Below are positions 1-64,000 of a stretch of 64,000 nucleotides of DNA, piece by piece. Both the position numbers and the translations under genes were made by a program. Source of the DNA: Mesorhizobium sp. SARCC-RB16n. Its GTDB lineage: Bacteria > Pseudomonadota > Alphaproteobacteria > Rhizobiales > Rhizobiaceae. The notes under the pieces are model-generated. The model searched no databases. It was not told the DNA's origin and saw only the letters and a list, made by a program, of their open reading frames with translations. How positions within the stretch are numbered: the stretch's first letter is position 1; the number at the start of each line of letters is the position of its first letter. The stretch is taken from the NCBI RefSeq assembly GCF_008520305.1, contig NZ_ML703272.1:1-64000 (forward strand). Direction: 5' to 3'.

Positions 1-34
1 GAGGCTTAGTGCGCTCGAATTTACCTTTTGCCAT
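1..34 (-). CDS. tuf: Elongation factor Tu, N-terminal fragment
   Basis: Only the first 11 codons are inside the window; read on the minus strand they give MAKGKFERTKP, the standard start of EF-Tu. EF-Tu is the GTPase that brings aminoacyl-tRNA to the ribosome. It lies 67 bases downstream of fusA on the same strand, the usual last gene of the str operon (rpsL-rpsG-fusA-tuf). The rest is beyond the left edge, so this is a window truncation, not a broken gene. Confidence 0.9.
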   Translation of the reverse strand, partial: MAKGKFERTKP

Positions 35-101
35 GTGATGTCTCCATTTCCTGCTCGCCCATGCGGGCTTTGAATTGCGTTACCGCGGCAGCTCTTTCGA
101 G

Positions 102-2192
102 TTACGCGTATTTCTTCTGGACTTCCTGAGCGACCGCGGTCGGGACCGGCTCGTAGTGATCGAACTGCATCGTGTAGGCCGCGCGGCCCTGGCTCATCGA
201 GCGCAGGTTGTCGACGTACTTGAACATGTTGGCGAGCGGCACCATCGCGTTGATGACGACGGCCACGCCGCGCGCTTCCTGGCCCTGGATCTGGCCGCGA
301 CGGCCGTTCAGGTCACCGATGACGCTGCCGACGTAGTCTTCCGGCGTCACCACCTCGACCTTCATGATCGGCTCGAGCAGTTGCACGCCAAGCTTGGGAG
401 CAGCTTCACGGAAGCACGCACGGGACGCGATTTCGAACGCCAGGACCGAAGAGTCGACGTCGTGGTAGGCGCCGTCGATGAGCGTCGCCCTGACGCCGAT
501 CATCGGGAAGCCAGCAAACGGACCAGCGCCCATGACGCTCTGGATGCCCTTTTCGACGCCCGGGATGTATTCCTTCGGCACCGCGCCGCCGACGATCTTG
601 GACTCGAACACGAAGTCCTCGCTCTCGGAATTCGGCTCGAACACAACCTTGACGCGCGCGAACTGGCCGGTACCGCCGGTCTGCTTCTTGTGCGTATAGT
701 CCTGCTCGTGCTTGCGGGTGATCGTCTCGCGATAGGCCACCTGCGGCGCGCCGACATTGGCTTCGACCTTGAATTCGCGACGCATGCGGTCGACGATGAT
801 GTCGAGGTGAAGTTCGCCCATGCCGGAGATGATGGTCTGGCCGCTTTCCTCATCGGTCTTGACGCGGAAGGACGGATCCTCGGCAGCCAGGCGGTGAAGG
901 GCGAGGCCCATCTTTTCCTGGTCGTTCTTGGTCTTCGGCTCGATGGCGATCTGGATGACCGGATCGGGGAATTCCATGCGCTCGAGGATGACCGGGTGCA
1001 GCGGGTCGCACAGCGTGTCGCCGGTGGTGGTGTCCTTGAGGCCAGCCAAAGCGACGATGTCGCCGGCGAAAGCTTCTTCGACGTCGGCGCGCGAATTCGC
1101 ATGCATCTGCAGCATGCGGCCGATGCGCTCCTTCTTGCCCTTCACGGTGTTGTCGACCGAGACGCCCTTGGTGAGCTTGCCCGAATAGATGCGGGCAAAG
1201 GTCAGCGAACCGACGAACGGATCGTTCATGATCTTGAAGGCGAGCATCGACAGCGGCTCGTTGTCGTCCGCATGACGCTCAATCTCGGCGTCGGTCTTGG
1301 CATCGACACCCTTGATGGCCGGGACGTCGGCCGGCGACGGCAGGTATTCGACGACGGCGTCGAGCAGCGGCTGCACGCCCTTGTTCTTGAAGGCCGAGCC
1401 GCAGAACATCGGGTAGAACTTGACCGCGATCGTGCCCTTGCGGATCAGCGAACGGATCTCGTCATTCGACGGCATCTTGCCTTCGAGGTAGTTCTCGAGC
1501 GCCGTCTCGTCCATTTCGACGGCGGCTTCGATCATCTTCTCGCGGTATTCTTCGGCACGCGCCTTGAGGTCGGCCGGGATCTCGACGACGTCCCAGGCAG
1601 CGCCGAGCGTTTCGTCGCGCCAGACAAGCGCGTTCATCTCGACGAGGTCGACGACACCCTTGAATTCGGTCTCGGCGCCGATCGGCAGCTGCATGACGAC
1701 AGCCTGCGCACCGAGGCGCGAGCCGATCATCTCGACCGAGCGGTAGAAGTCGGCGCCGATCTTGTCCATCTTGTTGCAGAAGATCATGCGCGGCACGCGG
1801 TACTTGTCGGCCTGCCGCCAGACGGTTTCCGTCTGCGGCTCGACACCGGCATTGGCATCGAGCAGCGCGATGGCGCCGTCGAGCACGCGCAGCGAGCGCT
1901 CGACCTCGATGGTGAAGTCGACGTGTCCGGGGGTGTCGATGATGTTGAAGCGGTGCATCTTGCCGTCACGACCCTTCCAGAAGGTCGTGGTCGCGGCGGA
2001 CGTGATGGTGATGCCGCGTTCCTGCTCCTGCTCCATCCAGTCCATGGTGGCAGCGCCGTCGTGCACTTCGCCGATCTTGTGCGACTTGCCCGTGTAATAG
2101 AGGACGCGCTCGGTGGTCGTCGTCTTGCCGGCGTCGATATGCGCCATGATACCGAAATTGCGGTAGTCTTCGATTTTGTATTCGCGGGCCAT
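102..2192 (-). CDS. fusA: Elongation factor G
   Basis: A 696-residue translational GTPase, normal length for EF-G, which drives ribosomal translocation and helps recycle ribosomes. The GTP-binding P-loop AHIDAGKT lies at residues 17-24, followed by DTPGHVDF and NKMD, the G3 and G4 motifs. The remaining domains, including the region with RGQIQG, are complete to the C-terminus. It starts 29 bases after rpsG and is followed by tuf, so it is co-transcribed in the str operon. The large open frame on the opposite strand is a high-G+C shadow. Identification is secure. Confidence 0.98.
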
Positions 2193-2221
2193 CGTAGCTG
2201 CCTCTCAGTCCTGTTCGCGCT

Positions 2222-2704
<483 letters not shown>

Positions 2705-2752
2705 TCAATCTCGTAGCCCGGCGCATTCAAGCAGCGCCAAGGCCGGAAAATC

Positions 2753-3124
2753 TTACTTCGGACGCTTTGCACCGTACTTCGAACGGCGCTGCTTGCGGTT
2801 CTTCACGCCCTGCGTGTCGAGCACGCCGCGGATGATGTGGTAGCGCACGCCCGGAAGATCCTTGACGCGGCCGCCGCGGATCATGACCACGGAGTGTTCC
2901 TGAAGGTTGTGACCTTCGCCGGGGATGTAACCGATCACTTCAAAACCATTGGTCAGGCGGATCTTGGCCACCTTGCGCAGCGCCGAGTTCGGCTTCTTCG
3001 GCGTCGTCGTATAGACGCGCGTGCAGACGCCCCGCTTTTGCGGGTTCTGCTGCATGGCCGGGACCTTGTTGCGCTTCACCGGCGCAATGCGCGGCTTGCG
3101 GATCAGCTGGTTGACGGTAGGCAT
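2753..3124 (-). CDS. rpsL: 30S ribosomal protein S12
   Basis: A 123-residue S12 starting [12 protein letters not shown]. The frame stays open 14 codons further upstream, but this start matches the family and has an AGAGGG-type ribosome binding site just before it. S12 sits at the 30S decoding site. The streptomycin-related segments [14 protein letters not shown] and [11 protein letters not shown] look wild type, with the two lysines in PKKPNS present. It is the first gene of the str operon and follows the probable promoter at 3374-3402. Confidence 0.98.
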
Positions 3125-3373
3125 TAAACCCTCTTGTCTCTCAATTCCGTGTCTCGTGCCGGTCAAGGCTCGCTCAAAGCGTCATTTCCGTACGCAAATT
3201 CGGGCCACAAACCGCGCCTCGCGGTCTTGCCCGAACAAATCGCAGAGGAAGCGGAAACCGCTTCGTGCACGCCGGAAATGTCTTTTCGCTCGTAAAACGA
3301 ACCCTGTTTGAGGCAAACTCCAAAGCGTGTCGCTTCGGAAGGGAGAGCCTCACATCGGTTCTGACTGGGCGGC

Positions 3374-3402
3374 TTCTACTCGTAAGCCCGCGAACCGTCA
3401 AG
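3374..3402 (-). promoter_or_regulatory. Probable str operon promoter
   Basis: On the minus strand, CTTGAC is followed after 17 bases by GTAGAA, close to the rhizobial sigma-70 consensus. It lies about 250 bases upstream of rpsL. No gene is recognised in the surrounding 3125-3568 gap, which would hold a long 5' leader. Assigned from motif and position only. Confidence 0.5.
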
Positions 3403-3568
3403 CCCGCAGCGGCAAATATTGCGTTGAAGCCCGGGCTTGGCAGCCATGCGAAAACCGCATGTAATTTTCTTTCGCCATTTTGCAAGGGCGGGGAAGAAAG
3501 TGCCAAGCCTCTAGCAAAGTGAATGGCTTTCGGCTGTTGCAGGGCCTTGCTTCATGCGAAAAGGCCGC

Positions 3569-3889
3569 ATGAACAGCGACAATCCCTCGCCGCGGAGGAA
3601 TCGGCCCGTGAACGACAATGAAGAGCGCCCGGTCACCATCATCACCGGCCGGGTGTGGAAGAAGAAAGGCGGCAAGCCGGAAGGCGTGCATGTCATGCTG
3701 GTGGCGCCCGATGACGATTCGGCGGTGCGCCGGGCGCTCGAATCGCTCGCAGCGGAAGGCTACGCCGAGGCAGAGCTCGACCAGATCGGCGACATGGAGG
3801 GCGAGCCCGACGATGAGCCGCATCTTTCGGCCTTCCAGGGCGCGCTCGAAGGCGAAGTATCGATCGTAACCTTCGACGTGCCGATCTGA
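3569..3889 (+). CDS. Conserved small acidic protein of unknown function
   Basis: A 106-residue protein. The start used here follows a GAAAAGG ribosome-binding-like sequence; an in-frame ATG at 3554 is an alternative. After a proline/arginine/asparagine-rich N-terminus come a TIITGRVWKKKGG segment and an acidic C-terminal half ending in EVSIVTFDVPI. No enzymatic motif, signal peptide or membrane segment is visible. I recall similar short proteins in Mesorhizobium relatives but know no function. It is divergent from rpsL and followed, same strand, by the galactose dehydrogenase gene after 133 bases; co-transcription is possible but not shown. Confidence 0.7.
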   Translation: MNSDNPSPRRNRPVNDNEERPVTIITGRVWKKKGGKPEGVHVMLVAPDDDSAVRRALESLAAEGYAEAELDQIGDMEGEPDDEPHLSAFQGALEGEVSIVTFDVPI

Positions 3890-4022
3890 CCGAGGCGCGG
3901 CGCCCCTCACCTGTGCCCTGCGCCATGATGCCGATTCGTTCAGATAGCTGGCACGGGCGGCGCTTGCCCGTTATGGCCGATCTGCTAAGAGACGCGCAGT
4001 CGTCCAAACCCGGCGGAGCCTC

Positions 4023-4958
4023 ATGTCCTCATCCATCTCGCCCATAAGAATCGGCATTGTCGGCGTCGGCAAGATCGTGCGCGACCAACATCTTCCGGCA
4101 CTGGCCAAGGATCAGGACTACCAGCTGATTGCGGTTGCCAGCCGGCATGGCAAGGTCGACGGCATCGCGAATTTCCCCGACATAGAGACGATGCTTGGCG
4201 CGGTTCCGGAACTCGACGCGGTGTCGCTGTGCATGCCGCCGCAGTTCCGCTATGACGCCGCGCGCAAGGCGCTCGAGGCCGGAAAGCACGTCTTCCTGGA
4301 AAAACCGCCGGGTGCCACGGTCAGCGAGGTCGAGGACCTGAAGGCACTGGCGACAAAACAGGGCGTCTCTTTGTTCGCAAGCTGGCATTCGCGCTACGCG
4401 CCGGCGGTCGAAGCGGCGCGGACATTCCTGGCTTCGACCAAAATCAAATCGGCCGCGGTCGTCTGGAAGGAGGATGTGCGCCGCTGGCATCCGAACCAGG
4501 ACTGGATCTGGCAACCTGGCGGCTTCGGCGTCTTCGATCCCGGCATCAACGCGCTGTCGATCGCAACCTACATCTTGCCGGCCATGTACATCACCTCGGC
4601 CGTCCTCGACTTTCCCGAGAATCGCGACGCGCCGATCGCGGCCCAGGTCGCCTTCCGCGCCGCGAACGGATCCGATGTGACCATGGATCTCGACTGGTTG
4701 CAGACCGGACCGCAAAGCTGGGACATTCTCGCGGACACGGATGCTGGCAAGATGGTGCTCTCGGGTGGGGGCTCGAAGCTCGCCGTCGACGGCCGTGTCG
4801 TACACGAGGAGCCGGAAGCGGAATATCCGATGCTCTATCGGCGATTTGCCGAGATCGTCCACGCCCGAACGTCGGATGTGGACCTTGCGCCGCTCCAGCA
4901 CGTCGCCGACGCGTTCATGCTGGGCAAGCGCAATGTGGTCGAGGCGTTTTTCGACTGA
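4023..4958 (+). CDS. gal: D-galactose 1-dehydrogenase (Gfo/Idh/MocA family)
   Basis: A 311-residue NAD(P)-dependent sugar dehydrogenase. The Rossmann motif GIVGVGKI is at residues 11-18, and EKPPGA, the family's lysine-containing motif, begins at residue 93. The stretches WKEDVRRWHPNQDWIWQPGG and GVFDPGINALSI closely resemble the Pseudomonas D-galactose 1-dehydrogenase as I remember it. The expected reaction is oxidation of D-galactose to galactonolactone, entry to the De Ley-Doudoroff pathway; other pathway genes are not in the window. It is cytosolic with no signal peptide. Family assignment is firm; the substrate is inferred from similarity. Confidence 0.85.
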   Translation: MSSSISPIRIGIVGVGKIVRDQHLPALAKDQDYQLIAVASRHGKVDGIANFPDIETMLGAVPELDAVSLCMPPQFRYDAARKALEAGKHVFLEKPPGATVSEVEDLKALATKQGVSLFASWHSRYAPAVEAARTFLASTKIKSAAVVWKEDVRRWHPNQDWIWQPGGFGVFDPGINALSIATYILPAMYITSAVLDFPENRDAPIAAQVAFRAANGSDVTMDLDWLQTGPQSWDILADTDAGKMVLSGGGSKLAVDGRVVHEEPEAEYPMLYRRFAEIVHARTSDVDLAPLQHVADAFMLGKRNVVEAFFD

Positions 4959-4979
4959 GGGTCGCCGGGCGCGCTGGCC

Positions 4980-5230
4980 TCAGTCGACGATCGCGATGGC
5001 AAAGCCGTCATAGCCCTTGGCGCCCACGGTCTGGATGGCTGTGCCGTCCAGACGTTTGTCGCCGCCGATGAAGGAAAACGCCGCAGCAGCTTTCCTTGCG
5101 CCGCCGAGACGTCGATCGCCGGCAGGCCTTGGTCCCGGTTGGCCGCCAGAACCGCGTCGAGAACGGGATCCGGCTCGAAGAGCGAGGAAACGATGTAGTT
5201 GTCGACAGCCGTCCAGGTCTTCGTGCTCAT
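4980..5230 (-). pseudogene. Remnant of SAM-dependent O-methyltransferase
   Basis: The first 49 codons (MSTKTWTAVDNYIVSSLF through AIDVSAAQGKLL) match the start of a family of roughly 220-residue bacterial O-methyltransferases. Immediately afterwards, in another frame, come the family's last residues FIGGDKRLDGTAIQTVGAKG then YDGFAIAIVD and a stop. The whole middle, including the SAM-binding Rossmann core, is missing, and start-to-stop length (251 bases) is not a multiple of three. This is an internal deletion leaving head and tail fused out of frame. It sits between the convergent galactose dehydrogenase and the rpoC terminator. Confidence 0.8.
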
Positions 5231-5257
5231 CTACCTTCCCCTGATCGTTGAAACGAA

Positions 5258-5285
5258 GAAGCCGCCGGGTTGCCCCGACGGCTTC
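5258..5285 (-). terminator. Intrinsic terminator after rpoC
   Basis: A 12-base-arm hairpin with one internal mismatch (GAAGCCGTCGGG / CCCGGCGGCTTC, loop GCAA on the minus strand), followed by TTCGTTTC. It lies just downstream of the rpoC stop codon and separates the rpoBC operon from the methyltransferase remnant. Confidence 0.7.
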
Positions 5286-5312
5286 TGTTGCCTGAGATTT
5301 TGCCCGCCGCGC

Positions 5313-9509
<4,197 letters not shown>

Positions 9510-9639
9510 GCCGTTCTCCTTTTCGGGGTCCTCGAAAACCCCTTGCATCTAACGCGGGCCGAATGCCCGCTGAGTGGTCGGCCCACCGGCCGTAGAATTT
9601 CGTGGACGCGCCGCGGCATTCCGCGACGCGCCATAGCCT

Positions 9640-13776
<4,137 letters not shown>

Positions 13777-13920
13777 CGTCGCTCCTTAGCTCTAAACTCG
13801 GGACGAACCTCGCCGCGGTTCGTCTTGCATACTGAGCCACCTGGGCAGCGGCTCTCTGTCTGTTCTCCGGCCGCCTTTCCAATTGCTTGGCGGCTACCGG
13901 CTAAAACGGGAGAAAACCCG

Positions 13921-13953
13921 TTTCCTGAAGGCCGGCTTACGGCCCTCAGGAAA
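13921..13953 (-). promoter_or_regulatory. rplL-rpoB intercistronic hairpin
   Basis: Complementary arms TTTCCTGA and TCAGGAAA enclose an inner GGCCG/CGGCC stem, followed on the transcribed strand by CGGGTTTTC. This is the position where other bacteria have an attenuator or RNase III processing site that sets the ratio of L7/L12 to polymerase subunits. The structure is read directly; the role is inferred. Confidence 0.5.
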
Positions 13954-14042
13954 GAGGTTTTCGTACATCTCGCGTCACGCAGCCTCCCCTGGTCACCCAA
14001 GAGAGTGGCGGACGGCGCGAGGCCGCCCGCCGCTTTTTACGG

Positions 14043-14420
14043 TTACTTCAGGTCGACCTTGGCACCGGCTGCTTCCAGCTGGGCCTTGAACTTGTCAGCG
14101 TCGGCCTTGGAAACGCCTTCCTTGACCGGCTTCGGAGCCGCTTCGACCAGGTCCTTGGCTTCCTTGAGGCCAAGACCGGTGATGGCGCGGACTTCCTTGA
14201 TGACGTTGATCTTCTGAGCGCCTGCCTCGGTGAGGACGACGTCGAATTCCGTCTTTTCCTCGACAGGGGCAGCAGCAGCGGCAGCGCCGCCAGCAGCGGC
14301 AACCGCCACCGGAGCAGCAGCCGAAACGCCCCACTTTTCTTCCAGAAGCTTCGACAGCTCGGCCGCCTCGAGGACGGTCAGCTTCGAAAGGTCGTCTACG
14401 ATCTTTGCGAGATCAGCCAT
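14043..14420 (-). CDS. rplL: 50S ribosomal protein L7/L12
   Basis: A 125-residue protein with the standard L7/L12 layout: N-terminal dimerisation helix ([20 protein letters not shown]), an alanine-rich flexible hinge around residues 35-55, and the globular C-terminal domain with [21 protein letters not shown]7/L12 dimers form the ribosomal stalk that recruits and stimulates translational GTPases such as EF-G and EF-Tu, also encoded here. It follows rplJ by 54 bases and is co-transcribed with it. Identification is certain. Confidence 0.98.
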
Positions 14421-14474
14421 TGTTGTATTCCTTCGTTAGGTTCGAACGTGTGTTTTTGATAGCGAGGAACGGCC

Positions 14475-14993
14475 TCATGCCGCCTCGTCCTTCCGGGCGT
14501 AAGCGCCGATGACGCGCGCGACCGAGGCCGCTGGCGCATTGACGATCTGGGCGATCCGGGTTGCCGGCGTGGCGATCATGCCAACCAGCCTGGCGCGCAG
14601 CTCATCGAGCGACGGAAGTGTGGCGAGTGCCTTCACACCGTCGGCGTTGAGCGAGGTGGTGCCCATTGCGCCACCGAGAATGACGAGCTTGTCATTCCCC
14701 TTGGCGAAATCGGACGCGACCTTCGGCGCCGCAATCGGATCCTCCGAATAGGCGATCAGCGTCTGTCCCTTGAACAGGTCGATGATCGATGCGGAGTCCG
14801 TGCCCTGAAGAGCGATTTTGGCGAGACGGTTCTTCGCGACTTTAACGGTGCCACCGGCGGCGCGCATTTTCGACCGAAGGTCGTTCATTTGCGCGACGGT
14901 GATACCGGCATAGTGGGCCACGACGACTGAACCTGCGCCCGAGAACGCATCATTCAGGCCCGTGACGAGTTCGCGTTTTTCCGCTCTGTCCAC
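14475..14993 (-). CDS. rplJ: 50S ribosomal protein L10
   Basis: A 172-residue L10, starting [18 protein letters not shown]10 anchors the L7/L12 dimers to 23S rRNA at the stalk base, and in bacteria the L10-L7/L12 complex often represses its own mRNA by binding the leader. The N-terminal RNA-binding domain ([20 protein letters not shown]) and the C-terminal L7/L12-binding helix are present. It is preceded by a 392-base leader with several hairpins and followed by rplL. Confidence 0.98.
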
Positions 14994-15385
14994 TGCCTAT
15001 CTCCAGTTGACCCCTGCCCAATACGAGGACAGGCGTCGGGTTGCCTTTTGCCGGCCGGGCCATCCAGTAACGGATCTCCCGAACGACGCTCGAGGATCCT
15101 GCCCCCTTTCGCCACATCGACGGCCAAGCCGGCGATGCGCAGACAAAAGGCAAACACGGTTCGAACCTTTCATTGGAGCTTGTTGCTCCGTTGTCCGGTT
15201 TTCACCCGTCTCATGCAGGCCCACATGAATTAAGGCCCTCCTCTTGAATCAAGACTCGGGCCGCCCGCAATCTCGGACAGGATGTCCGGAAGCCTTCCGG
15301 CTTCCGGTACCGGGCCCAGGATAAATCCGAGGCCCGGAATTCAGTCACGGATCAGCCTTCGAGAGGCCGATCCAAAATGGTCTAA
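14994..15385 (-). promoter_or_regulatory. rplA-rplJ intergenic leader with hairpins
   Basis: No gene is seen here. Three strong inverted repeats lie in the upstream part: 15286-15307 (CCGGAAG/CTTCCGG), 15310-15337 (CCGGGCC/GGCCCGG) and 15349-15373 (GGATC-GCC/GGC-GATCC). This is where an L10 leader is expected, so autogenous control by L10-L7/L12 and partial termination after rplA are plausible. I did not fold the full leader. Confidence 0.5.
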
Positions 15386-16084
<699 letters not shown>

Positions 16085-16088
16085 GATC

Positions 16089-16517
16089 TCAGCCCACCAC
16101 TTCCAGACCCATCGAGCGGGCCGAGCCCTCGACCATACGCATGGCCGCTTCGACGTCGTTCGCGTTCAGATCCTTCATCTTGGCCGTCGCGATTTCGCGA
16201 ACCTTGTCGCGCGAAACGGTACCAGCCTTGACCTTGCCCGGCTCCTTCGAGCCCGACTTCAGGTTCGCGGCCTTCTTCAGGAAGTAGCTCACCGGCGGCG
16301 TCTTCATGACGAAGGTGAACGACTTGTCCTGGTAATAGGTGATGACGACCGGAACCGGCGATCCCTTTTCCATTTCCTGGGTCTGCGCGTTGAACGCCTT
16401 GCAGAACTCCATGATGTTGATGCCACGCTGACCAAGCGCCGGGCCGATCGGGGGCGACGGCGTAGCCGATCCCGCGGAGACCTGGAGCTTGAGCTGGCCT
16501 GCAATTTTCTTAGCCAT
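16089..16517 (-). CDS. rplK: 50S ribosomal protein L11
   Basis: A 142-residue L11, starting [20 protein letters not shown] with the proline-rich [19 protein letters not shown] segment that contacts thiostrepton-class antibiotics and EF-G. L11 binds the GTPase-associated centre of 23S rRNA and is needed for RelA activation in the stringent response. The gene is four bases upstream of rplA and 174 bases downstream of nusG; nothing else is seen in that gap. Confidence 0.98.
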
Positions 16518-16691
16518 CTCTTTTCCTGCCTTTGTCTATGCCGGGCCCAGATATGGGAAACACCGGCGGTTGCAGTCTGGTGGTGCGGTTCTTGCGGCCG
16601 GCTAAAGCCGCCTTCGCCTCCCACCGTTCATAGGGCTGCGCGCTGCCGCACCGCCTCCCCTGATCGCCAGACCGGCATCAGGGATTTCGGA

Positions 16692-17219
16692 TCAGCCCTT
16701 TTCGACCTGTCCGAATTCCAGATCGACAGGCACAGCGCGCCCGAAGATCGAAACTTCCACCTTGAGCCGCGCCCGCTCCTCGTCCACTTCCTGGACGAAA
16801 CCGTTGAAGGACGCGAAGGGACCATCCGAAACGCGGATCGCCTCGCCGATTTCGAAAGTGACCGACGGCTTCGGCCGCTCGACGCCTTCCTGCACCTGGT
16901 TCAGGATGCGCTGCGCTTCCGCCTCGGTGATCGGCACCGGCTTGGAGTCTCCGAGGAAACCGGTGACCTTCGGCGTGTTCTTGACCAGCGAGAACACGGC
17001 GTCGGTCAGGTTGGCCTTCAAGAGCACATAGCCCGGGAAGAACTTGCGCTCGGCGTCGACCTTGCGGCCGCGACGAACCTCGACCACCTTCTCGGTCGGC
17101 ACCACGATCTGCTCGATATCGGCAGACAAGCCCTTCTGCTTGGCCTTGTTCTCGATGTCCTCGGCGACCTTCTTCTCGAAGTTCGAATAAGCGTGGACGA
17201 TGTACCAGCGCGTAGCCAT
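16692..17219 (-). CDS. nusG: Transcription termination/antitermination factor NusG
   Basis: A 175-residue NusG starting MATRWYIVHAYSNFEKKVAE. Thirteen further codons upstream are open but not part of the family. The N-terminal NGN domain binds RNA polymerase; FFPGYVLLKANL is its hallmark. The C-terminal KOW domain (IGEAIRVSDGPFASFNGFVQ) contacts Rho or ribosomal protein S10. The gene follows secE by 28 bases on the same strand, the conserved arrangement. Confidence 0.97.
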   Translation of the reverse strand: MATRWYIVHAYSNFEKKVAEDIENKAKQKGLSADIEQIVVPTEKVVEVRRGRKVDAERKFFPGYVLLKANLTDAVFSLVKNTPKVTGFLGDSKPVPITEAEAQRILNQVQEGVERPKPSVTFEIGEAIRVSDGPFASFNGFVQEVDEERARLKVEVSIFGRAVPVDLEFGQVEKG

Positions 17220-17247
17220 TTTTACGACTTCTCCGTAATCGCCGGAC

Positions 17248-17451
17248 TTAGCGTCCAATGCCCAGAATCTGCTCGACCGCGAGGCCCATGAGCTGATCGG
17301 CGGTGAAGAAGAAGATCATCGCGATCACAGCAAAAGCCAGGACCATGACCGTCGAGATCATCGTCTCGCGGCGCGACGGCCAAGTCACCTTGGCTGTCTC
17401 CGCGCGCACCTGCTGGAGAAAGACGAAAGGATTTGTGGTTTTCGAAGCCAT
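17248..17451 (-). CDS. secE: Preprotein translocase subunit SecE
   Basis: A 67-residue short-form SecE, typical of alphaproteobacteria, starting MASKTTNPFVFLQQVRAETAK. The amphipathic KVTWPSRRET motif precedes a single transmembrane helix (MISTVMVLAFAVIAMIFFFT). SecE clamps the two halves of SecY in the Sec channel. The long N-terminal extension of the open frame is not used; the ATG chosen fits the family. A sigma-70-like promoter lies about 170 bases upstream, and no tRNA gene is seen there although tRNA-Trp commonly precedes secE in relatives. Confidence 0.96.
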   Translation of the reverse strand: MASKTTNPFVFLQQVRAETAKVTWPSRRETMISTVMVLAFAVIAMIFFFTADQLMGLAVEQILGIGR

Positions 17452-17620
17452 ATGCCGCCTGTCTTCAAGACCCGTTGGCCGGGTCCCCTGGATGATCCCG
17501 CTGACCGGGACGTGCCGCCTGAGCTCAATCTCGCGCCGAATCAGCGCAATCATTTCGCCCATGCAAATCAGACGCGTAAAGCCGGCTTCCCAGCTTCACG
17601 CGTCGCGTGTCTGTCTCGTC

Positions 17621-17649
17621 TACATAAAACCGATTCTTGATCCACGCAA
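17621..17649 (-). promoter_or_regulatory. Probable secE-nusG promoter
   Basis: On the minus strand TTGCGT, a 17-base spacer and TATGTA lie upstream of secE. The surrounding 17452-17885 gap holds no other recognised feature. Assigned from motif and position only. Confidence 0.4.
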
Positions 17650-17885
17650 GTGGCAAGTGTCCGCTTTATGACCAAACGCCGCCTCGGAACCATCCAGTCG
17701 TTCCGTCCCGGCTATGGCGTCCTTATGCCCCAATTGGGCTAATATGGCAAGCGGGTCGCCGATTTTCAAATGGCAACCGCAATCCTCCATTCTCCACCTC
17801 GATCCAGTTCGCGTATGAAAGCGCGTACGGCGGTATGGCGGCGGATAACTTGGCATCCATGCCTGAGACATGCTTTCTTGGGACG

Positions 17886-18323
17886 ATGACCGAGCCGACG
17901 CAAGAACAGGTTGAGCACCTTACCACCGCCTTCGAGCGCTTCACGCGCCGGTTCAAGGTAGCCGAAGCCGCCGCGGCAGCGGAGAACGCGCTTAACGCAC
18001 TAGACGCTCAGACATTGGTCTTCATCTGCGATAATGCCGGGTGCGGTGCGGCGGACGTCGCCCGCTATCTCGACGTCGCGCCGACAACCATGTCCTCGGC
18101 CACGGACAGGCTTGTACGCAAGGGACTGATCGAGCGCCGCCGGCCGGAAGAGAACCGCAGGACGGTAGCCCTCACCGCCACGGCGAAGGGCGTGGAGGTG
18201 GTCGGCGATCAAAAAGCCGGTTACCGCAACGCCTGCATAGCAATGCTCAGGGCACTCAATGCCAGTGAACAACAGGAATTGATCCGGCTTACCGAGAAAA
18301 TCGCAGATACGAACGTTGAATAG
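17886..18323 (+). CDS. MarR family transcriptional regulator
   Basis: A 145-residue protein with a MarR winged helix-turn-helix: CGAADVARYLDVAPTTMSS forms the recognition helices, TDRLVRKGLIERRRPEENRR the wing, flanked by dimerisation helices. The frame extends further upstream with in-frame ATGs at 17835 and 17859; I chose the ATG that gives a normal MarR length, so the start is uncertain. Its stop codon lies inside a perfect palindrome that precedes the molybdenum hydroxylase operon on the same strand, so it probably represses that operon, with an aromatic aldehyde or N-heterocycle as a plausible inducer. Confidence 0.85.
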   Translation: MTEPTQEQVEHLTTAFERFTRRFKVAEAAAAAENALNALDAQTLVFICDNAGCGAADVARYLDVAPTTMSSATDRLVRKGLIERRRPEENRRTVALTATAKGVEVVGDQKAGYRNACIAMLRALNASEQQELIRLTEKIADTNVE

Positions 18324-18339
18324 TACGAATTTCGTACTA
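18321..18339. promoter_or_regulatory. Perfect palindrome, likely MarR operator
   Basis: TAGTACGAATTTCGTACTA has nine-base perfect arms around one central base. The first three bases are the marR stop codon. It occupies the spacer between TTGAAT (18316-18321) and TATCAT (18338-18343), a plausible promoter for the operon at 18382. Binding here would block RNA polymerase. That MarR is the ligand is inferred. Confidence 0.7.
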
Positions 18340-18381
18340 TCATAATAACAGGCCTGCTGCCTTTCCTCTGCCGATCCCCGA

Positions 18382-18903
18382 ATGGAGGCGCCTGTGACCA
18401 TCACGATCAACGGATCCGATTATGCCGTTCCCTACGATTCGCGCGTGTCGCTGCTCGACATGTTGCGCGAGCGGCTGAGCCTCACCGGCACGAAACTCGG
18501 TTGCAATCAGGGTGCCTGCGGCGCTTGTACTGTCCTGCTGGACGGGGAACGGGTGCTATCTTGCCTCACCTTGGCTGCACAGGCCGATGGCCGTGATGTC
18601 CTCACGATCGAGGGGATGCAAGGAGCGGATGGCAGCCTCCACCCACTGCAGAAGGCGTTCATCGAACACGACGGCTTGCAGTGCGGCTATTGCACTCCAG
18701 GCCAGATCTGCTCGGCGGTCGCCATGGCGCGGGAGTTGCGGCGCGGCGACCCAAGTCATGTTACTGCCAATCTCGCCGCCGGCCCCGATGGGCCGACCCG
18801 AGAGGAAATCCGTGAACGAATGAGCGGCAATCTGTGCCGCTGCGGAGCACATAACGGCATCGTCGAAGCGATCGAGGAAATGCTTGGTAGAGAGGCGGCA
18901 TGA
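18382..18903 (+). CDS. Molybdenum hydroxylase [2Fe-2S] subunit (PaoA-like)
   Basis: A 173-residue iron-sulfur subunit of the xanthine dehydrogenase/aldehyde oxidase family. The plant-ferredoxin-type cluster ligands are Cys41, Cys46, Cys49 and Cys61 (CNQGACGAC...C); the second cluster uses QCGYCTPGQ and NLCRCGAH. It passes electrons from the molybdenum site to the FAD subunit. Unlike E. coli PaoA it has no twin-arginine signal, so the enzyme should be cytoplasmic. It overlaps the FAD subunit gene by ATGA and starts just downstream of the palindromic operator. Confidence 0.92.
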
Positions 18904-19889
18904 CACCCTTTGCATTTCATGTCGCGCGCGATTGCGCGGAAGCCCTGTCGCTCGGCGCTGCCAGCGGCGCCCGATTCATCGGCGGAGGCACGAACCTTGT
19001 TGATCTGCTCAGGCAGAATGTCGAGTCCGCTTCCAAACTGGTCGACGTCAGCCGTCTGGCCGCCAACATTCACGAAGTCGGTAACGGCGCGCTTCTCGTC
19101 GACGCATCGGTGAAGAACAGCGCGCTCGCCGCGCACCCGATGGTCCGTGGTCGCTATCCGATGCTGTCGCGCGCTCTACTGGCCGGGGCCTCGGCGCAGA
19201 TCCGCAACATGGCCACGGTCGGCGGCAACATTATGCAGCGGACACGCTGCGCCTACTTCTACGATGTGGATGGGGCGCGATGTAACAAACGGCAGCCTGG
19301 TAGCGGCTGTGACGCGATAGGCGGGTTCAACCGTTATCACGCCATTCTGGGTGTATCGAACGACTGCGTGGCAACCCATCCCTCGGACATGTGCGTAGCG
19401 CTTGCCGCGCTCGCCGCGCTGGTGCATCTCGTCGGACCCGAGGGTGAGCGAACCGTGCCGCTTGCCGAGTTTCACGTTTTGCCCGGCGCCAGCCCACAGA
19501 TCGAGACTGTCTTGCGGCCCGGGGAGATGATCACCGCGATAGAGCTTCCGCCCGCGACCCCCGCAATGGCGAATTCTGAATATCGCAAGGTCCGCGACCG
19601 CTCGAGTTACGCATTCGCTTTGGTGTCCGTGGCAGCTGGCCTGGAAGTGGTGGGAGGCAAGATCGCCGAAGCCCGGATCGCGCTTGGCGGCGTGGCCGCA
19701 AAACCATGGCGCGCCACGCGTGCCGAGGCTGCGCTTCGCGGATTGCCGGCGACCCGCGCAAACTTTCTCTCCGCCGCGGAAGAGGAACTGACCAAGGCGC
19801 AGCCGCTTGAAGGCAATGCGTTCAAGATCGGCCTGGTGCAGCGGACGACCGCCGCCGTCCTTGAATCGCTGGCAGGAGAGCGCGCATGA
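18900..19889 (+). CDS. Molybdenum hydroxylase FAD-binding subunit (PaoB-like)
   Basis: A 329-residue FAD subunit. [13 protein letters not shown] and [13 protein letters not shown] are flavin-binding motifs. From Cys117 it carries the insertion [20 protein letters not shown] with two further downstream cysteines, matching the extra [4Fe-4S] cluster of PaoB and 4-hydroxybenzoyl-CoA reductase. The following [18 protein letters not shown] is also characteristic. It overlaps both neighbours by four bases (ATGA), so the three subunits are translationally coupled. The subunit assignment is firm; the physiological electron acceptor is not evident. Confidence 0.92.
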
Positions 19890-22249
19890 GCAAGCTACAG
19901 AACGCCCTCGTCGGCGGAGTTCGCACAGTGCTGGGGCGCGTTCCGGCCAGTTGGCTGCCCGGCGGCACGCCCGATCCGATCATCCAGAAGCGCGCGACGC
20001 TCGGTACACAACAGTCACGTATCGACGGTCCGGACAAGGTTTGCGGCGCGGCGCGCTTCGCGGCCGAAGTGCCGATGGCGAACCTGCTCCATGCCGCTTT
20101 TGTCCATTCCACCATCGCGCGCGGCAAGATCGCCGAGCTCGATGTTTCCGCCGCCGAAGCCGCGCCAGGGGTCGCGCTGGTGATGACATATCGCAACGCG
20201 CCGAAAATGTCGGTGCCCCCCGCGATCGGCATCACCAATCTGAAGGCGGCAGGCAACCACACGCTTCCGGTGATGCAGGACGCTGAAATCCGGTGGAACG
20301 GACAGGCGGTCGCCGTCATACTCGCCGAAACCCGCGAACAGGCCGAACATGCCGCCACGCTGGTCCGGATTCGTTACAATGCCGAGCAGTCACGCACGCG
20401 GTTCAAGGAGGGGAAGAAAAATGCGCGCACGCCGGACTCAATACTGATCGAGCGGAACCGGGTCGACAAGGGCAATGCCAGAAAGAAGCTGGCCGAAGCG
20501 GCCTACAAGATCGATGCGGTCTACAGGACGCCGTGGCAGAACCATAACCCGATCGAACCGCACGCCGCCACGATCGCCTGGCAGGACGGGCGACTGATCG
20601 TCCACGACGCGACGCAGATGATTCACGCTACGGCGGGTTCTCTGGCAAAAGTGTTCGGGCTGAAAGAGGCGGATGTCTTCGTCAGTTCACCCTTCGTTGG
20701 GGGTGGTTTCGGCGCAAAGGGGATGTGGGACCATCAGATCCTCGGCGCCGCCGCGGCAAAGCTTGCCGGGCGGCCGGTGCGTGTCGTGCTGTCGCGAGCG
20801 AGCATGCACCGCCTCGTGGGCGGTCGCACTCAGACTGAGCAGCGGGTGGCGCTGGGGGCCGGCGCCGATGGGAAGCTCACCGCCTTGCTGCATCACGGCT
20901 ATGCAACCAAGCCGCAGCACAGCATATGCGACGAAGGCTTCAGTCTCACCGGGCGATCGCTCTATGCGTCCGGAAGCTTCGACATCGTCCAGCACCACGT
21001 CGATCTCGACCTGCTGGCCAACTCTTTCATGCGTGCCCCCGGAGAGGCTCCAGGAACTTTCGCGATTGAATGCGCGATGGACGAACTCGCCCATCAACTG
21101 GGGATGGACCCGGTCGAATTGAGGCGCCGCAACATCGCTTCCTGCGATCCGATCAGCGGCTCCCCTCACTCGCAGAGCGCCACGATGACCGCGTACGACT
21201 TAGGTGCCGAACGCATCGGTTGGGCCAGGCGCGCGCCTGCACCTCGTGCGCGATGCGAAGGGGAATGGCTGGTTGGTATGGGCTGCGCGGGCGGAACCTT
21301 CCCTTTCGCCCGCATGCCGGGCACTTCCGCGCGAATCACCCTCGACGCTGGCGGTCAGGCGCATGTCGCAAGCGCCGCGCACGAGATGGGAATGGGGACC
21401 GCGACCGTCCAACGGCAGCACGCAGCGGACCGGCTGGGTCTGCCGCTCGATAGCGTCTCGGTGACTATCGGCGACTCCCGCCTGCCGTTCGCCAGCTTCG
21501 CCGGCGGATCGTCCCAGACAGCCTCGCTCGGCGCGGCTATCAGTGCAGCGAGCGGCAAACTTGCCGCCGAGTTGTTGCGCCTTGCCGGCAACGACACGCC
21601 GCTGGCGGGCCTCAGGGCGAGTGAGGTCGAATTCGCCGACAGCGGGCTGCGCAGCATCGAGGACCCCTCCCGGCACGAGAGCTTCGCTTCGATTTTTCGG
21701 CGCTCGGGACGCAACGAGCTCAGCGTCACAGGCGAAAGCGGTGCGCCGCTGGAAATGCTCAAATTCTCAATGCACAGCACGTCGGCCATTTTCTGCCAGC
21801 TGCGCGTGAGCGAGGTTACCGGGGAAATCCGGATAGATCGCCTGGTCGGCGCCTTCGATTGCGGCCGTATTCTCAATGCGAAGACCGCAACGAGCCAGTT
21901 CAAGGGCGGCATGATCATGGGGCTGGGAATGGCCCTGACGGAAGAGACGCTGCTCGACGAGCGAAGCGGCCGAATCATGAGCACGTCGCTGGCCGACTAT
22001 CACGTGCCGGTGCATCTGGACGTGCCGGAGATCGATGTGCTGTGGACGGACATTCCTGATCCGCGCACTCCCATGGGCGCGCGCGGCATCGGCGAGATCG
22101 GTACGACCGGCGTGGCCGCAGCGGTCGCCAATGCCGTGTTCAACGCTACCGGTACTCGCGTGCGCGACCTGCCTATCACCCTCGACAAGCTGGCCTCCAA
22201 TGCAACTCCGGAAAAGCGCGAAGCGATTTCCCGTCCGGAATTCCCGTGA
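19886..22249 (+). CDS. Molybdenum hydroxylase molybdopterin-binding subunit (PaoC-like)
   Basis: A 787-residue catalytic subunit, slightly longer than PaoC. Molybdopterin-binding segments such as [13 protein letters not shown] and [15 protein letters not shown] are present, and the catalytic glutamate is Glu737 in [12 protein letters not shown]. Sequence is closest to the PaoC/YagR aldehyde oxidoreductase branch rather than true xanthine dehydrogenase, so an aromatic or heterocyclic aldehyde substrate is plausible but unproven. It is the last gene of the operon. No XdhC/PaoD-type maturation factor is next to it; one must be supplied from elsewhere. Confidence 0.92.
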
Positions 22250-22756
22250 AAACAAATATCTGATCAGACCAACAAGAAGTCAGCCACTTCGAAGTCAAGG
22301 CGTCGATAGAGCGAAAAGGAGACGTTCAGCGCCAAGGCATGTTGCACAAGGCTCTGGCACACAATTTCGGCCATGGGGAAGTCTCGAGGCGTTCATCATT
22401 CCTCGGAAGGAATGGCACGGGCAGCAGGGCTCGAACCTACGACCTGCGGTTTTGGAGACCGAATAGCCTTTTCATATCTCATTGCTTTCAAAGTGATATT
22501 TGGCATTTTTCTGAGCGATGTGCAAGGATTTGTGAAAGCCAATCGCTATACTTTCGCTTGATTGGGCGCACCGTCGTCGGCTTGCCTGAGAGATTAAAGG
22601 CTTCTTTCGCTCGATGGGATCGAGGGCGGACTATCCCCTCACCATTCTTTCACGTCCGGTTGCAAATTGAACAAAAATGGCGCAAGAACGTACAGGGAAC
22701 ACTCTAGGGGTTCATCCCGGGTTGATCTAGGGCATTTTCCATACTAATGTAGTCGA
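22250..22756. other. Gene-poor junction containing a tRNA fragment
   Basis: No convincing gene. Short frames here read through the tRNA fragment and are spurious. The stretch from 22462 is more A+T-rich and probably holds the promoter of the next operon. Confidence 0.5.
22413..22461 (-). other. 3' fragment of tRNA-Trp (putative att site)
   Basis: On the minus strand this gives part of an anticodon arm with CTCCAAA (anticodon CCA), a variable loop, a complete T arm (GTAGG TTCGAGC CCTGC) and the 3' acceptor strand ending in CCA. The sequence upstream does not continue into a D arm or 5' acceptor strand. Tyrosine-integrase elements recombine within tRNA 3' ends and leave such a duplicate, so this is read as an attachment-site copy. 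It marks the boundary between the molybdenum hydroxylase operon and the defence genes. Confidence 0.75.
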
Positions 22757-23230
22757 ATGCGTTACACCCAAAGCCAGATCCGCGAGCTGCTTTCCATTTC
22801 GGTGGATGCGTTCCGCACGTGGCGGGATGCCATTCCCGCGCTGGCGATGCACAAGGGACATGCTCCTAGCTTCACGCCTGGAGACGTTGTTGCGATGGCA
22901 ATTGTCGCGGAACTCGTCAGGGATTTCGGTGTCCGTGTTGGCACCGTCGGGCACCGTTTCGATCAACTGTTCATGGAGTGTCGGGGAAGGTCATGGCTGT
23001 CGCTTGAAAACTGCATTGCTCTGATCGAAGTCGACAATCTCCGCCTTGTGGACGTGAAGGCGGATCGCCCATCGCTGGACGCTTCCACCCTTCGCGTTCC
23101 TTGTGGCCCGATCATATCTCGCCTGCGCTCCGCGCTCACAGCGACTGAATCCGATGACGTGCAAGGATACCTACAGTTTCCCCCGACTTCCGTGCCCGGT
23201 CAGCCTGAGCAACGCGGAAAACGAGCATGA
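22757..23230 (+). CDS. MerR-like HTH protein of restriction-like operon
   Basis: A 157-residue protein. Residues 1-60 resemble a MerR-like winged helix: YTQSQIRELLSISVDAFRTW is the helix-turn-helix and FTPGDVVAMAIVAELVRDFG the next helices. The C-terminal half matches nothing I recognise. It overlaps the methyltransferase gene by ATGA, making it the first gene of a three-gene operon. A role as transcriptional controller of the methyltransferase/nuclease pair, as C proteins are in restriction systems, is plausible; a structural role in the complex is an alternative. Confidence 0.75.
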   Translation: MRYTQSQIRELLSISVDAFRTWRDAIPALAMHKGHAPSFTPGDVVAMAIVAELVRDFGVRVGTVGHRFDQLFMECRGRSWLSLENCIALIEVDNLRLVDVKADRPSLDASTLRVPCGPIISRLRSALTATESDDVQGYLQFPPTSVPGQPEQRGKRA

Positions 23231-26200
23231 CCACCGTCTTCGCTTCAGCACTGGCGACAGAGTGGAAGGACCGTTTAGGGCTCACACATCGGCGCTCACC
23301 CGAACTCTACGAGTCGGCTGACGCCGTTAGCGACGTGCCGCATGCGCCAGCTATCCGCGCGGCACTGAATGAAATGGGTGTTTCGGCGATCTTCTGCGTC
23401 CAGGGAGTTCCCACCGTCGCCATCCTCGAAGCCGATCATTATGATCGTGCCAAGATTATCGATCTTCACGGCGCGCTCTGGAATCAGGGCTTGGCGAGCC
23501 TATTGTTAGTTATCGCCGATGACACTCTCAGAGCGTTTTCGCTCGCGCGTACTCCGTTCAGCGATCCCGGTGACGCATTCGAGACTCGTTGCCTCATTGA
23601 TAGCCTCAGCCTGACGACCGAAGCTCTAAGATTTCAGAATCTGATCTATGGAGCGGAATCCGGACGGCTCTGGAAGGACTACGGCGATTACTTCCCCCCT
23701 AAGGAACGTATCGACCAAGTCCTACTCGACAATCTGAACGCGTCCCACGAACTCCTGCAAGCTGCCGCGCTTGCCCCTGATGCGGCGCAAGCCTTGCTGA
23801 TCCAGGCGATGTTTATCGCCTATCTTGAAGACCGGGAGATCGTAACGCCTGCCTATTTTGCGGCCGTTACCGAGAAGAGCGCTGAGAGTTTCTCCGCGTT
23901 GCTGGAAACCGGCGACGTCGATCTCTTTCGATCGCTCTTTCGTACGCTCCACACAGATTTCAATGGTGACCTGTTCGTTGCGCCCTGCTCTTTCGAGCCA
24001 AAAGGCGAGGCGCCAGAAGTCACGGCCACCCATCTTACCATCTTGGCCCGCTTTCGATCGGGGCGCGAAGAGATGGCGCATTCAGGCCAGCAACGGTTCT
24101 GGGGTTATGACTTCCGCTATATCCCGATCGAGCTAGTCAGCGCCGTCTATGATCGCTTTCTGGGGGAACGCGAGGCCGAACGCCGCGCCAATGGCGCCTA
24201 TTACACGCCCATGTTCCTCGCCGACACCGTCGTTTCCCAAGCCTGGGAGATGTTGCCGGACGCGACACGCACGAGTGGAAACTTCCTCGACCCCGCCTGC
24301 GGTTCGGGCGTTTTCCTTGTCCGGTCGTTCCAGCGGCTATGCGAGCATTGGCGCGCCAAGCACAAAACGCAGACGATTTCCTGGAAGACGCTTCTATCAC
24401 TGCTGAGCCAAATTAATGGCTGGGATCTAAATGGCGGCGCCGTTCGGGTCGCGGTGTTCTCGCTCTATGTCGCTCTGCTCGAAGAGGTTTCGCCACGCGA
24501 CATCCGAAAACTCATCACCCGGGGAAAACTCCTCCCCGAGCTTTGGGGCAAGACCCTCGTCTGCCGAGACTTTTTCGAGGTGTCGCCAGACGGCGCCCGG
24601 TACGATGTCATCATCGGAAATCCGCCATGGACCAGCCGCCGAGGCCCGGCGCGCTCGTCCGTCCAGTGGAGCAAGAAGACCGGCCATCCTATGCCTGGAG
24701 GCGAAGACGCCTGGGCATTCAGTTGGAAAGCCCTCTCACATCTCGCCGATGACGGACTGATCGCGTTCCTGTTGCCAGCGATGGGATTTTTGCACAACCA
24801 CGCCCAAAACACGGTTGACGCACGTGACGCGTTCTTCCGGAAATCTCAGGTCCGCCGCATCATCAACTTCGCGGACCTTCGATTTCAGCTCTTCGAGAAA
24901 GCCCATCGCCCCGCCGCTCTGATTATCTACGGCAGCGCGAAAGCGGACGGTTTCCCATATCGTTTCGATTATTGGGCGCCGAAGGCCGATCTTAATCTCC
25001 GCATCAAACGTGTCATTACCCTGAGCAGCGCCGACAAGGCCGGACTTGGGGTCGGCGCGGTTCTGGATAACCCGCTTATCTTCAAGCAACGGCTTTGGAT
25101 GCGGGACCCAGACGCCAAGCTATTTGGTTACCTCGCCAGGCTTCCCAAGCTGGAGGCCTTCGTCAACGACTTCGGCAGCCTGAGCCGTCGCCGTGAAGAG
25201 CCGGGCGATCGATGGGTGATCGGCCAAGGCTATCAGCCTTTCAATGAGGGCAGCGAAAGCGACGCGCCACCGCTCGCCAGCGAGTACGTCGGTCGATTGC
25301 CAGACCTACCGATTACAGCGTATTCACGTTTGGCTCAGGCTGCGGAAGGCTTGCATCCGGCCGCTTCACCGACGGTTCGCCGTCGCGGATTCGAGGCCGG
25401 GTTCGACGGTACGCGCATTCTTATCCCGCGTGGGGTGGAGACATCGCAAAATCGCATGCGGGCCGCCTACTGCGACGAGCCGCTGACCTTCCAGCATATA
25501 TTCCAGGCGATCATGGTGCCGGATGGCCAACACGACCGTGCGAAGGTCCTAACCGCGATACTCAATAGTCGCGTCGCGGTCTGGTACGCCTTTCATGGCA
25601 CCGCGTCGTTCGGTTCGGATCGACCGGAGGTCCAGCAGGCCGACCTGCTGCGATTGCCATTTCCGTCGCCGGCCGATGTTCCCGATCAAAATGCCGCCGC
25701 TCGAGCAGCTCGTGAGCTGATTGCGATCGTTGACGACGCACGCGGACGGTCGAACGGGCCGTTTTCGATGCAGATCGAAGAGAGCGAGATCCTTCGAACC
25801 ATCGATCGGCTGGCGTACCAATATTTTTGCCTGTCCCCCGATGAAATCGCGCTGATCGACGATACCGTCGATGCGATCCTGCCCGCGCTGCAGCCTCATG
25901 AAGGCCACTTCCCGAAACTGTGGGGTGCACCGGACGAACCGCAACGGGCACAATACGCGCGCACATTGGCGGCCAGCCTGGCGGACTGGTTCAAAGACAA
26001 GAAAATTCATGCTCGCCTCGTCGCGCGCGGAGCGGACCTAGCGATACTTCGCCTGCACCTGGGCGGCCATGAAGGCTATGCCGAGGATGCCGGCGGCGAG
26101 CTAAGCGACGTTCTTGAGCAACTCGCTGCTCACATCAACAGGCCCCTCGATGGCAATTTCCAGCTGATGCCGGACCTCCGGTTGTTCGTCGGTGACTACC

Positions 26201-26325
26201 TTTACCTCATCAAGCCGATGCAGATGCGCTTTTGGCTACGCTCCACCGCGCTCGCCGATGCGGATGGTATAGCGCTCGATCTCCAGCAAGCCGCAGCCGT
26301 GCCGCAACGGCGGAGTGCTGATTGA
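23227..26325 (+). CDS. N6-adenine-type DNA methyltransferase (restriction-like)
   Basis: A 1032-residue protein. The SAM-binding motif DPACGSGVFL begins at residue 355 and the catalytic motif NPPW at residue 465, spelling a gamma-class N6-adenine DNA methyltransferase like the Eco57I/type IIG proteins. Before it lies NGAYYTPMFLAD, also family-typical. The long C-terminal half probably includes target recognition. I see no clear PD-(D/E)xK nuclease in the N-terminus; the separate small protein that follows (one-base overlap TGATG) probably supplies cleavage. It is preceded by an HTH gene overlapping by ATGA. Confidence 0.88.
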   Translation: MTTVFASALATEWKDRLGLTHRRSPELYESADAVSDVPHAPAIRAALNEMGVSAIFCVQGVPTVAILEADHYDRAKIIDLHGALWNQGLASLLLVIADDTLRAFSLARTPFSDPGDAFETRCLIDSLSLTTEALRFQNLIYGAESGRLWKDYGDYFPPKERIDQVLLDNLNASHELLQAAALAPDAAQALLIQAMFIAYLEDREIVTPAYFAAVTEKSAESFSALLETGDVDLFRSLFRTLHTDFNGDLFVAPCSFEPKGEAPEVTATHLTILARFRSGREEMAHSGQQRFWGYDFRYIPIELVSAVYDRFLGEREAERRANGAYYTPMFLADTVVSQAWEMLPDATRTSGNFLDPACGSGVFLVRSFQRLCEHWRAKHKTQTISWKTLLSLLSQINGWDLNGGAVRVAVFSLYVALLEEVSPRDIRKLITRGKLLPELWGKTLVCRDFFEVSPDGARYDVIIGNPPWTSRRGPARSSVQWSKKTGHPMPGGEDAWAFSWKALSHLADDGLIAFLLPAMGFLHNHAQNTVDARDAFFRKSQVRRIINFADLRFQLFEKAHRPAALIIYGSAKADGFPYRFDYWAPKADLNLRIKRVITLSSADKAGLGVGAVLDNPLIFKQRLWMRDPDAKLFGYLARLPKLEAFVNDFGSLSRRREEPGDRWVIGQGYQPFNEGSESDAPPLASEYVGRLPDLPITAYSRLAQAAEGLHPAASPTVRRRGFEAGFDGTRILIPRGVETSQNRMRAAYCDEPLTFQHIFQAIMVPDGQHDRAKVLTAILNSRVAVWYAFHGTASFGSDRPEVQQADLLRLPFPSPADVPDQNAAARAARELIAIVDDARGRSNGPFSMQIEESEILRTIDRLAYQYFCLSPDEIALIDDTVDAILPALQPHEGHFPKLWGAPDEPQRAQYARTLAASLADWFKDKKIHARLVARGADLAILRLHLGGHEGYAEDAGGELSDVLEQLAAHINRPLDGNFQLMPDLRLFVGDYLYLIKPMQMRFWLRSTALADADGIALDLQQAAAVPQRRSAD

Positions 26326-26978
26326 TGCTAATCGGTGATATGCAGGAGTGGGTCGACAGCTTCGTTTCGTTTGATGACCGCTTCTTGGAGAGGATCGCCG
26401 TCGCGTGGCCCGCTTGCATGGCCATTCTACCCGAACAGCCCGGGGAAGATGACATCACCATCAACCTCGTCGATCATCTCACCAAGGACGTCGTCGTGCG
26501 TCGGCTGTGCCATTGGGTCGAGTATCAGTTCGAGCCATTTGGCCTCGCTACGGACGGGTCGAAATACAGCAAGGGCATCATCGACATCGCCGTGCTCTTC
26601 GACTGGGAACGGGAGCGATATCTGGCCTATGAGTGCAAGCGGCTCAACGTGATCAACGGCGGAAGCCGCAGCTCCTTGGCCACCGTGTACGTCACCCAAG
26701 GCATGATGCGTTTTCTCAGTGAACAGTATGCGGAGCATCTGCCTGTCGGCTGCATGCTGGGCTATGTGCTGGACGGGGATGTGCCCTTTGCCAAGGCGCG
26801 GCTCGCCAGCGCCATAGGAAGCCATCCTCCTCTTGCTCTCATCGATGGGCCAACGCCACTTGCCGCAATCGAAACCATCGAACGATTCCGAACACGGCAC
26901 ACCCGTCCAGCTGGATTAGAAATTGAGCTTCGACACGCGCTATTTTCTTATCCATCAGTGACTGCGCCAATTGGCTGA
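26325..26978 (+). CDS. Putative PD-(D/E)xK nuclease partner of the methyltransferase
   Basis: A 217-residue protein with no family I can name. A candidate nuclease core is Asp87 in KGIIDIAVLF followed by Glu103-x-Lys105 in YLAYECKRLN, the spacing and hydrophobic context of a PD-(D/E)xK active site. The start used is the ATG in TGATG that overlaps the methyltransferase stop by one base; a TTG one codon upstream is possible. Strict coupling to a DNA methyltransferase supports a restriction role. It ends 220 bases from the converging STAND gene. The nuclease call is inference from motif and context. Confidence 0.6.
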   Translation: MLIGDMQEWVDSFVSFDDRFLERIAVAWPACMAILPEQPGEDDITINLVDHLTKDVVVRRLCHWVEYQFEPFGLATDGSKYSKGIIDIAVLFDWERERYLAYECKRLNVINGGSRSSLATVYVTQGMMRFLSEQYAEHLPVGCMLGYVLDGDVPFAKARLASAIGSHPPLALIDGPTPLAAIETIERFRTRHTRPAGLEIELRHALFSYPSVTAPIG

Positions 26979-27198
26979 CGAACGGAACCCGATCGACCAT
27001 TCCTGAGTTCGACAGCAGATGGCGCCTCCATCGTCCAGGACCATGGAGGGAGGCATGGAGAACGGTTTTCGCGTTCGCTATGGCCAACGATAGACCATCG
27101 ATCCTGGCCCTACCCGTGTTCCCGTACTAGGCGGCAAGGGGAGCGGGCGAAATGCCTGCCCAAGAAGGTGCCGTTCCCAAGAAACTAGCATCGATCTA

Positions 27199-30120
27199 TC
27201 AACTGACCCGCCCGTGGCACCGTTTGTATTTTTCGCCTGATCCACATGGGCATCGCTCGTTACGACCTACCTTCCGCACCGCTACTGGACCCCGCACAGT
27301 CGGAATGCGCCCGTTTCCCTTCAGCAGCGCCGCAGCTTGCTCCAAGGCCCCCGGCGGAGGAACCCACTTGGGTGGCGGCCCGACTGCACGAAGATGCCGG
27401 ATCAACTCACCCTGAGCGGCTAGTTCCTTTTGTACCAACGGCTTGAGACCGGGCTCATACGGCATAAGTCGAGCGATTTCCGCCTCTGCATCATCAAATC
27501 GACCGCAGTAGGCCAAAACGACGGCGTAGTGCGAGCGAACGGTGATGAGGTAATCCGCCAACTTCCATTGCCGCAGTTGCGGCAGGACAATCGTCTCCAT
27601 CATGTTCAATGCGCCATCGAAATCGTTGCGGCGGATAAACTGGTCAACGACATCCTGCGCAACACGGAATATAGAATCCGGCGCACGTGCCAGGTCGTAG
27701 AACTTCAAAGCGTGAATTCGCGCGAAAGGCGAAGGTTTGCCCTGCGCATCCATCGCCTTGGCTAAAAGGTCGAGGGAATCCGCAAGATGCTTGATATCGT
27801 CAACATCCGCTCCCTTCTTCAACATTTTGGCAAGGTCCGGCGCATTGTTGCCCATGACCCGTGCGGGCGTTAGCCCGATGAGATCGTAGTATTCCCCTAT
27901 CAAAGGGTCGACCCGCGCCACGGCCGCCGTCGGCTCTCCAAGTGCGAGTTCGGCGCAGGCGATATTGTATGAAAAGATGCGTCGATGCGCGGCGGGCAGT
28001 TCTTCGACGATTGGTGTTAGGTCTGCTATCAGGCTCACTGCTCCCCGACGGTCACCAATCCTCGCCAAGAAGTTCATGCGCTTCATGCCCGCACGAAGCC
28101 GCTCCTCCCCTCCGAGATTATTGGCCGTGATCAGCGCGTCCATCTGATCGAGCCAAACGGCCGCCCGATCCGAGTCGGCTTTCATATCGGCAAAGGCCAA
28201 AGCATCAAGAGCCTTGATGCGCTGATCTGGAGGAACGGTTTCGTCCTGCGCGCCGTGCTCGAGGTAGGCTTCGACCTCGGGCCAGACGCCCATCTCGTGA
28301 AACAGTTCTTCCGTCGCCATCTCGACCAGCACATCGAGCCGACCCACTGCACCCGTGAGCCGCAAGAACAAAGAGAGCTTCATCGGGCTCCAGCTCGTTT
28401 GAAGGCTCTCCTGGACCACCGTTCTCAGGGCCTCCTGACGCGCCCTCATCGCCTCTGTCCCGTGAAGAGCGAGGCGCCCTTTGCCGACGACTCGGGCCGC
28501 ATCATGCAACTTGATCTTGTCGCCCGCGAAGGCCTGCAGCAGGCCCTGACTCAGGAGATGGCGAAGCGATTGCAAAAAGATCGGTCGTTCTGGCCCTCCG
28601 GCGGCGCCGACGTATGAGCCAGCTTCCTCACGCGTGATGGGCGCATCGCAAAGACTGAGGAGGTCTGCGACTTCGGCCACAGCGCTTGGCAAGCGTTCGA
28701 AGACGCGGCCCAGGATAAATTCCTGCGCCATCTCTCTGGTGTGGGCCGAGCGCGCCAAGTCTGCACACAGGCGCTTCGCCGAACCCTCGTAGTCGGACCT
28801 TGCTACGGAGAGCGCATTGAGCACGAAAAGCGGGAGCCCTCCCGTCAAGTCGATCAAGTGCTGACAATCCGCGGCATCGCCGTGACATCCTGCTTCATGT
28901 GCGGCAGCAGCAACCGTATCAGGCGCCCACCCTGACAGATTTTCACGAGTAGCCCCGATAATGGCTTCGATCGCGGCGACTTCACCCTCCGGTCGGCCGA
29001 GAAGCACGAAGCGGATATTCTCAGCCGCCTGAACCACACCGATCAGATCGTCAGCAACCAGCTTGTGGACATTGTCCAGGGCAACCGTCACGACTTCTCC
29101 GAGTTCATGCACGCGGCGAGAGAGAAGCTGCAGGATTTCGCGGCCAGAAGCCCCAGGAAGAAAGATCTCGCCAAGGCCCTGCCCGCCGCCGAGCAAACGC
29201 CCGGCGACCTCGCGCGCGACAGCATTGGCCAGAGCCGCTCCTGGGAGGTCAGCGACGTCGAGGTAGACCAGAGGATTCGGAGCATGCTGGGCGGATTGTG
29301 CCAGCCATGAGGTTTTGCCTGCGCCCGAATAGCCAACGATCAGACGGATTCGCTCGCCCGTTGAGAGAATGGGCTCATTCTGTTGTACCCGATAGGGGAC
29401 CGGAGGCACTGGCAGATCTTGCAATTGCAGCACCAGTTGCTCAAAAAGGGCCGGAAGGTCTGGCGCAGCAAACACATGGTCGAGCGTCGCCTTCTCTCCT
29501 GTCGCCGCAAGCGTGACGAGCCCTGCCAGCTTCCAGACAAGTGTCTCAGGCGCCAGCGTTGCAAACGGCAAGGTTTCTGCCAGCCCACAAGTAGCCTGGA
29601 CTGCTTCCATCAAAGAGGGCTGCGGGAGAGGAAGGATCCGTTTGGCCGGTGCGGCCGCCGGCCAGTCGATGGTTACGTCCCCGGGCCAATCGCCTGCACC
29701 AAGCCTTTCCAACAAAGGCCCGTTCGGCTGTGCATTGCAGACGACGACGAAATGCGCAGTGCCGTCGCGCTCTCCTCTGGCATGGGAGGCACGCAATTCC
29801 GCAAATCGCGCCATAGCGCTCTCGATATCATTCCAGGCGAGGGCTTCCTTGCGATGCTTCACTTGGACGTAGATGCGAGTTCCGTCCAGTTGCACCTCGA
29901 CATCTTCGTCGCTTTCGACAGAAACGGTCTTTGCCGCCAACGCTGCCGCCGACAGCAGGCATTGCACGGTGTAAAGGTGCTGGAAAAGGAAGCCACGATG
30001 GACCGCTTCAATTCGAACCAGTTGCGCGGGGTCGAGAACGCTGGGGCCGACTCGGGTCGATTGGGACAAGGGCGGCGAGTCCTCCCCGTTTGCAGCGTAC
30101 ATTGCAGCTTCCTTTTTCAT
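27199..30120 (-). CDS. Cap4-like nuclease / STAND NTPase / SEC-C protein
   Basis: A 973-residue multidomain protein. Residues about 40-140 (RGFLFQHLYTVQCLL, VESDEDVEVQ, YVQVKH with Gln86 and Lys88) resemble the DUF4297/Cap4 dsDNA endonuclease domain. A P-loop ATPase follows: Walker A GYSGAGKT at 263-270 and Walker B VTVALDN near 344-350, then a GLPL motif (GGLPLFVLNAL) typical of STAND/AP-ATPases. The C-terminal half is helical, TPR-like, and the last 20 residues carry a SEC-C zinc finger (RNERCPCGSGEKYKRCHG). The start ATG overlaps the upstream peptidase stop (ATGA), decisive over the longer frame. The layout resembles Avs-type phage sensors but is shorter. Confidence 0.8.
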   Translation of the reverse strand: MKKEAAMYAANGEDSPPLSQSTRVGPSVLDPAQLVRIEAVHRGFLFQHLYTVQCLLSAAALAAKTVSVESDEDVEVQLDGTRIYVQVKHRKEALAWNDIESAMARFAELRASHARGERDGTAHFVVVCNAQPNGPLLERLGAGDWPGDVTIDWPAAAPAKRILPLPQPSLMEAVQATCGLAETLPFATLAPETLVWKLAGLVTLAATGEKATLDHVFAAPDLPALFEQLVLQLQDLPVPPVPYRVQQNEPILSTGERIRLIVGYSGAGKTSWLAQSAQHAPNPLVYLDVADLPGAALANAVAREVAGRLLGGGQGLGEIFLPGASGREILQLLSRRVHELGEVVTVALDNVHKLVADDLIGVVQAAENIRFVLLGRPEGEVAAIEAIIGATRENLSGWAPDTVAAAAHEAGCHGDAADCQHLIDLTGGLPLFVLNALSVARSDYEGSAKRLCADLARSAHTREMAQEFILGRVFERLPSAVAEVADLLSLCDAPITREEAGSYVGAAGGPERPIFLQSLRHLLSQGLLQAFAGDKIKLHDAARVVGKGRLALHGTEAMRARQEALRTVVQESLQTSWSPMKLSLFLRLTGAVGRLDVLVEMATEELFHEMGVWPEVEAYLEHGAQDETVPPDQRIKALDALAFADMKADSDRAAVWLDQMDALITANNLGGEERLRAGMKRMNFLARIGDRRGAVSLIADLTPIVEELPAAHRRIFSYNIACAELALGEPTAAVARVDPLIGEYYDLIGLTPARVMGNNAPDLAKMLKKGADVDDIKHLADSLDLLAKAMDAQGKPSPFARIHALKFYDLARAPDSIFRVAQDVVDQFIRRNDFDGALNMMETIVLPQLRQWKLADYLITVRSHYAVVLAYCGRFDDAEAEIARLMPYEPGLKPLVQKELAAQGELIRHLRAVGPPPKWVPPPGALEQAAALLKGNGRIPTVRGPVAVRKVGRNERCPCGSGEKYKRCHGRVS

Positions 30121-31391
30121 GATGCGGCCAGAAACCGGACCAGCACGTTGCCCATGCCACGACGATTTCTGATGCAGTCGTCGCAAAGGCGCAAGGATGG
30201 CACTCCAGGCATGGTCTCGGCGCCATTGACCAACCGATAGTCCAGCGTCGGCTCGTCTCCACAGGATGAGCAAACGTTCGTCCCACCCTCCGCCTCTACG
30301 GCGTGACGGGACAGAGCCGCCAGGTGTGGTTCGACTCGGTCAACAATTGAGTACCAGTAGGCGCTGTGCGGCTCGACCTGTTCCATGTACCGTTTCAGGT
30401 CGTCTGGATAATGTTCGGCAAGCCACGTGTAGGCGACTTCCCGACGCCGCTGGTCGTTCTGAACGAGGGTTTGATAGAGCTCGATCTGCAGGCGCAGGGA
30501 TTCACGCGGGTGTTTGCTGTTAAGTGCATAGAGTTGAACAAGATTGACCGCGAACCGGACGCCGCCGCTATAGGCCTCTCTGACTGTGCCGATGCAATAT
30601 TCCCGCAGATCCTCCTGTGAACCAGTCATCTGTTCGATGAGGCTCTGGTCATAGCGCCACGGATGCAGGCCAATTTCCATTCGCCACACATCGAGGTAGC
30701 CGCTGCTACGGAGGGCAGCTGCTATGACTGGATCCGCGTCAGGCCGATTGACGAGTAAGGGATAGATATCGTTGAGGCTCTCGACATCAGGATCAACAGA
30801 CCGTGCTGCGGCGAGGACGGCGTTCTGGGCTTTATGCGTGGCCTTGACTGGGTTCCTGCGAGCTTTCGACCATTTCACCTCCTGGGGAGGAACCGTCTCT
30901 GTCTCGACCGGCACCTCTACCAGCAAGGGGCTAAGCCGCAGAACTTCCGGTGAGCAATAGTCGGCGTCCGGAACAAGATCGATGCCGGCCTTCTTGTACA
31001 CCCTTGCAACCAAACGGGAGCAGAACTGGCGTTTCGTCCTCGGCTTACGCATTGAACGCGCTGCGGGCACTGAACGCCCAGCCTCCGGCAGCGAATAACG
31101 CGCACCAATCTCGGCGCGGGCATAGTCAATAACGCTCGATAAGACTTCCTGTGTGACGGGCTCCTTAAGGCGGAAGTGAAATACCTTTTCATCGTCCCGG
31201 AACAGCTCGCGCTGCAGATTGCGCGCCTGAACGCCGTCCATTGTCGAGTCGATGAAGGAGCCATGCTGTACGCAAATCATAGCGTGAGACACGATGCCAT
31301 GCGTCGCGATGCGGACCGCTTTGCTGGTGCCGGGTCGTGCCGTGAACAGAATGTCTCCCGGCTCAACGCTGTCGATCTTGATGCGCTTCAT
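30117..31391 (-). CDS. Permuted NlpC/P60 peptidase-like protein with zinc ribbon
   Basis: A 424-residue protein. The N-terminal 150 residues match the circularly permuted NlpC/P60 (YiiX/YaeF) papain fold: GDILF at 12-16, the catalytic-type histidine His36 in VSHAMICV and the cysteine Cys124 in RQFCSRLVARVYKKAG. A helical middle region follows. The C-terminus has two CxxC pairs (CSSCG...CDDC), a probable zinc ribbon. There is no signal peptide, so it is cytoplasmic. It is translationally coupled by ATGA to the downstream nuclease-STAND protein. A protease or acyltransferase effector activated by the STAND sensor is an inference. Confidence 0.75.
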   Translation of the reverse strand: MKRIKIDSVEPGDILFTARPGTSKAVRIATHGIVSHAMICVQHGSFIDSTMDGVQARNLQRELFRDDEKVFHFRLKEPVTQEVLSSVIDYARAEIGARYSLPEAGRSVPAARSMRKPRTKRQFCSRLVARVYKKAGIDLVPDADYCSPEVLRLSPLLVEVPVETETVPPQEVKWSKARRNPVKATHKAQNAVLAAARSVDPDVESLNDIYPLLVNRPDADPVIAAALRSSGYLDVWRMEIGLHPWRYDQSLIEQMTGSQEDLREYCIGTVREAYSGGVRFAVNLVQLYALNSKHPRESLRLQIELYQTLVQNDQRRREVAYTWLAEHYPDDLKRYMEQVEPHSAYWYSIVDRVEPHLAALSRHAVEAEGGTNVCSSCGDEPTLDYRLVNGAETMPGVPSLRLCDDCIRNRRGMGNVLVRFLAAS

Positions 31392-31420
31392 ATCTCCCCC
31401 GACTAAACCGCTCAGAGTGC

Positions 31421-31445
31421 GGTTACACGAAAGTTACACAGAAAC
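31421..31445. repeat. GTTACA-type repeat, left arm of att region
   Basis: GGTTACACGAAAGTTACACA holds two GTTACA units. It is nearly identical to the repeat at 31649-31670 on the other side of the tRNA-Val fragment. An inverted unit, CACGTAAC, lies at 31465-31472. These are candidate arm-type integrase binding sites. Confidence 0.5.
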
Positions 31446-31485
31446 AAGCGGCGTGATTGAAGTTCACGTAACTTGTTGAAAAATT

Positions 31486-31532
31486 TGGTGGGCGATACTG
31501 GGTTCGAACCAGTGACCCCTACAATGTCAACC
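31486..31532 (-). other. 3' fragment of tRNA-Val(GAC) (putative att site)
   Basis: On the minus strand it reads from an anticodon loop TTGACAT through a variable loop, a complete T arm (CTGG TTCGAAC CCAG) and an acceptor strand ending in CCA. The 5' half of a tRNA is absent: upstream sequence does not pair with the TGTAG anticodon-stem strand. An integrase gene begins 139 bases away. This is an attachment-site copy of an element that uses a tRNA-Val gene; the intact gene is not in the window. Confidence 0.8.
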
Positions 31533-31648
31533 GCAAAAGCTGGGAATGACTAGTCGAAAACGAACAATTATATATCTGATATACCGTCATTTCTATGAAG
31601 TATTCCCACATCATTACTTCACTTTCTATGTAACATTTGCTATAAATC

Positions 31649-31670
31649 GGTTACATGAAAGTTACATGAA
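31649..31670. repeat. GTTACA-type repeat, right arm of att region
   Basis: GGTTACATGAAAGTTACATG differs from the left-arm repeat at only a few positions and abuts the integrase start codon. A further inverted copy, ATGTAAC, is at 31628-31634. It probably binds the N-terminal domain of the integrase and may also control its expression. Confidence 0.5.
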
Positions 31671-33044
31671 ATGCCTAAGTTATTTTTGGATGATTCCGTT
31701 GTCCTTGCCGCTAACTGCCCTTCTGAAAAAGACCAGGAAATCTATTGGGACCATCCCGTGGGATTGGATCGGCGTATCCGCAACGGCTCCGTCTCAGGGT
31801 TAGGTCTGCGCGTCACAGCGTTGGGGCATAAATCCTTTGTCCACGCCTATCAGTTCAACGGCAAACGTTACCGGAAGGCTCTGGGCTCCACCATCGTCCT
31901 CAACGTAGCCTCTGCGCGCCTGGCCGTCGGCCAGCGGCAACGTCAGTTGGAGGCCGGCGAAAATCCTGACCTTGATGACTGCGACAAGCGCCGCGCCCAT
32001 CTCCTGACGGTCCGCGAGGCTATTGACCGCTATTGGGAGAGTCATATCCAGACGCTATCGGCGGGGTATCAGGTCAACTTCGCAATATTTGTGGCGACGT
32101 GGCACCGGAAGCGGCCGAAAAAGGTCACTCGTCGAGGTCATAACATCCGCAAACCGTATATTGACTTCGGTTCGATGTTTGCGGACCGGCCGTTTTCCTC
32201 GATCAAACCCTTGGACACTGAACGATTCCAGCGGCAGTTTTCCTCGCCGTACAGCCACAACGACGCCTTGGGGCACGTTACGGCGCTATTCAACTGGGCG
32301 ATCCGGATGCAGCTCGTGGATATGCGCAACCCGTGCAGCCCGATCAGGGCGCGGAAAGTGATGCGGCGCCGCCGGGACTATTCCACCGAACAGATTAGGC
32401 AGATTGCGGCCCACATCTTCTATCCGATCCTCGATGTGCCGCCCGAAACCGCCAAGCTCGAAGGGCTTGCCAAACGGGATACGGCCCTGGTCAAGGCGCG
32501 GATAACAACTACCAACGACCAGATGCAGGAGCTCTGCAATTTCATGGGCATCCTGTTCCTGACCATGGCCCGCCCCAGTGACCTGACCAACGCGGAATTC
32601 GACCATTTCGATCTGGAGAAACTGGTCTGGCACAAGCACAATACCAAGGGCCTCAAGCTCTCGCGTTCGCTCTATGAATACGCCTATCGTTCGGTGCCCA
32701 TCCATCCTCGGGTTGCCGGGATGGTGCAGGCCCAGCGCCTTCGCTGGCCTGAAAGCAAGTTGCTGTTCCCGTCGCACACGGACATGGCCCTGCCCCGCGA
32801 CAACTTCCGCAAGGGGCTAGACAGGTTCAAAGCCCTTCCGGGTGTGCCGGAGTATTTCCAGCTTTACGACCTCAAGCGGATTGCGATTTCGCTGATGCTG
32901 ACCGGTCAGGGTGTATCGCACGAGGCGATCTCCCATTACGTGGACCACAAGGGCAATCTCGAAACCACCATGATCTACGATCTCGGACTGGTGGATCCGC
33001 TGCGCCCGGTGACCGAACGGCTTGGCGTGCTGCTCGGCATCTAG
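31671..33044 (+). CDS. int: Tyrosine recombinase (integrase)
   Basis: A 457-residue integrase. An N-terminal arm-binding-like domain (GLGLRVTALGHKSFVHAY) is followed by a core-binding region and a C-terminal catalytic domain. Arg301 in ARPSDL fits the first catalytic arginine and Tyr436 in TTMIYDLG the nucleophile. The usual HxxR box is replaced by Tyr399-Asp-Leu-Lys (YDLKRIAISLML), with SHYVDH shortly before the tyrosine. It sits next to the tRNA-Val fragment and GTTACA repeats, so it should be the enzyme that integrated this element. Whether the altered box leaves it fully active is unknown. Confidence 0.88.
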   Translation: MPKLFLDDSVVLAANCPSEKDQEIYWDHPVGLDRRIRNGSVSGLGLRVTALGHKSFVHAYQFNGKRYRKALGSTIVLNVASARLAVGQRQRQLEAGENPDLDDCDKRRAHLLTVREAIDRYWESHIQTLSAGYQVNFAIFVATWHRKRPKKVTRRGHNIRKPYIDFGSMFADRPFSSIKPLDTERFQRQFSSPYSHNDALGHVTALFNWAIRMQLVDMRNPCSPIRARKVMRRRRDYSTEQIRQIAAHIFYPILDVPPETAKLEGLAKRDTALVKARITTTNDQMQELCNFMGILFLTMARPSDLTNAEFDHFDLEKLVWHKHNTKGLKLSRSLYEYAYRSVPIHPRVAGMVQAQRLRWPESKLLFPSHTDMALPRDNFRKGLDRFKALPGVPEYFQLYDLKRIAISLMLTGQGVSHEAISHYVDHKGNLETTMIYDLGLVDPLRPVTERLGVLLGI

Positions 33045-33052
33045 AACGCGTC

Positions 33053-33244
33053 TCAGGGCTCGTCCCGCCAGATCTCCCGCCGCACGAACCTGATTTCGAC
33101 GAGACGGCGGTATCGCCCGGTGATCGCCTCCTCTCCGACTAGGTGCACAAGCTCGGCATCAATGTGTTCTGACCTGCCGCACTTCTCGCAACGGCGGAAA
33201 TCCGACCTGATCAGGACAATCGTCAGCAATTGGCTGACAGCCAA
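33053..33244 (-). CDS. Possible small CxxC protein
   Basis: A 63-residue frame with one CEKCG pair and a basic C-terminus (GRYRRLVEIRFVRREIWRDE). No family is recognised. It converges on the integrase gene nine bases from its stop. An overlapping plus-strand frame is equally long, so whether either is real is doubtful; the cysteine pair and conserved-looking composition favour this one. Confidence 0.35.
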   Translation of the reverse strand: MAVSQLLTIVLIRSDFRRCEKCGRSEHIDAELVHLVGEEAITGRYRRLVEIRFVRREIWRDEP

Positions 33245-33512
33245 CGCCTATTTGCCGGTTCCGCTGGAGCTTGATGAGGACAGTGAGACAGACGGGACCG
33301 CCTAAGGAAGCGCGATGAGGATCGCTGTCCCCCTCCTCCATAGAGCAAAGAGCGATAGCTTGAAATTGTGCGATTCCGCGAGGCCGGCGATACGCTTGAC
33401 TCGGCAAAAATCCGGATCATATCTTCGCTATTTGAGGTAAAGCGACAGCCTATTTCTCTGGTTGCCTCGCTACACCTGACCATCAGTCTGTCGACGTTTC
33501 TGGAGCGATACG

Positions 33513-33716
33513 ATGACCCAGCACCGGCTGAATGGTACCTTGCAATGTCCCGAATGCGGCACGGTTCGCCTTGATCTTCCGGACCAGCCCGATTCCAACA
33601 CCGTCATCCCGTGTTCGACGTGCCATAAGCCGATGGGCACGTGGGGCGAGCTCCGGCATGATTTCGTGCGACAGGCGGGCAAAGGCGTGTTTGCGCTAGT
33701 AAGGCCAGTTCATTAG
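33513..33716 (+). CDS. Small zinc-ribbon protein
   Basis: A 67-residue protein with two CxxC pairs, CPECG and CSTCHK, spaced as in a zinc ribbon, and a conserved-looking C-terminus MGTWGELRHDFVRQAGKGVF. A GGAG ribosome binding site precedes the ATG. I recall similar short proteins in rhizobia, but no function. It faces the Crp/Fnr regulator gene, ending seven bases before its stop. No other domain is present. Confidence 0.7.
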   Translation: MTQHRLNGTLQCPECGTVRLDLPDQPDSNTVIPCSTCHKPMGTWGELRHDFVRQAGKGVFALVRPVH

Positions 33717-33722
33717 GATCGA

Positions 33723-34469
33723 CTAAACGCGCCCGCTCTTGGCGGCCACGCCCGGCTGAGTCCGGACATTCGGCAAAGCCGTGCCGAAGTGGCGTTGTTC
33801 TTCCTCGCCGTAGGCACCACTGGTCAGCTTGATCATTCCGGGACGGTCGACGATCGTGATCTCCCCGCGCCTGGCGTGGATCAGCCCCCGGTACTCCAGC
33901 ATTTGCAGTGAGGTAGTGACGCCGGGACGCCGTGTTCCGAGCATCGTCGCCAGAAATTCGTGCGTCAGATAGATTTTGTCGCCCTCCACCCGGTCATGAA
34001 CCATCAGCAGCCAGCGCGCCAGTCGTTCCTCAAGCTTTGAATGGCCATTGACCAAGGCCGTCCGGGAAGACTGGATCAGGAAGGCATGGGCGTACCGCAA
34101 AAGCGATTCACGAAGGGTCGCGCTTTCCGAGAGTACCGCACGAAGCTTGGCTGCCGGCAGGCACCAGCCATCGCTGGCGACCTGGATATAGGTTTCGTTC
34201 GGGGAGCTGTCGCGGCCGAGAATGACCGCAACCCCTGTCATGCCATCGTGTCCGATGAGGCCGACTTCACTTTGCCTGCCCCCTGACATGGCGGCGACCA
34301 CAGAAGCAATGCCTGCCTCGGGGAAATAGACGTGTTGAATGGGCCTGTTGGCGTCTTCCAGCCGCGCCTTGATGTCGAGAACAACGTGGTGCATCGAAGG
34401 CTGCAACAGGGCAAAATCTTCGGCTGCGAGTGTTTTCAAAACATAATTACGAAGGAGGGATTGGGGCAT
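33723..34469 (-). CDS. Crp/Fnr family transcriptional regulator
   Basis: A 248-residue regulator with an N-terminal cyclic-nucleotide-binding-like beta-barrel (VYFPEAGIASVVAAMSGGRQ, EVGLIGHDGMTG) and a C-terminal winged helix (LTHEFLATMLGTRRPGVTTS). It has no N-terminal cysteine cluster, so it is not an oxygen-sensing Fnr. This subtype is abundant in Rhizobiales; ligands are mostly unknown. It is divergent from the small DUF2188-like gene. Its targets cannot be told from the sequence. Confidence 0.9.
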   Translation of the reverse strand: MPQSLLRNYVLKTLAAEDFALLQPSMHHVVLDIKARLEDANRPIQHVYFPEAGIASVVAAMSGGRQSEVGLIGHDGMTGVAVILGRDSSPNETYIQVASDGWCLPAAKLRAVLSESATLRESLLRYAHAFLIQSSRTALVNGHSKLEERLARWLLMVHDRVEGDKIYLTHEFLATMLGTRRPGVTTSLQMLEYRGLIHARRGEITIVDRPGMIKLTSGAYGEEEQRHFGTALPNVRTQPGVAAKSGRV

Positions 34470-34708
34470 CGCTCTTCTCCCGTTACGGGCAAGAGCGCGT
34501 ACCTCTCACTGTCGACTGCATCCGAATAAAGGGCGGCCGATACGTTAGCGTATACCCTATGGGCGCCACGCGCAAATTCGCGAAGCGCACCTTTAACAGG
34601 CCCTGTTCGGACGTGACGATGGATTCGCCCTTGATGCCGGCGCTCGACTTCGATCGACTTTTCGATAAACAACTTTGATGCTTTGGTGGCGGACTTCGGG
34701 CGGCGAGA

Positions 34709-34915
34709 ATGGCAAACGCGAAATACTACATCTCCAAGGACGTCCACCGGTGGAGTGTCCGATATGACGGCAAGGACTATCCGTTCGACACTCACTCAGC
34801 TGCTGTCCTGGCCGCTGTGAACGCTGCGACATTCGCCTCAGCACAAGGGCATGAGGCCGAGGTCTTGGTTCAGGGCATTGACGGCAAGTGGCGCACCGAA
34901 TGGCCGACAGCCTGA
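34709..34915 (+). CDS. DUF2188-like small protein
   Basis: A 68-residue protein: KYYISKDVHRWSVRYDGKDY, then FDTHSAAVLAAVNAATFASA and EVLVQGIDGKWRTEW. The strand-helix-strand layout, with a tryptophan in the first hairpin and G-DGK near the end, fits DUF2188, whose function is unknown. There is no membrane segment. The 34470-34708 gap before it should hold its promoter and that of the Crp/Fnr gene. Confidence 0.7.
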   Translation: MANAKYYISKDVHRWSVRYDGKDYPFDTHSAAVLAAVNAATFASAQGHEAEVLVQGIDGKWRTEWPTA

Positions 34916-35018
34916 AATTGTTAAGCAGGCGCTAACCACGACACACACCCCTCATCCATCGTGAACAACCGATCCGGAGCGCGTCGATTATGCTTGGGCC
35001 TTCAAACAGGATCCTGTC

Positions 35019-35270
35019 GTGCTCGCGACCGCGTTCGCCTTGCTGATCTCATTCTTGGTCAGCGTCGCCCTCCTGTCCTGGGCGGCGCCTGATACGGCCA
35101 AAGCCATATCCGCCGGCTTCCAGCACGATGGCGCTATCGCATGTCCCAAGGAATCGGAGGATCCAGGTGGTGCAAACCGGGAGCTGATTAAAACCAACGG
35201 TAAGGCCGTCCTCGTCGAGAACCACCGACAAGCCAGTTGCCCGATCGAGCGGCTGCTCCACAGACAGTGA
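35019..35270 (+). CDS. Possible small membrane or secreted protein
   Basis: An 83-residue frame starting at GTG after an AGGA sequence. The N-terminus, LATAFALLISFLVSVALLSWAA, is a clear hydrophobic helix and might be a signal anchor. The remainder matches nothing I know and contains two cysteines. Existence is uncertain because a short minus-strand frame overlaps it. Confidence 0.35.
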   Translation: MLATAFALLISFLVSVALLSWAAPDTAKAISAGFQHDGAIACPKESEDPGGANRELIKTNGKAVLVENHRQASCPIERLLHRQ

Positions 35271-35359
35271 TGGCTCGTATAACGCTTGACGTCATTTTCG
35301 GCATGTGAGGCAATGGTATGGCGGCGCCTTCAGCCGCGATACCCCATCAATGAAAGCCT

Positions 35360-35761
35360 TTGCCCATGGAAGCCATGCACGCGCTTGTGCTGACCAGAAC
35401 CCAGCTGCGCGATATGCTCACAGAAGCCGCCCGGGAGGGCGCAAGCTTAGCCGTCGCGTCCTTGCGTGCCGAACTCCATCAGACGCCCGACGACGCAACC
35501 CTGCAAAAACTCCGCGCTTATCTGGCAGACCCGGCCTCCATAGCGAACCCGCAAGACCATTGGGCGCATAGGGGCCTCATCTGCCAGATTGAATCGACAA
35601 CCCGTGGCAAGCCAAAATCCACCGCGTGGTTCATGAAGTTCCAGAGGCAAACCGGTCTGAACGAATGTTCTACTCGCCCAAGCCCCGCTTATGGCCGACG
35701 TAGGGAATGGACATTCGCAGACATTAAACTGGCATGGGATGCCTACTACCGGCAGCAATAG
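35360..35761 (+). CDS. Hypothetical protein
   Basis: A 133-residue protein (start possibly MEAMHALVL two codons later). The N-terminal helix LTRTQLRDMLTEAAREGASL and the C-terminal WTFADIKLAWDAYYRQQ look like a genuine coding sequence. There is no recognised domain, signal peptide or membrane segment. It ends 51 bases before a strong bidirectional terminator shared with the convergent pilin gene. Function unknown. Confidence 0.6.
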   Translation: MPMEAMHALVLTRTQLRDMLTEAAREGASLAVASLRAELHQTPDDATLQKLRAYLADPASIANPQDHWAHRGLICQIESTTRGKPKSTAWFMKFQRQTGLNECSTRPSPAYGRRREWTFADIKLAWDAYYRQQ

Positions 35762-35812
35762 GCTCGGGCCTCAGAGCGGAGGATTTGAACTGCTCTTCCC
35801 GGCTTAAGAACT

Positions 35813-35843
35813 CTGAAAGCCGCCCTAACGTGGCGGCTTTCAG
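35813..35843. terminator. Bidirectional intrinsic terminator
   Basis: Perfect 12-base arms CTGAAAGCCGCC and GGCGGCTTTCAG with a 7-base loop. It lies between the convergent hypothetical gene (ending 35761) and the pilin gene (ending 35857), and can serve both. Confidence 0.8.
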
Positions 35844-35856
35844 CATAGACCATTGG

Positions 35857-36543
35857 CTACTGGGCGGTGTTGGCGGCGTAGCAGACGGTAACAAGGCTCG
35901 CCGTTGGTTGAGTGGTCGGGATCGTGGTTGCACCGCCGATGGTCCCGTTCAAGCAAGCACTGGTACCGTACACAATGCGGCCTTTGGTGGCATCGATGGC
36001 GCCATCGAGGGCCTTGTCGGCTTCCTTGGCGTCTGACAGGGGAACATCGACAAACTGGACAACCATGCGTTGGTCGGCACCCACCGTGGCCATCGTGTTG
36101 ACCTGTTCGGTAATGACGCCGGTGGTGGAGCTACCACCGCCGAAACCATGGTAAACAACCGTGGCGGTACCGGTACCGCTGGTACGGAAGCCAGGCAGAA
36201 TGTTACGCAGATCGGTTTTATCGACATTGGAAGCCCAGCTCGCGGCGGGAATGCTGTTGGCAACCAGGACCGCCATGTTGCTGGTCGGGGTGCCGGCGGT
36301 AGTAAGGGCAACGCTTGGCCACATATGCTGGCCGGAATAGAACTGGCCGTTGGCATCTTCAACCTGCTTGAACTGGGCGCCAGCCTTGGTACCGGAGGAG
36401 CGGTTAATGAGCTGCCACCCCACAGTAATGATCACAAGCGTGATCAGAATGGCAATAATGGCGACGATCAGGATGGTCTGGTCAATCGTATAGCCCTTGT
36501 TGGAGGACATGCGGCTGAGCAGGCGGTTGAAGGCGAGGTTCAT
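35857..36543 (-). CDS. Type IV pilin-like protein
   Basis: A 228-residue prepilin, starting MNLAFNRLLSRM. A short basic leader ends at Gly17 and is followed by YTIDQTILIVAIIAILITLV, a class III signal and pilin N-terminal helix. Position 5 of the mature protein is Gln instead of the usual Glu, with Asp at position 4. The C-terminal domain is Thr/Gly/Ala-rich with a cysteine pair (CLNGTIG...VCYAA) that could form the D-loop disulfide. No prepilin peptidase, ATPase or secretin gene is in the window. It is divergent from the large secreted repeat protein. Pilus or pseudopilus identity is not settled. Confidence 0.75.
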   Translation of the reverse strand: MNLAFNRLLSRMSSNKGYTIDQTILIVAIIAILITLVIITVGWQLINRSSGTKAGAQFKQVEDANGQFYSGQHMWPSVALTTAGTPTSNMAVLVANSIPAASWASNVDKTDLRNILPGFRTSGTGTATVVYHGFGGGSSTTGVITEQVNTMATVGADQRMVVQFVDVPLSDAKEADKALDGAIDATKGRIVYGTSACLNGTIGGATTIPTTQPTASLVTVCYAANTAQ

Positions 36544-36837
36544 TGTCAGGGGATTCCTTACTGGTTGAGCAGTTACATTGTGTAGATGCTTAACCGTATA
36601 ATATGCCGCACAAATAATTCTGACACGAGGCCAAACGGTTTCTTGTAGGGGTGTGTGTGCTTTGCGCCGCAGGTGTTGCCGGGCGCGCGCCCGACGGCGG
36701 CGGCAACTGCCAATTCGCCGGCCTGGAACCTTCCTGACACATTCGATGGTCACCGCAGTGGCGAAGCGGCAACGGCGGTTGCTCCATTTGGTATCACTGG
36801 CGACGCCAAGCGGCTGGGGTTGCGGTAGAGTGACTTT

Positions 36838-39800
36838 ATGCGCCTCCTTTTCCGCCTTTTAGTGTTGGCCGCCACCCTGGCGGCGGCGCCGGCATGGGCA
36901 CAAGATTGGGGCCAGGTCGCCAACGTCTCGACCACCATGGGCGTCACCGGGAGCCGGCTTTGTTACGGCGAGGCAAGCCGGGGCGACATCGGTTGCCCGG
37001 CCGACGCGCCGGTTGTCAGCGGCTCGACGATCACGGGTACGTTTGTGGGCGACGGCTCTGGCCTCACCGGCGTCACGTTTACAACCGATCGCATTGTGAG
37101 CGGCACAAGTGCGGCCGTTATCGACCGGAACGGTGTCCTGACCTTGGCCGGGAGACTTGAAATCGTGACCGGCACGAATGTGGTCGCGATCGGCAACAAT
37201 GCCGGGTCGACCAATTCTGGCGCCGATGTCGTTGTCATCGGCACTAACGCCGGGTCGACCAACAATAGCAGCAACGTAACGCTGGTGGGGAGGTCGGCCG
37301 GATACGCCAACTCAGGGACATGGGTCACGGGGGTGGGTGATTACGCCGGGCAAACTAACACCGGTAGTGCGCTCACAGCCGTGGGACATGCCGCCGCCCA
37401 GAACAATATCGGAAACAACGTCACCGCCCTCGGGGCCTGGGCTGGCACATCCAACACCTACAGCAACGTCACCCTGCTGGGCTACAAGGTTTATACTGCC
37501 GACAAGTCCAACCAGGTGGTGCTGGGCAATGGCAACGTGGTTGAGGTGAGCACCAGCGGCGTTTACGTCGGCAAGGGCGTCAGCATCACCGGCACGGTCT
37601 CCGCCACCTCTTTCGTCGGTAATGGCTCCGGGCTGACCGGCGTCAGTGCGGTCACCGACCGCCTTACCTCTGGCACCTCAGTGGCAACCTTAACCCCAAA
37701 CGGCAACCTTACCGTCCGTGGCCTGCTCGATGTCGTCACGGGCACCAGCGTGGTGGCCGTGGGCAGTGGTGCCGGGCAAAACAACAGCGGCTCGTACGTC
37801 ACGGCAGTGGGCTACCAGGCGGCACAATACAACACCACCAGTAATACCACTGCGACGGGCTATGGGGCCGCCGCCAATAACACCGGTTTCGGGCTTACCA
37901 CCATGGGCTATGGGGCGGGCGTGATTAACACAGGGAACTACAGTGTCGCCATTGGTGTGGATGCCGGGCACTACAACAACGGCCCCCAGCTGACCGCCGT
38001 CGGATACGACGCCGGGTCACGTAACTCCGGCACGCAGGTTTCCGCCTATGGCTATTACGCGGGTTATTCCAACACCGGAAGCAACACCACGGTAATCGGT
38101 TCGTATGCCGGTTACCAAAACTCCGGTACAGCCGTTACGGCAATGGGCTATCAGGCAGCACAGAACAATACCGGCAATAACACAACGGCGGCGGGGTACT
38201 TGGCAGGCCAGGCCAATTCCGGCCTCTACCTCTCCGCCTTGGGCTATGGTGCAGGGCAGATTAACAGCGGGGACTATGCCACCCTGGTCGGCGGCTTTGC
38301 CGGGCAGAATAACACCCAGACCCACCTTACAGGCGTCGGCTATTTCGCCGGGAAGGACAATACGTCCCCCTTTGTGACGGCTGTGGGTGAGGAAGCCGGG
38401 CAGTTGAACTCCGGCTACGCCCTGGTGGCGATGGGGGTTGCTGCCGGGAAGTATAACACAGGCTCCAACTCCACCGTAATTGGATCCTACGCGGGCCAAT
38501 ACAATACCGGCGCCAATACCGCCGCCGTGGGTTATCTCGCAGGGCGGAACAACATCGGCAGCAACGTCACCGCCCTTGGCGCCTATGCCGTCTACACCAG
38601 CGGCGTGTCCAATACTTTCAGCAACGTCACAGGCGTCGGCTACAACGCCCAGCCTAACAAGTCCAATCAGGTGGTCTTGGGCGACGGGAATATTGTTGAA
38701 GTTTCCACCGCCGGGGTCTACGTCGGTAAGGGCGTCAGCACCACTTACGTATCCGCCAGCCTGATCGACGCAACGCGCAGCGGCACCGTCTCCGCCACCA
38801 ACGGCTACTTCACCAACATCTCCGGCACCACCATCAACGGCACATTCGTCGGCGACGGCTCCGGCCTCACTGGCGTCACCGCGGCGGGAAGTGACCGCAT
38901 CGCCTCTAACACCATCAAGGTCATCGCCAACGGTAACTCCAACTCCGTCAGCATCACCGAGTCCGGCGTCACCACCGGCTACTACTATAACGGCATCTGG
39001 GTCGCGGGCGGCGTCTCCACCACCGGCGCCATCTCTACCACCAACCTTTACGTCAGTGGCAGCGTAGGTATCGGCACGACAACTCCCAGCACAACACTCA
39101 ACATCATGAGTGCATCGCCTATTATTCGCCTGAGCGACATAACTGGGCTCTACTCCAGCATCAACGGCTCCAGCGGTAACCTGTATTACACCAGCTATAA
39201 TAGCACCCGTAACCATTACTTTATGGCAGGCGGCACCGAACTCATGCGTATCCTTGGCACTGGCCAGGTCGGTATCGGTACATCCTCCCCCAGCGCAACC
39301 CTCCACATTTACGGGGGTGCCGCCAGCAGCACCATCTTCCTCAGCCGCGCCGGCGCACCCAATACAGTGGGTATCATCGACTACTCGGCAGGCGCCATGA
39401 CTATCGGAACCAATGGTGGTGACAACGTCCTTTTGCGCACCAATGGACTGACCCGCCTCAACATTGATAACAGCGGCATCGTCACCACCGTGGGCGCCAT
39501 GGGCATCGCCATGAATGGCAAGACACCTTCCACCACCCTCGATATCTCCGGTTCTCTTAAGCTCTCCAACAGCGGCGAAACCTGCGACACTAACCGCACC
39601 GGCGCCATCCGCTACGTCTCGGGTGCGTTCCAAGGATGCGACGGTACCGGCTGGTCCTCCTTCAGCAACACATCCGGCACCACAACCACCGCCGATCGCA
39701 TTACATCCGGCACCGCCCAGGTTATCGCCAACGGCAATACCAACTCCATCTCCATTACCGAATCCGGCGTCACCACCGGCTACTACTACAACGGCATCTG

Positions 39801-40023
39801 GGTCGCGGGCGGAGTCAGCACCACCGGCGCGGTCAGCGCCAGCACTGCCTATATTAACAACCGCTTGGGAATAGGCAGGACCCCCAGCGCGGCGCTGGAG
39901 GTTTCCGGAACCGTCTCGGCTACCGTCCTGCAGTTGGCAGATGGTCCGCCCACCATCTGTGGGCCATCCACCTACGGCACCATGAAAATGGTCAATGGTC
40001 GCCCTTATTATTGCCGGCAGTAG
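36838..40023 (+). CDS. Large secreted repeat protein, putative adhesin or fibre
   Basis: A 1061-residue protein with a signal peptide (LFRLLVLAATLAAAPAWA|QD). Residues about 100-590 contain many repeats of roughly 14-16 residues, such as AVGYQAAQNNTGNNTTAAGY, rich in Asn, Gly, Thr and aromatic residues, resembling YadA-type head or beta-solenoid repeats. Modules such as FVGDGSGLTGV, VVLG-GN-VEVST-GVYVGKGVS and NGN-NS-SITESGVTTGYYY recur two or three times. The C-terminus (MVNGRPYYCRQ) has no membrane anchor barrel, so it is not a classical trimeric autotransporter. Its pairing with the divergent pilin suggests a pilus-associated adhesin, an inference. Confidence 0.75.
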   Translation: MRLLFRLLVLAATLAAAPAWAQDWGQVANVSTTMGVTGSRLCYGEASRGDIGCPADAPVVSGSTITGTFVGDGSGLTGVTFTTDRIVSGTSAAVIDRNGVLTLAGRLEIVTGTNVVAIGNNAGSTNSGADVVVIGTNAGSTNNSSNVTLVGRSAGYANSGTWVTGVGDYAGQTNTGSALTAVGHAAAQNNIGNNVTALGAWAGTSNTYSNVTLLGYKVYTADKSNQVVLGNGNVVEVSTSGVYVGKGVSITGTVSATSFVGNGSGLTGVSAVTDRLTSGTSVATLTPNGNLTVRGLLDVVTGTSVVAVGSGAGQNNSGSYVTAVGYQAAQYNTTSNTTATGYGAAANNTGFGLTTMGYGAGVINTGNYSVAIGVDAGHYNNGPQLTAVGYDAGSRNSGTQVSAYGYYAGYSNTGSNTTVIGSYAGYQNSGTAVTAMGYQAAQNNTGNNTTAAGYLAGQANSGLYLSALGYGAGQINSGDYATLVGGFAGQNNTQTHLTGVGYFAGKDNTSPFVTAVGEEAGQLNSGYALVAMGVAAGKYNTGSNSTVIGSYAGQYNTGANTAAVGYLAGRNNIGSNVTALGAYAVYTSGVSNTFSNVTGVGYNAQPNKSNQVVLGDGNIVEVSTAGVYVGKGVSTTYVSASLIDATRSGTVSATNGYFTNISGTTINGTFVGDGSGLTGVTAAGSDRIASNTIKVIANGNSNSVSITESGVTTGYYYNGIWVAGGVSTTGAISTTNLYVSGSVGIGTTTPSTTLNIMSASPIIRLSDITGLYSSINGSSGNLYYTSYNSTRNHYFMAGGTELMRILGTGQVGIGTSSPSATLHIYGGAASSTIFLSRAGAPNTVGIIDYSAGAMTIGTNGGDNVLLRTNGLTRLNIDNSGIVTTVGAMGIAMNGKTPSTTLDISGSLKLSNSGETCDTNRTGAIRYVSGAFQGCDGTGWSSFSNTSGTTTTADRITSGTAQVIANGNTNSISITESGVTTGYYYNGIWVAGGVSTTGAVSASTAYINNRLGIGRTPSAALEVSGTVSATVLQLADGPPTICGPSTYGTMKMVNGRPYYCRQ
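37510..37584 (+). repeat. Adhesin module repeat A, copy 1
   Basis: Encodes NQVVLGNGNVVEVSTSGVYV followed by GKGVS. It matches 38665-38739 at nearly every residue while the DNA differs at many third positions, consistent with an old duplication kept by selection. Confidence 0.7.
38665..38739 (+). repeat. Adhesin module repeat A, copy 2
   Basis: Encodes NQVVLGDGNIVEVSTAGVYV followed by GKGVS; equal in length to copy 1 at 37510-37584. It closes the second block of short solenoid repeats. Confidence 0.7.
38893..39029 (+). repeat. Adhesin module repeat B, copy 1
   Basis: Encodes a DRIAS...VIANGNSNSVSITESGVTTG segment then YYYNGIWVAGGVSTTG. The paralogous copy at 39694-39830 has the same length (137 bases). 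Confidence 0.75.
39694..39830 (+). repeat. Adhesin module repeat B, copy 2
   Basis: Same length as copy 1. Its second half (GVTTGYYYNGIWVAGGVSTT) is almost base-for-base identical, so it could support recombination within the gene. Confidence 0.75.
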
Positions 40024-40113
40024 TGATCGGGTAGAGCCGGAGCCAGCGGGCTTTCCGAGGTCGTGAACTCATAAACCGTTGGCGCCGGAGTGTTGCCATG
40101 CCAATCTGCGGCC

Positions 40114-40313
40114 ATGGGTGAGCAAGACAAGCCGAGCCTGGCAGGCATGACGATCAACGAGCGGTTATTCCATGTTGGCATTCTCGATCGGTGGGTAGCC
40201 GCAGTTCGGCGGCAAGATCGGGCCACCATGATTGAGGTGTTGCAGCAGGTTGATGTTTCCGATCCGCATCTGACGGTCGGGTGCTGGCCAACCCGAAAAC
40301 GTATGGATTCTGA
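40114..40313 (+). pseudogene. Frameshifted small conserved gene
   Basis: From the ATG at 40114 the frame gives MGEQDKPSLAGMTINERLFH through VLQQVDVSDPHLTV, resembling a roughly 65-70-residue protein family common in Rhizobiales. The expected ending, VLANPKTYGF then stop, is present at 40281-40313 but in a different frame. The shift lies near 40270-40280. It is either a true frameshift/deletion that destroys the gene or a sequencing error. Function of the family is unknown. Confidence 0.6.
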
Positions 40314-40400
40314 TCGCGCTGGGCTGGCGCCTTTTGGCTCACTTCAGCAGTCAACGGCATGCGCAGAGAGCTATATTTTTCGAAGGTCGAGGAATTCGGT

Positions 40401-40613
40401 ATGAAAAATTACGTCAGCACTTTTGAGGGGTGGGAGACGCTAACTGACGAGGAAGCGATCGAAGCGGCGACCGAAAAGCATGCCAAGGACCCTAAAACGT
40501 CCGTTGCCTATTGCGCCTTCGAAGTGTCTGGCAATCGCGGAAATTCCGAATACCTGTTCTGGTTCAATCTGTTTCTGAAACTCTCCCAAAAAGATCATAT
40601 CGGATGGGCTTAG
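40401..40613 (+). CDS. Hypothetical small protein
   Basis: A 70-residue protein starting MKNYVSTFEGWETLTDEEAI; the frame is open 14 codons further upstream. The sequence is acidic at first and ends with an aromatic segment (EYLFWFNLFLKLSQKDH). I recognise no domain. It lies in a run of orphan genes downstream of the adhesin gene, and its expression is unknown. Confidence 0.5.
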   Translation: MKNYVSTFEGWETLTDEEAIEAATEKHAKDPKTSVAYCAFEVSGNRGNSEYLFWFNLFLKLSQKDHIGWA

Positions 40614-40700
40614 CCCATAGTCACCATAGGCCTTTTAGCTTGCGTCGATCCGGCGACGTTTCTCCCCGTCAATTCCGTTATCACGTAGTAGGAGTTTGCG

Positions 40701-41198
40701 ATGACCGCTTTGCCCGCAAAGACAGATAAGGAGATTGAAAACTTCATCCGCAATTATGAGCTGAAGGGCGCAACGGCCCTACCGTTCTATCACGAACTGC
40801 TTGAGGAACGGGCAAGGCGCAGCCAGATCAAGCATAAGCTGAACATTGACAAGTCGCTCGCTCTCCTGCGCCAGGCAGCGATCGAACAAAGATGCATAAC
40901 CTATGGGGATCTGGCGAGGGCCAGCGATGTTGCATGGAGCCAGGCACACCGGCTCATAAGTGGCGCAAACGGCCACCTCGATCGGCTGCTCGACGTTTGT
41001 TACGCCCGTGGGCTGCCGATGTTGACCGCACTTTGCGTCAATCAAAGCGGCCTGAAAACAGGTGAACTCGAAGAGTATTCTCTTGCCGGGTTTGCAGCAG
41101 GTGCTCGGCGCCTGGGAATTCCGGTCGTCGATGAATTGGCATTTCATCACGAGTCTCGGGATGCCTCTTGGAGATGGGGGCGCGAACAATCACAGTGA
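40701..41198 (+). CDS. Hypothetical protein with helix-turn-helix-like segment
   Basis: A 165-residue protein. RCITYGDLARASDVAWSQAH followed by RLISGANGHLDRLLDVCYAR looks like a DNA-binding helix pair, as in proteins that begin with a winged-helix fold. Near the C-terminus is a FHHESRDASWRWGR segment. There are no membrane segments and no family I can name. It precedes the HEPN-like gene by 60 bases on the same strand and could be its partner or regulator. Confidence 0.6.
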   Translation: MTALPAKTDKEIENFIRNYELKGATALPFYHELLEERARRSQIKHKLNIDKSLALLRQAAIEQRCITYGDLARASDVAWSQAHRLISGANGHLDRLLDVCYARGLPMLTALCVNQSGLKTGELEEYSLAGFAAGARRLGIPVVDELAFHHESRDASWRWGREQSQ

Positions 41199-41257
41199 CC
41201 TTTTTTGGCCCTTTCCGCGTGCCGAACCGACCCGCAAACCCGTACCACGTTGCGTAG

Positions 41258-41806
41258 ATGGCGATGACAGATTCCAAATATCCGGGAGAACTGGCCTCCC
41301 CGCAGCAGATTTATGAACTGGCGGAAGAGTACCGCAAGGCGGCAACCCTGCTTCTTCCGCTCGGCCGTTCAGGCAAGCCGCTGACCTGGGCGCCGTTCAG
41401 GCTTTCCGCCATCCACGCCGTCGAACTCTATCTGACCGCGCTTTTGCTCCACCGTGGGCACAATCCCAATGAAATCCGCAAGATGCAGCACGACCTGGCG
41501 GCGCGCACAGAACATGCCCTGCAAGCGGGGCTACGCCTTCGCGTGAAAACGGCCAACCATCTTCGGTCCCTTAGCCAGAACCGCGAGTATCTGGTCACCC
41601 GCTACGGCCCCGAACTCGCCGCAACCGTCTCGCAGATCAACCGACTTACCGCCACCCTCGACCAGGTGGCGGCTAAGGTGACCGGATTGATGGCGCCGCC
41701 GCCAACGAGGCTGCCGCCATCAAAGCGAATTGCAGGCGCCGCCGAGGCTCATGCCCGCGATTCGGCGGCCTCCCTGTCCGCCTCTTCCGCCAAACCAATG
41801 ACGTGA
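41258..41806 (+). CDS. HEPN-like helical protein
   Basis: A 182-residue, largely helical protein. FRLSAIHAVELYLTALLLHR followed by KMQHDLAARTEHALQAGL has the look of HEPN-type helical bundles, in which the first helix is followed by a conserved H-D/L segment. The typical RxxxxH nuclease motif is not obvious, so it may be a structural or antitoxin-type relative. Its last 58 bases overlap the convergent minus-strand gene. The assignment is tentative. Confidence 0.55.
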   Translation: MAMTDSKYPGELASPQQIYELAEEYRKAATLLLPLGRSGKPLTWAPFRLSAIHAVELYLTALLLHRGHNPNEIRKMQHDLAARTEHALQAGLRLRVKTANHLRSLSQNREYLVTRYGPELAATVSQINRLTATLDQVAAKVTGLMAPPPTRLPPSKRIAGAAEAHARDSAASLSASSAKPMT

Positions 41807-42051
41807 TGAACCAGGAATACATCGACATAGTACGCAACCTCATCGCGCGGCATCGGCAGCTTGTTGAGCAGGTCAGTAGCAAGCCAGCTGTCAATGTAGT
41901 CACCGGCATCCCAGAGGCTTCGGGTTAGTGCTTCATTGTTCGGTTCAATCCGCTCAATAACCCTTTCGAACGCGGCGTTGGCGGTCTCAATGAGCAAAGC
42001 TCGGTCAACCCCCGCGACTGGCAGGGACGCTATAACGGCATGGGTATCCAT
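41749..42051 (-). CDS. Hypothetical small acidic protein
   Basis: A 100-residue acidic protein (MDTHAVIASLPVAGVDRALL through YYVDVFLVHHVIGLAEEADR). It has no signal or motif I recognise. It overlaps the end of the HEPN-like gene tail to tail, so one of the two C-termini may be extended by read-through. The composition looks coding and there is no better frame here, but evidence is limited to the open frame. Confidence 0.5.
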   Translation of the reverse strand: MDTHAVIASLPVAGVDRALLIETANAAFERVIERIEPNNEALTRSLWDAGDYIDSWLATDLLNKLPMPRDEVAYYVDVFLVHHVIGLAEEADREAAESRA

Positions 42052-42459
42052 GACGGTTGTTTCCTTATGGAATGGCGGTCTCTTGCCTCAGCATTTTCGG
42101 TCGCCATGCCGACGCTGGTTCTTGAAGAGGTGGCTAGTCGATGCGCCAGGCGCCACCTTGTGCTCACATGCGCGCGAACAGGATATCCGAGAATTTCGCA
42201 GATGCAATCCTCAGCAGAAGGGTCAGCACCGAAGGCAGTTTACCAACCCCCTTTGAAGGCCTGGGGAACCGGTCAGCTTAGACCGGAAACGCAGTATTAT
42301 CTGATAAGCAGTTGATTCTGCTGCCATGCCCTCGCCAAAGAGGGTACCGCACGAAATAACCACTGTCGCTGCGGTCTCCGGGCTCGCTTGTCCGCTTTAT
42401 TTTAAGCTATTGTGACTTTCAGTGTCTGTTGCAAGAGAGCTGCTAGAGGATCGTGCCGT
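42052..42459. other. Gap without a convincing gene
   Basis: A short plus-strand frame runs through it without family features. G+C falls towards the right end, ahead of the A+T-richer gene at 42460. No repeat or tRNA is seen. Confidence 0.4.
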
Positions 42460-42963
42460 ATGGCGCTTGACCAGTATGTTTCAATGATGAAGAGCAGGGT
42501 TGGATCCCTGAGCCGTAGCGAAATGATGGAAGCTGCGGATGAAATACGACGGCTTTGTGGTTCGGCATATGACCAGATATTTGCGGAAGCGCGATCCTTG
42601 GGGAAAGATGACAGGTTTTCTCATGAGGCCGCATTGTTCCGGGCGGCGTCTATCATCTTAACTGGGGACGAATACCCAGAGCGTGATTTGGCGCACGAGA
42701 TACAGCTAGAGCATGTCCCGTTCAATAAGGATTACTCACAAGAGAGTCGGGAGGCGTTTGCCGAATATATGGTCTGGAAGCTCTTAGGGTCGGATTTTTG
42801 GACGTCAGAAAAATTCAATAAATATATGCAGAAATTCAAAGCGACAATATTCCATGACGCCGAGAGCAAAGACAACGCTGACGAATACGTGTACCGAATG
42901 CTATATTCCGGCTTGTATGATTGGCAAGATTTGCTGGCCGGCCCGATCGTTACAGTGTCATAA
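42460..42963 (+). CDS. Hypothetical protein, A+T-rich
   Basis: A 167-residue protein, starting MALDQYVSMMKSRVGSLSRS. It is predicted to be helical and soluble, with an acidic middle (EYPERDLAHEIQLEHVPFNK) and many aromatic residues. Codon use is clearly more A+T-rich than in the neighbouring genes, suggesting separate acquisition. Its position and size would fit an immunity or antitoxin-like cargo gene, but no homologous family comes to mind. It is followed by a convergent serine recombinase gene. Confidence 0.6.
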   Translation: MALDQYVSMMKSRVGSLSRSEMMEAADEIRRLCGSAYDQIFAEARSLGKDDRFSHEAALFRAASIILTGDEYPERDLAHEIQLEHVPFNKDYSQESREAFAEYMVWKLLGSDFWTSEKFNKYMQKFKATIFHDAESKDNADEYVYRMLYSGLYDWQDLLAGPIVTVS

Positions 42964-43015
42964 ATTTTCCAGATTCGTTACAGATCGTCAGCGGGAGATC
43001 CGCTACCCGTGAAGC

Positions 43016-43561
43016 TCACGGATGCAGCCGCGAAATCGTGCTGCTGCTGACGTTGAAGCGTTGGGCAACCTCCCCTCTCGCCTCCCCGGCCGCAAGTCGC
43101 GCCAGCGCTTCCCCCTGCTGTTGCTTTGTAAGCTTGGGCTTCCTGCCAAATTTGACGCCCCTCGCTTTGGCGCGAGCCCGCCCATTCGAGGTGTTTTCCA
43201 GGATCCTGCGCCTCTGCCATTTGGCGGCCCATCCGACGAGAAACAGGATGAGGTCTGACATTTCCGATGCGGTGTCGATAAAAGGCTCGTCCAGCAGGCG
43301 CAGACCAGCTCCAGCCGCGGTCACGGTGCGGAGGATATGCAGCATGTCAAAGGGATCCCGCGCCATCCGGTCGCTAACGACGGCATGCACGATGTCATCT
43401 GGTTTCAGTACCCTCAGCAGGCGCTGGAGCTGCGGGCGGTTGGTATCCTTGCCGCTTCGCTTTTCGAAGAAAATCTTCTGGCAGCCGGCTGCCTTCAGAC
43501 GCTCAACCTGCGCGGCTAAATCCTGAGCCTCGGTCGAGACCCGCGCATATCCGTATTTCAT
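43016..43561 (-). CDS. Serine recombinase (resolvase/invertase family)
   Basis: A 181-residue resolvase-type recombinase. The catalytic serine is Ser9 in YGYARVSTEAQD, with the conserved arginines (RVS..., DRMARDPFD) in place. Residues 150-181 form a helix-turn-helix (EARGEVAQRFNVSSSTISRL). Size and layout match Tn3-type resolvases and small invertases. Upstream lies an inverted repeat suited to a res or control site. No matching transposase gene is seen. It may resolve or invert a segment of this element. Confidence 0.9.
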   Translation of the reverse strand: MKYGYARVSTEAQDLAAQVERLKAAGCQKIFFEKRSGKDTNRPQLQRLLRVLKPDDIVHAVVSDRMARDPFDMLHILRTVTAAGAGLRLLDEPFIDTASEMSDLILFLVGWAAKWQRRRILENTSNGRARAKARGVKFGRKPKLTKQQQGEALARLAAGEARGEVAQRFNVSSSTISRLHP

Positions 43562-43583
43562 TCACGTGCGCCTCCTGTTTGCT

Positions 43584-43738
43584 TCAAAAATCACGATATT
43601 TGCAACATCGTCGTCCTGATATTTTTGTCGATATTCCCTGTGTCGGTCACGACCGTTTGCCTAAATATCGCGCGAAAATCCCAATCCCACGTTAGTTAGC
43701 GATAGCTTATGTTCCGGCTCAAATATCGTGATTTTTGA
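43584..43738. promoter_or_regulatory. Putative res/control site: 19-bp inverted repeats
   Basis: TCAAAAATCACGATATTTG at 43584-43602 recurs as an exact inverted copy at 43720-43738. Between them are related GATATTTTTGTCGATATT and AAATATCGCGCGAAAAT sequences. The layout of several imperfect dyads in about 155 bases next to the recombinase start resembles a resolvase res site with subsites I-III. Confidence 0.55.
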
Positions 43739-43835
43739 TATGCAGAACCCGCCAACGGCGCAGGCCGAGCGGCGGGTTCAGCCGTTCTGCCACGGCATGG
43801 AATCCGCCTTGATCTCTCTTTTCGAGGTAATTTTC

Positions 43836-44417
43836 ATGCCAAACGCTATTAAGATCCCGACTATCGCGTGGGGTATCGCCGCGCTGGTCTTCTTCCCCTT
43901 CTTTCTTCCCGGTTCTTACGACATCGGTTTGTTTGCCATTCGGTTCCTGCTGGCCGCGCTATTCGCCTATTGCGCATATGGGACCTACAGGAAGGGCCTT
44001 ACGGCGGATGCGAGTCTTCAACAGCGATCCCAAGCTAAACGCAATGCGTTCGGTCAGGTTGTCGCCGCTGTTGCGGCGGTTCTGCTTGGCGTCTTGGTCG
44101 GCATCGCTTTGGGGATCACCAGGTTGCCAAACTTCTCATCGGTGGCGTCCTTCGCCGCCAGCATCGAGGGCAAATACGTGGCCCAAGATGGCGTCGGTTC
44201 CAACGTTGAATTTCTGAGCGACGGGACCGCTCTCTTTGGCAGCGGTGGCAATCAAGGCGTCTGGAAATGGACGAGGCTCGATGGTGGACGTCTGAAGCTC
44301 GAGCCCGGCTCGGGCATGTTTGGGGCCCAGACAACAGTATGCGGCTACTCAGTCACCGCAAATGAGTTGCGCCTGACGAGCTGTAGCCTGGCCGTCACAC
44401 TGAACCGCCGCCAATAG
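43836..44417 (+). CDS. Hypothetical membrane protein
   Basis: A 193-residue protein starting MPNAIKIPTIAWGIAALVFF; the frame is open upstream but a mid-frame start gives a sensible N-terminal membrane helix. Three hydrophobic segments are visible (around residues 8-30, 30-50 and 75-98). The soluble C-terminal part (GKYVAQDGVGSNVEFLSDGT) has a beta-rich appearance, with paired cysteines near the end. No family is recognised. It is divergent from the serine recombinase across the putative res site. Confidence 0.6.
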   Translation: MPNAIKIPTIAWGIAALVFFPFFLPGSYDIGLFAIRFLLAALFAYCAYGTYRKGLTADASLQQRSQAKRNAFGQVVAAVAAVLLGVLVGIALGITRLPNFSSVASFAASIEGKYVAQDGVGSNVEFLSDGTALFGSGGNQGVWKWTRLDGGRLKLEPGSGMFGAQTTVCGYSVTANELRLTSCSLAVTLNRRQ

Positions 44418-44647
44418 GCCGGCACTGTAGATGTTCGCGATCGCCGATCCCGACACGTTACATCGTCGGCGGTCGTCAGCCCCATCGTCACAACTCCGGG
44501 CGCTGGCCTGGTCGCCAGCGCAGTTCTCGGGGGCACCTACGCTCCTGGCCGCCAGAAGCAAGTGCCGCCGCGGACCGGTCCTGTAGTGAGGACGCCCTTC
44601 CGCAATTCCTTTTAACAACCGAATTCATGTCTCTGAGGATCATCACC

Positions 44648-45241
44648 ATGAAAACGAAACTGCTCGCAGCGGGCTTTGCCGCGTCTGTTCTATCGGCTTG
44701 CTCAAGCTCGGCCGGGCCTTTCGACGGCAAATCCCAGGAAGAGCTTGCTGCGTTCATCCTGTCGGGACTTGAGGTCGGATTCGAACGTACGGATCAAAAG
44801 GGTTTCGGCCTCAAGGTCATCTCTTCGTCGACCAAACCGTTGGTCCTCGATGTTGTAGCATCGAGCGGTCAGCAGAGCCGCACCATGTTTCAGGTCAGTG
44901 TCACGCATGATGGAGGGTGCTCATTCACGTATCAGGTGAAAGATTTCACGCCGCAACAGGATCTTGGCTCCATTGGCTCCTATACGCTCAAGGCTGACCT
45001 TTCGGGGGTGTCACATGCCACGCAGACGGGCGATAACAAACCGACAACTTTCGAGGGGGCAAAGTTCCAATGCGTTGTAGGGGAAAAGTACTATTGCCAA
45101 TATCGGCAGCCCGAGCTTGATAAGGGCGAATGGCCTCGGATTGGCCCGCTTGACGATTCCCGCAAGACCAAAGGGGATGCGGCAGAAAATCGTCTGAACG
45201 ATGCGATCCACTACATGAAGGCCAACTTCTGCAAAAAATGA
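44648..45241 (+). CDS. Putative lipoprotein of unknown function
   Basis: A 197-residue protein, starting MKTKLLAAGFAASVLSACSS, with a lipobox LSAC at the end of the signal peptide; an upstream ATG gives seven more residues. The mature part has several cysteines (GGCSFTY, FQCVVGEKYYCQY, FCKK) and looks like a secreted or periplasmic domain. No known domain is recognised. It lies 230 bases after the membrane protein on the same strand and is followed by a repeat sequence shared with the region near 46340. Confidence 0.65.
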   Translation: MKTKLLAAGFAASVLSACSSSAGPFDGKSQEELAAFILSGLEVGFERTDQKGFGLKVISSSTKPLVLDVVASSGQQSRTMFQVSVTHDGGCSFTYQVKDFTPQQDLGSIGSYTLKADLSGVSHATQTGDNKPTTFEGAKFQCVVGEKYYCQYRQPELDKGEWPRIGPLDDSRKTKGDAAENRLNDAIHYMKANFCKK

Positions 45242-45254
45242 CCGATGTGTCTTA

Positions 45255-45352
45255 GCGGGTGCTCGGGGAGCGGGAGGGACGCCCTCGCATGAGTCTCGGC
45301 AGGTTCGGTAGCGGTGGGAGATTCCGGGCGCAAAAAACACCGGCCCACCAAC
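45255..45352. repeat. Dispersed ~95-bp repeat, copy 1
   Basis: Shares with 46341-46442 the ordered pieces GGGGAGCG, GCCCTCGC, GTCTCGGC, GGTTCG, ATTCCG and GCAAAAAA. It has no coding potential and lies just after the lipoprotein gene. Confidence 0.5.
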
Positions 45353-45445
45353 GGTGGCATGTTAGGTTCAGTTTCCGGGCCTCCGGGCCTCCGGGCCTCG
45401 TCATCGGCCTGAGTTGGCTGTGCACCCGTTCAACAGGAGTTCCAT

Positions 45446-45883
45446 ATGGCACAAATTCTTTCGCCTGATGCGACTATTGCCGACATAGTGACAAAGCTTG
45501 ACGACCCAAAAGAGTACCTCAGGGCCGTCTTCTCTAACATGCACGAATGCACGAAGAAATTTGGATCGGCGCGAGTTTACATCGGTCTTTCGGGGGAAGG
45601 TAAACGCCCGCACTATCGAATTGAGCCCGACCGAAATCGTACAGTTCAGATAAGCGACGCCGCATTTCGAGACGCTATCCTGGGACGCGGAAAGCCAAAT
45701 CGAGCTGACCGGGAAGACCTGGAATATATGACCTCCTTCACAACCGCGTACAACGGAAGCAGCCACAAAACATTAAAAACGGAGGGCGGTATCGGCCGAA
45801 ATAATTGGAGCAATCGCTCCATGACCGTAGAGGAAATTCAAGAGCTTAGGGAATCGTTAGACGGTAAGAGGCGTCCGATTTAA
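45446..45883 (+). CDS. Hypothetical protein
   Basis: A 145-residue protein, starting MAQILSPDATIADIVTKLDD. Segments RVYIGLSGEGKRPHYRIEPD and SVGG-free, Asn-rich GGIGRNNWSNRSMTVEEIQE are distinctive, but I recognise no family. It is soluble with no signal peptide. Codon use is slightly more A+T-rich than its neighbours. A CAGGAG ribosome-binding-like sequence precedes the start. It ends 155 bases before the DUF2285 gene. Confidence 0.55.
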   Translation: MAQILSPDATIADIVTKLDDPKEYLRAVFSNMHECTKKFGSARVYIGLSGEGKRPHYRIEPDRNRTVQISDAAFRDAILGRGKPNRADREDLEYMTSFTTAYNGSSHKTLKTEGGIGRNNWSNRSMTVEEIQELRESLDGKRRPI

Positions 45884-46038
45884 GCAATTGGCAGCCCTGG
45901 AGAACCAGAGCCACTTTAAGGCGGGTAGAGGGACGATCTTGTGTTGGCGGCACACATAGAGACGCCGCAGCTGCGGCTTGGCCGCAGGGAATCCGCATTG
46001 ACCCTTTCCTTCGCCGACGACGATGCTAGAAAGAAAAA

Positions 46039-46317
46039 ATGCTCCAGCCGCTGCTCGACCCCGCTGTCGCCGATGAGGCGCCAACTTCTCCGGTCCTGAC
46101 CGGCTATGACGAAGAGCATTTGCTGACCTACATTCGCCTGCTCGATGCAGCCACCGAGGACGCCGACTGGCGGGAAGTGGCCAAGATCGTTCTGCACATC
46201 GATCCTGAGACCGAGCCCGAACGCGCTTTCCGGGCCTGGGAGACGCATCTTGCGCGTGCGCGGTGGATGACGACGAACGGGTTCAAATATTTACTGGCAG
46301 GTGGTGCCCCGCATTGA
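46039..46317 (+). CDS. DUF2285-type small protein of an integrative element
   Basis: A 92-residue protein: VLTGYDEEHLLTYIRLLDAA, DWREVAKIVLHIDPETEPER, AWETHLARARWMTTNGFKYL. This matches DUF2285, found in alphaproteobacterial integrative and conjugative elements; in the Mesorhizobium symbiosis element, DUF2285 proteins activate excision and transfer. A longer relative is encoded at 48927-49466. It is convergent with the ParB-like gene, separated by the terminator at 46434-46455. Regulatory function is inferred from the family. Confidence 0.8.
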   Translation: MLQPLLDPAVADEAPTSPVLTGYDEEHLLTYIRLLDAATEDADWREVAKIVLHIDPETEPERAFRAWETHLARARWMTTNGFKYLLAGGAPH

Positions 46318-46340
46318 GAACCTTGGCAGAGGACCGTCGG

Positions 46341-46442
46341 GTGGGCGGGGAGCGCGAGGGGCGGGCCAGGGGCGCCCTCGCCTGGGTCTCGGCCGGTTCG
46401 ACATCGGCCGGGGACCATTCCGCACGCAAAAAAGCCGGGGCA
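46341..46442. repeat. Dispersed ~95-bp repeat, copy 2
   Basis: A slightly longer copy of 45255-45352. It ends in the A-run that forms the T-tract of the ParB-gene terminator. Confidence 0.5.
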
Positions 46443-46455
46443 TCGCTGCCCCGGC
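46434..46455 (-). terminator. Terminator of the ParB-like gene
   Basis: Perfect 9-base arms GCCGGGGCA/TGCCCCGGC with a 4-base loop, followed on the minus strand by six T residues. The same stem, with a slightly different loop, occurs at 58951-58972. Confidence 0.85.
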
Positions 46456-46473
46456 CTTAGGCGATGAAGGTGG

Positions 46474-48414
46474 CTACTCCGCCGCGATTGCCAAGTTTTT
46501 GCCGTCAACCTTGACCGGCGCTCGCAATGCGGCGGGAAGCCAAGCCTTGCCGTCCAGTTCCTTTTCGGCCTGCAAGACGCCTTCGGGTTTCGGGGCGCGT
46601 TCAACCGCTTTCGCGGCCTCTTCCGGGCACCCGGCTTCGCGCATCACGCCACTGATGTCGGCCTTCGACAGCCGCGACAGGAACGCCGCTTCCGGTGCCC
46701 ACCACAGGCCCATATCCAGTCCGAGTGCTTCGGCCATCAGGTCGGCGTTGGCGATGCGTTCCTTGCCGGTTTCATGGCGGGCCACTACGGCGTTGAGATT
46801 GGCTGCCGTCACCACCGCCAACAGCTCCATCAAGACGTCTTGTGGCTGATCCATCAACCAGAGCCACAGGTCGTTGGGGTTTCCGGGCAAGCGGTGTCCC
46901 CACATTTCCAAGACCTCGTTCCAGCCGGTCAAAGCCCGGCAGGCATCCGGCTCCTTGATGGATGGGGCGAGATTGCGGCGCTGGCCGGTGACTTCCACCG
47001 CAGCCTCGATGCGCCCATGGTGGTAGTCGTAAAACGTCCGGCTCACCAGCGCATGCAGGATGGCGACCAATGCGACTTCGGGACGGTTCGAGAGTTCCAC
47101 ACGCAAGGCTGCGGTGCGAATAGCTGTCAGTTCCTCGGTGAGGGCCGCCGACATACCGGCAACCTCAACTTCGTTGGCTTTCCCCTGCGCCGGGTCGTCG
47201 CCCTCATCATCGTCACTGCCTGCGTTGCTGCCCTGTAAGGCCGCTAGGGCCTTCAGGTCTTCGGCCTTCACCAGCCCCGGCGTCACCTGCACCGTTCCTC
47301 CGTGGGAAATGGCTACGACACAGCCCGCCAGCGCCATCTCTTGCGGGTCAAAGGCCTCTGCGGCGTTCTGGATGGCCTCCATGCGGCTTTCCAGTGCCTG
47401 CAGCTTGGCCTCATCGGCCTCGATTTGCGGGTCGCCCTCGGCATAGGCGTCGATGGCCTCGGCCAATTCGTCATACTGGCCGCCGAGTGCCGATAGCTCT
47501 ACCTGCTCGGTCTCGGTAGGGTCACGGCGAACGGCGTGGATACGCCCAAACCCGCAGCCATGGATGAAGGTGGTGTCGAGGCTGATTTCCACCCATTTCC
47601 AGCCGAATAGACGCAATTCCTCGGCCATCGTCTCCAGCCGGTCGCTGGCAAGCTTCACCAGCAGGGGCCGGTCGGTGAGGAACGTCAACTCATCTTCGGC
47701 AAACAGGTCGCGCAACACCCCACCCCCGGCAGCTTCGTACGCTTCGATGCCGACATAACGGGCCAGCCGGTCTGTTCCACGCACGTGCGCGTTAGTCAGG
47801 AATGACCGGAGATTGGAGGGGTTGCGGCTCCAGCCATCCTGCTCGAACCACGCTGCCTCCTGCGCTGTATGGTCGTCGCTCACCGCGAGAGCCTTGGCTT
47901 GCTCAAGTGTCACCTCGTCGGCTCGCATGGCATCGAGAATGCGCGGCGACAGGCTGGACAGTTTCAGGCGCTGGCGCACCGTGACAATCGACTTGCCGAA
48001 ACGGGACGCAATGTTCTCGGCTGCCATACCCTGTTCCACAAGGTCGCGGTAGGCAATGACCTCGTCCACCGGGTGCATCGGCTCCCGTTGGTCGTTCTCG
48101 GCCAGCGAAATCTCGGTATCACTGCCGTCTTCGCGCAGGATGGCCCTGACCGGATAGTCCTTCGTCACGGTCACGCCCTGCACGGTGCGGCCCTCGTCCA
48201 GTAGGAACCGCAATGCCCCTAGACGCCGCCCTCCCGCGACGACCTCGAACTTGGCTCCCTTCGGGGCCTTGCGGGTCACGAGGTTGTGGATGAGGCCGTG
48301 GGCTTCGATGCTGGCGGCCAATTCGGCCCTGCCTGCCTCGGAATTGACGCGGCGGACGTTGGCCCTGCTCGGTACCAACTTGCCGAGCGGGATGGTGATT
48401 TCAGCGGTATTCAT
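46474..48414 (-). CDS. Large ParB/RepB/Spo0J-like protein
   Basis: A 646-residue protein. The N-terminal ParB/Srx domain contains IPLGKLVPSRANVRRV, AASIEAHGLIHNLVTR and VAGGRRLGALR, followed by a helix-turn-helix (MAAENIASRFGKSIVTVRQR). The long C-terminal region has no known domain and includes an acidic linker. Proteins of this size and layout are common on conjugative elements and plasmids in alphaproteobacteria, where a role in element maintenance or regulation is presumed; there is no ParA gene beside it. It terminates at the hairpin at 46434. Confidence 0.88.
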   Translation of the reverse strand: MNTAEITIPLGKLVPSRANVRRVNSEAGRAELAASIEAHGLIHNLVTRKAPKGAKFEVVAGGRRLGALRFLLDEGRTVQGVTVTKDYPVRAILREDGSDTEISLAENDQREPMHPVDEVIAYRDLVEQGMAAENIASRFGKSIVTVRQRLKLSSLSPRILDAMRADEVTLEQAKALAVSDDHTAQEAAWFEQDGWSRNPSNLRSFLTNAHVRGTDRLARYVGIEAYEAAGGGVLRDLFAEDELTFLTDRPLLVKLASDRLETMAEELRLFGWKWVEISLDTTFIHGCGFGRIHAVRRDPTETEQVELSALGGQYDELAEAIDAYAEGDPQIEADEAKLQALESRMEAIQNAAEAFDPQEMALAGCVVAISHGGTVQVTPGLVKAEDLKALAALQGSNAGSDDDEGDDPAQGKANEVEVAGMSAALTEELTAIRTAALRVELSNRPEVALVAILHALVSRTFYDYHHGRIEAAVEVTGQRRNLAPSIKEPDACRALTGWNEVLEMWGHRLPGNPNDLWLWLMDQPQDVLMELLAVVTAANLNAVVARHETGKERIANADLMAEALGLDMGLWWAPEAAFLSRLSKADISGVMREAGCPEEAAKAVERAPKPEGVLQAEKELDGKAWLPAALRAPVKVDGKNLAIAAE

Positions 48415-48926
48415 GACTTGCTCCTTTGATTTTCGTTTCAGGAAAACCCTTCCCCTTCGGGTTCAGGTCACCTGAACCCCTGCCTCGCGGCGAGTAGCGG
48501 GGAGAGAGGGGGCAAGTCCCGGGGGCGGAGGGGTCTCCCCGGTCTGCACGGAGCGAAGCGGAGGAAGATGGGGGAAGCCGCCCGCGGCGGCTTGCAGGGA
48601 GAGAGGGCCGCGCGCCTCTCTCCCCGTCTCACAAGAAAGGTGCCGCCAGGCACATCCATATCGGCGCAGCCGTGCCGCGAGAGCGGCTCCAACAAAGAAG
48701 GGCGTACAAGGCGGAAGCACCGAAATGCCCGCCAGCGGGACCAAGTCAGTTCGGTGCTGGAGAAAGTTCGTGGCCCTGAGACCGGTTCAACAGGGCGGCC
48801 GCAGGAGCATCAGCATAGCGCCGCCGTCAGGCGGGATGCGGGACCGACAGCCCCCGGCGAAGGGCGCCTTATTGACTGCGCCGACCTCATGCAAATAACT
48901 GCCAAGACTTGCGACTGGCAGATGGC
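48415..48926. other. Gene-poor, hairpin-rich region upstream of parB-like gene
   Basis: No convincing gene. It holds two strong hairpins, 48575-48593 (AAGCCGCC/GGCGGCTT) and 48597-48624 (GGGAGAGAGG/CCTCTCTCCC), and the first copy of a 150-bp direct repeat. The promoter of the ParB-like gene should lie here. Confidence 0.5.
48714..48868. repeat. Direct repeat flanking DUF2285 gene, copy A
   Basis: A 155-base sequence, beginning GAAGCACCGAAATGCCCGCC, repeated at 49546-49690 in the same orientation with about ten bases of small deletions and scattered changes. It includes CCCTGAGACCGGTTCAACAG. Confidence 0.75.
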
Positions 48927-49466
48927 CTATTGCAACAAATCGCTCCGAAGCTTCCCGCAGGCTCTCGTTGCCAGCCACAGCGCCCGCGCCAAGTGTGATG
49001 CCCAGGCCCGACGAGCCCGTTCCCGATCACGCTCCGGGTCGATACTCAGCGTAACTCGTGCCACGTGACGCCAATCGGCACCCTCCGCTTCCGCGAGTAG
49101 CAGGGCGGCGTAGGTCGGGATGTGCGCCACGTCGTACTCCGTGATGGCGGCCAGGTCCGGCGCCTTGTCATCAATCTTGCGTTTGGAGGCGGGAAGTTGC
49201 CCCCAAGCTTCTGCTTCTAATGGAGGCGTGTCGATATAGCGGCCAATCGAAGTCAGATGCGACGCGATCTTGTACCGCAGGTGATCGCGACTGCCGTAGC
49301 GAGCGTCAATTTCGCCGAGCTTCTTGTACAGCCCTCTGCGCTTGCCGCGCGGAACATCGACGTCGCCCATAACGTAGTGACCAGGGCCGACGGCGCAGAT
49401 GTCGCAGCCGGTTGCGGCCACCTCCTGCACGAACGCCGGAATATCCGCTTCTCGCATCCGCTTCAT
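48927..49466 (-). CDS. DUF2285-containing protein of an integrative element
   Basis: A 179-residue protein starting MKRMREADIPAFVQEVAATG; the frame extends far upstream, but this ATG follows a GAGG sequence. The C-terminal 75 residues (YDVAHIPTYAALLLAEAEGA, DWRHVARVTLSIDPERDRER, AWASHLARALWLATRACGKL) match the 92-residue DUF2285 protein at 46039. The N-terminal part (ICAVGPGHYVMGDVDVPRGK) is unfamiliar. The gene is bracketed by 150-bp direct repeats, so it may have moved or duplicated as a unit. Confidence 0.75.
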   Translation of the reverse strand: MKRMREADIPAFVQEVAATGCDICAVGPGHYVMGDVDVPRGKRRGLYKKLGEIDARYGSRDHLRYKIASHLTSIGRYIDTPPLEAEAWGQLPASKRKIDDKAPDLAAITEYDVAHIPTYAALLLAEAEGADWRHVARVTLSIDPERDRERARRAWASHLARALWLATRACGKLRSDLLQ

Positions 49467-49545
49467 TTCAAAAGCCTCTTCGCATAAATGCCTTATCACA
49501 ATGCTCCCGATTTGCAACCCTGCCGTGCACCCGACGAACAATGCT

Positions 49546-49690
49546 GAAGCACCGAAATGCCCGCCAGCGGTACCCAAGTCAGTCGAGAAAGTTTGTAGCC
49601 CTGAGACCGGTTCAACAGGGCGGCCTAAGGAGCGCCAGCATAGCGCCGCCACAGGCGGGACGCGGGACCGACCGCCCCGGCGAGGGTGCC
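49546..49690. repeat. Direct repeat flanking DUF2285 gene, copy B
   Basis: The second copy of 48714-48868. It lies between the DUF2285 gene and the GmrSD-like gene, in a gap (49467-49799) with no other feature seen. Confidence 0.75.
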
Positions 49691-49799
49691 ATCGATCCAT
49701 TTCCAAAAGCAGTGAATTCGTCACAAGGTATCCTGAGCGCCATTTTTTTCCACAAGCTCACTTTGGCACCACCATTTCTATCGACGGCCCTGTGCTTTG

Positions 49800-51680
49800 A
49801 TGTCATATCGCAGTATGGATGTTCACAAGACTTCACTTTTAGCTGTTTTTGATGCCAAGCAGAGGCTTGAGGTGCCGCTTTTTCAGCGGCAATACGTTTG
49901 GAGCGAAGAGCAGCAATGGCTGCCGCTTTGGGAGGATATTGAGCGGAAGTTCACCGAGGCGTTGGATGGGCGCAAAGACGCTCCTGTTCACTTCCTTGGG
50001 GCCATGGTCCTCGATCAGAAGCAAACCCCAACCGGTCATGTTGTGGTGCGCCAAGTCATCGATGGTCAGCAACGCTTGACGACGCTTCAGATATTCCTCG
50101 CGGCCTACCGAGACTTCTGCAGCGAGAAAGAGTGCCCTGCGCTGGCTGCTGAGTGCTCCAAATTTCTGGAGAATACTGGAATGATGGCCGATCAATCCGT
50201 GGACCGCTTTAAAGTGTGGCCTACGCAACTCGATCGACCTCAATTTACCGACGTAATTGTTTCCGGTAGTCGCACCGAAGTTCTGAGAAGGCATCCACTT
50301 CGAAAGAAGCCTTACGCTCGCAAGCCCGACCCTCGGCCTCGGATGGTCGAGGCCTATCTGTTTTTCTACGAGCAACTAATTGGGTTTTTCAGCGGTGAGA
50401 ATGGCGAAGCGCCTCTTGCCTCAGAATTTCCCCTCACGACCCGCGTTGACGAGTGCTTTCAAACGTTGCGAAACGCCCTGATGGTGGTCGTGATCGACCT
50501 TCAGAAGGACGATGATCCACAGGTCATTTTTGAAACGTTGAATGCGCGGGGACAGCCACTGCTCCCCGCCGACCTGCTGAGGAACTACATTTTCTTCCGG
50601 GCAAGCCGCGATGGCCTCGATGTGGAGGCCAGTTACAAGCAATACTGGGCTCGTTTCGATGAAGAATTCTGGCGCGAAGAGGTTAAACAGGGGCGTCTGA
50701 CGCGACCGCGTAGTGACCTTTTCATGCAGCATTTTTTGTCCAGCCGACAGGGGCAGGACATCCCCATCAAGCACCTCTACATCGAGTATCGACATTGGAT
50801 TGAATCCGAGAAGCCCTTTCCTGACGTGGCTACCGAGCTCAAAACTTTGGCCCGGCAAGGCGACCAGTTTCGCCGCATCATCGCCCCCGAAAAAAGCGAC
50901 GAGATCTACGGCCTATGCACATTTCTAGAGGCTTACGATATCAGGACAGCGTACCCGCTTCTCCTGGCCCTGCTTGATGCCAATCTGGAAGCGACAGAAT
51001 GGCAGGCAATATCTGAAATCCTTGAGTCGTACCTTTTGCGCCGGGCAGTCTGCAATCTCGGCACAAAGAACTACAATAGAATATTCCTCGGGCTCACGCG
51101 CAATCTTCGCAGGGATGGCTTCAGCGCTGCCAAGCTCAAAGCTCTGCTCCTCGCCCAGACAGGCGAATCCGGGGTTTGGCCGGATGACGCCACTTTCCGG
51201 GAGGCTTGGGTAAGCAAACAGCTCTATGGACCGTTGAACAGCCCTAAATTGGTCCACCTCTTCAGCCGTCTCAATCAGACGTTCATGTCCTCAAAGTCTG
51301 AAGCTGTTGTTTTCGGCACCCAGCCAACCGTCGAGCACATCATGCCCCAAACCTGGACCAAAACCTGGCCGTTGCCAGATGGTGGGCAAGGCATGGATTT
51401 TACGGAGCTGTATTCAGCCTCCCCTGCGGATCCGCGCGTGACGGCTACCAGGAAGCGCGAGGTTGCCATTCAAACGCTTGGAAATTTGACGATTCTTAGC
51501 TCCGGTCTGAACACCTCTCAATCCAATCAGTCTTGGGACAAAAAGCGGCCAGAAATGATGAAACACTCGCTGCTCCCGATTAACCAGAGCCTGCTTGAAA
51601 TGTCAGTTTGGGACGAAAGCACCGTTCAGACCCGTGGAGAGCAGCTGTTCGAGCGGGCATTGAGCGTCTGGGAGCGTTAA
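49800..51680 (+). CDS. GmrSD-like DUF262/DUF1524 endonuclease
   Basis: A 626-residue fused GmrS-GmrD protein. The N-terminal DUF262 has PLFQRQYVWSEEQQW and IDGQQRL at residues 87-93 (a ParB-related NTP-binding motif). The C-terminal DUF1524 HNH-like nuclease begins near residue 511 with TVEHIMPQ and continues LGNLTILSSGLNTSQSNQSW. GmrSD enzymes restrict DNA carrying modified, often glucosylated hydroxymethyl, cytosine; other family members cut phosphorothioate DNA. A TTG one codon earlier could also start. It converges on the methyltransferase-helicase-nuclease operon nine bases away. Confidence 0.9.
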   Translation: MSYRSMDVHKTSLLAVFDAKQRLEVPLFQRQYVWSEEQQWLPLWEDIERKFTEALDGRKDAPVHFLGAMVLDQKQTPTGHVVVRQVIDGQQRLTTLQIFLAAYRDFCSEKECPALAAECSKFLENTGMMADQSVDRFKVWPTQLDRPQFTDVIVSGSRTEVLRRHPLRKKPYARKPDPRPRMVEAYLFFYEQLIGFFSGENGEAPLASEFPLTTRVDECFQTLRNALMVVVIDLQKDDDPQVIFETLNARGQPLLPADLLRNYIFFRASRDGLDVEASYKQYWARFDEEFWREEVKQGRLTRPRSDLFMQHFLSSRQGQDIPIKHLYIEYRHWIESEKPFPDVATELKTLARQGDQFRRIIAPEKSDEIYGLCTFLEAYDIRTAYPLLLALLDANLEATEWQAISEILESYLLRRAVCNLGTKNYNRIFLGLTRNLRRDGFSAAKLKALLLAQTGESGVWPDDATFREAWVSKQLYGPLNSPKLVHLFSRLNQTFMSSKSEAVVFGTQPTVEHIMPQTWTKTWPLPDGGQGMDFTELYSASPADPRVTATRKREVAIQTLGNLTILSSGLNTSQSNQSWDKKRPEMMKHSLLPINQSLLEMSVWDESTVQTRGEQLFERALSVWER

Positions 51681-51689
51681 TCTGAGCTC

Positions 51690-52868
51690 TTATGATAGTC
51701 GCAGGGTGCCGGTCGCCGGATCGTAAGCGTAGCCGGCGATCGTGCCATCCCTGATTTTCTCGATGGCTTCGTCGATGACAAAGCGAGGCACCAGGAACCA
51801 TTCGCGCGGAATGATCGTATTCCCGAAGCGGTCCTTTATTTCGATATCCAGGCGGGCGGCGCCGAAGATCCGATGGATGACGTTTTCCAGCCGGGCGCGG
51901 GAAATGTTGAAGAGCTCATAGGTGGCGACTATCTCGACATCGGCCATCAGGAAAGTCGGGTCGAGCCGCGCATTGGCGATGCGGCGTTCAACGCTGCCGC
52001 CCGTAACTCCAATCTTATGCAAAATTGAACGATTAGCGACGACCGCGGGATCAGTGGATTTGCTGCGTAGCACATAGATAGTCCCGCTCGCCTCGTCTCC
52101 ATCCTCGCTCTCTTGGGTAAACAAGGGCCCCGCGACGGGATCGGAGATGCGCCGGCCGGCATCGTCTTTATGGAGGGCTCGCTGCAACGAGCGCATCAGC
52201 AGGTTGCTTTCCGTACCGTTGTCGAAAATGACGCGCAGACGCGCATCGGTGCGACCTTGGGCGTTCGAAAAAATCTCCCCCATTTCAGCAACATAGGCCT
52301 TCTGGCCACCGACGATGAACAGATGGCCGGGCTGGATCTCGGCCTTCATCGCAAACGGCTTTGTCTGCCGGAGCCCTGTTTCCAGGTCTTTCTGCACCTG
52401 CTCGAATAAGGGCTTAAACTTTTCGAAATCCTTGCAAAGCTCTCGGTTGGCAATGTCCTCGGCAGCCCGCCGGTCGGCAGTTGAGCGGACATGCCGAAGA
52501 TCAGAAAGATCACCGTCTGCGCCATCAGTGACTCCTAGCAGCGCCAGCAGTTCATCATCATCAGTCGCAGTGGTGACTGCCTGATGTTGCGTGTCGGCCG
52601 ACAAGAGCCCCTGTCGGTCAAGGGGTTCCAAAATGACACGGCAGTCGTCCAGAGATCGCAGCCGATCGAGGCGTACAGCATAAATCCTCTCAAAAATGTC
52701 GCCACCCTCACCATGCTGCGGCTGACGGCCGTGCGTCTCGACAAAGCGCTGGATTTCTTCAAATCCCGCGATAACACGTTCTTCGCGTGGAGATCGGGCA
52801 GACGCCTTATCGTGATCCAACTCAACGCCGAGGGCATCCAACAATTCAAGGTCGGAAAAGTCGGTCAT
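51690..52868 (-). CDS. GIY-YIG (T5orf172/MUG113) nuclease
   Basis: A 392-residue protein. The GIY-YIG-type domain spans about 262-365: GTIYVLRSKS, HKIGVTGGSVERRI, YELFNISRARLENVIHRIF and IPREWFLVP fit the T5orf172/MUG113 subgroup. The N-terminal two-thirds is helical with no known domain. It is the last gene of a three-gene operon, overlapping the helicase gene by ATGA. It should supply DNA cleavage for the methyltransferase-helicase system. Confidence 0.85.
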   Translation of the reverse strand: MTDFSDLELLDALGVELDHDKASARSPREERVIAGFEEIQRFVETHGRQPQHGEGGDIFERIYAVRLDRLRSLDDCRVILEPLDRQGLLSADTQHQAVTTATDDDELLALLGVTDGADGDLSDLRHVRSTADRRAAEDIANRELCKDFEKFKPLFEQVQKDLETGLRQTKPFAMKAEIQPGHLFIVGGQKAYVAEMGEIFSNAQGRTDARLRVIFDNGTESNLLMRSLQRALHKDDAGRRISDPVAGPLFTQESEDGDEASGTIYVLRSKSTDPAVVANRSILHKIGVTGGSVERRIANARLDPTFLMADVEIVATYELFNISRARLENVIHRIFGAARLDIEIKDRFGNTIIPREWFLVPRFVIDEAIEKIRDGTIAGYAYDPATGTLRLS

Positions 52869-54919
52869 TGTTGTGCCGCCTCTTTGGTCTTACGGGCGAG
52901 AAAAGCGACGCCTTCGGCCATGCGCTTCTCCCACGCGTCGGCCGACGTGATCGATGGCAGGCGACCGCGCTCCTGCTTGAATGCTAGGGCGCGCTTGGCC
53001 AGTTCCCGCGCGTCCTCAAGCGACAGATTGACCCGCCTGGCGGTAATGATGGCCGCAACCTGCTTGAGGCTTTCCTCGCTCATCGTCTTGGCTAAGATCG
53101 AATAAGCCTCGCCGAACGGGTTGATGCGGTCAATCATATCGATGTCGAGCTCGCGCACGTCCATCGCGAATTGCCGGACGCCCTGGATAAAAGCGGTGTT
53201 GCCGGCTGTCGCAGTATCTGTCGAACTTAGGGCTATTTCTTTGGCCTTCTGAGTCAGATTGAGGGCGGCCACGGCGTGCTGACGCACGGCCTCCTGATCC
53301 TCCGCATCCAGGTCGGGATATTTGTCCTTGATGATCTTGCCCATGCGAAGCTGGGTGAGCTCCTCGGGAACCAGCTCGCGGTCGAACAGACCCCGTTCGA
53401 TCGTATTCTTATCCTGGACGAAGGAGGCGATGACCTCGTTAAGGTCTTCATTGCAGATACGGGCCGCTTCTTTGCTTTTAGGTTCAACCAGCCCTTTGAT
53501 CTCGATCTGGAACTTCCCGTTCTGGCGATCAAACCCAACATTGCACTGCTCGGGGTCATAGCCCTTTTCCCCGTAGTCAAACCCTTCCACCGGCCCGCTA
53601 CCCGCGTTTTTAGGCGTAAAAGAAAATCTCGGTGCAAGCACCTGCTCCATGAGCAAGCTTGCCGCGATCGCCTTAAGCGTGTCGTTGACGGCCTCGGTGA
53701 CGGCCTGCTCGGACGCATCAGGCTCCGCGATCAGATTGGTGAAGCGGGTACGGGTCTTGCCGGGAGCGTCGCGTGTCGCGCGGCCGATGATTTGGACAAT
53801 CTCTGTCAGGCTCGACCGGTAGCCGACCGTCAGCGCGTGCTCACACCAAATCCAATCAAAACCCTCCTTTGCCATGCCAAGAGCGATGATGATGTCCACA
53901 TGATCGCGGTTGTTCTTTTGCGCCGGGTCCTTCAAGGCCGCCGAAACGCGGTCCCGTTTAGCAGGGTCGTCGTCGACCAAGTCGGCGATTTTCAGCACGC
54001 GTCCGTCGGTCGTTTTTACCAGCTGGAAGCCGGTAACCGGGTCGGCGCCCTGCCATTCGCCCAGCTCCTCAATGATGTGCTCAACCTCGCGGACCTTGTC
54101 CTTGGTGCTTTCGCGGGAATTAACATTGGGAATGTGGATGATGGTCTTTTCGGCCGGATCCAACACCACAAGAATGTCGTCGGCATAAGACCCGGAATAG
54201 AAATAGTAGCCGATATCGAGCTCTTTCAGATATTCGTAGCCGTTCAACTGCTCATAGTAGGTGTAGGTGACGGTATCGAATTTGGCTTCGTCTTCAGGGG
54301 ACAGGACGGCGTCCGCGTCGCCCCGGAAGTACGAGCCGGTCATGGCCACGATATGGACGCGGTCCCGACCGATGAACTGGCCCAGATGCAAACCGAGCTT
54401 GTTATCGGGATGGACAGAGACGTGATGGAACTCGTCGACCGCAATCAAACAGTTATCGAACGCCTCGACCCCGAACTTGTCCACCGCGAAGCGGAAGGTG
54501 GCATGGGTGCACACGAGCACCTTGTCGCTGCTGGCGAGGAAAGCCCCCAACGCATTGACCTTGCCGCCATCGGCGCCAGGCGCGTTACAAAGGTTCCATC
54601 TGGGGGCAACGGTCCAGTCGGCCCAGAAGCCGTATTTGGTCAGCGGCTCGTCGTTGAAGCTCGAGCCGATAGACTTTTCCGGCACCACGACGATTGCCTG
54701 TTTAAGGCCCTGGTTCCTCAGCTTGTCGAGCGCAACGAACATGAGCGCACGACTTTTGCCTGACGCTGGCGGGGATTTGATCAGCAGGTACTGTTCACCT
54801 CGCTTATCGAAAGCACGCTCCTGCATGGGACGCATGCCGAGCTCATTGGCTTTGGTTGAATTCCCTGTATGGGCATAGGCGACCGAAATAGACGGTACGG
54901 ATTTCACTTCTCTGTTCAC
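52865..54919 (-). CDS. DEAD/DEAH-box helicase of restriction-like operon
   Basis: A 684-residue superfamily 2 helicase. Walker A SPPASGKSR covers residues 49-57, the DEAD-type box is DEFH at 162-165 (AVDEFHHVS), followed by MTGSYFRGDAD (motif III), and IIGRATRD is motif VI. It resembles type I and type III restriction HsdR/Res motors but lacks a nuclease domain. It overlaps the methyltransferase gene upstream and the GIY-YIG gene downstream by ATGA, so the three are translated together. Confidence 0.88.
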   Translation of the reverse strand: MNREVKSVPSISVAYAHTGNSTKANELGMRPMQERAFDKRGEQYLLIKSPPASGKSRALMFVALDKLRNQGLKQAIVVVPEKSIGSSFNDEPLTKYGFWADWTVAPRWNLCNAPGADGGKVNALGAFLASSDKVLVCTHATFRFAVDKFGVEAFDNCLIAVDEFHHVSVHPDNKLGLHLGQFIGRDRVHIVAMTGSYFRGDADAVLSPEDEAKFDTVTYTYYEQLNGYEYLKELDIGYYFYSGSYADDILVVLDPAEKTIIHIPNVNSRESTKDKVREVEHIIEELGEWQGADPVTGFQLVKTTDGRVLKIADLVDDDPAKRDRVSAALKDPAQKNNRDHVDIIIALGMAKEGFDWIWCEHALTVGYRSSLTEIVQIIGRATRDAPGKTRTRFTNLIAEPDASEQAVTEAVNDTLKAIAASLLMEQVLAPRFSFTPKNAGSGPVEGFDYGEKGYDPEQCNVGFDRQNGKFQIEIKGLVEPKSKEAARICNEDLNEVIASFVQDKNTIERGLFDRELVPEELTQLRMGKIIKDKYPDLDAEDQEAVRQHAVAALNLTQKAKEIALSSTDTATAGNTAFIQGVRQFAMDVRELDIDMIDRINPFGEAYSILAKTMSEESLKQVAAIITARRVNLSLEDARELAKRALAFKQERGRLPSITSADAWEKRMAEGVAFLARKTKEAAQQ

Positions 54920-57696
54920 GCGCTTGCCCCTGCCTTTTGTTTATTGGTCGCTCCCTGCCCACCGATAACCTTGGTGTAGAGCTCAAATAACTTTTCCAGC
55001 CGCTCGGTGTCGTTACGGAATCGGCGACCTATATAGATGCGTTCAAGCATTTCATCGTTACGCTCGTGCGCCTCGCGCAGGTCGACAGGCATATCGTCAG
55101 GGTCGTAGAGATCGGCGATCGTCGCCGGAAAATGCGCCTCGCGCACCAGCATGATGTCTTCAGCGCAGCGGGTCAGGTCGGCCTTGTTCTTCTCCGTAAG
55201 TGTCGGGACTGGAAAGGTGTTCCAGCCAAGGGTGTTTGTGTAGGAGTAATCAGTTCGCATCCGGGCGCAGACTGCAGCGACCCAAGTCAAGTTGAGCCGG
55301 GAACATATAATCGCCAGGGGCCATAATTCACGGCCATGAAGCGTGAACGCCTTGTTCGATACTACCGTTCCACTAGCCAGCAATGCAGCAGGTAGATAGG
55401 GACGATTTTCAGAGCTGATCACGGGCACGCAGATTACCGGGTCCTTCGGTAGCGGTTTTCGTTCATCAAACCTGTATGGCCAGTTGGCTGCCTTAACCGT
55501 TGCCGCCTTTTGACTTTCCAGTCGGAACTGGCGTACTCCTTCGATCCTCTGCTTGATGCTTGGTATGCCCAGGGCTTTATCTACGGCTCTGTCTTCGATC
55601 CAAATGCAGAATCTACGGCTTCCAGAAATCAATTCCCTTGAGCCAACAAACGGGCGAATGAATAGAGCGAACTCCTCGTCGCTGAGGCCGAGTTCTGCGA
55701 CTTCACTGTGCTCAAGAATTAGGTGCCCACCGTCGGTCGGTGAGTTACCTCTTGCCATTTCTGGAAGGCCAGAAAGGCTCCTGGAGAGCGGATGGACTAT
55801 GACGTCCGGCCCGGCGATCAGATACGCATTGATATTCTCGGCGTCTTTGGAAATTAAGGCACCGTCATCCGCCACTGAAACAAGTGAGCGGCGTGTTCCA
55901 ACGTGATTTGATATTCCGACTATCACCACCGTGACGCCTGCATTGTAACTGGCTAGATTGGCCCATTTGAAGTTGGTATGCGCGAATGCAATCTCATGGC
56001 CAGTCTGAAAGATTAGAGGCCAGAGATATGGAACTTGTTGACCCTGACAAATCGAATTTGTAGCCACGAAGGCCGCGACTGCGCTGGTGCGCGTCCCGTA
56101 GTCCGCCGCCTTCATGAACCAGCCCGCGACGTAGTCTAGTGATTTCCAGCTATTCGTCCGCCCCTCGAAAATCGCCTTGAGATCGGACTTGTGCTCATCT
56201 GTTTGCCACTTGCTCCCGAGGTATGGCGGATTCCCGCAAATATACGTCTCCCCGCCCTCATTCTCGAAGTCGATCTGAGCCTGTTCGAGTGGCGCATGAA
56301 AGAGATCATCGGCATGGAATTTGACCCCTGTCCCTGTCGGCGGGCAGACGCTCAACCAGTCCAATCGCAACGCGTTGGCGCAGGTGATCCAGTTCATGGC
56401 ATCCAGCGGCAGGAATTCGGCCAAGGCCTCCTTCTGGCCCCGATAGAGAACATCGCATTGATACTCGGCGATGATGAGCGCAAGGCGCGCGATCTCGGCT
56501 GGAAAATCCCTAAGTTCAATGCCCCGAAAATTGGTGAGAGGGATTTCGCTTCGGCAATCGGGTTCACCGCGTCGCCGGTTAATCTCGGCCTCGATCGCCC
56601 GCATTTCCTTGTAGGCAATCACCAGAAAATTCCCGGAGCCGCACGCTGGGTCGAAGACTCTAATCCTGGCCATCCGCTTGCGCAAATTCAGCAGCATGCG
56701 GGGGTTGTCCGCAGCCTCCCCCAGCTTCGCCCGTAAATCATCCAGAAACAACGGATTCAGCACTTTCAGGATGTTCGGCACGCTGGTGTAGTGCATGCCG
56801 AGCGCCCCGCGCTCTTCATCGTCGGCGACCGCCTGGATCATCGACCCGAAGATGTCCGGGTTGATCTTTTTCCAGTCGAGATTGCCAATGTGCAGGAGGT
56901 ACGAACGCGCAATTTTGCTGAAGCGCGGCACGTCGGTACTGCCAGAAAAAAGCCCGCCATTCACGTAAGGAAACACATCAGCCCAGCGGGCCAGCTTGGA
57001 GCCCGGCCTCTCGGTGGTCTTGGTGTTCATGGCCCGGAATATCTCACTGATGACCGAGTGGGTGTCGGCCGAATCCCTGGCGCTCATTCGCTCGATCGTG
57101 CCTGTGAAGAGACCTGACTGCATGAAAATATCGGTATCTTCCGCGAAGAAGCAAAAGATCAGTCGGGCCATGAAGTGGTTCATGTCCTGCCGCCGCGCGC
57201 CGGTGCCCCACTCCGGGTTCTCCCTCAAGAGCTCGACGTAAAGCCGGTTCAGGCGGCCTGTCGCCCGTATATCGAATGAACTTTCGCGGATTTGCTGTAC
57301 GGTGGTGATGCCCGCGAGTGGCAGGAAAAACCCAAAGTGGTCCGGAAAGTCAGCATAGGCGCACGCTACGGTTTCACCGCTCGTCAGGTCCTCGGCCTCG
57401 AACACGTCGCCATCGGTCGCCAACACGAACTTTGCCTTCGCCTTAGCCGTCGCAGGGCTAGCCCGGAGGACCGCCAGCGTTTTGCCAACCTCACCGGCCG
57501 GCGAGACGGCGATGTGGATATTGCTGGTCTGGAGAACGCCGCCTACGTCCGACTTATTCGATGCGCCGGCGCGCAGCCGTTTTAACGTGGTTTCCTTGTT
57601 ACCGAAGGCTTGGAGAAACAGGTACGGGAACTCCTCGCGGTCAAACGGCTGCTCCGCAAGGGCCGATATCGCCTGTTCAATCTCAACCGCGTTCAT
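54916..57696 (-). CDS. Class I DNA methyltransferase, first gene of defence operon
   Basis: A 926-residue protein with an N6-adenine methyltransferase core: SAM-binding DPACGSGNFL from residue 349 and catalytic NPPY at residue 489. The N-terminal region (EEFPYLFLQAFGNKETTLKR) and the RLIFCFFAEDTDIF segment are typical of type IIG-like methyltransferases of this group. The C-terminus probably recognises target DNA. It overlaps the helicase gene by ATGA. The whole operon is a modification-restriction unit with separate motor and nuclease genes. Confidence 0.88.
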   Translation of the reverse strand: MNAVEIEQAISALAEQPFDREEFPYLFLQAFGNKETTLKRLRAGASNKSDVGGVLQTSNIHIAVSPAGEVGKTLAVLRASPATAKAKAKFVLATDGDVFEAEDLTSGETVACAYADFPDHFGFFLPLAGITTVQQIRESSFDIRATGRLNRLYVELLRENPEWGTGARRQDMNHFMARLIFCFFAEDTDIFMQSGLFTGTIERMSARDSADTHSVISEIFRAMNTKTTERPGSKLARWADVFPYVNGGLFSGSTDVPRFSKIARSYLLHIGNLDWKKINPDIFGSMIQAVADDEERGALGMHYTSVPNILKVLNPLFLDDLRAKLGEAADNPRMLLNLRKRMARIRVFDPACGSGNFLVIAYKEMRAIEAEINRRRGEPDCRSEIPLTNFRGIELRDFPAEIARLALIIAEYQCDVLYRGQKEALAEFLPLDAMNWITCANALRLDWLSVCPPTGTGVKFHADDLFHAPLEQAQIDFENEGGETYICGNPPYLGSKWQTDEHKSDLKAIFEGRTNSWKSLDYVAGWFMKAADYGTRTSAVAAFVATNSICQGQQVPYLWPLIFQTGHEIAFAHTNFKWANLASYNAGVTVVIVGISNHVGTRRSLVSVADDGALISKDAENINAYLIAGPDVIVHPLSRSLSGLPEMARGNSPTDGGHLILEHSEVAELGLSDEEFALFIRPFVGSRELISGSRRFCIWIEDRAVDKALGIPSIKQRIEGVRQFRLESQKAATVKAANWPYRFDERKPLPKDPVICVPVISSENRPYLPAALLASGTVVSNKAFTLHGRELWPLAIICSRLNLTWVAAVCARMRTDYSYTNTLGWNTFPVPTLTEKNKADLTRCAEDIMLVREAHFPATIADLYDPDDMPVDLREAHERNDEMLERIYIGRRFRNDTERLEKLFELYTKVIGGQGATNKQKAGASA

Positions 57697-57918
57697 CGGT
57701 TAAGCTCTCCAACTGGACAGCTGGGGCAGAAGATAGTCGGTTTGATCACTGGCAATGTCCTTTGTCCCTCAAGATTTACCCCAAATCCAGGATGTATGCA
57801 TTCGGGCAAGAACGGCTGGTGCTCACAAAAGAAGCACCGAGTTAAGCTGCCTCCAGAGACGTCCCGATGTGTCGGACGTCACATGAGGCCGGTACGGCTG
57901 GTTTCGAGTGGGCGATCA

Positions 57919-58455
57919 TCACGAGGAAAGCGGATCAACTACGTCTGCCAGGTTTCGGAGTTCACTGACCTTGGTTGTCGCGCGCTTGGCAAGCTGAATC
58001 AGCCGCGCCAGAGCCTGGCTGGTGATCTCGAACTCTCGCTGCTTCAATGCAAAAGTCGCTCTGCGCAAGATTGGAACACAGACCATGATCGCAAACATTT
58101 CCTGGGGATAATTGGTCAACCCTTCCGAGAACCGGACCAGTTGGGCATCTTTTTTCGGAGCCCGCTCCACTCTCAACAGCCTTGGCTGCCCTGCCATCAA
58201 ACAGCACAGAAGGCCGATTTGCTGGCGCATGACCTTCAGCAATCCGTCAGGATCGATAACATGGCCGTCCTCACCGACCAGGCCGCGATGGGGATCCTCG
58301 ATGTTGGCGCGCGTTATCGGATGCCACGCCCGATAAGCGTCGTCCAACATGACATGGCTGATTTTGAGGGTGACGCCAAACTCCCGACGGATGATGCGTC
58401 GTGTGATCTGGGCGATGCGGTAGAAATCGTCCTCATCAAGAATGTTATAAATCAT
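57919..58455 (-). CDS. Hypothetical protein downstream of an attenuator-like hairpin
   Basis: A 178-residue protein, starting MIYNILDEDDFYRIAQITRR. It is soluble and mainly helical, with no recognised domain. Its start codon lies just after a G/C-rich hairpin and GGGGG, which may serve as ribosome-binding sequence. It is the gene immediately upstream of the methyltransferase operon on the same strand (222 bases), so it could be a companion of that system, but it shows no HTH. Function unknown. Confidence 0.6.
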   Translation of the reverse strand: MIYNILDEDDFYRIAQITRRIIRREFGVTLKISHVMLDDAYRAWHPITRANIEDPHRGLVGEDGHVIDPDGLLKVMRQQIGLLCCLMAGQPRLLRVERAPKKDAQLVRFSEGLTNYPQEMFAIMVCVPILRRATFALKQREFEITSQALARLIQLAKRATTKVSELRNLADVVDPLSS

Positions 58456-58462
58456 ATAGAAA

Positions 58463-58480
58463 ACCCCCGTCGCCGGGGGT
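58463..58480 (-). promoter_or_regulatory. Hairpin before the 57919-58455 gene
   Basis: ACCCCC, a 6-base loop and GGGGGT form a hairpin, followed on the minus strand by TTTTC and the start codon. It could terminate transcription from the upstream small gene or hide the GGGGG ribosome-binding sequence. Confidence 0.55.
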
Positions 58481-58492
58481 GGAATCGCTGAA

Positions 58493-58702
58493 TTATTGTT
58501 GGCTGAGCCATCGTTTGTGAGCTGTAATCATGTCTTCCCGCGCTATTCGCTTCATCGCAGGATCTGCCTTCACCAACTTCTGCTCGATTTTTTGCACCGC
58601 TGCAATCAGTGATCCGACTGTGTCCGGACTTGGATTCGGGTCGGGTTTTTGCGACCGGTGACTTACCCGTAAACGTTTTTGGGATTTCATTCGCCGTTTC
58701 AT
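58493..58702 (-). CDS. Hypothetical small basic protein
   Basis: A 69-residue basic protein starting MKRRMKSQKRLRVSHRSQKP, with a GGAGG ribosome binding site upstream; the frame is open further. The second half is a helix (VGSLIAAVQKIEQKLVKADP, AREDMITAHKRWLSQQ). The lysine/arginine-rich N-terminus might bind nucleic acid. No family is recognised. It lies just upstream of the hairpin at 58463. Confidence 0.5.
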   Translation of the reverse strand: MKRRMKSQKRLRVSHRSQKPDPNPSPDTVGSLIAAVQKIEQKLVKADPAMKRIAREDMITAHKRWLSQQ

Positions 58703-58950
58703 TGTCTGGACCTCCAGATGGCTGCGGAAGAAGCGGCGCACCTGCTTCGGTCCGAAGCAGTTTCGATGCGCAACTATGAAACGGCCCTCTGCATTTTCAA
58801 AGCAAAAAGATTAAAGAAGCTTGTTGCGACAAGGCTTTGACGATCGCCTGTGATTTATCAGCAACCAGGGTGGGTGGGAGTGAGAGGTCGGGTCCAGGCC
58901 TCCCGCATGCCGGCAAGTGGTTGCCGGGCCGACGCGTTGGCACCCAAATA

Positions 58951-58972
58951 GCCGGGGCATTGCTGCCCCGGC
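58951..58972 (-). terminator. Hairpin after the DUF2958 gene
   Basis: Same 9-base stem GCCGGGGCA/TGCCCCGGC as the ParB-gene terminator, with a different loop; followed on the minus strand by TATTTGG, a poorer T-run. It lies seven bases past the DUF2958 stop codon. Confidence 0.65.
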
Positions 58973-58978
58973 CAGAGA

Positions 58979-59335
58979 CTATGCACGGATTGATCCGAGG
59001 CGCACCGCTTCGGCGGCATAAGCCGACAACGGCTTATCCGCCTGGAAATGCCGGTCCCGTTCTACCGGTAGACCAAGGCGGCCTCTAACGGTAGCTAGCT
59101 CGGAGAGGCTGACAGCGCCTATTTCAGGACAACCAAGCCCGAGGTCACAGAGGCCGAAAGCGATGTCCGGGTCTTCCGGATCGATCTCAGTGAGGAGCCA
59201 CGTCGCGCCGGCATCCGGCGTGAACAGTTTGACAACGGGGACAAAGTCGATTTCGCCGTCGGTGCCGCGGAGGGGAAGCTGCTGGCGACCATTCGCCAGC
59301 AGCTTGTTCCGCAGATCTTGGGTCAAGAGCTGCAT
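58979..59335 (-). CDS. DUF2958 domain protein
   Basis: A 118-residue protein spanning DUF2958: LLTQDLRNKLLANGRQQ, PVVKLFTPDAGATWLLTEID, IAFGLCDLGLGCPEIGAVSL and RGRLGLPVERDRHFQ. The family is common on alphaproteobacterial plasmids and conjugative elements; its function is unknown. A GGAGG ribosome binding site overlaps the stop codon of the preceding 70-residue gene, so the two are coupled. Confidence 0.85.
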   Translation of the reverse strand: MQLLTQDLRNKLLANGRQQLPLRGTDGEIDFVPVVKLFTPDAGATWLLTEIDPEDPDIAFGLCDLGLGCPEIGAVSLSELATVRGRLGLPVERDRHFQADKPLSAYAAEAVRLGSIRA

Positions 59336-59344
59336 GTCGGCCTC

Positions 59345-59557
59345 CTACTCGTCGGACTTCGGTGCGCGCAGGACAATGCGTCCGTCGAGCGGCAGAGCGT
59401 CGAGGAGGAGCGTGCCGCCTTCGCCATCGTCGTGGGCGAAGAAGGCGCCAATGCGGGTCCAGAAGGCGTTCTGGCCCTCTTTGCCGTCCCGCACCGTGTA
59501 GGCGTGGTAGATCGGCATCTTGGGCTCGGGTTTCGTGGTGTTGCGTTTGAGGGTCAT
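59345..59557 (-). CDS. Conserved small mobile-element protein
   Basis: A 70-residue protein starting MTLKRNTTKPEPKMPIYHAY, with AGGAAA upstream. The core YTVRDGKEGQNAFWTRIGAF followed by LLDALPLDGRIVLRAP recurs, as I remember it, next to DUF2958 on related elements. There is no membrane segment or known catalytic motif. Its stop lies within the ribosome binding site of the DUF2958 gene, indicating one operon. Confidence 0.65.
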   Translation of the reverse strand: MTLKRNTTKPEPKMPIYHAYTVRDGKEGQNAFWTRIGAFFAHDDGEGGTLLLDALPLDGRIVLRAPKSDE

Positions 59558-60494
59558 AGTGGTTTCCTTTGGTTGATGGTTTCTGTCCCGGAGGACGGTT
59601 CCAAAGGAGACGGCGCACAGGGCTGGCTTGTCCCCAACACGGGAGCGCAGCGAAGGAGCGGGCAGGAACGGGACAAGACGGCCGCGCCGGCTAAAACGAA
59701 CAGTCATCAGCTCCGGACAGTCCATCAACGGAAAACCCAGGGCCATTCGCGACATCGGACGTCACGACACAAGTTTGCACGCACGACCAAGGTGCGGCGA
59801 CGGCTGGGGGGCATCCCTGCGGGATGGCACCCGGCGCGGGCCTATCTCCGACGATGGCGGAGGTGGGCCCGCTATCGATCAATCGACCTTCGGCCCTGAC
59901 GCAGGGCCTCCGCTTGCCGTGCCGAACGCGGCTCCTGGGCAGGGCCAATGCGATTGGCCAGGGGCAAGGAGCAGTGTGGCGCACATGATCGGACACGGTT
60001 GTCCGACCATGCGCGCGGCCGGCGGTCTGTCACTCGCCAATGTATTGGGGAGTGACAGACCGCCCCCAAACCCACGGTGGATGCCGGGATCGCGCAAACG
60101 CCACGACATGACGCGCAAATGACGCTGCGCTTCGGTGATCATTTCCGGTGCAACGTGCTGGCATTAACGGGCGACACCGTCAAATATCCCGGCAGGCAAA
60201 GACTGCCTGATCCATCTCACCCGACCATTTCCCCCAAAACATAGGAGAGCAGAATGCTAGCTCATCAGATACGTGCGCCGCCGCGGCGGGCACACCTCCG
60301 GTTTCGACCTCTCGGTAACCGGATGCCCAACAGGGCAAACCATATCGGCCAGCCACCCGGCTGGCTCGGGAGGCTCATACCGTAAAGAAGACTACGCATT
60401 CCGGCCCTGCTGCGAATGATCTTCGCGGGGTGTCACGATCTACGGACGTGCATCGGCCATCAACACTCAGCCAAAAAAATAAAAAGCGAGCAAG
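59558..60494. other. 937-base gene-poor region, candidate control/transfer region
   Basis: Frames here are short and lack family features. It contains several dyads: CATCCCTGCGGGATG near 59811, TCGGACACGGTTGTCCGA near 59990, and the large palindrome at 60021-60064. Its position between divergent gene sets of the element, upstream of the integrase-domain and TraG genes, suits an origin of transfer or shared promoters. Confidence 0.45.
60021..60064. repeat. 15-bp-armed palindrome
   Basis: Arms GGCGGTCTGTCACTC (60021-60035) and GAGTGACAGACCGCC (60050-60064) are perfect complements; the loop contains a second dyad CCAAT/ATTGG. Total span 44 bases. It could be a relaxase site, a dimeric-repressor operator or a terminator. 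Confidence 0.7.
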
Positions 60495-61367
60495 ATGGAC
60501 GATTTAACCATGGACCTGGTGCGGCTGTGCCAACGCAACCGGGACGGCTCTTACGGCACTCAAAACAACCGCCGGCGCGGCCTGTCCGCAATGGCAAACG
60601 ACCTCACGGACCTCGGCTACAAGCTGCCGGCCGCCGGTTCCCTTAAACCCAAGCATGTCGAGGCTCTTGTCGAACGATGGCACGATTCCGACACGTCGGA
60701 TGCCAGCATCCGCAATCGGCTGACCTGGCTGCGCTGGTGGGCGGAGAAGGTCAACAAGCTGAATGTCGTCAACCGCGACAACGCCGCTTATGGCGTTGCC
60801 GAACGGGGCGAAATCACCCGCAACCGGGCCCAGACCCTCGACCATGCCAAGCTTGGTACTATCGAATGCCCACACATCAAGGCTTCAGTCCTGTTGCAGG
60901 CGGCGTTCGGCCTGCGGCGCGAGGAAGCCATGAAGTTCCAGCCGCAGGCCGCCGCCCGGGCCGACCATATCGCCTTACAGGCGAGCTGGACGAAAGGCGG
61001 GCGGGCAAGGACCGTCCCGGTTACCACGCTGGAACAGCGTCACGTGCTGGAGCACGTCCTGCGCCTCGTCCCCGGAAGCGGCTCCCTGATCCCGGCACAG
61101 ATGAGCTACGTCGAACACCTCAAGCGGTTCGAGTACCAGACACTCAAGGCCGGACTTCGGAACACGCACGGGTTCCGGCACGCGTATGCCCAGCAACGCT
61201 ACGCGGTGCTGGCCAGCCAGCCCTGCCCGCTGGCAGGGGGTAAGCGCTGGGCCGACATGACCGGCACGGAACGCGCCGCCGACCGTGCGGCGCGCCACAG
61301 GATTTCCGCCGAACTTGGCCACAGCCGCCTGAAGATCACTGACACCTATCTAGGGAGTGCCTTCTGA
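60495..61367 (+). CDS. Integrase-domain protein of conjugative element
   Basis: A 290-residue tyrosine-recombinase-like protein. Arg141 in GLRREEAM, His225 and Arg228 in HGFRHAYAQ, LGHSRL and the final Tyr in TDTYLG give the full R-H-R-H-Y set. It matches a family annotated only as integrase-domain proteins on conjugative elements, smaller than and different from the integrase at 31671. It overlaps the next gene by one base (TGATG). Its job in the element (dimer resolution, a second integration activity) is unknown. Confidence 0.8.
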   Translation: MDDLTMDLVRLCQRNRDGSYGTQNNRRRGLSAMANDLTDLGYKLPAAGSLKPKHVEALVERWHDSDTSDASIRNRLTWLRWWAEKVNKLNVVNRDNAAYGVAERGEITRNRAQTLDHAKLGTIECPHIKASVLLQAAFGLRREEAMKFQPQAAARADHIALQASWTKGGRARTVPVTTLEQRHVLEHVLRLVPGSGSLIPAQMSYVEHLKRFEYQTLKAGLRNTHGFRHAYAQQRYAVLASQPCPLAGGKRWADMTGTERAADRAARHRISAELGHSRLKITDTYLGSAF

Positions 61368-61669
61368 TGAAACGCGCAGAAGGCAATTTCCTCATGGCCG
61401 CCAGCAAGAGGACGAAATACGCCGAGGGTCTTTTCAAGCTCGCGATGATCGCCGCCGCCATCGATGAGGCGGCCATGCAGGGCCATCGCCGCTACCGCAT
61501 CGTTCAGGAGTTCCCGTTCGACCTCTCCGACACGGAGGCCGCCAAGGCGCTTGAGAAATGGCTCGATTCCGAGCAGTTCGAATACGTTTGGCGTCCGACG
61601 CGTCTCGAACAGGATGCGTATCGGCCGTCGATTCTGGCGGAATACCCGGAACTTGAGATTTCGTGGTGA
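61367..61669 (+). CDS. Hypothetical protein coupled to the integrase-domain gene
   Basis: A 100-residue protein. FKLAMIAAAIDEAAMQGHRR and DTEAAKALEKWLDSEQFEYV suggest a small helical domain; EYVWRPTRLEQDAYRPSILA follows. I recognise no family. Its ATG overlaps the upstream stop codon, so expression depends on the integrase-domain gene. A possible accessory or directionality factor, but no HTH motif is clear. Confidence 0.6.
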   Translation: MKRAEGNFLMAASKRTKYAEGLFKLAMIAAAIDEAAMQGHRRYRIVQEFPFDLSDTEAAKALEKWLDSEQFEYVWRPTRLEQDAYRPSILAEYPELEISW

Positions 61670-61919
61670 AGTGCCGGAACGGCAAAGTTCAAGGACCTTG
61701 AACATCAGGGGCGTTCGCCCCGGAACAGATATTGGGATGTCCATCCCCTGATTCTTTGTTTCTGCCTCCGCTTCCGGAGGCTTCCGGGAACAGCAGTCCT
61801 GCTGTTTTAAGTCAACAAATAGTTATTCAGATAACGGCCTCTGGCTCTGCCACGATCTCTCGCCGACTGGGTGTTTATTTGCACTGCTTGTCGGCGCGAG
61901 CCCTGTTGCATTCCTGGCT

Positions 61920-63674
61920 TTGCTTGTTACTCTCCCGGCGGGTTGGGGCATGGCAATGGGCGACTTTAAATTTGATCCCTTGGGCGATTTGTCCAAGGAC
62001 ATTTCGGATGGGATGAAGTGGGGCCAGTATGGCCTGAAGATCGGTCGTCATCTCAAGGGGAAGAGGGCGCGGAAGCAGGTCGACGACCTCTACGGCCCGG
62101 AGGTTGGAGACGCAGTGGAAGCTGCCGTCCGCTCTGGCCGGGATCCGGGTCCCATCATCGAGCGCGCCAAACGCGAGCTTGAGGCGCGCCTGGAGCGCGA
62201 AGCGCAGCTGGCAAATCCGCCGCCGTTATACGGCTCAGCACGATGGGCGACGCCCCAGGAACTGCGAACAATCCCCAATGGCAAGCTGTACCTTGCCGGT
62301 CGGTCGGCCTTCGAAACTCCGTCGTCCATCCTGCTCGGCGGGTATCCGGATGATGACACCAACCCCGAACCCCAGTTCGTCCACTGGGACGACGACGGCC
62401 ATTTGCTGACCATCGCCCCCACGCGCTCCGGCAAAGCTGTGACGTCGATCGTGCCGAACCTTCTGCGCTACCGGGGCAGCTGCGTGGTACTCGACCCCAA
62501 GGGCGAGCATTTCGAGAAAACATCGAAGTGGCGCAAGTCGATCGGCCATGAGGTTTACCGGATTGCGCCCTTCGACCATGGCTCGGGCTGGGAACGCCAT
62601 CGCTACAATCCGCTGGCGCTGGTGCGCACGGACTCGGATGCCCGATCGCTTGCGGACCAGATGTTTCCGCGTGACCGACATGCCTCGGCTTTCTTCAACG
62701 ACGATGCGGCGGGTTTCCTGACCGCAGCGATCATCTACGTAAAGTCCAATGCGCCGGCCCATCGGCGCACTCTCGCGACCGTCTGCCAGTTGGCTTCCCA
62801 GAAAGGTCGGGATTTGCTTGACGTCGCCAAGAAGCTCGCAGAATTCCCGCGCACTGCGGAGGCCGGCAAGGCGGTTTTGGAGAAGACCCGAGATCGCGGC
62901 CTCCAGACCCTGGAAGCGACGCTGGAAAGCAAGCTCGCCCTCTGGCGCGACCGCGATATCCAACGCAGCCTCAGCGGAACCGACTTCTCCTTCGAGGATC
63001 TGAAGGACCGACCGATCACGGTCTACATCGATATCCCGTTCGGCAAAATGGAGCCCTATGCACCGTGGCTCCGCATTCTGCTCAAGGGCGCCCTCGACGC
63101 CATGGAAAGCAACAGGCGCCTGCCGGATATCCCTGTACTCTTCATCCTCGACGAGTTTCTGAACCTCGGTCCTTTCCCCGAATTCCGTGCGGCGATCCGC
63201 ACCCATGCAAGCACCGGCGTACGCCTGTGGTTCTTCCTCCAGGATGTCATGTCCCTGCAGGAGCATTATCCGGGCAACAGCTGGCAGCCCTTCCTGAACT
63301 GCGCCGTCAAGCAGTTCTTCGGCGTAGACGATCCGATGACCAGCGAACTCATCGGAAAATACCTCGGCCACGAAACGCTCGCCTACCTGAGCCGCTCCAG
63401 TGGCCATAGCGGGTCCTCCCAGCTGGGACACTGGTATGGGGACACGTCGGTGAATACCGGCAGTTCGGGCAACGACACGGTCCAATTCCTCGGCCGGCCG
63501 CTGATGACGCCCGACGAAATCATGGAACTGCTGTCGGGCTGGCAGCGCAACGGCTGGCGCTGGAGCATCAATTATGCGCGGGGTGCGCGACCGTTCAAGA
63601 CCAGGCTGGTGTCTTACACCGAGAGCAAAACCTGCATGGAACGTATCGGCACAATGGCGGAGATCAAGCCATGA
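61920..63674 (+). CDS. traG: TraG/VirD4-type conjugative coupling protein
   Basis: A 584-residue coupling protein ATPase. Walker A is APTRSGKAVT with Lys172; Walker B is LFILDEF with Asp411-Glu412; VVLDPKGEHF, RHRYNPLALV and FQ-type WFFLQDVMSL are family hallmarks. Such proteins link the relaxosome to the type IV secretion channel. The start is uncertain: TTG at 61920 or ATG at 61950. The open frame continues upstream with a hydrophobic stretch (LFALLVGASPVAFLALLVTL) but no ATG or GTG. It overlaps the next gene by ATGA. Confidence 0.88.
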   Translation: MLVTLPAGWGMAMGDFKFDPLGDLSKDISDGMKWGQYGLKIGRHLKGKRARKQVDDLYGPEVGDAVEAAVRSGRDPGPIIERAKRELEARLEREAQLANPPPLYGSARWATPQELRTIPNGKLYLAGRSAFETPSSILLGGYPDDDTNPEPQFVHWDDDGHLLTIAPTRSGKAVTSIVPNLLRYRGSCVVLDPKGEHFEKTSKWRKSIGHEVYRIAPFDHGSGWERHRYNPLALVRTDSDARSLADQMFPRDRHASAFFNDDAAGFLTAAIIYVKSNAPAHRRTLATVCQLASQKGRDLLDVAKKLAEFPRTAEAGKAVLEKTRDRGLQTLEATLESKLALWRDRDIQRSLSGTDFSFEDLKDRPITVYIDIPFGKMEPYAPWLRILLKGALDAMESNRRLPDIPVLFILDEFLNLGPFPEFRAAIRTHASTGVRLWFFLQDVMSLQEHYPGNSWQPFLNCAVKQFFGVDDPMTSELIGKYLGHETLAYLSRSSGHSGSSQLGHWYGDTSVNTGSSGNDTVQFLGRPLMTPDEIMELLSGWQRNGWRWSINYARGARPFKTRLVSYTESKTCMERIGTMAEIKP

Positions 63675-64000
63675 CGCTGGCCACTGCCATATTCGGTACG
63701 GAAACGCGACTACGTCCCCTGGTCAAAACCCTCCTTGCCGTGACGGCCCTGCGCGTCAGTTGGATCGCGATCAACGTATGGCATCCCGACGCACTTTCCC
63801 TGGGGTGGGCCCTGGTCCCGTGGCCGTGGAGGATGCTTTCGTTGATCGTGTGGGGAGCCGATATCGCGCTGGTTTTCTATCAGCTCCGCGCCGGTATCCG
63901 CCTCGGCCGAATGCTGCTCTTGCGCTACGCACCGCGTCCCGCCGCCTTCCTGGGGTTCTCAGCCCAGAATGCCGGCGACACACAACACCTGAGGCCGCGC
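63671..64000 (+). CDS. Membrane protein downstream of traG, cut by window end
   Basis: The first 110 codons, beginning MTLATAIFGTETRLRPLVKT, of a gene whose ATG overlaps the traG stop (ATGA). Two or three hydrophobic segments are visible (LLAVTALRVSWIAINVW; LGWALVPWPWRMLSLIVWGA). No family is recognised; its coupling to traG suggests a conjugation-related membrane role. The 3' end is outside the window. Confidence 0.65.
   Translation, partial: MTLATAIFGTETRLRPLVKTLLAVTALRVSWIAINVWHPDALSLGWALVPWPWRMLSLIVWGADIALVFYQLRAGIRLGRMLLLRYAPRPAAFLGFSAQNAGDTQHLRPR

Follow-up and report, generated by a model that had tools for sequence, protein, structure and literature searches.

Genes and domains of the locus

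The window analysed here, a stretch of 64,000 nucleotides from Mesorhizobium sp. SARCC-RB16n, carries on its minus strand two genes that overlap by ATGA and are presumably placed on one transcript. Both genes are situated in a bacterial genomic island. Checking on the sequence reproduced the reading frames and the overlap reported in an earlier note on this DNA, and its observation of two overlapping genes with the domains it named is confirmed. The features are:

30117..31391, minus strand: gene 1, a C92 permuted NlpC/P60 (YaeF/YiiX-like) enzyme of 424 aa
31284..31286, minus strand: codon of the catalytic His36, invariant in 28/28 aligned proteins
31248..31250, minus strand: codon of the third polar residue, Asp48 (H/D/E in 28/28)
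31095..31097, minus strand: codon of the active-site Tyr99, invariant in 28/28
31020..31022, minus strand: codon of the catalytic Cys124, invariant in 28/28
30174..30272, minus strand: C-terminal zinc ribbon (C374, C377, C403, C406), the four cysteines invariant in 9/9 STAND-adjacent rows
30117..30120, minus strand: ATGA overlap of gene 1 and gene 2
27199..30120, minus strand: gene 2, a Cap4-STAND-TPR-SEC-C protein of 973 aa
29575..30033, minus strand: Cap4-type nuclease domain, aa ~30-182
29857..29916, minus strand: nuclease motif E69-x-DED-x-E ... Q86-V-K88, seven of its residues (E69, D71, E72, D73, E75, Q86, K88) invariant in 68/68
28453..29403, minus strand: STAND NTPase and winged helix, aa ~240-556
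29311..29334, minus strand: Walker A, aa 263-270
28501..28506, minus strand: His539-Asp540, invariant in 68/68
27379..28455, minus strand: TPR superhelix, the presumed sensor, aa ~556-914
27208..27264, minus strand: SEC-C finger, aa 953-971
23227..26978, plus strand: type IIG restriction-modification gene with a 218-aa gene overlapping it, both convergent with gene 2 and not counted as part of the system

A whole-protein Pfam scan of gene 2 does not reveal the Cap4 domain at E<=1. Searches with isolated N-terminal domains recover PF14130 in 18/18 at E<=0.1 (best 8.9e-8), with the window's own domain at 4.3e-5 and 24.2 bits, just below the cut-off of 26.2. The PADLOC LmuA model PDLC03848 matches residues 37-135 of gene 2 (3.9e-8) and detects 8/9 scanned family members. 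Profile matches of the domain to the PDB are weak (best 0.033), and the rows of VIA-align, filled by the TPR part, barely span it. In the predicted model the core has the secondary structure alpha-beta-beta-beta-alpha-beta, and E69, D71, E72, D73, E75, Q86 and K88 are each invariant in the 68 aligned STAND proteins. The PF14130 matches and the invariance of Q86 and K88 bear out the previously proposed DUF4297/Cap4-like nuclease with QVK at 86-88.

The central region matches AAA_22 in 15/15 proteins, and the fold matches of the gene 2 model in VIA-align include MalT, Apaf-1, NRC1 and PH0952. G266, G268, K269 and T270 of the Walker A motif and P430 of the GLPL motif are invariant in 68/68, and the Walker A lies at 263-270 as described earlier. 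The His539-Asp540 pair aligns with the VHD of the STAND protein PH0952 (E 0.0022) and is the equivalent of the NLR MHD motif. The helical repeats reported after the NTPase correspond to a TPR superhelix in the AlphaFold model (mean pLDDT 86.7) and its fold matches, and the terminal SEC-C finger is recovered by PF02810 (E 1.8e-8, 34.5 bits, above the 20.4 cut-off). The SEC-C pattern is present in 49/68 aligned proteins; as the other 19/68 lack it, the core can do without it. Profiles, conserved residues and the predicted model thus agree on a nuclease-STAND-repeat protein, the fold being supported as a prediction.

The gene 1 product matches PF05708 (Peptidase_C92) at E 2.1e-10 and 41.3 bits, above the cut-off of 27, and its profile finds 3kw0 (3.4e-10) and YiiX (2if6, 1.2e-9) as best PDB matches. 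In an alignment of the window protein with 27 relatives, His36 and Cys124, assigned earlier to a permuted papain fold, are both invariant, and position 48 is occupied by H (14), D (10) or E (4). The permuted order of His, polar residue, Tyr and Cys (H36, D48, Y99, C124) is that of the active-site set described for YiiX/BcPPNE in passages of PMC3142127. The zinc ribbon noted earlier also holds up; its positions are gapped in 18-19/28 rows, representing shorter relatives, and it is present in the C92 protein of L011, which is unlinked to a STAND gene. No obvious signal peptide is apparent by eye in the gene 1 product. The designation as a peptidase is less secure. The papain-like active site is intact, and passages of PMC3142127 speak of cysteine peptidases or related enzymes and cite a permuted cysteine peptidase. 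However, the same passages describe hydrophobic S1 pockets in permuted NlpC/P60 structures and suggest an amidase role for BcPPNE and YiiX, acting on acyl-amino acid bonds. Several characterised members, acyltransferases among them, act on lipids or acyl groups. The label is doubtful because of these pockets and activities, and the name 'peptidase' may be wrong.

Phyletic distribution and gene neighbourhoods

One genome scan recovers 131 relatives of the STAND protein; 80 of these loci were covered and 51 left out. The protein occurs mainly in Proteobacteria, and on plasmids as well as islands. Most STAND loci examined lack a C92 gene: it is missing directly upstream at 70/78 loci, a count made without the window and 20 near-copies or remnants. 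At 44 of these 70, no same-strand gene was found close upstream by a crude filter, which overlooked a PIN gene at L019 and an upstream gene at L029 and some of whose listed frames are probably not genes. The linkage is concentrated in one clade, where C92 is joined to STAND in 8/11 tree rows (frames shorter than 750 aa, including L028 and L010, and six duplicates were left out of the tree) and is lacking in L019, L021 and L025. C92 is therefore dispensable, given its absence from 3/11 rows of its own clade and upstream at 70/78 loci. An obligate two-gene system is rejected, as C92 is absent at most STAND loci examined, including the plasmid ones (C92 in 1/9 opened).

Within the clade the association is close. 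The ATGA overlap recurs at L016 and L028; at L001, L017, L018, L020, L022 and L023 the genes are 42-54 bp apart. The divergence of the two genes is matched (Mantel Spearman 0.91; 0/5000 permutations as high, in a set that excludes L028 and L010 and includes the near-identical L001 and L016), and both genes are under purifying selection within the linked clade. A second association, with C92 downstream, occurs in Halopseudomonas. Hence, of the two-gene system postulated earlier, the close linkage stands for one clade and the generality does not: the neighbourhood survey finds that homologues do co-occur, yet mostly the STAND gene is without C92. This distribution points to a core with a clade-specific partner rather than an obligate pair.

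C92 genes in turn occur without STAND at L011 and L135-L138, and of the seven plasmid C92 loci opened just two, L001 and L010, have STAND alongside, the latter in remnant form. Profile scans of genome samples find C92 in 3/385 genomes of a class and 4/397 of an order, and STAND in 3/397 of that order, with one genome (G001) in both; at most four C92 or two STAND candidates were scored per genome, and co-occurrence is too rare to use. In viral contigs no C92 locus was confirmed with a single-sequence query; an alignment query gives 21 loci, none of them with a STAND match. Three phage records match the STAND protein, one of them with at least 80% covered.

The neighbourhood of the STAND family is populated by many defence genes, in a survey of 120/212 neighbours from which near-copies, genes shorter than 150 aa and three split-STAND fragments had been removed. 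C92 relatives are also found alone, in prophage contigs, and beside TIR, patatin and PIN conflict genes. At some loci the upstream slot is taken by other proteins, namely, in L019 and L021, a PIN-like nuclease (DUF5615) with a 4-bp overlap, and, in L057 and L139, an unnamed protein of 206-209 aa that carries an RN-x3-H motif. The IIG gene of the window (PADLOC REase_MTase_IIG, 1.9e-78) recurs near linked pairs: 6/9 linked loci have an IIG-like gene no more than 6 kb away, against 6/82 other STAND loci (L070 and seven duplicates or remnants excluded); once near-identical linked loci are merged the figure is 4/7 (Fisher p 0.0025, the 82 others not thinned further). Such IIG and toxin-antitoxin neighbours may reflect the general clustering of defence islands. 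As the sole cause of the C92-STAND link this clustering is judged unlikely, in view of the matched divergence and the few other shared neighbours.

Comparison with known systems

No PADLOC model matches over most of either protein, in line with the earlier note, which knew of no described system of this make-up. The PADLOC library contains Avs models; gene 2 matches nine families at E<=1, none of them named Avs. Likewise, no Avs structure is among the 50 VIA-align rows listed, which excludes nothing. By profile (PF14130, LmuA models) the gene 2 nuclease belongs to the same family as Lamassu LmuA, DUF4297-HerA and Cap4-SAVED, with weak PDB matches. Lamassu and Cap4 nucleases are controlled by SMC or SAVED partners or domains. 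The DUF4297-HerA nuclease has a HerA partner, whereas that of gene 2 has a fused STAND domain. A scan of five further window proteins found no Lamassu SMC subunit LmuB.

Gene 2 shows the Avs layout of effector, STAND NTPase and C-terminal repeat sensor, and Avs3 too has C-terminal repeats. According to PMC12198126 and PMC11291478, Avs3 combines an N-terminal Cap4-type nuclease with a STAND NTPase, and its nuclease domains dimerise upon activation. The architecture is therefore less new than the earlier note supposed. Unlike Avs3 and other Avs proteins, gene 2 has 973 aa and a SEC-C tail. The partners in type 1 Avs are a trypsin-like protease and an MBL nuclease; here a C92 enzyme is found instead. 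The STAND-repeat proteins of P4-like satellites (TIR-NLR and variants) also join STAND and repeats to an exchangeable N-terminal effector, including Mrr_cat and BpuSI_N nucleases, as described in sections of PMC9122126; the present family differs in its Cap4 effector, SEC-C and C92 partner. Gene 1 shares family and active-site residues with YiiX/BcPPNE and is more distantly related to Tox-Act1, likewise a permuted NlpC/P60 protein; unlike these it has C-terminal helices, a zinc ribbon and a genetic tie to an NLR-like protein.

Neither C92/YiiX nor SEC-C joined with a STAND defence protein was found in the titles and abstract starts of the literature matches listed, the term SEC-C is absent from each paper in part of these listings, and the main texts of the DefensePredictor paper and the P4-satellite paper (PMC9122126) contain neither SEC-C nor NlpC. 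The Cap4-STAND-TPR kind is thus known, as in Avs3, and so is the alarm design of a sensor with a DNA-cutting domain; the C92 partner and the SEC-C tail set this locus apart, no description of the pairing being found among the literature matches listed.

Proposed function and alternatives

Domain content, conserved catalytic residues, co-inheritance, purifying selection and the defence-rich neighbourhood of the STAND family are supported by the data. From architecture and neighbourhood only, we infer a probable role in phage defence. The explanation we favour, with about an even chance of being correct, is that gene 2 encodes an NLR/Avs-like immune protein, which in one clade has an enzyme as partner. 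A phage protein would be bound by the TPR superhelix. The STAND switch, with its Walker A, winged helix and invariant His-Asp pair, would then be released from its nucleotide lock and oligomerise, whereupon the Cap4 domains would pair, as reported for Avs3, and degrade DNA, as reported for DUF4297-HerA. In that clade C92 might add a second effector, perhaps one that works at the membrane. Its most likely reaction would be the cleavage or transfer of acyl groups carried by membrane lipids or by acylated proteins; action on lipid is suggested by family analogy. The zinc ribbon and the SEC-C finger are candidate docking parts. Somewhat tentatively, this could be extended to an NLR-like core (Cap4-STAND-TPR, often SEC-C) whose slot directly upstream is filled by one or another toxic enzyme depending on the lineage (C92, the DUF5615 PIN-like protein or the RN-x3-H protein), giving a dual-hit alarm in which the fused nuclease would destroy DNA while an exchangeable partner acts in trans. 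To our knowledge, C92 would be the first permuted NlpC/P60 enzyme in such a role.

It is unlikely, though conceivable, that the STAND gene is a complete single-gene defence and C92 an independent defence or toxin gene hitch-hiking in one clade. The 44/70 loci without a close same-strand upstream gene (by the crude filter), the C92 relatives standing alone or beside other conflict genes, and L135, which keeps C92 without STAND, fit this account, but the matched divergence, the overlaps and short gaps, the few other shared neighbours and the second association in Halopseudomonas argue against it. Rather unlikely, too, is that C92 is a protease whose target, once STAND is activated, is the nuclease or some host protein, much as in type 1 Avs. 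Its papain-like active site, the family name in the PMC3142127 passages and the recurrence of nuclease-protease pairs in Avs, Hachiman and others (portions of PMC12799240) would agree with this, yet the type 1 Avs protease is trypsin-like and opens a gated, separate MBL nuclease, whereas here Cap4 sits on the sensor itself, the S1 pockets of permuted NlpC/P60 structures are hydrophobic and most examined relatives have no C92.

That C92 instead restrains the system, adding an acyl group to, or removing it from, STAND or a membrane partner so as to keep STAND silent, we regard as improbable. The family includes acyltransferases and proposed amidases, and the C92 gene precedes the nuclease gene, in the way antitoxin genes often precede their toxin genes; however, such a neighbour is lacking beside most of the STAND relatives examined, and C92 survives without STAND. 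Equally improbable is a pair that watches over the neighbouring type IIG system and responds once a phage blocks that system. Besides the enrichment of IIG-like genes, L018 has IIG, a homologue of the 218-aa protein, C92 and STAND as a single string, and L011 has the first three without STAND. Against this, the other IIG genes (L028 and L011 apart) are only 24-46% identical to that of the window and vary in position and orientation, defence islands cluster anyway, and no IIG-like gene lies near L017, L020 and L022 (the contig of L020 is short, as is L022 on its upstream side). Least probable, and very much so, is a STAND-type regulator or a plasmid or island stability module with no defence role: the regulator MalT is among the fold matches of the NTPase half and STAND genes lie on plasmids and islands, but the nuclease motif is invariant and defence genes abound in the neighbourhood.

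If the favoured explanation of an immune protein with an enzymatic partner is true, a probable lipid-acting enzyme would join the effectors under bacterial NLR-like proteins, and partners would be exchanged not just within the polypeptide but also outside it. The family of the STAND protein is large and extends to Enterobacterales at ~40% identity, where 35/5426 complete E. coli genomes carry 80% or more of the gene, so that the core is testable in ordinary laboratory strains.

The gene pair and the predicted active site of the C92 enzyme

The pair consists of two genes in the window, the first for a permuted papain-like NlpC/P60 enzyme (C92) and the second for a multidomain protein that joins a Cap4-type nuclease, a STAND NTPase, a TPR superhelix and a SEC-C finger:

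30117-31391, minus strand: C92 gene (open reading frame and profile match)
27199-30120, minus strand: STAND gene (open reading frame)

The ATGA overlap that an earlier note had described between them is present in the sequence, and its assignment of the first gene to the permuted NlpC/P60 class is borne out by a Pfam profile scan, in which PF05708 scores 41.3 bits (cut-off 27). Among solved structures, the C92 family profile best matches BcPPNE of Bacillus cereus (3kw0, 3.4e-10), followed by E. coli YiiX (2if6, 1.2e-9). In an alignment of 28 C92 proteins the two residues singled out previously, H36 and C124, are unvarying, as is Y99, and position 48 is H, D or E throughout. These positions constitute the His, polar, Tyr, Cys set given for the family in PMC3142127. 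The proposed zinc ribbon was likewise recovered, at the C-terminus of 9/9 aligned STAND-adjacent members; it also occurs in L011, a C92 locus without STAND linkage, and is absent from the shorter C92 relatives in the same alignment of 28.

Phyletic spread and co-inheritance of the two genes

One scan of genome contigs detected 131 relatives of the STAND protein, of which 80 were retained, and 54 plasmid records also match it, 24 of them covering at least 80% of the query. The hosts are mainly Proteobacteria; among the 80 of 131 relatives, Bacillota, Cyanobacteriota, Acidobacteriota and Planctomycetota are represented by single rows and Thermodesulfobacteriota by two, and four Streptomyces plasmids carry a match. 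The SEC-C tail is a frequent but optional feature of the family, its pattern being found in 49 of 68 aligned proteins. C92 lies immediately upstream in just 8 of 78 loci, which argues against a two-gene system as the general rule, and a crude filter found no same-strand gene close upstream in 44 of the 70 others; the STAND gene is thus commonly solitary. In the loci opened, no C92 gene adjoins the E. coli homologue. The window's STAND gene has its closest relative in Mesorhizobium LSJC280B00 (L028, 2314-5188; 88% identity in the best segment). There the gene is split into two frames, through either disruption or misassembly.

C92 adjoins STAND in the window and at L001, L016, L017, L018, L020, L022, L023 (with its copy L024) and L028. 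On the Ri plasmid pRi1724 (L010, 7001-8625) C92 is full-length and STAND is reduced to a short remnant, with five further similar records among the matches listed, and in Halopseudomonas (L070) C92 lies downstream of STAND across a gap of 189 bp. In the 86-row STAND tree, 4 changes suffice for the nine C92-labelled rows, against a mean of 8.8 after shuffling (0/500 as low), and eight of the nine fall in a single 11-row clade. The corresponding clade of the C92 tree is STAND-linked in 10 of 11 rows, the sole exception being L135, where C92 is flanked by genes that we take to resemble transposases. Pairwise identities between loci run in parallel for the two genes (Spearman 0.91 over eight loci that include both of the near-identical L001 and L016; 0/5000 permutations as high), and the correlation rises to 0.95 when L070 is added. 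Between L017 and L018, dN/dS is 0.13 for C92 and 0.12 for STAND, with similar dS values of 1.05 and 0.91 respectively; between the window and L028 it is 0.19 for C92. Within four genes on each side of STAND, the eight fetched pair loci have in common only C92, a type IIG restriction-modification gene (5/8) and the 218-aa companion of the latter (L018, L028). Given these parallel identities and the few other shared neighbours, C92 and STAND travel together as one unit inside the clade. The coupling proposed earlier therefore holds within one clade, and even there C92 is missing from three members (L019, L021 and L025).

Candidate mechanism and substrate

Beyond domain anatomy and co-inheritance, the steps that we infer are that the TPR repeats would serve as sensor and the STAND half as activator, with the Cap4 domain as an effector fused to the sensor protein and the C92 enzyme as an additional effector. 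Published work describes pairing of the nuclease domains upon recognition in Avs3 (PMC12198126) and degradation of both host and phage DNA by DUF4297-HerA (PMC11291478). The term peptidase, used for C92 previously and also part of the family's name, is in part supported by PMC3142127, which cites a permuted cysteine peptidase and regards the permuted enzymes as cysteine peptidases or related enzymes. Against it stand the hydrophobic pockets of the permuted structures, the fatty acid bound in YiiX and the phospholipase Tox-Act1 (PMC3142127, PMC12994826); for YiiX and BcPPNE an amidase action on acylated amino acids has been proposed (PMC3142127). Besides lipids, possible substrates of C92 are an acyl-protein, an acyl-peptide or a peptide.

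Cap4-STAND proteins (PMC12198126, PMC11291478), STAND-repeat proteins with exchangeable effectors (PMC9122126) and immune cores that acquire nuclease-protease genes (PMC12799240) are already known. Titles and abstract openings of the open-licence literature yielded no report of STAND systems of this kind with a partner of the C92 or SEC-C type. The C92-STAND pair is well supported as a genetic object, with a candidate role in defence.

Possible alternative partners and genomic surroundings

At some loci other genes lie beside STAND. Two members of the C92 clade without C92, L019 and L021, have a PIN-like gene (DUF5615 in a scan of the L021 copy) that shares 4 bp with the beginning of STAND. 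A second possible alternative partner is a 206-209 aa protein encoded immediately upstream at L057 (7342-7971, overlap 4 bp) and L139 (8065-8685, gap 9 bp), the copies being 69% identical, with a short frame upstream of STAND at L045 (7823-8059). No Pfam family matches the L057 copy, which contains an RN-x3-H motif that we presume to resemble that of HEPN nucleases; the STAND protein there lacks SEC-C. CoiA-like (L025), HipA (L026) and Fic (L027) genes lie 41-106 bp upstream of STAND, and some of the upstream genes are probably toxin-antitoxin neighbours of the ordinary kind. Eight loci (L045, L046, L052, L053, L056, L057, L081, L084), none with the SEC-C pattern, have in common a convergent gene directly after STAND that encodes 128-166 aa; its L053 copy has no Pfam match.

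C92 relatives without STAND occur at L137 (5007-7820) and L136 (2744-8110), where the genes upstream (4-bp overlap and about 2 kb off, respectively) presumably resemble AbiE toxin-antitoxin pairs. Shorter relatives, on a viral contig and plasmids, lie beside patatin, TIR or AbiH genes (L112, 7986-10044; L015, 5983-8125; L013, 5968-8015), which suggests that C92 may be a conflict gene of wider occurrence.

In the window the pair is surrounded by:

23227-26978: type IIG gene and 218-aa companion, convergent with the pair
31489-31519: lone tRNA-like 3' end, a T-loop sequence recognised by eye
31671-33044: tyrosine integrase gene, adjoining the pair

The tRNA-like end beside the integrase gene is probably one of the island's borders; neither a second copy (at up to 3 mismatches) nor a complete tRNA was found in the window. 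At 6/9 linked loci a type IIG gene is present at a distance of up to 6 kb, versus 6/82 other STAND loci (Fisher 1e-4); the count becomes 4/7 when near-identical linked loci are merged (p 0.0025). The type IIG gene with its companion recurs in variable order at L018 (2948-6686), where it runs straight into C92-STAND with a 4-bp overlap, and at L028 (5374-8554), where the IIG frame is fragmented; it is also present at L011 (2-1515).

The 117 sampled STAND-neighbour proteins match 146 PADLOC families at E 1e-15, a count of models rather than proteins, against one family for a comparison set of unequal size (95 proteins, encoded in six regions elsewhere, taken from six genomes); as 13 of the 25 listed rows are GajB models, the figure of 146 overstates neighbour diversity. 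Among the models listed, Gabija, Iet, Lamassu, MADS, DRT and type IIG are matched by two proteins each. A second defence gene in the window, at 49797-51680, encodes a type IV restriction-like protein (PADLOC mREase_IV, 3.4e-96).
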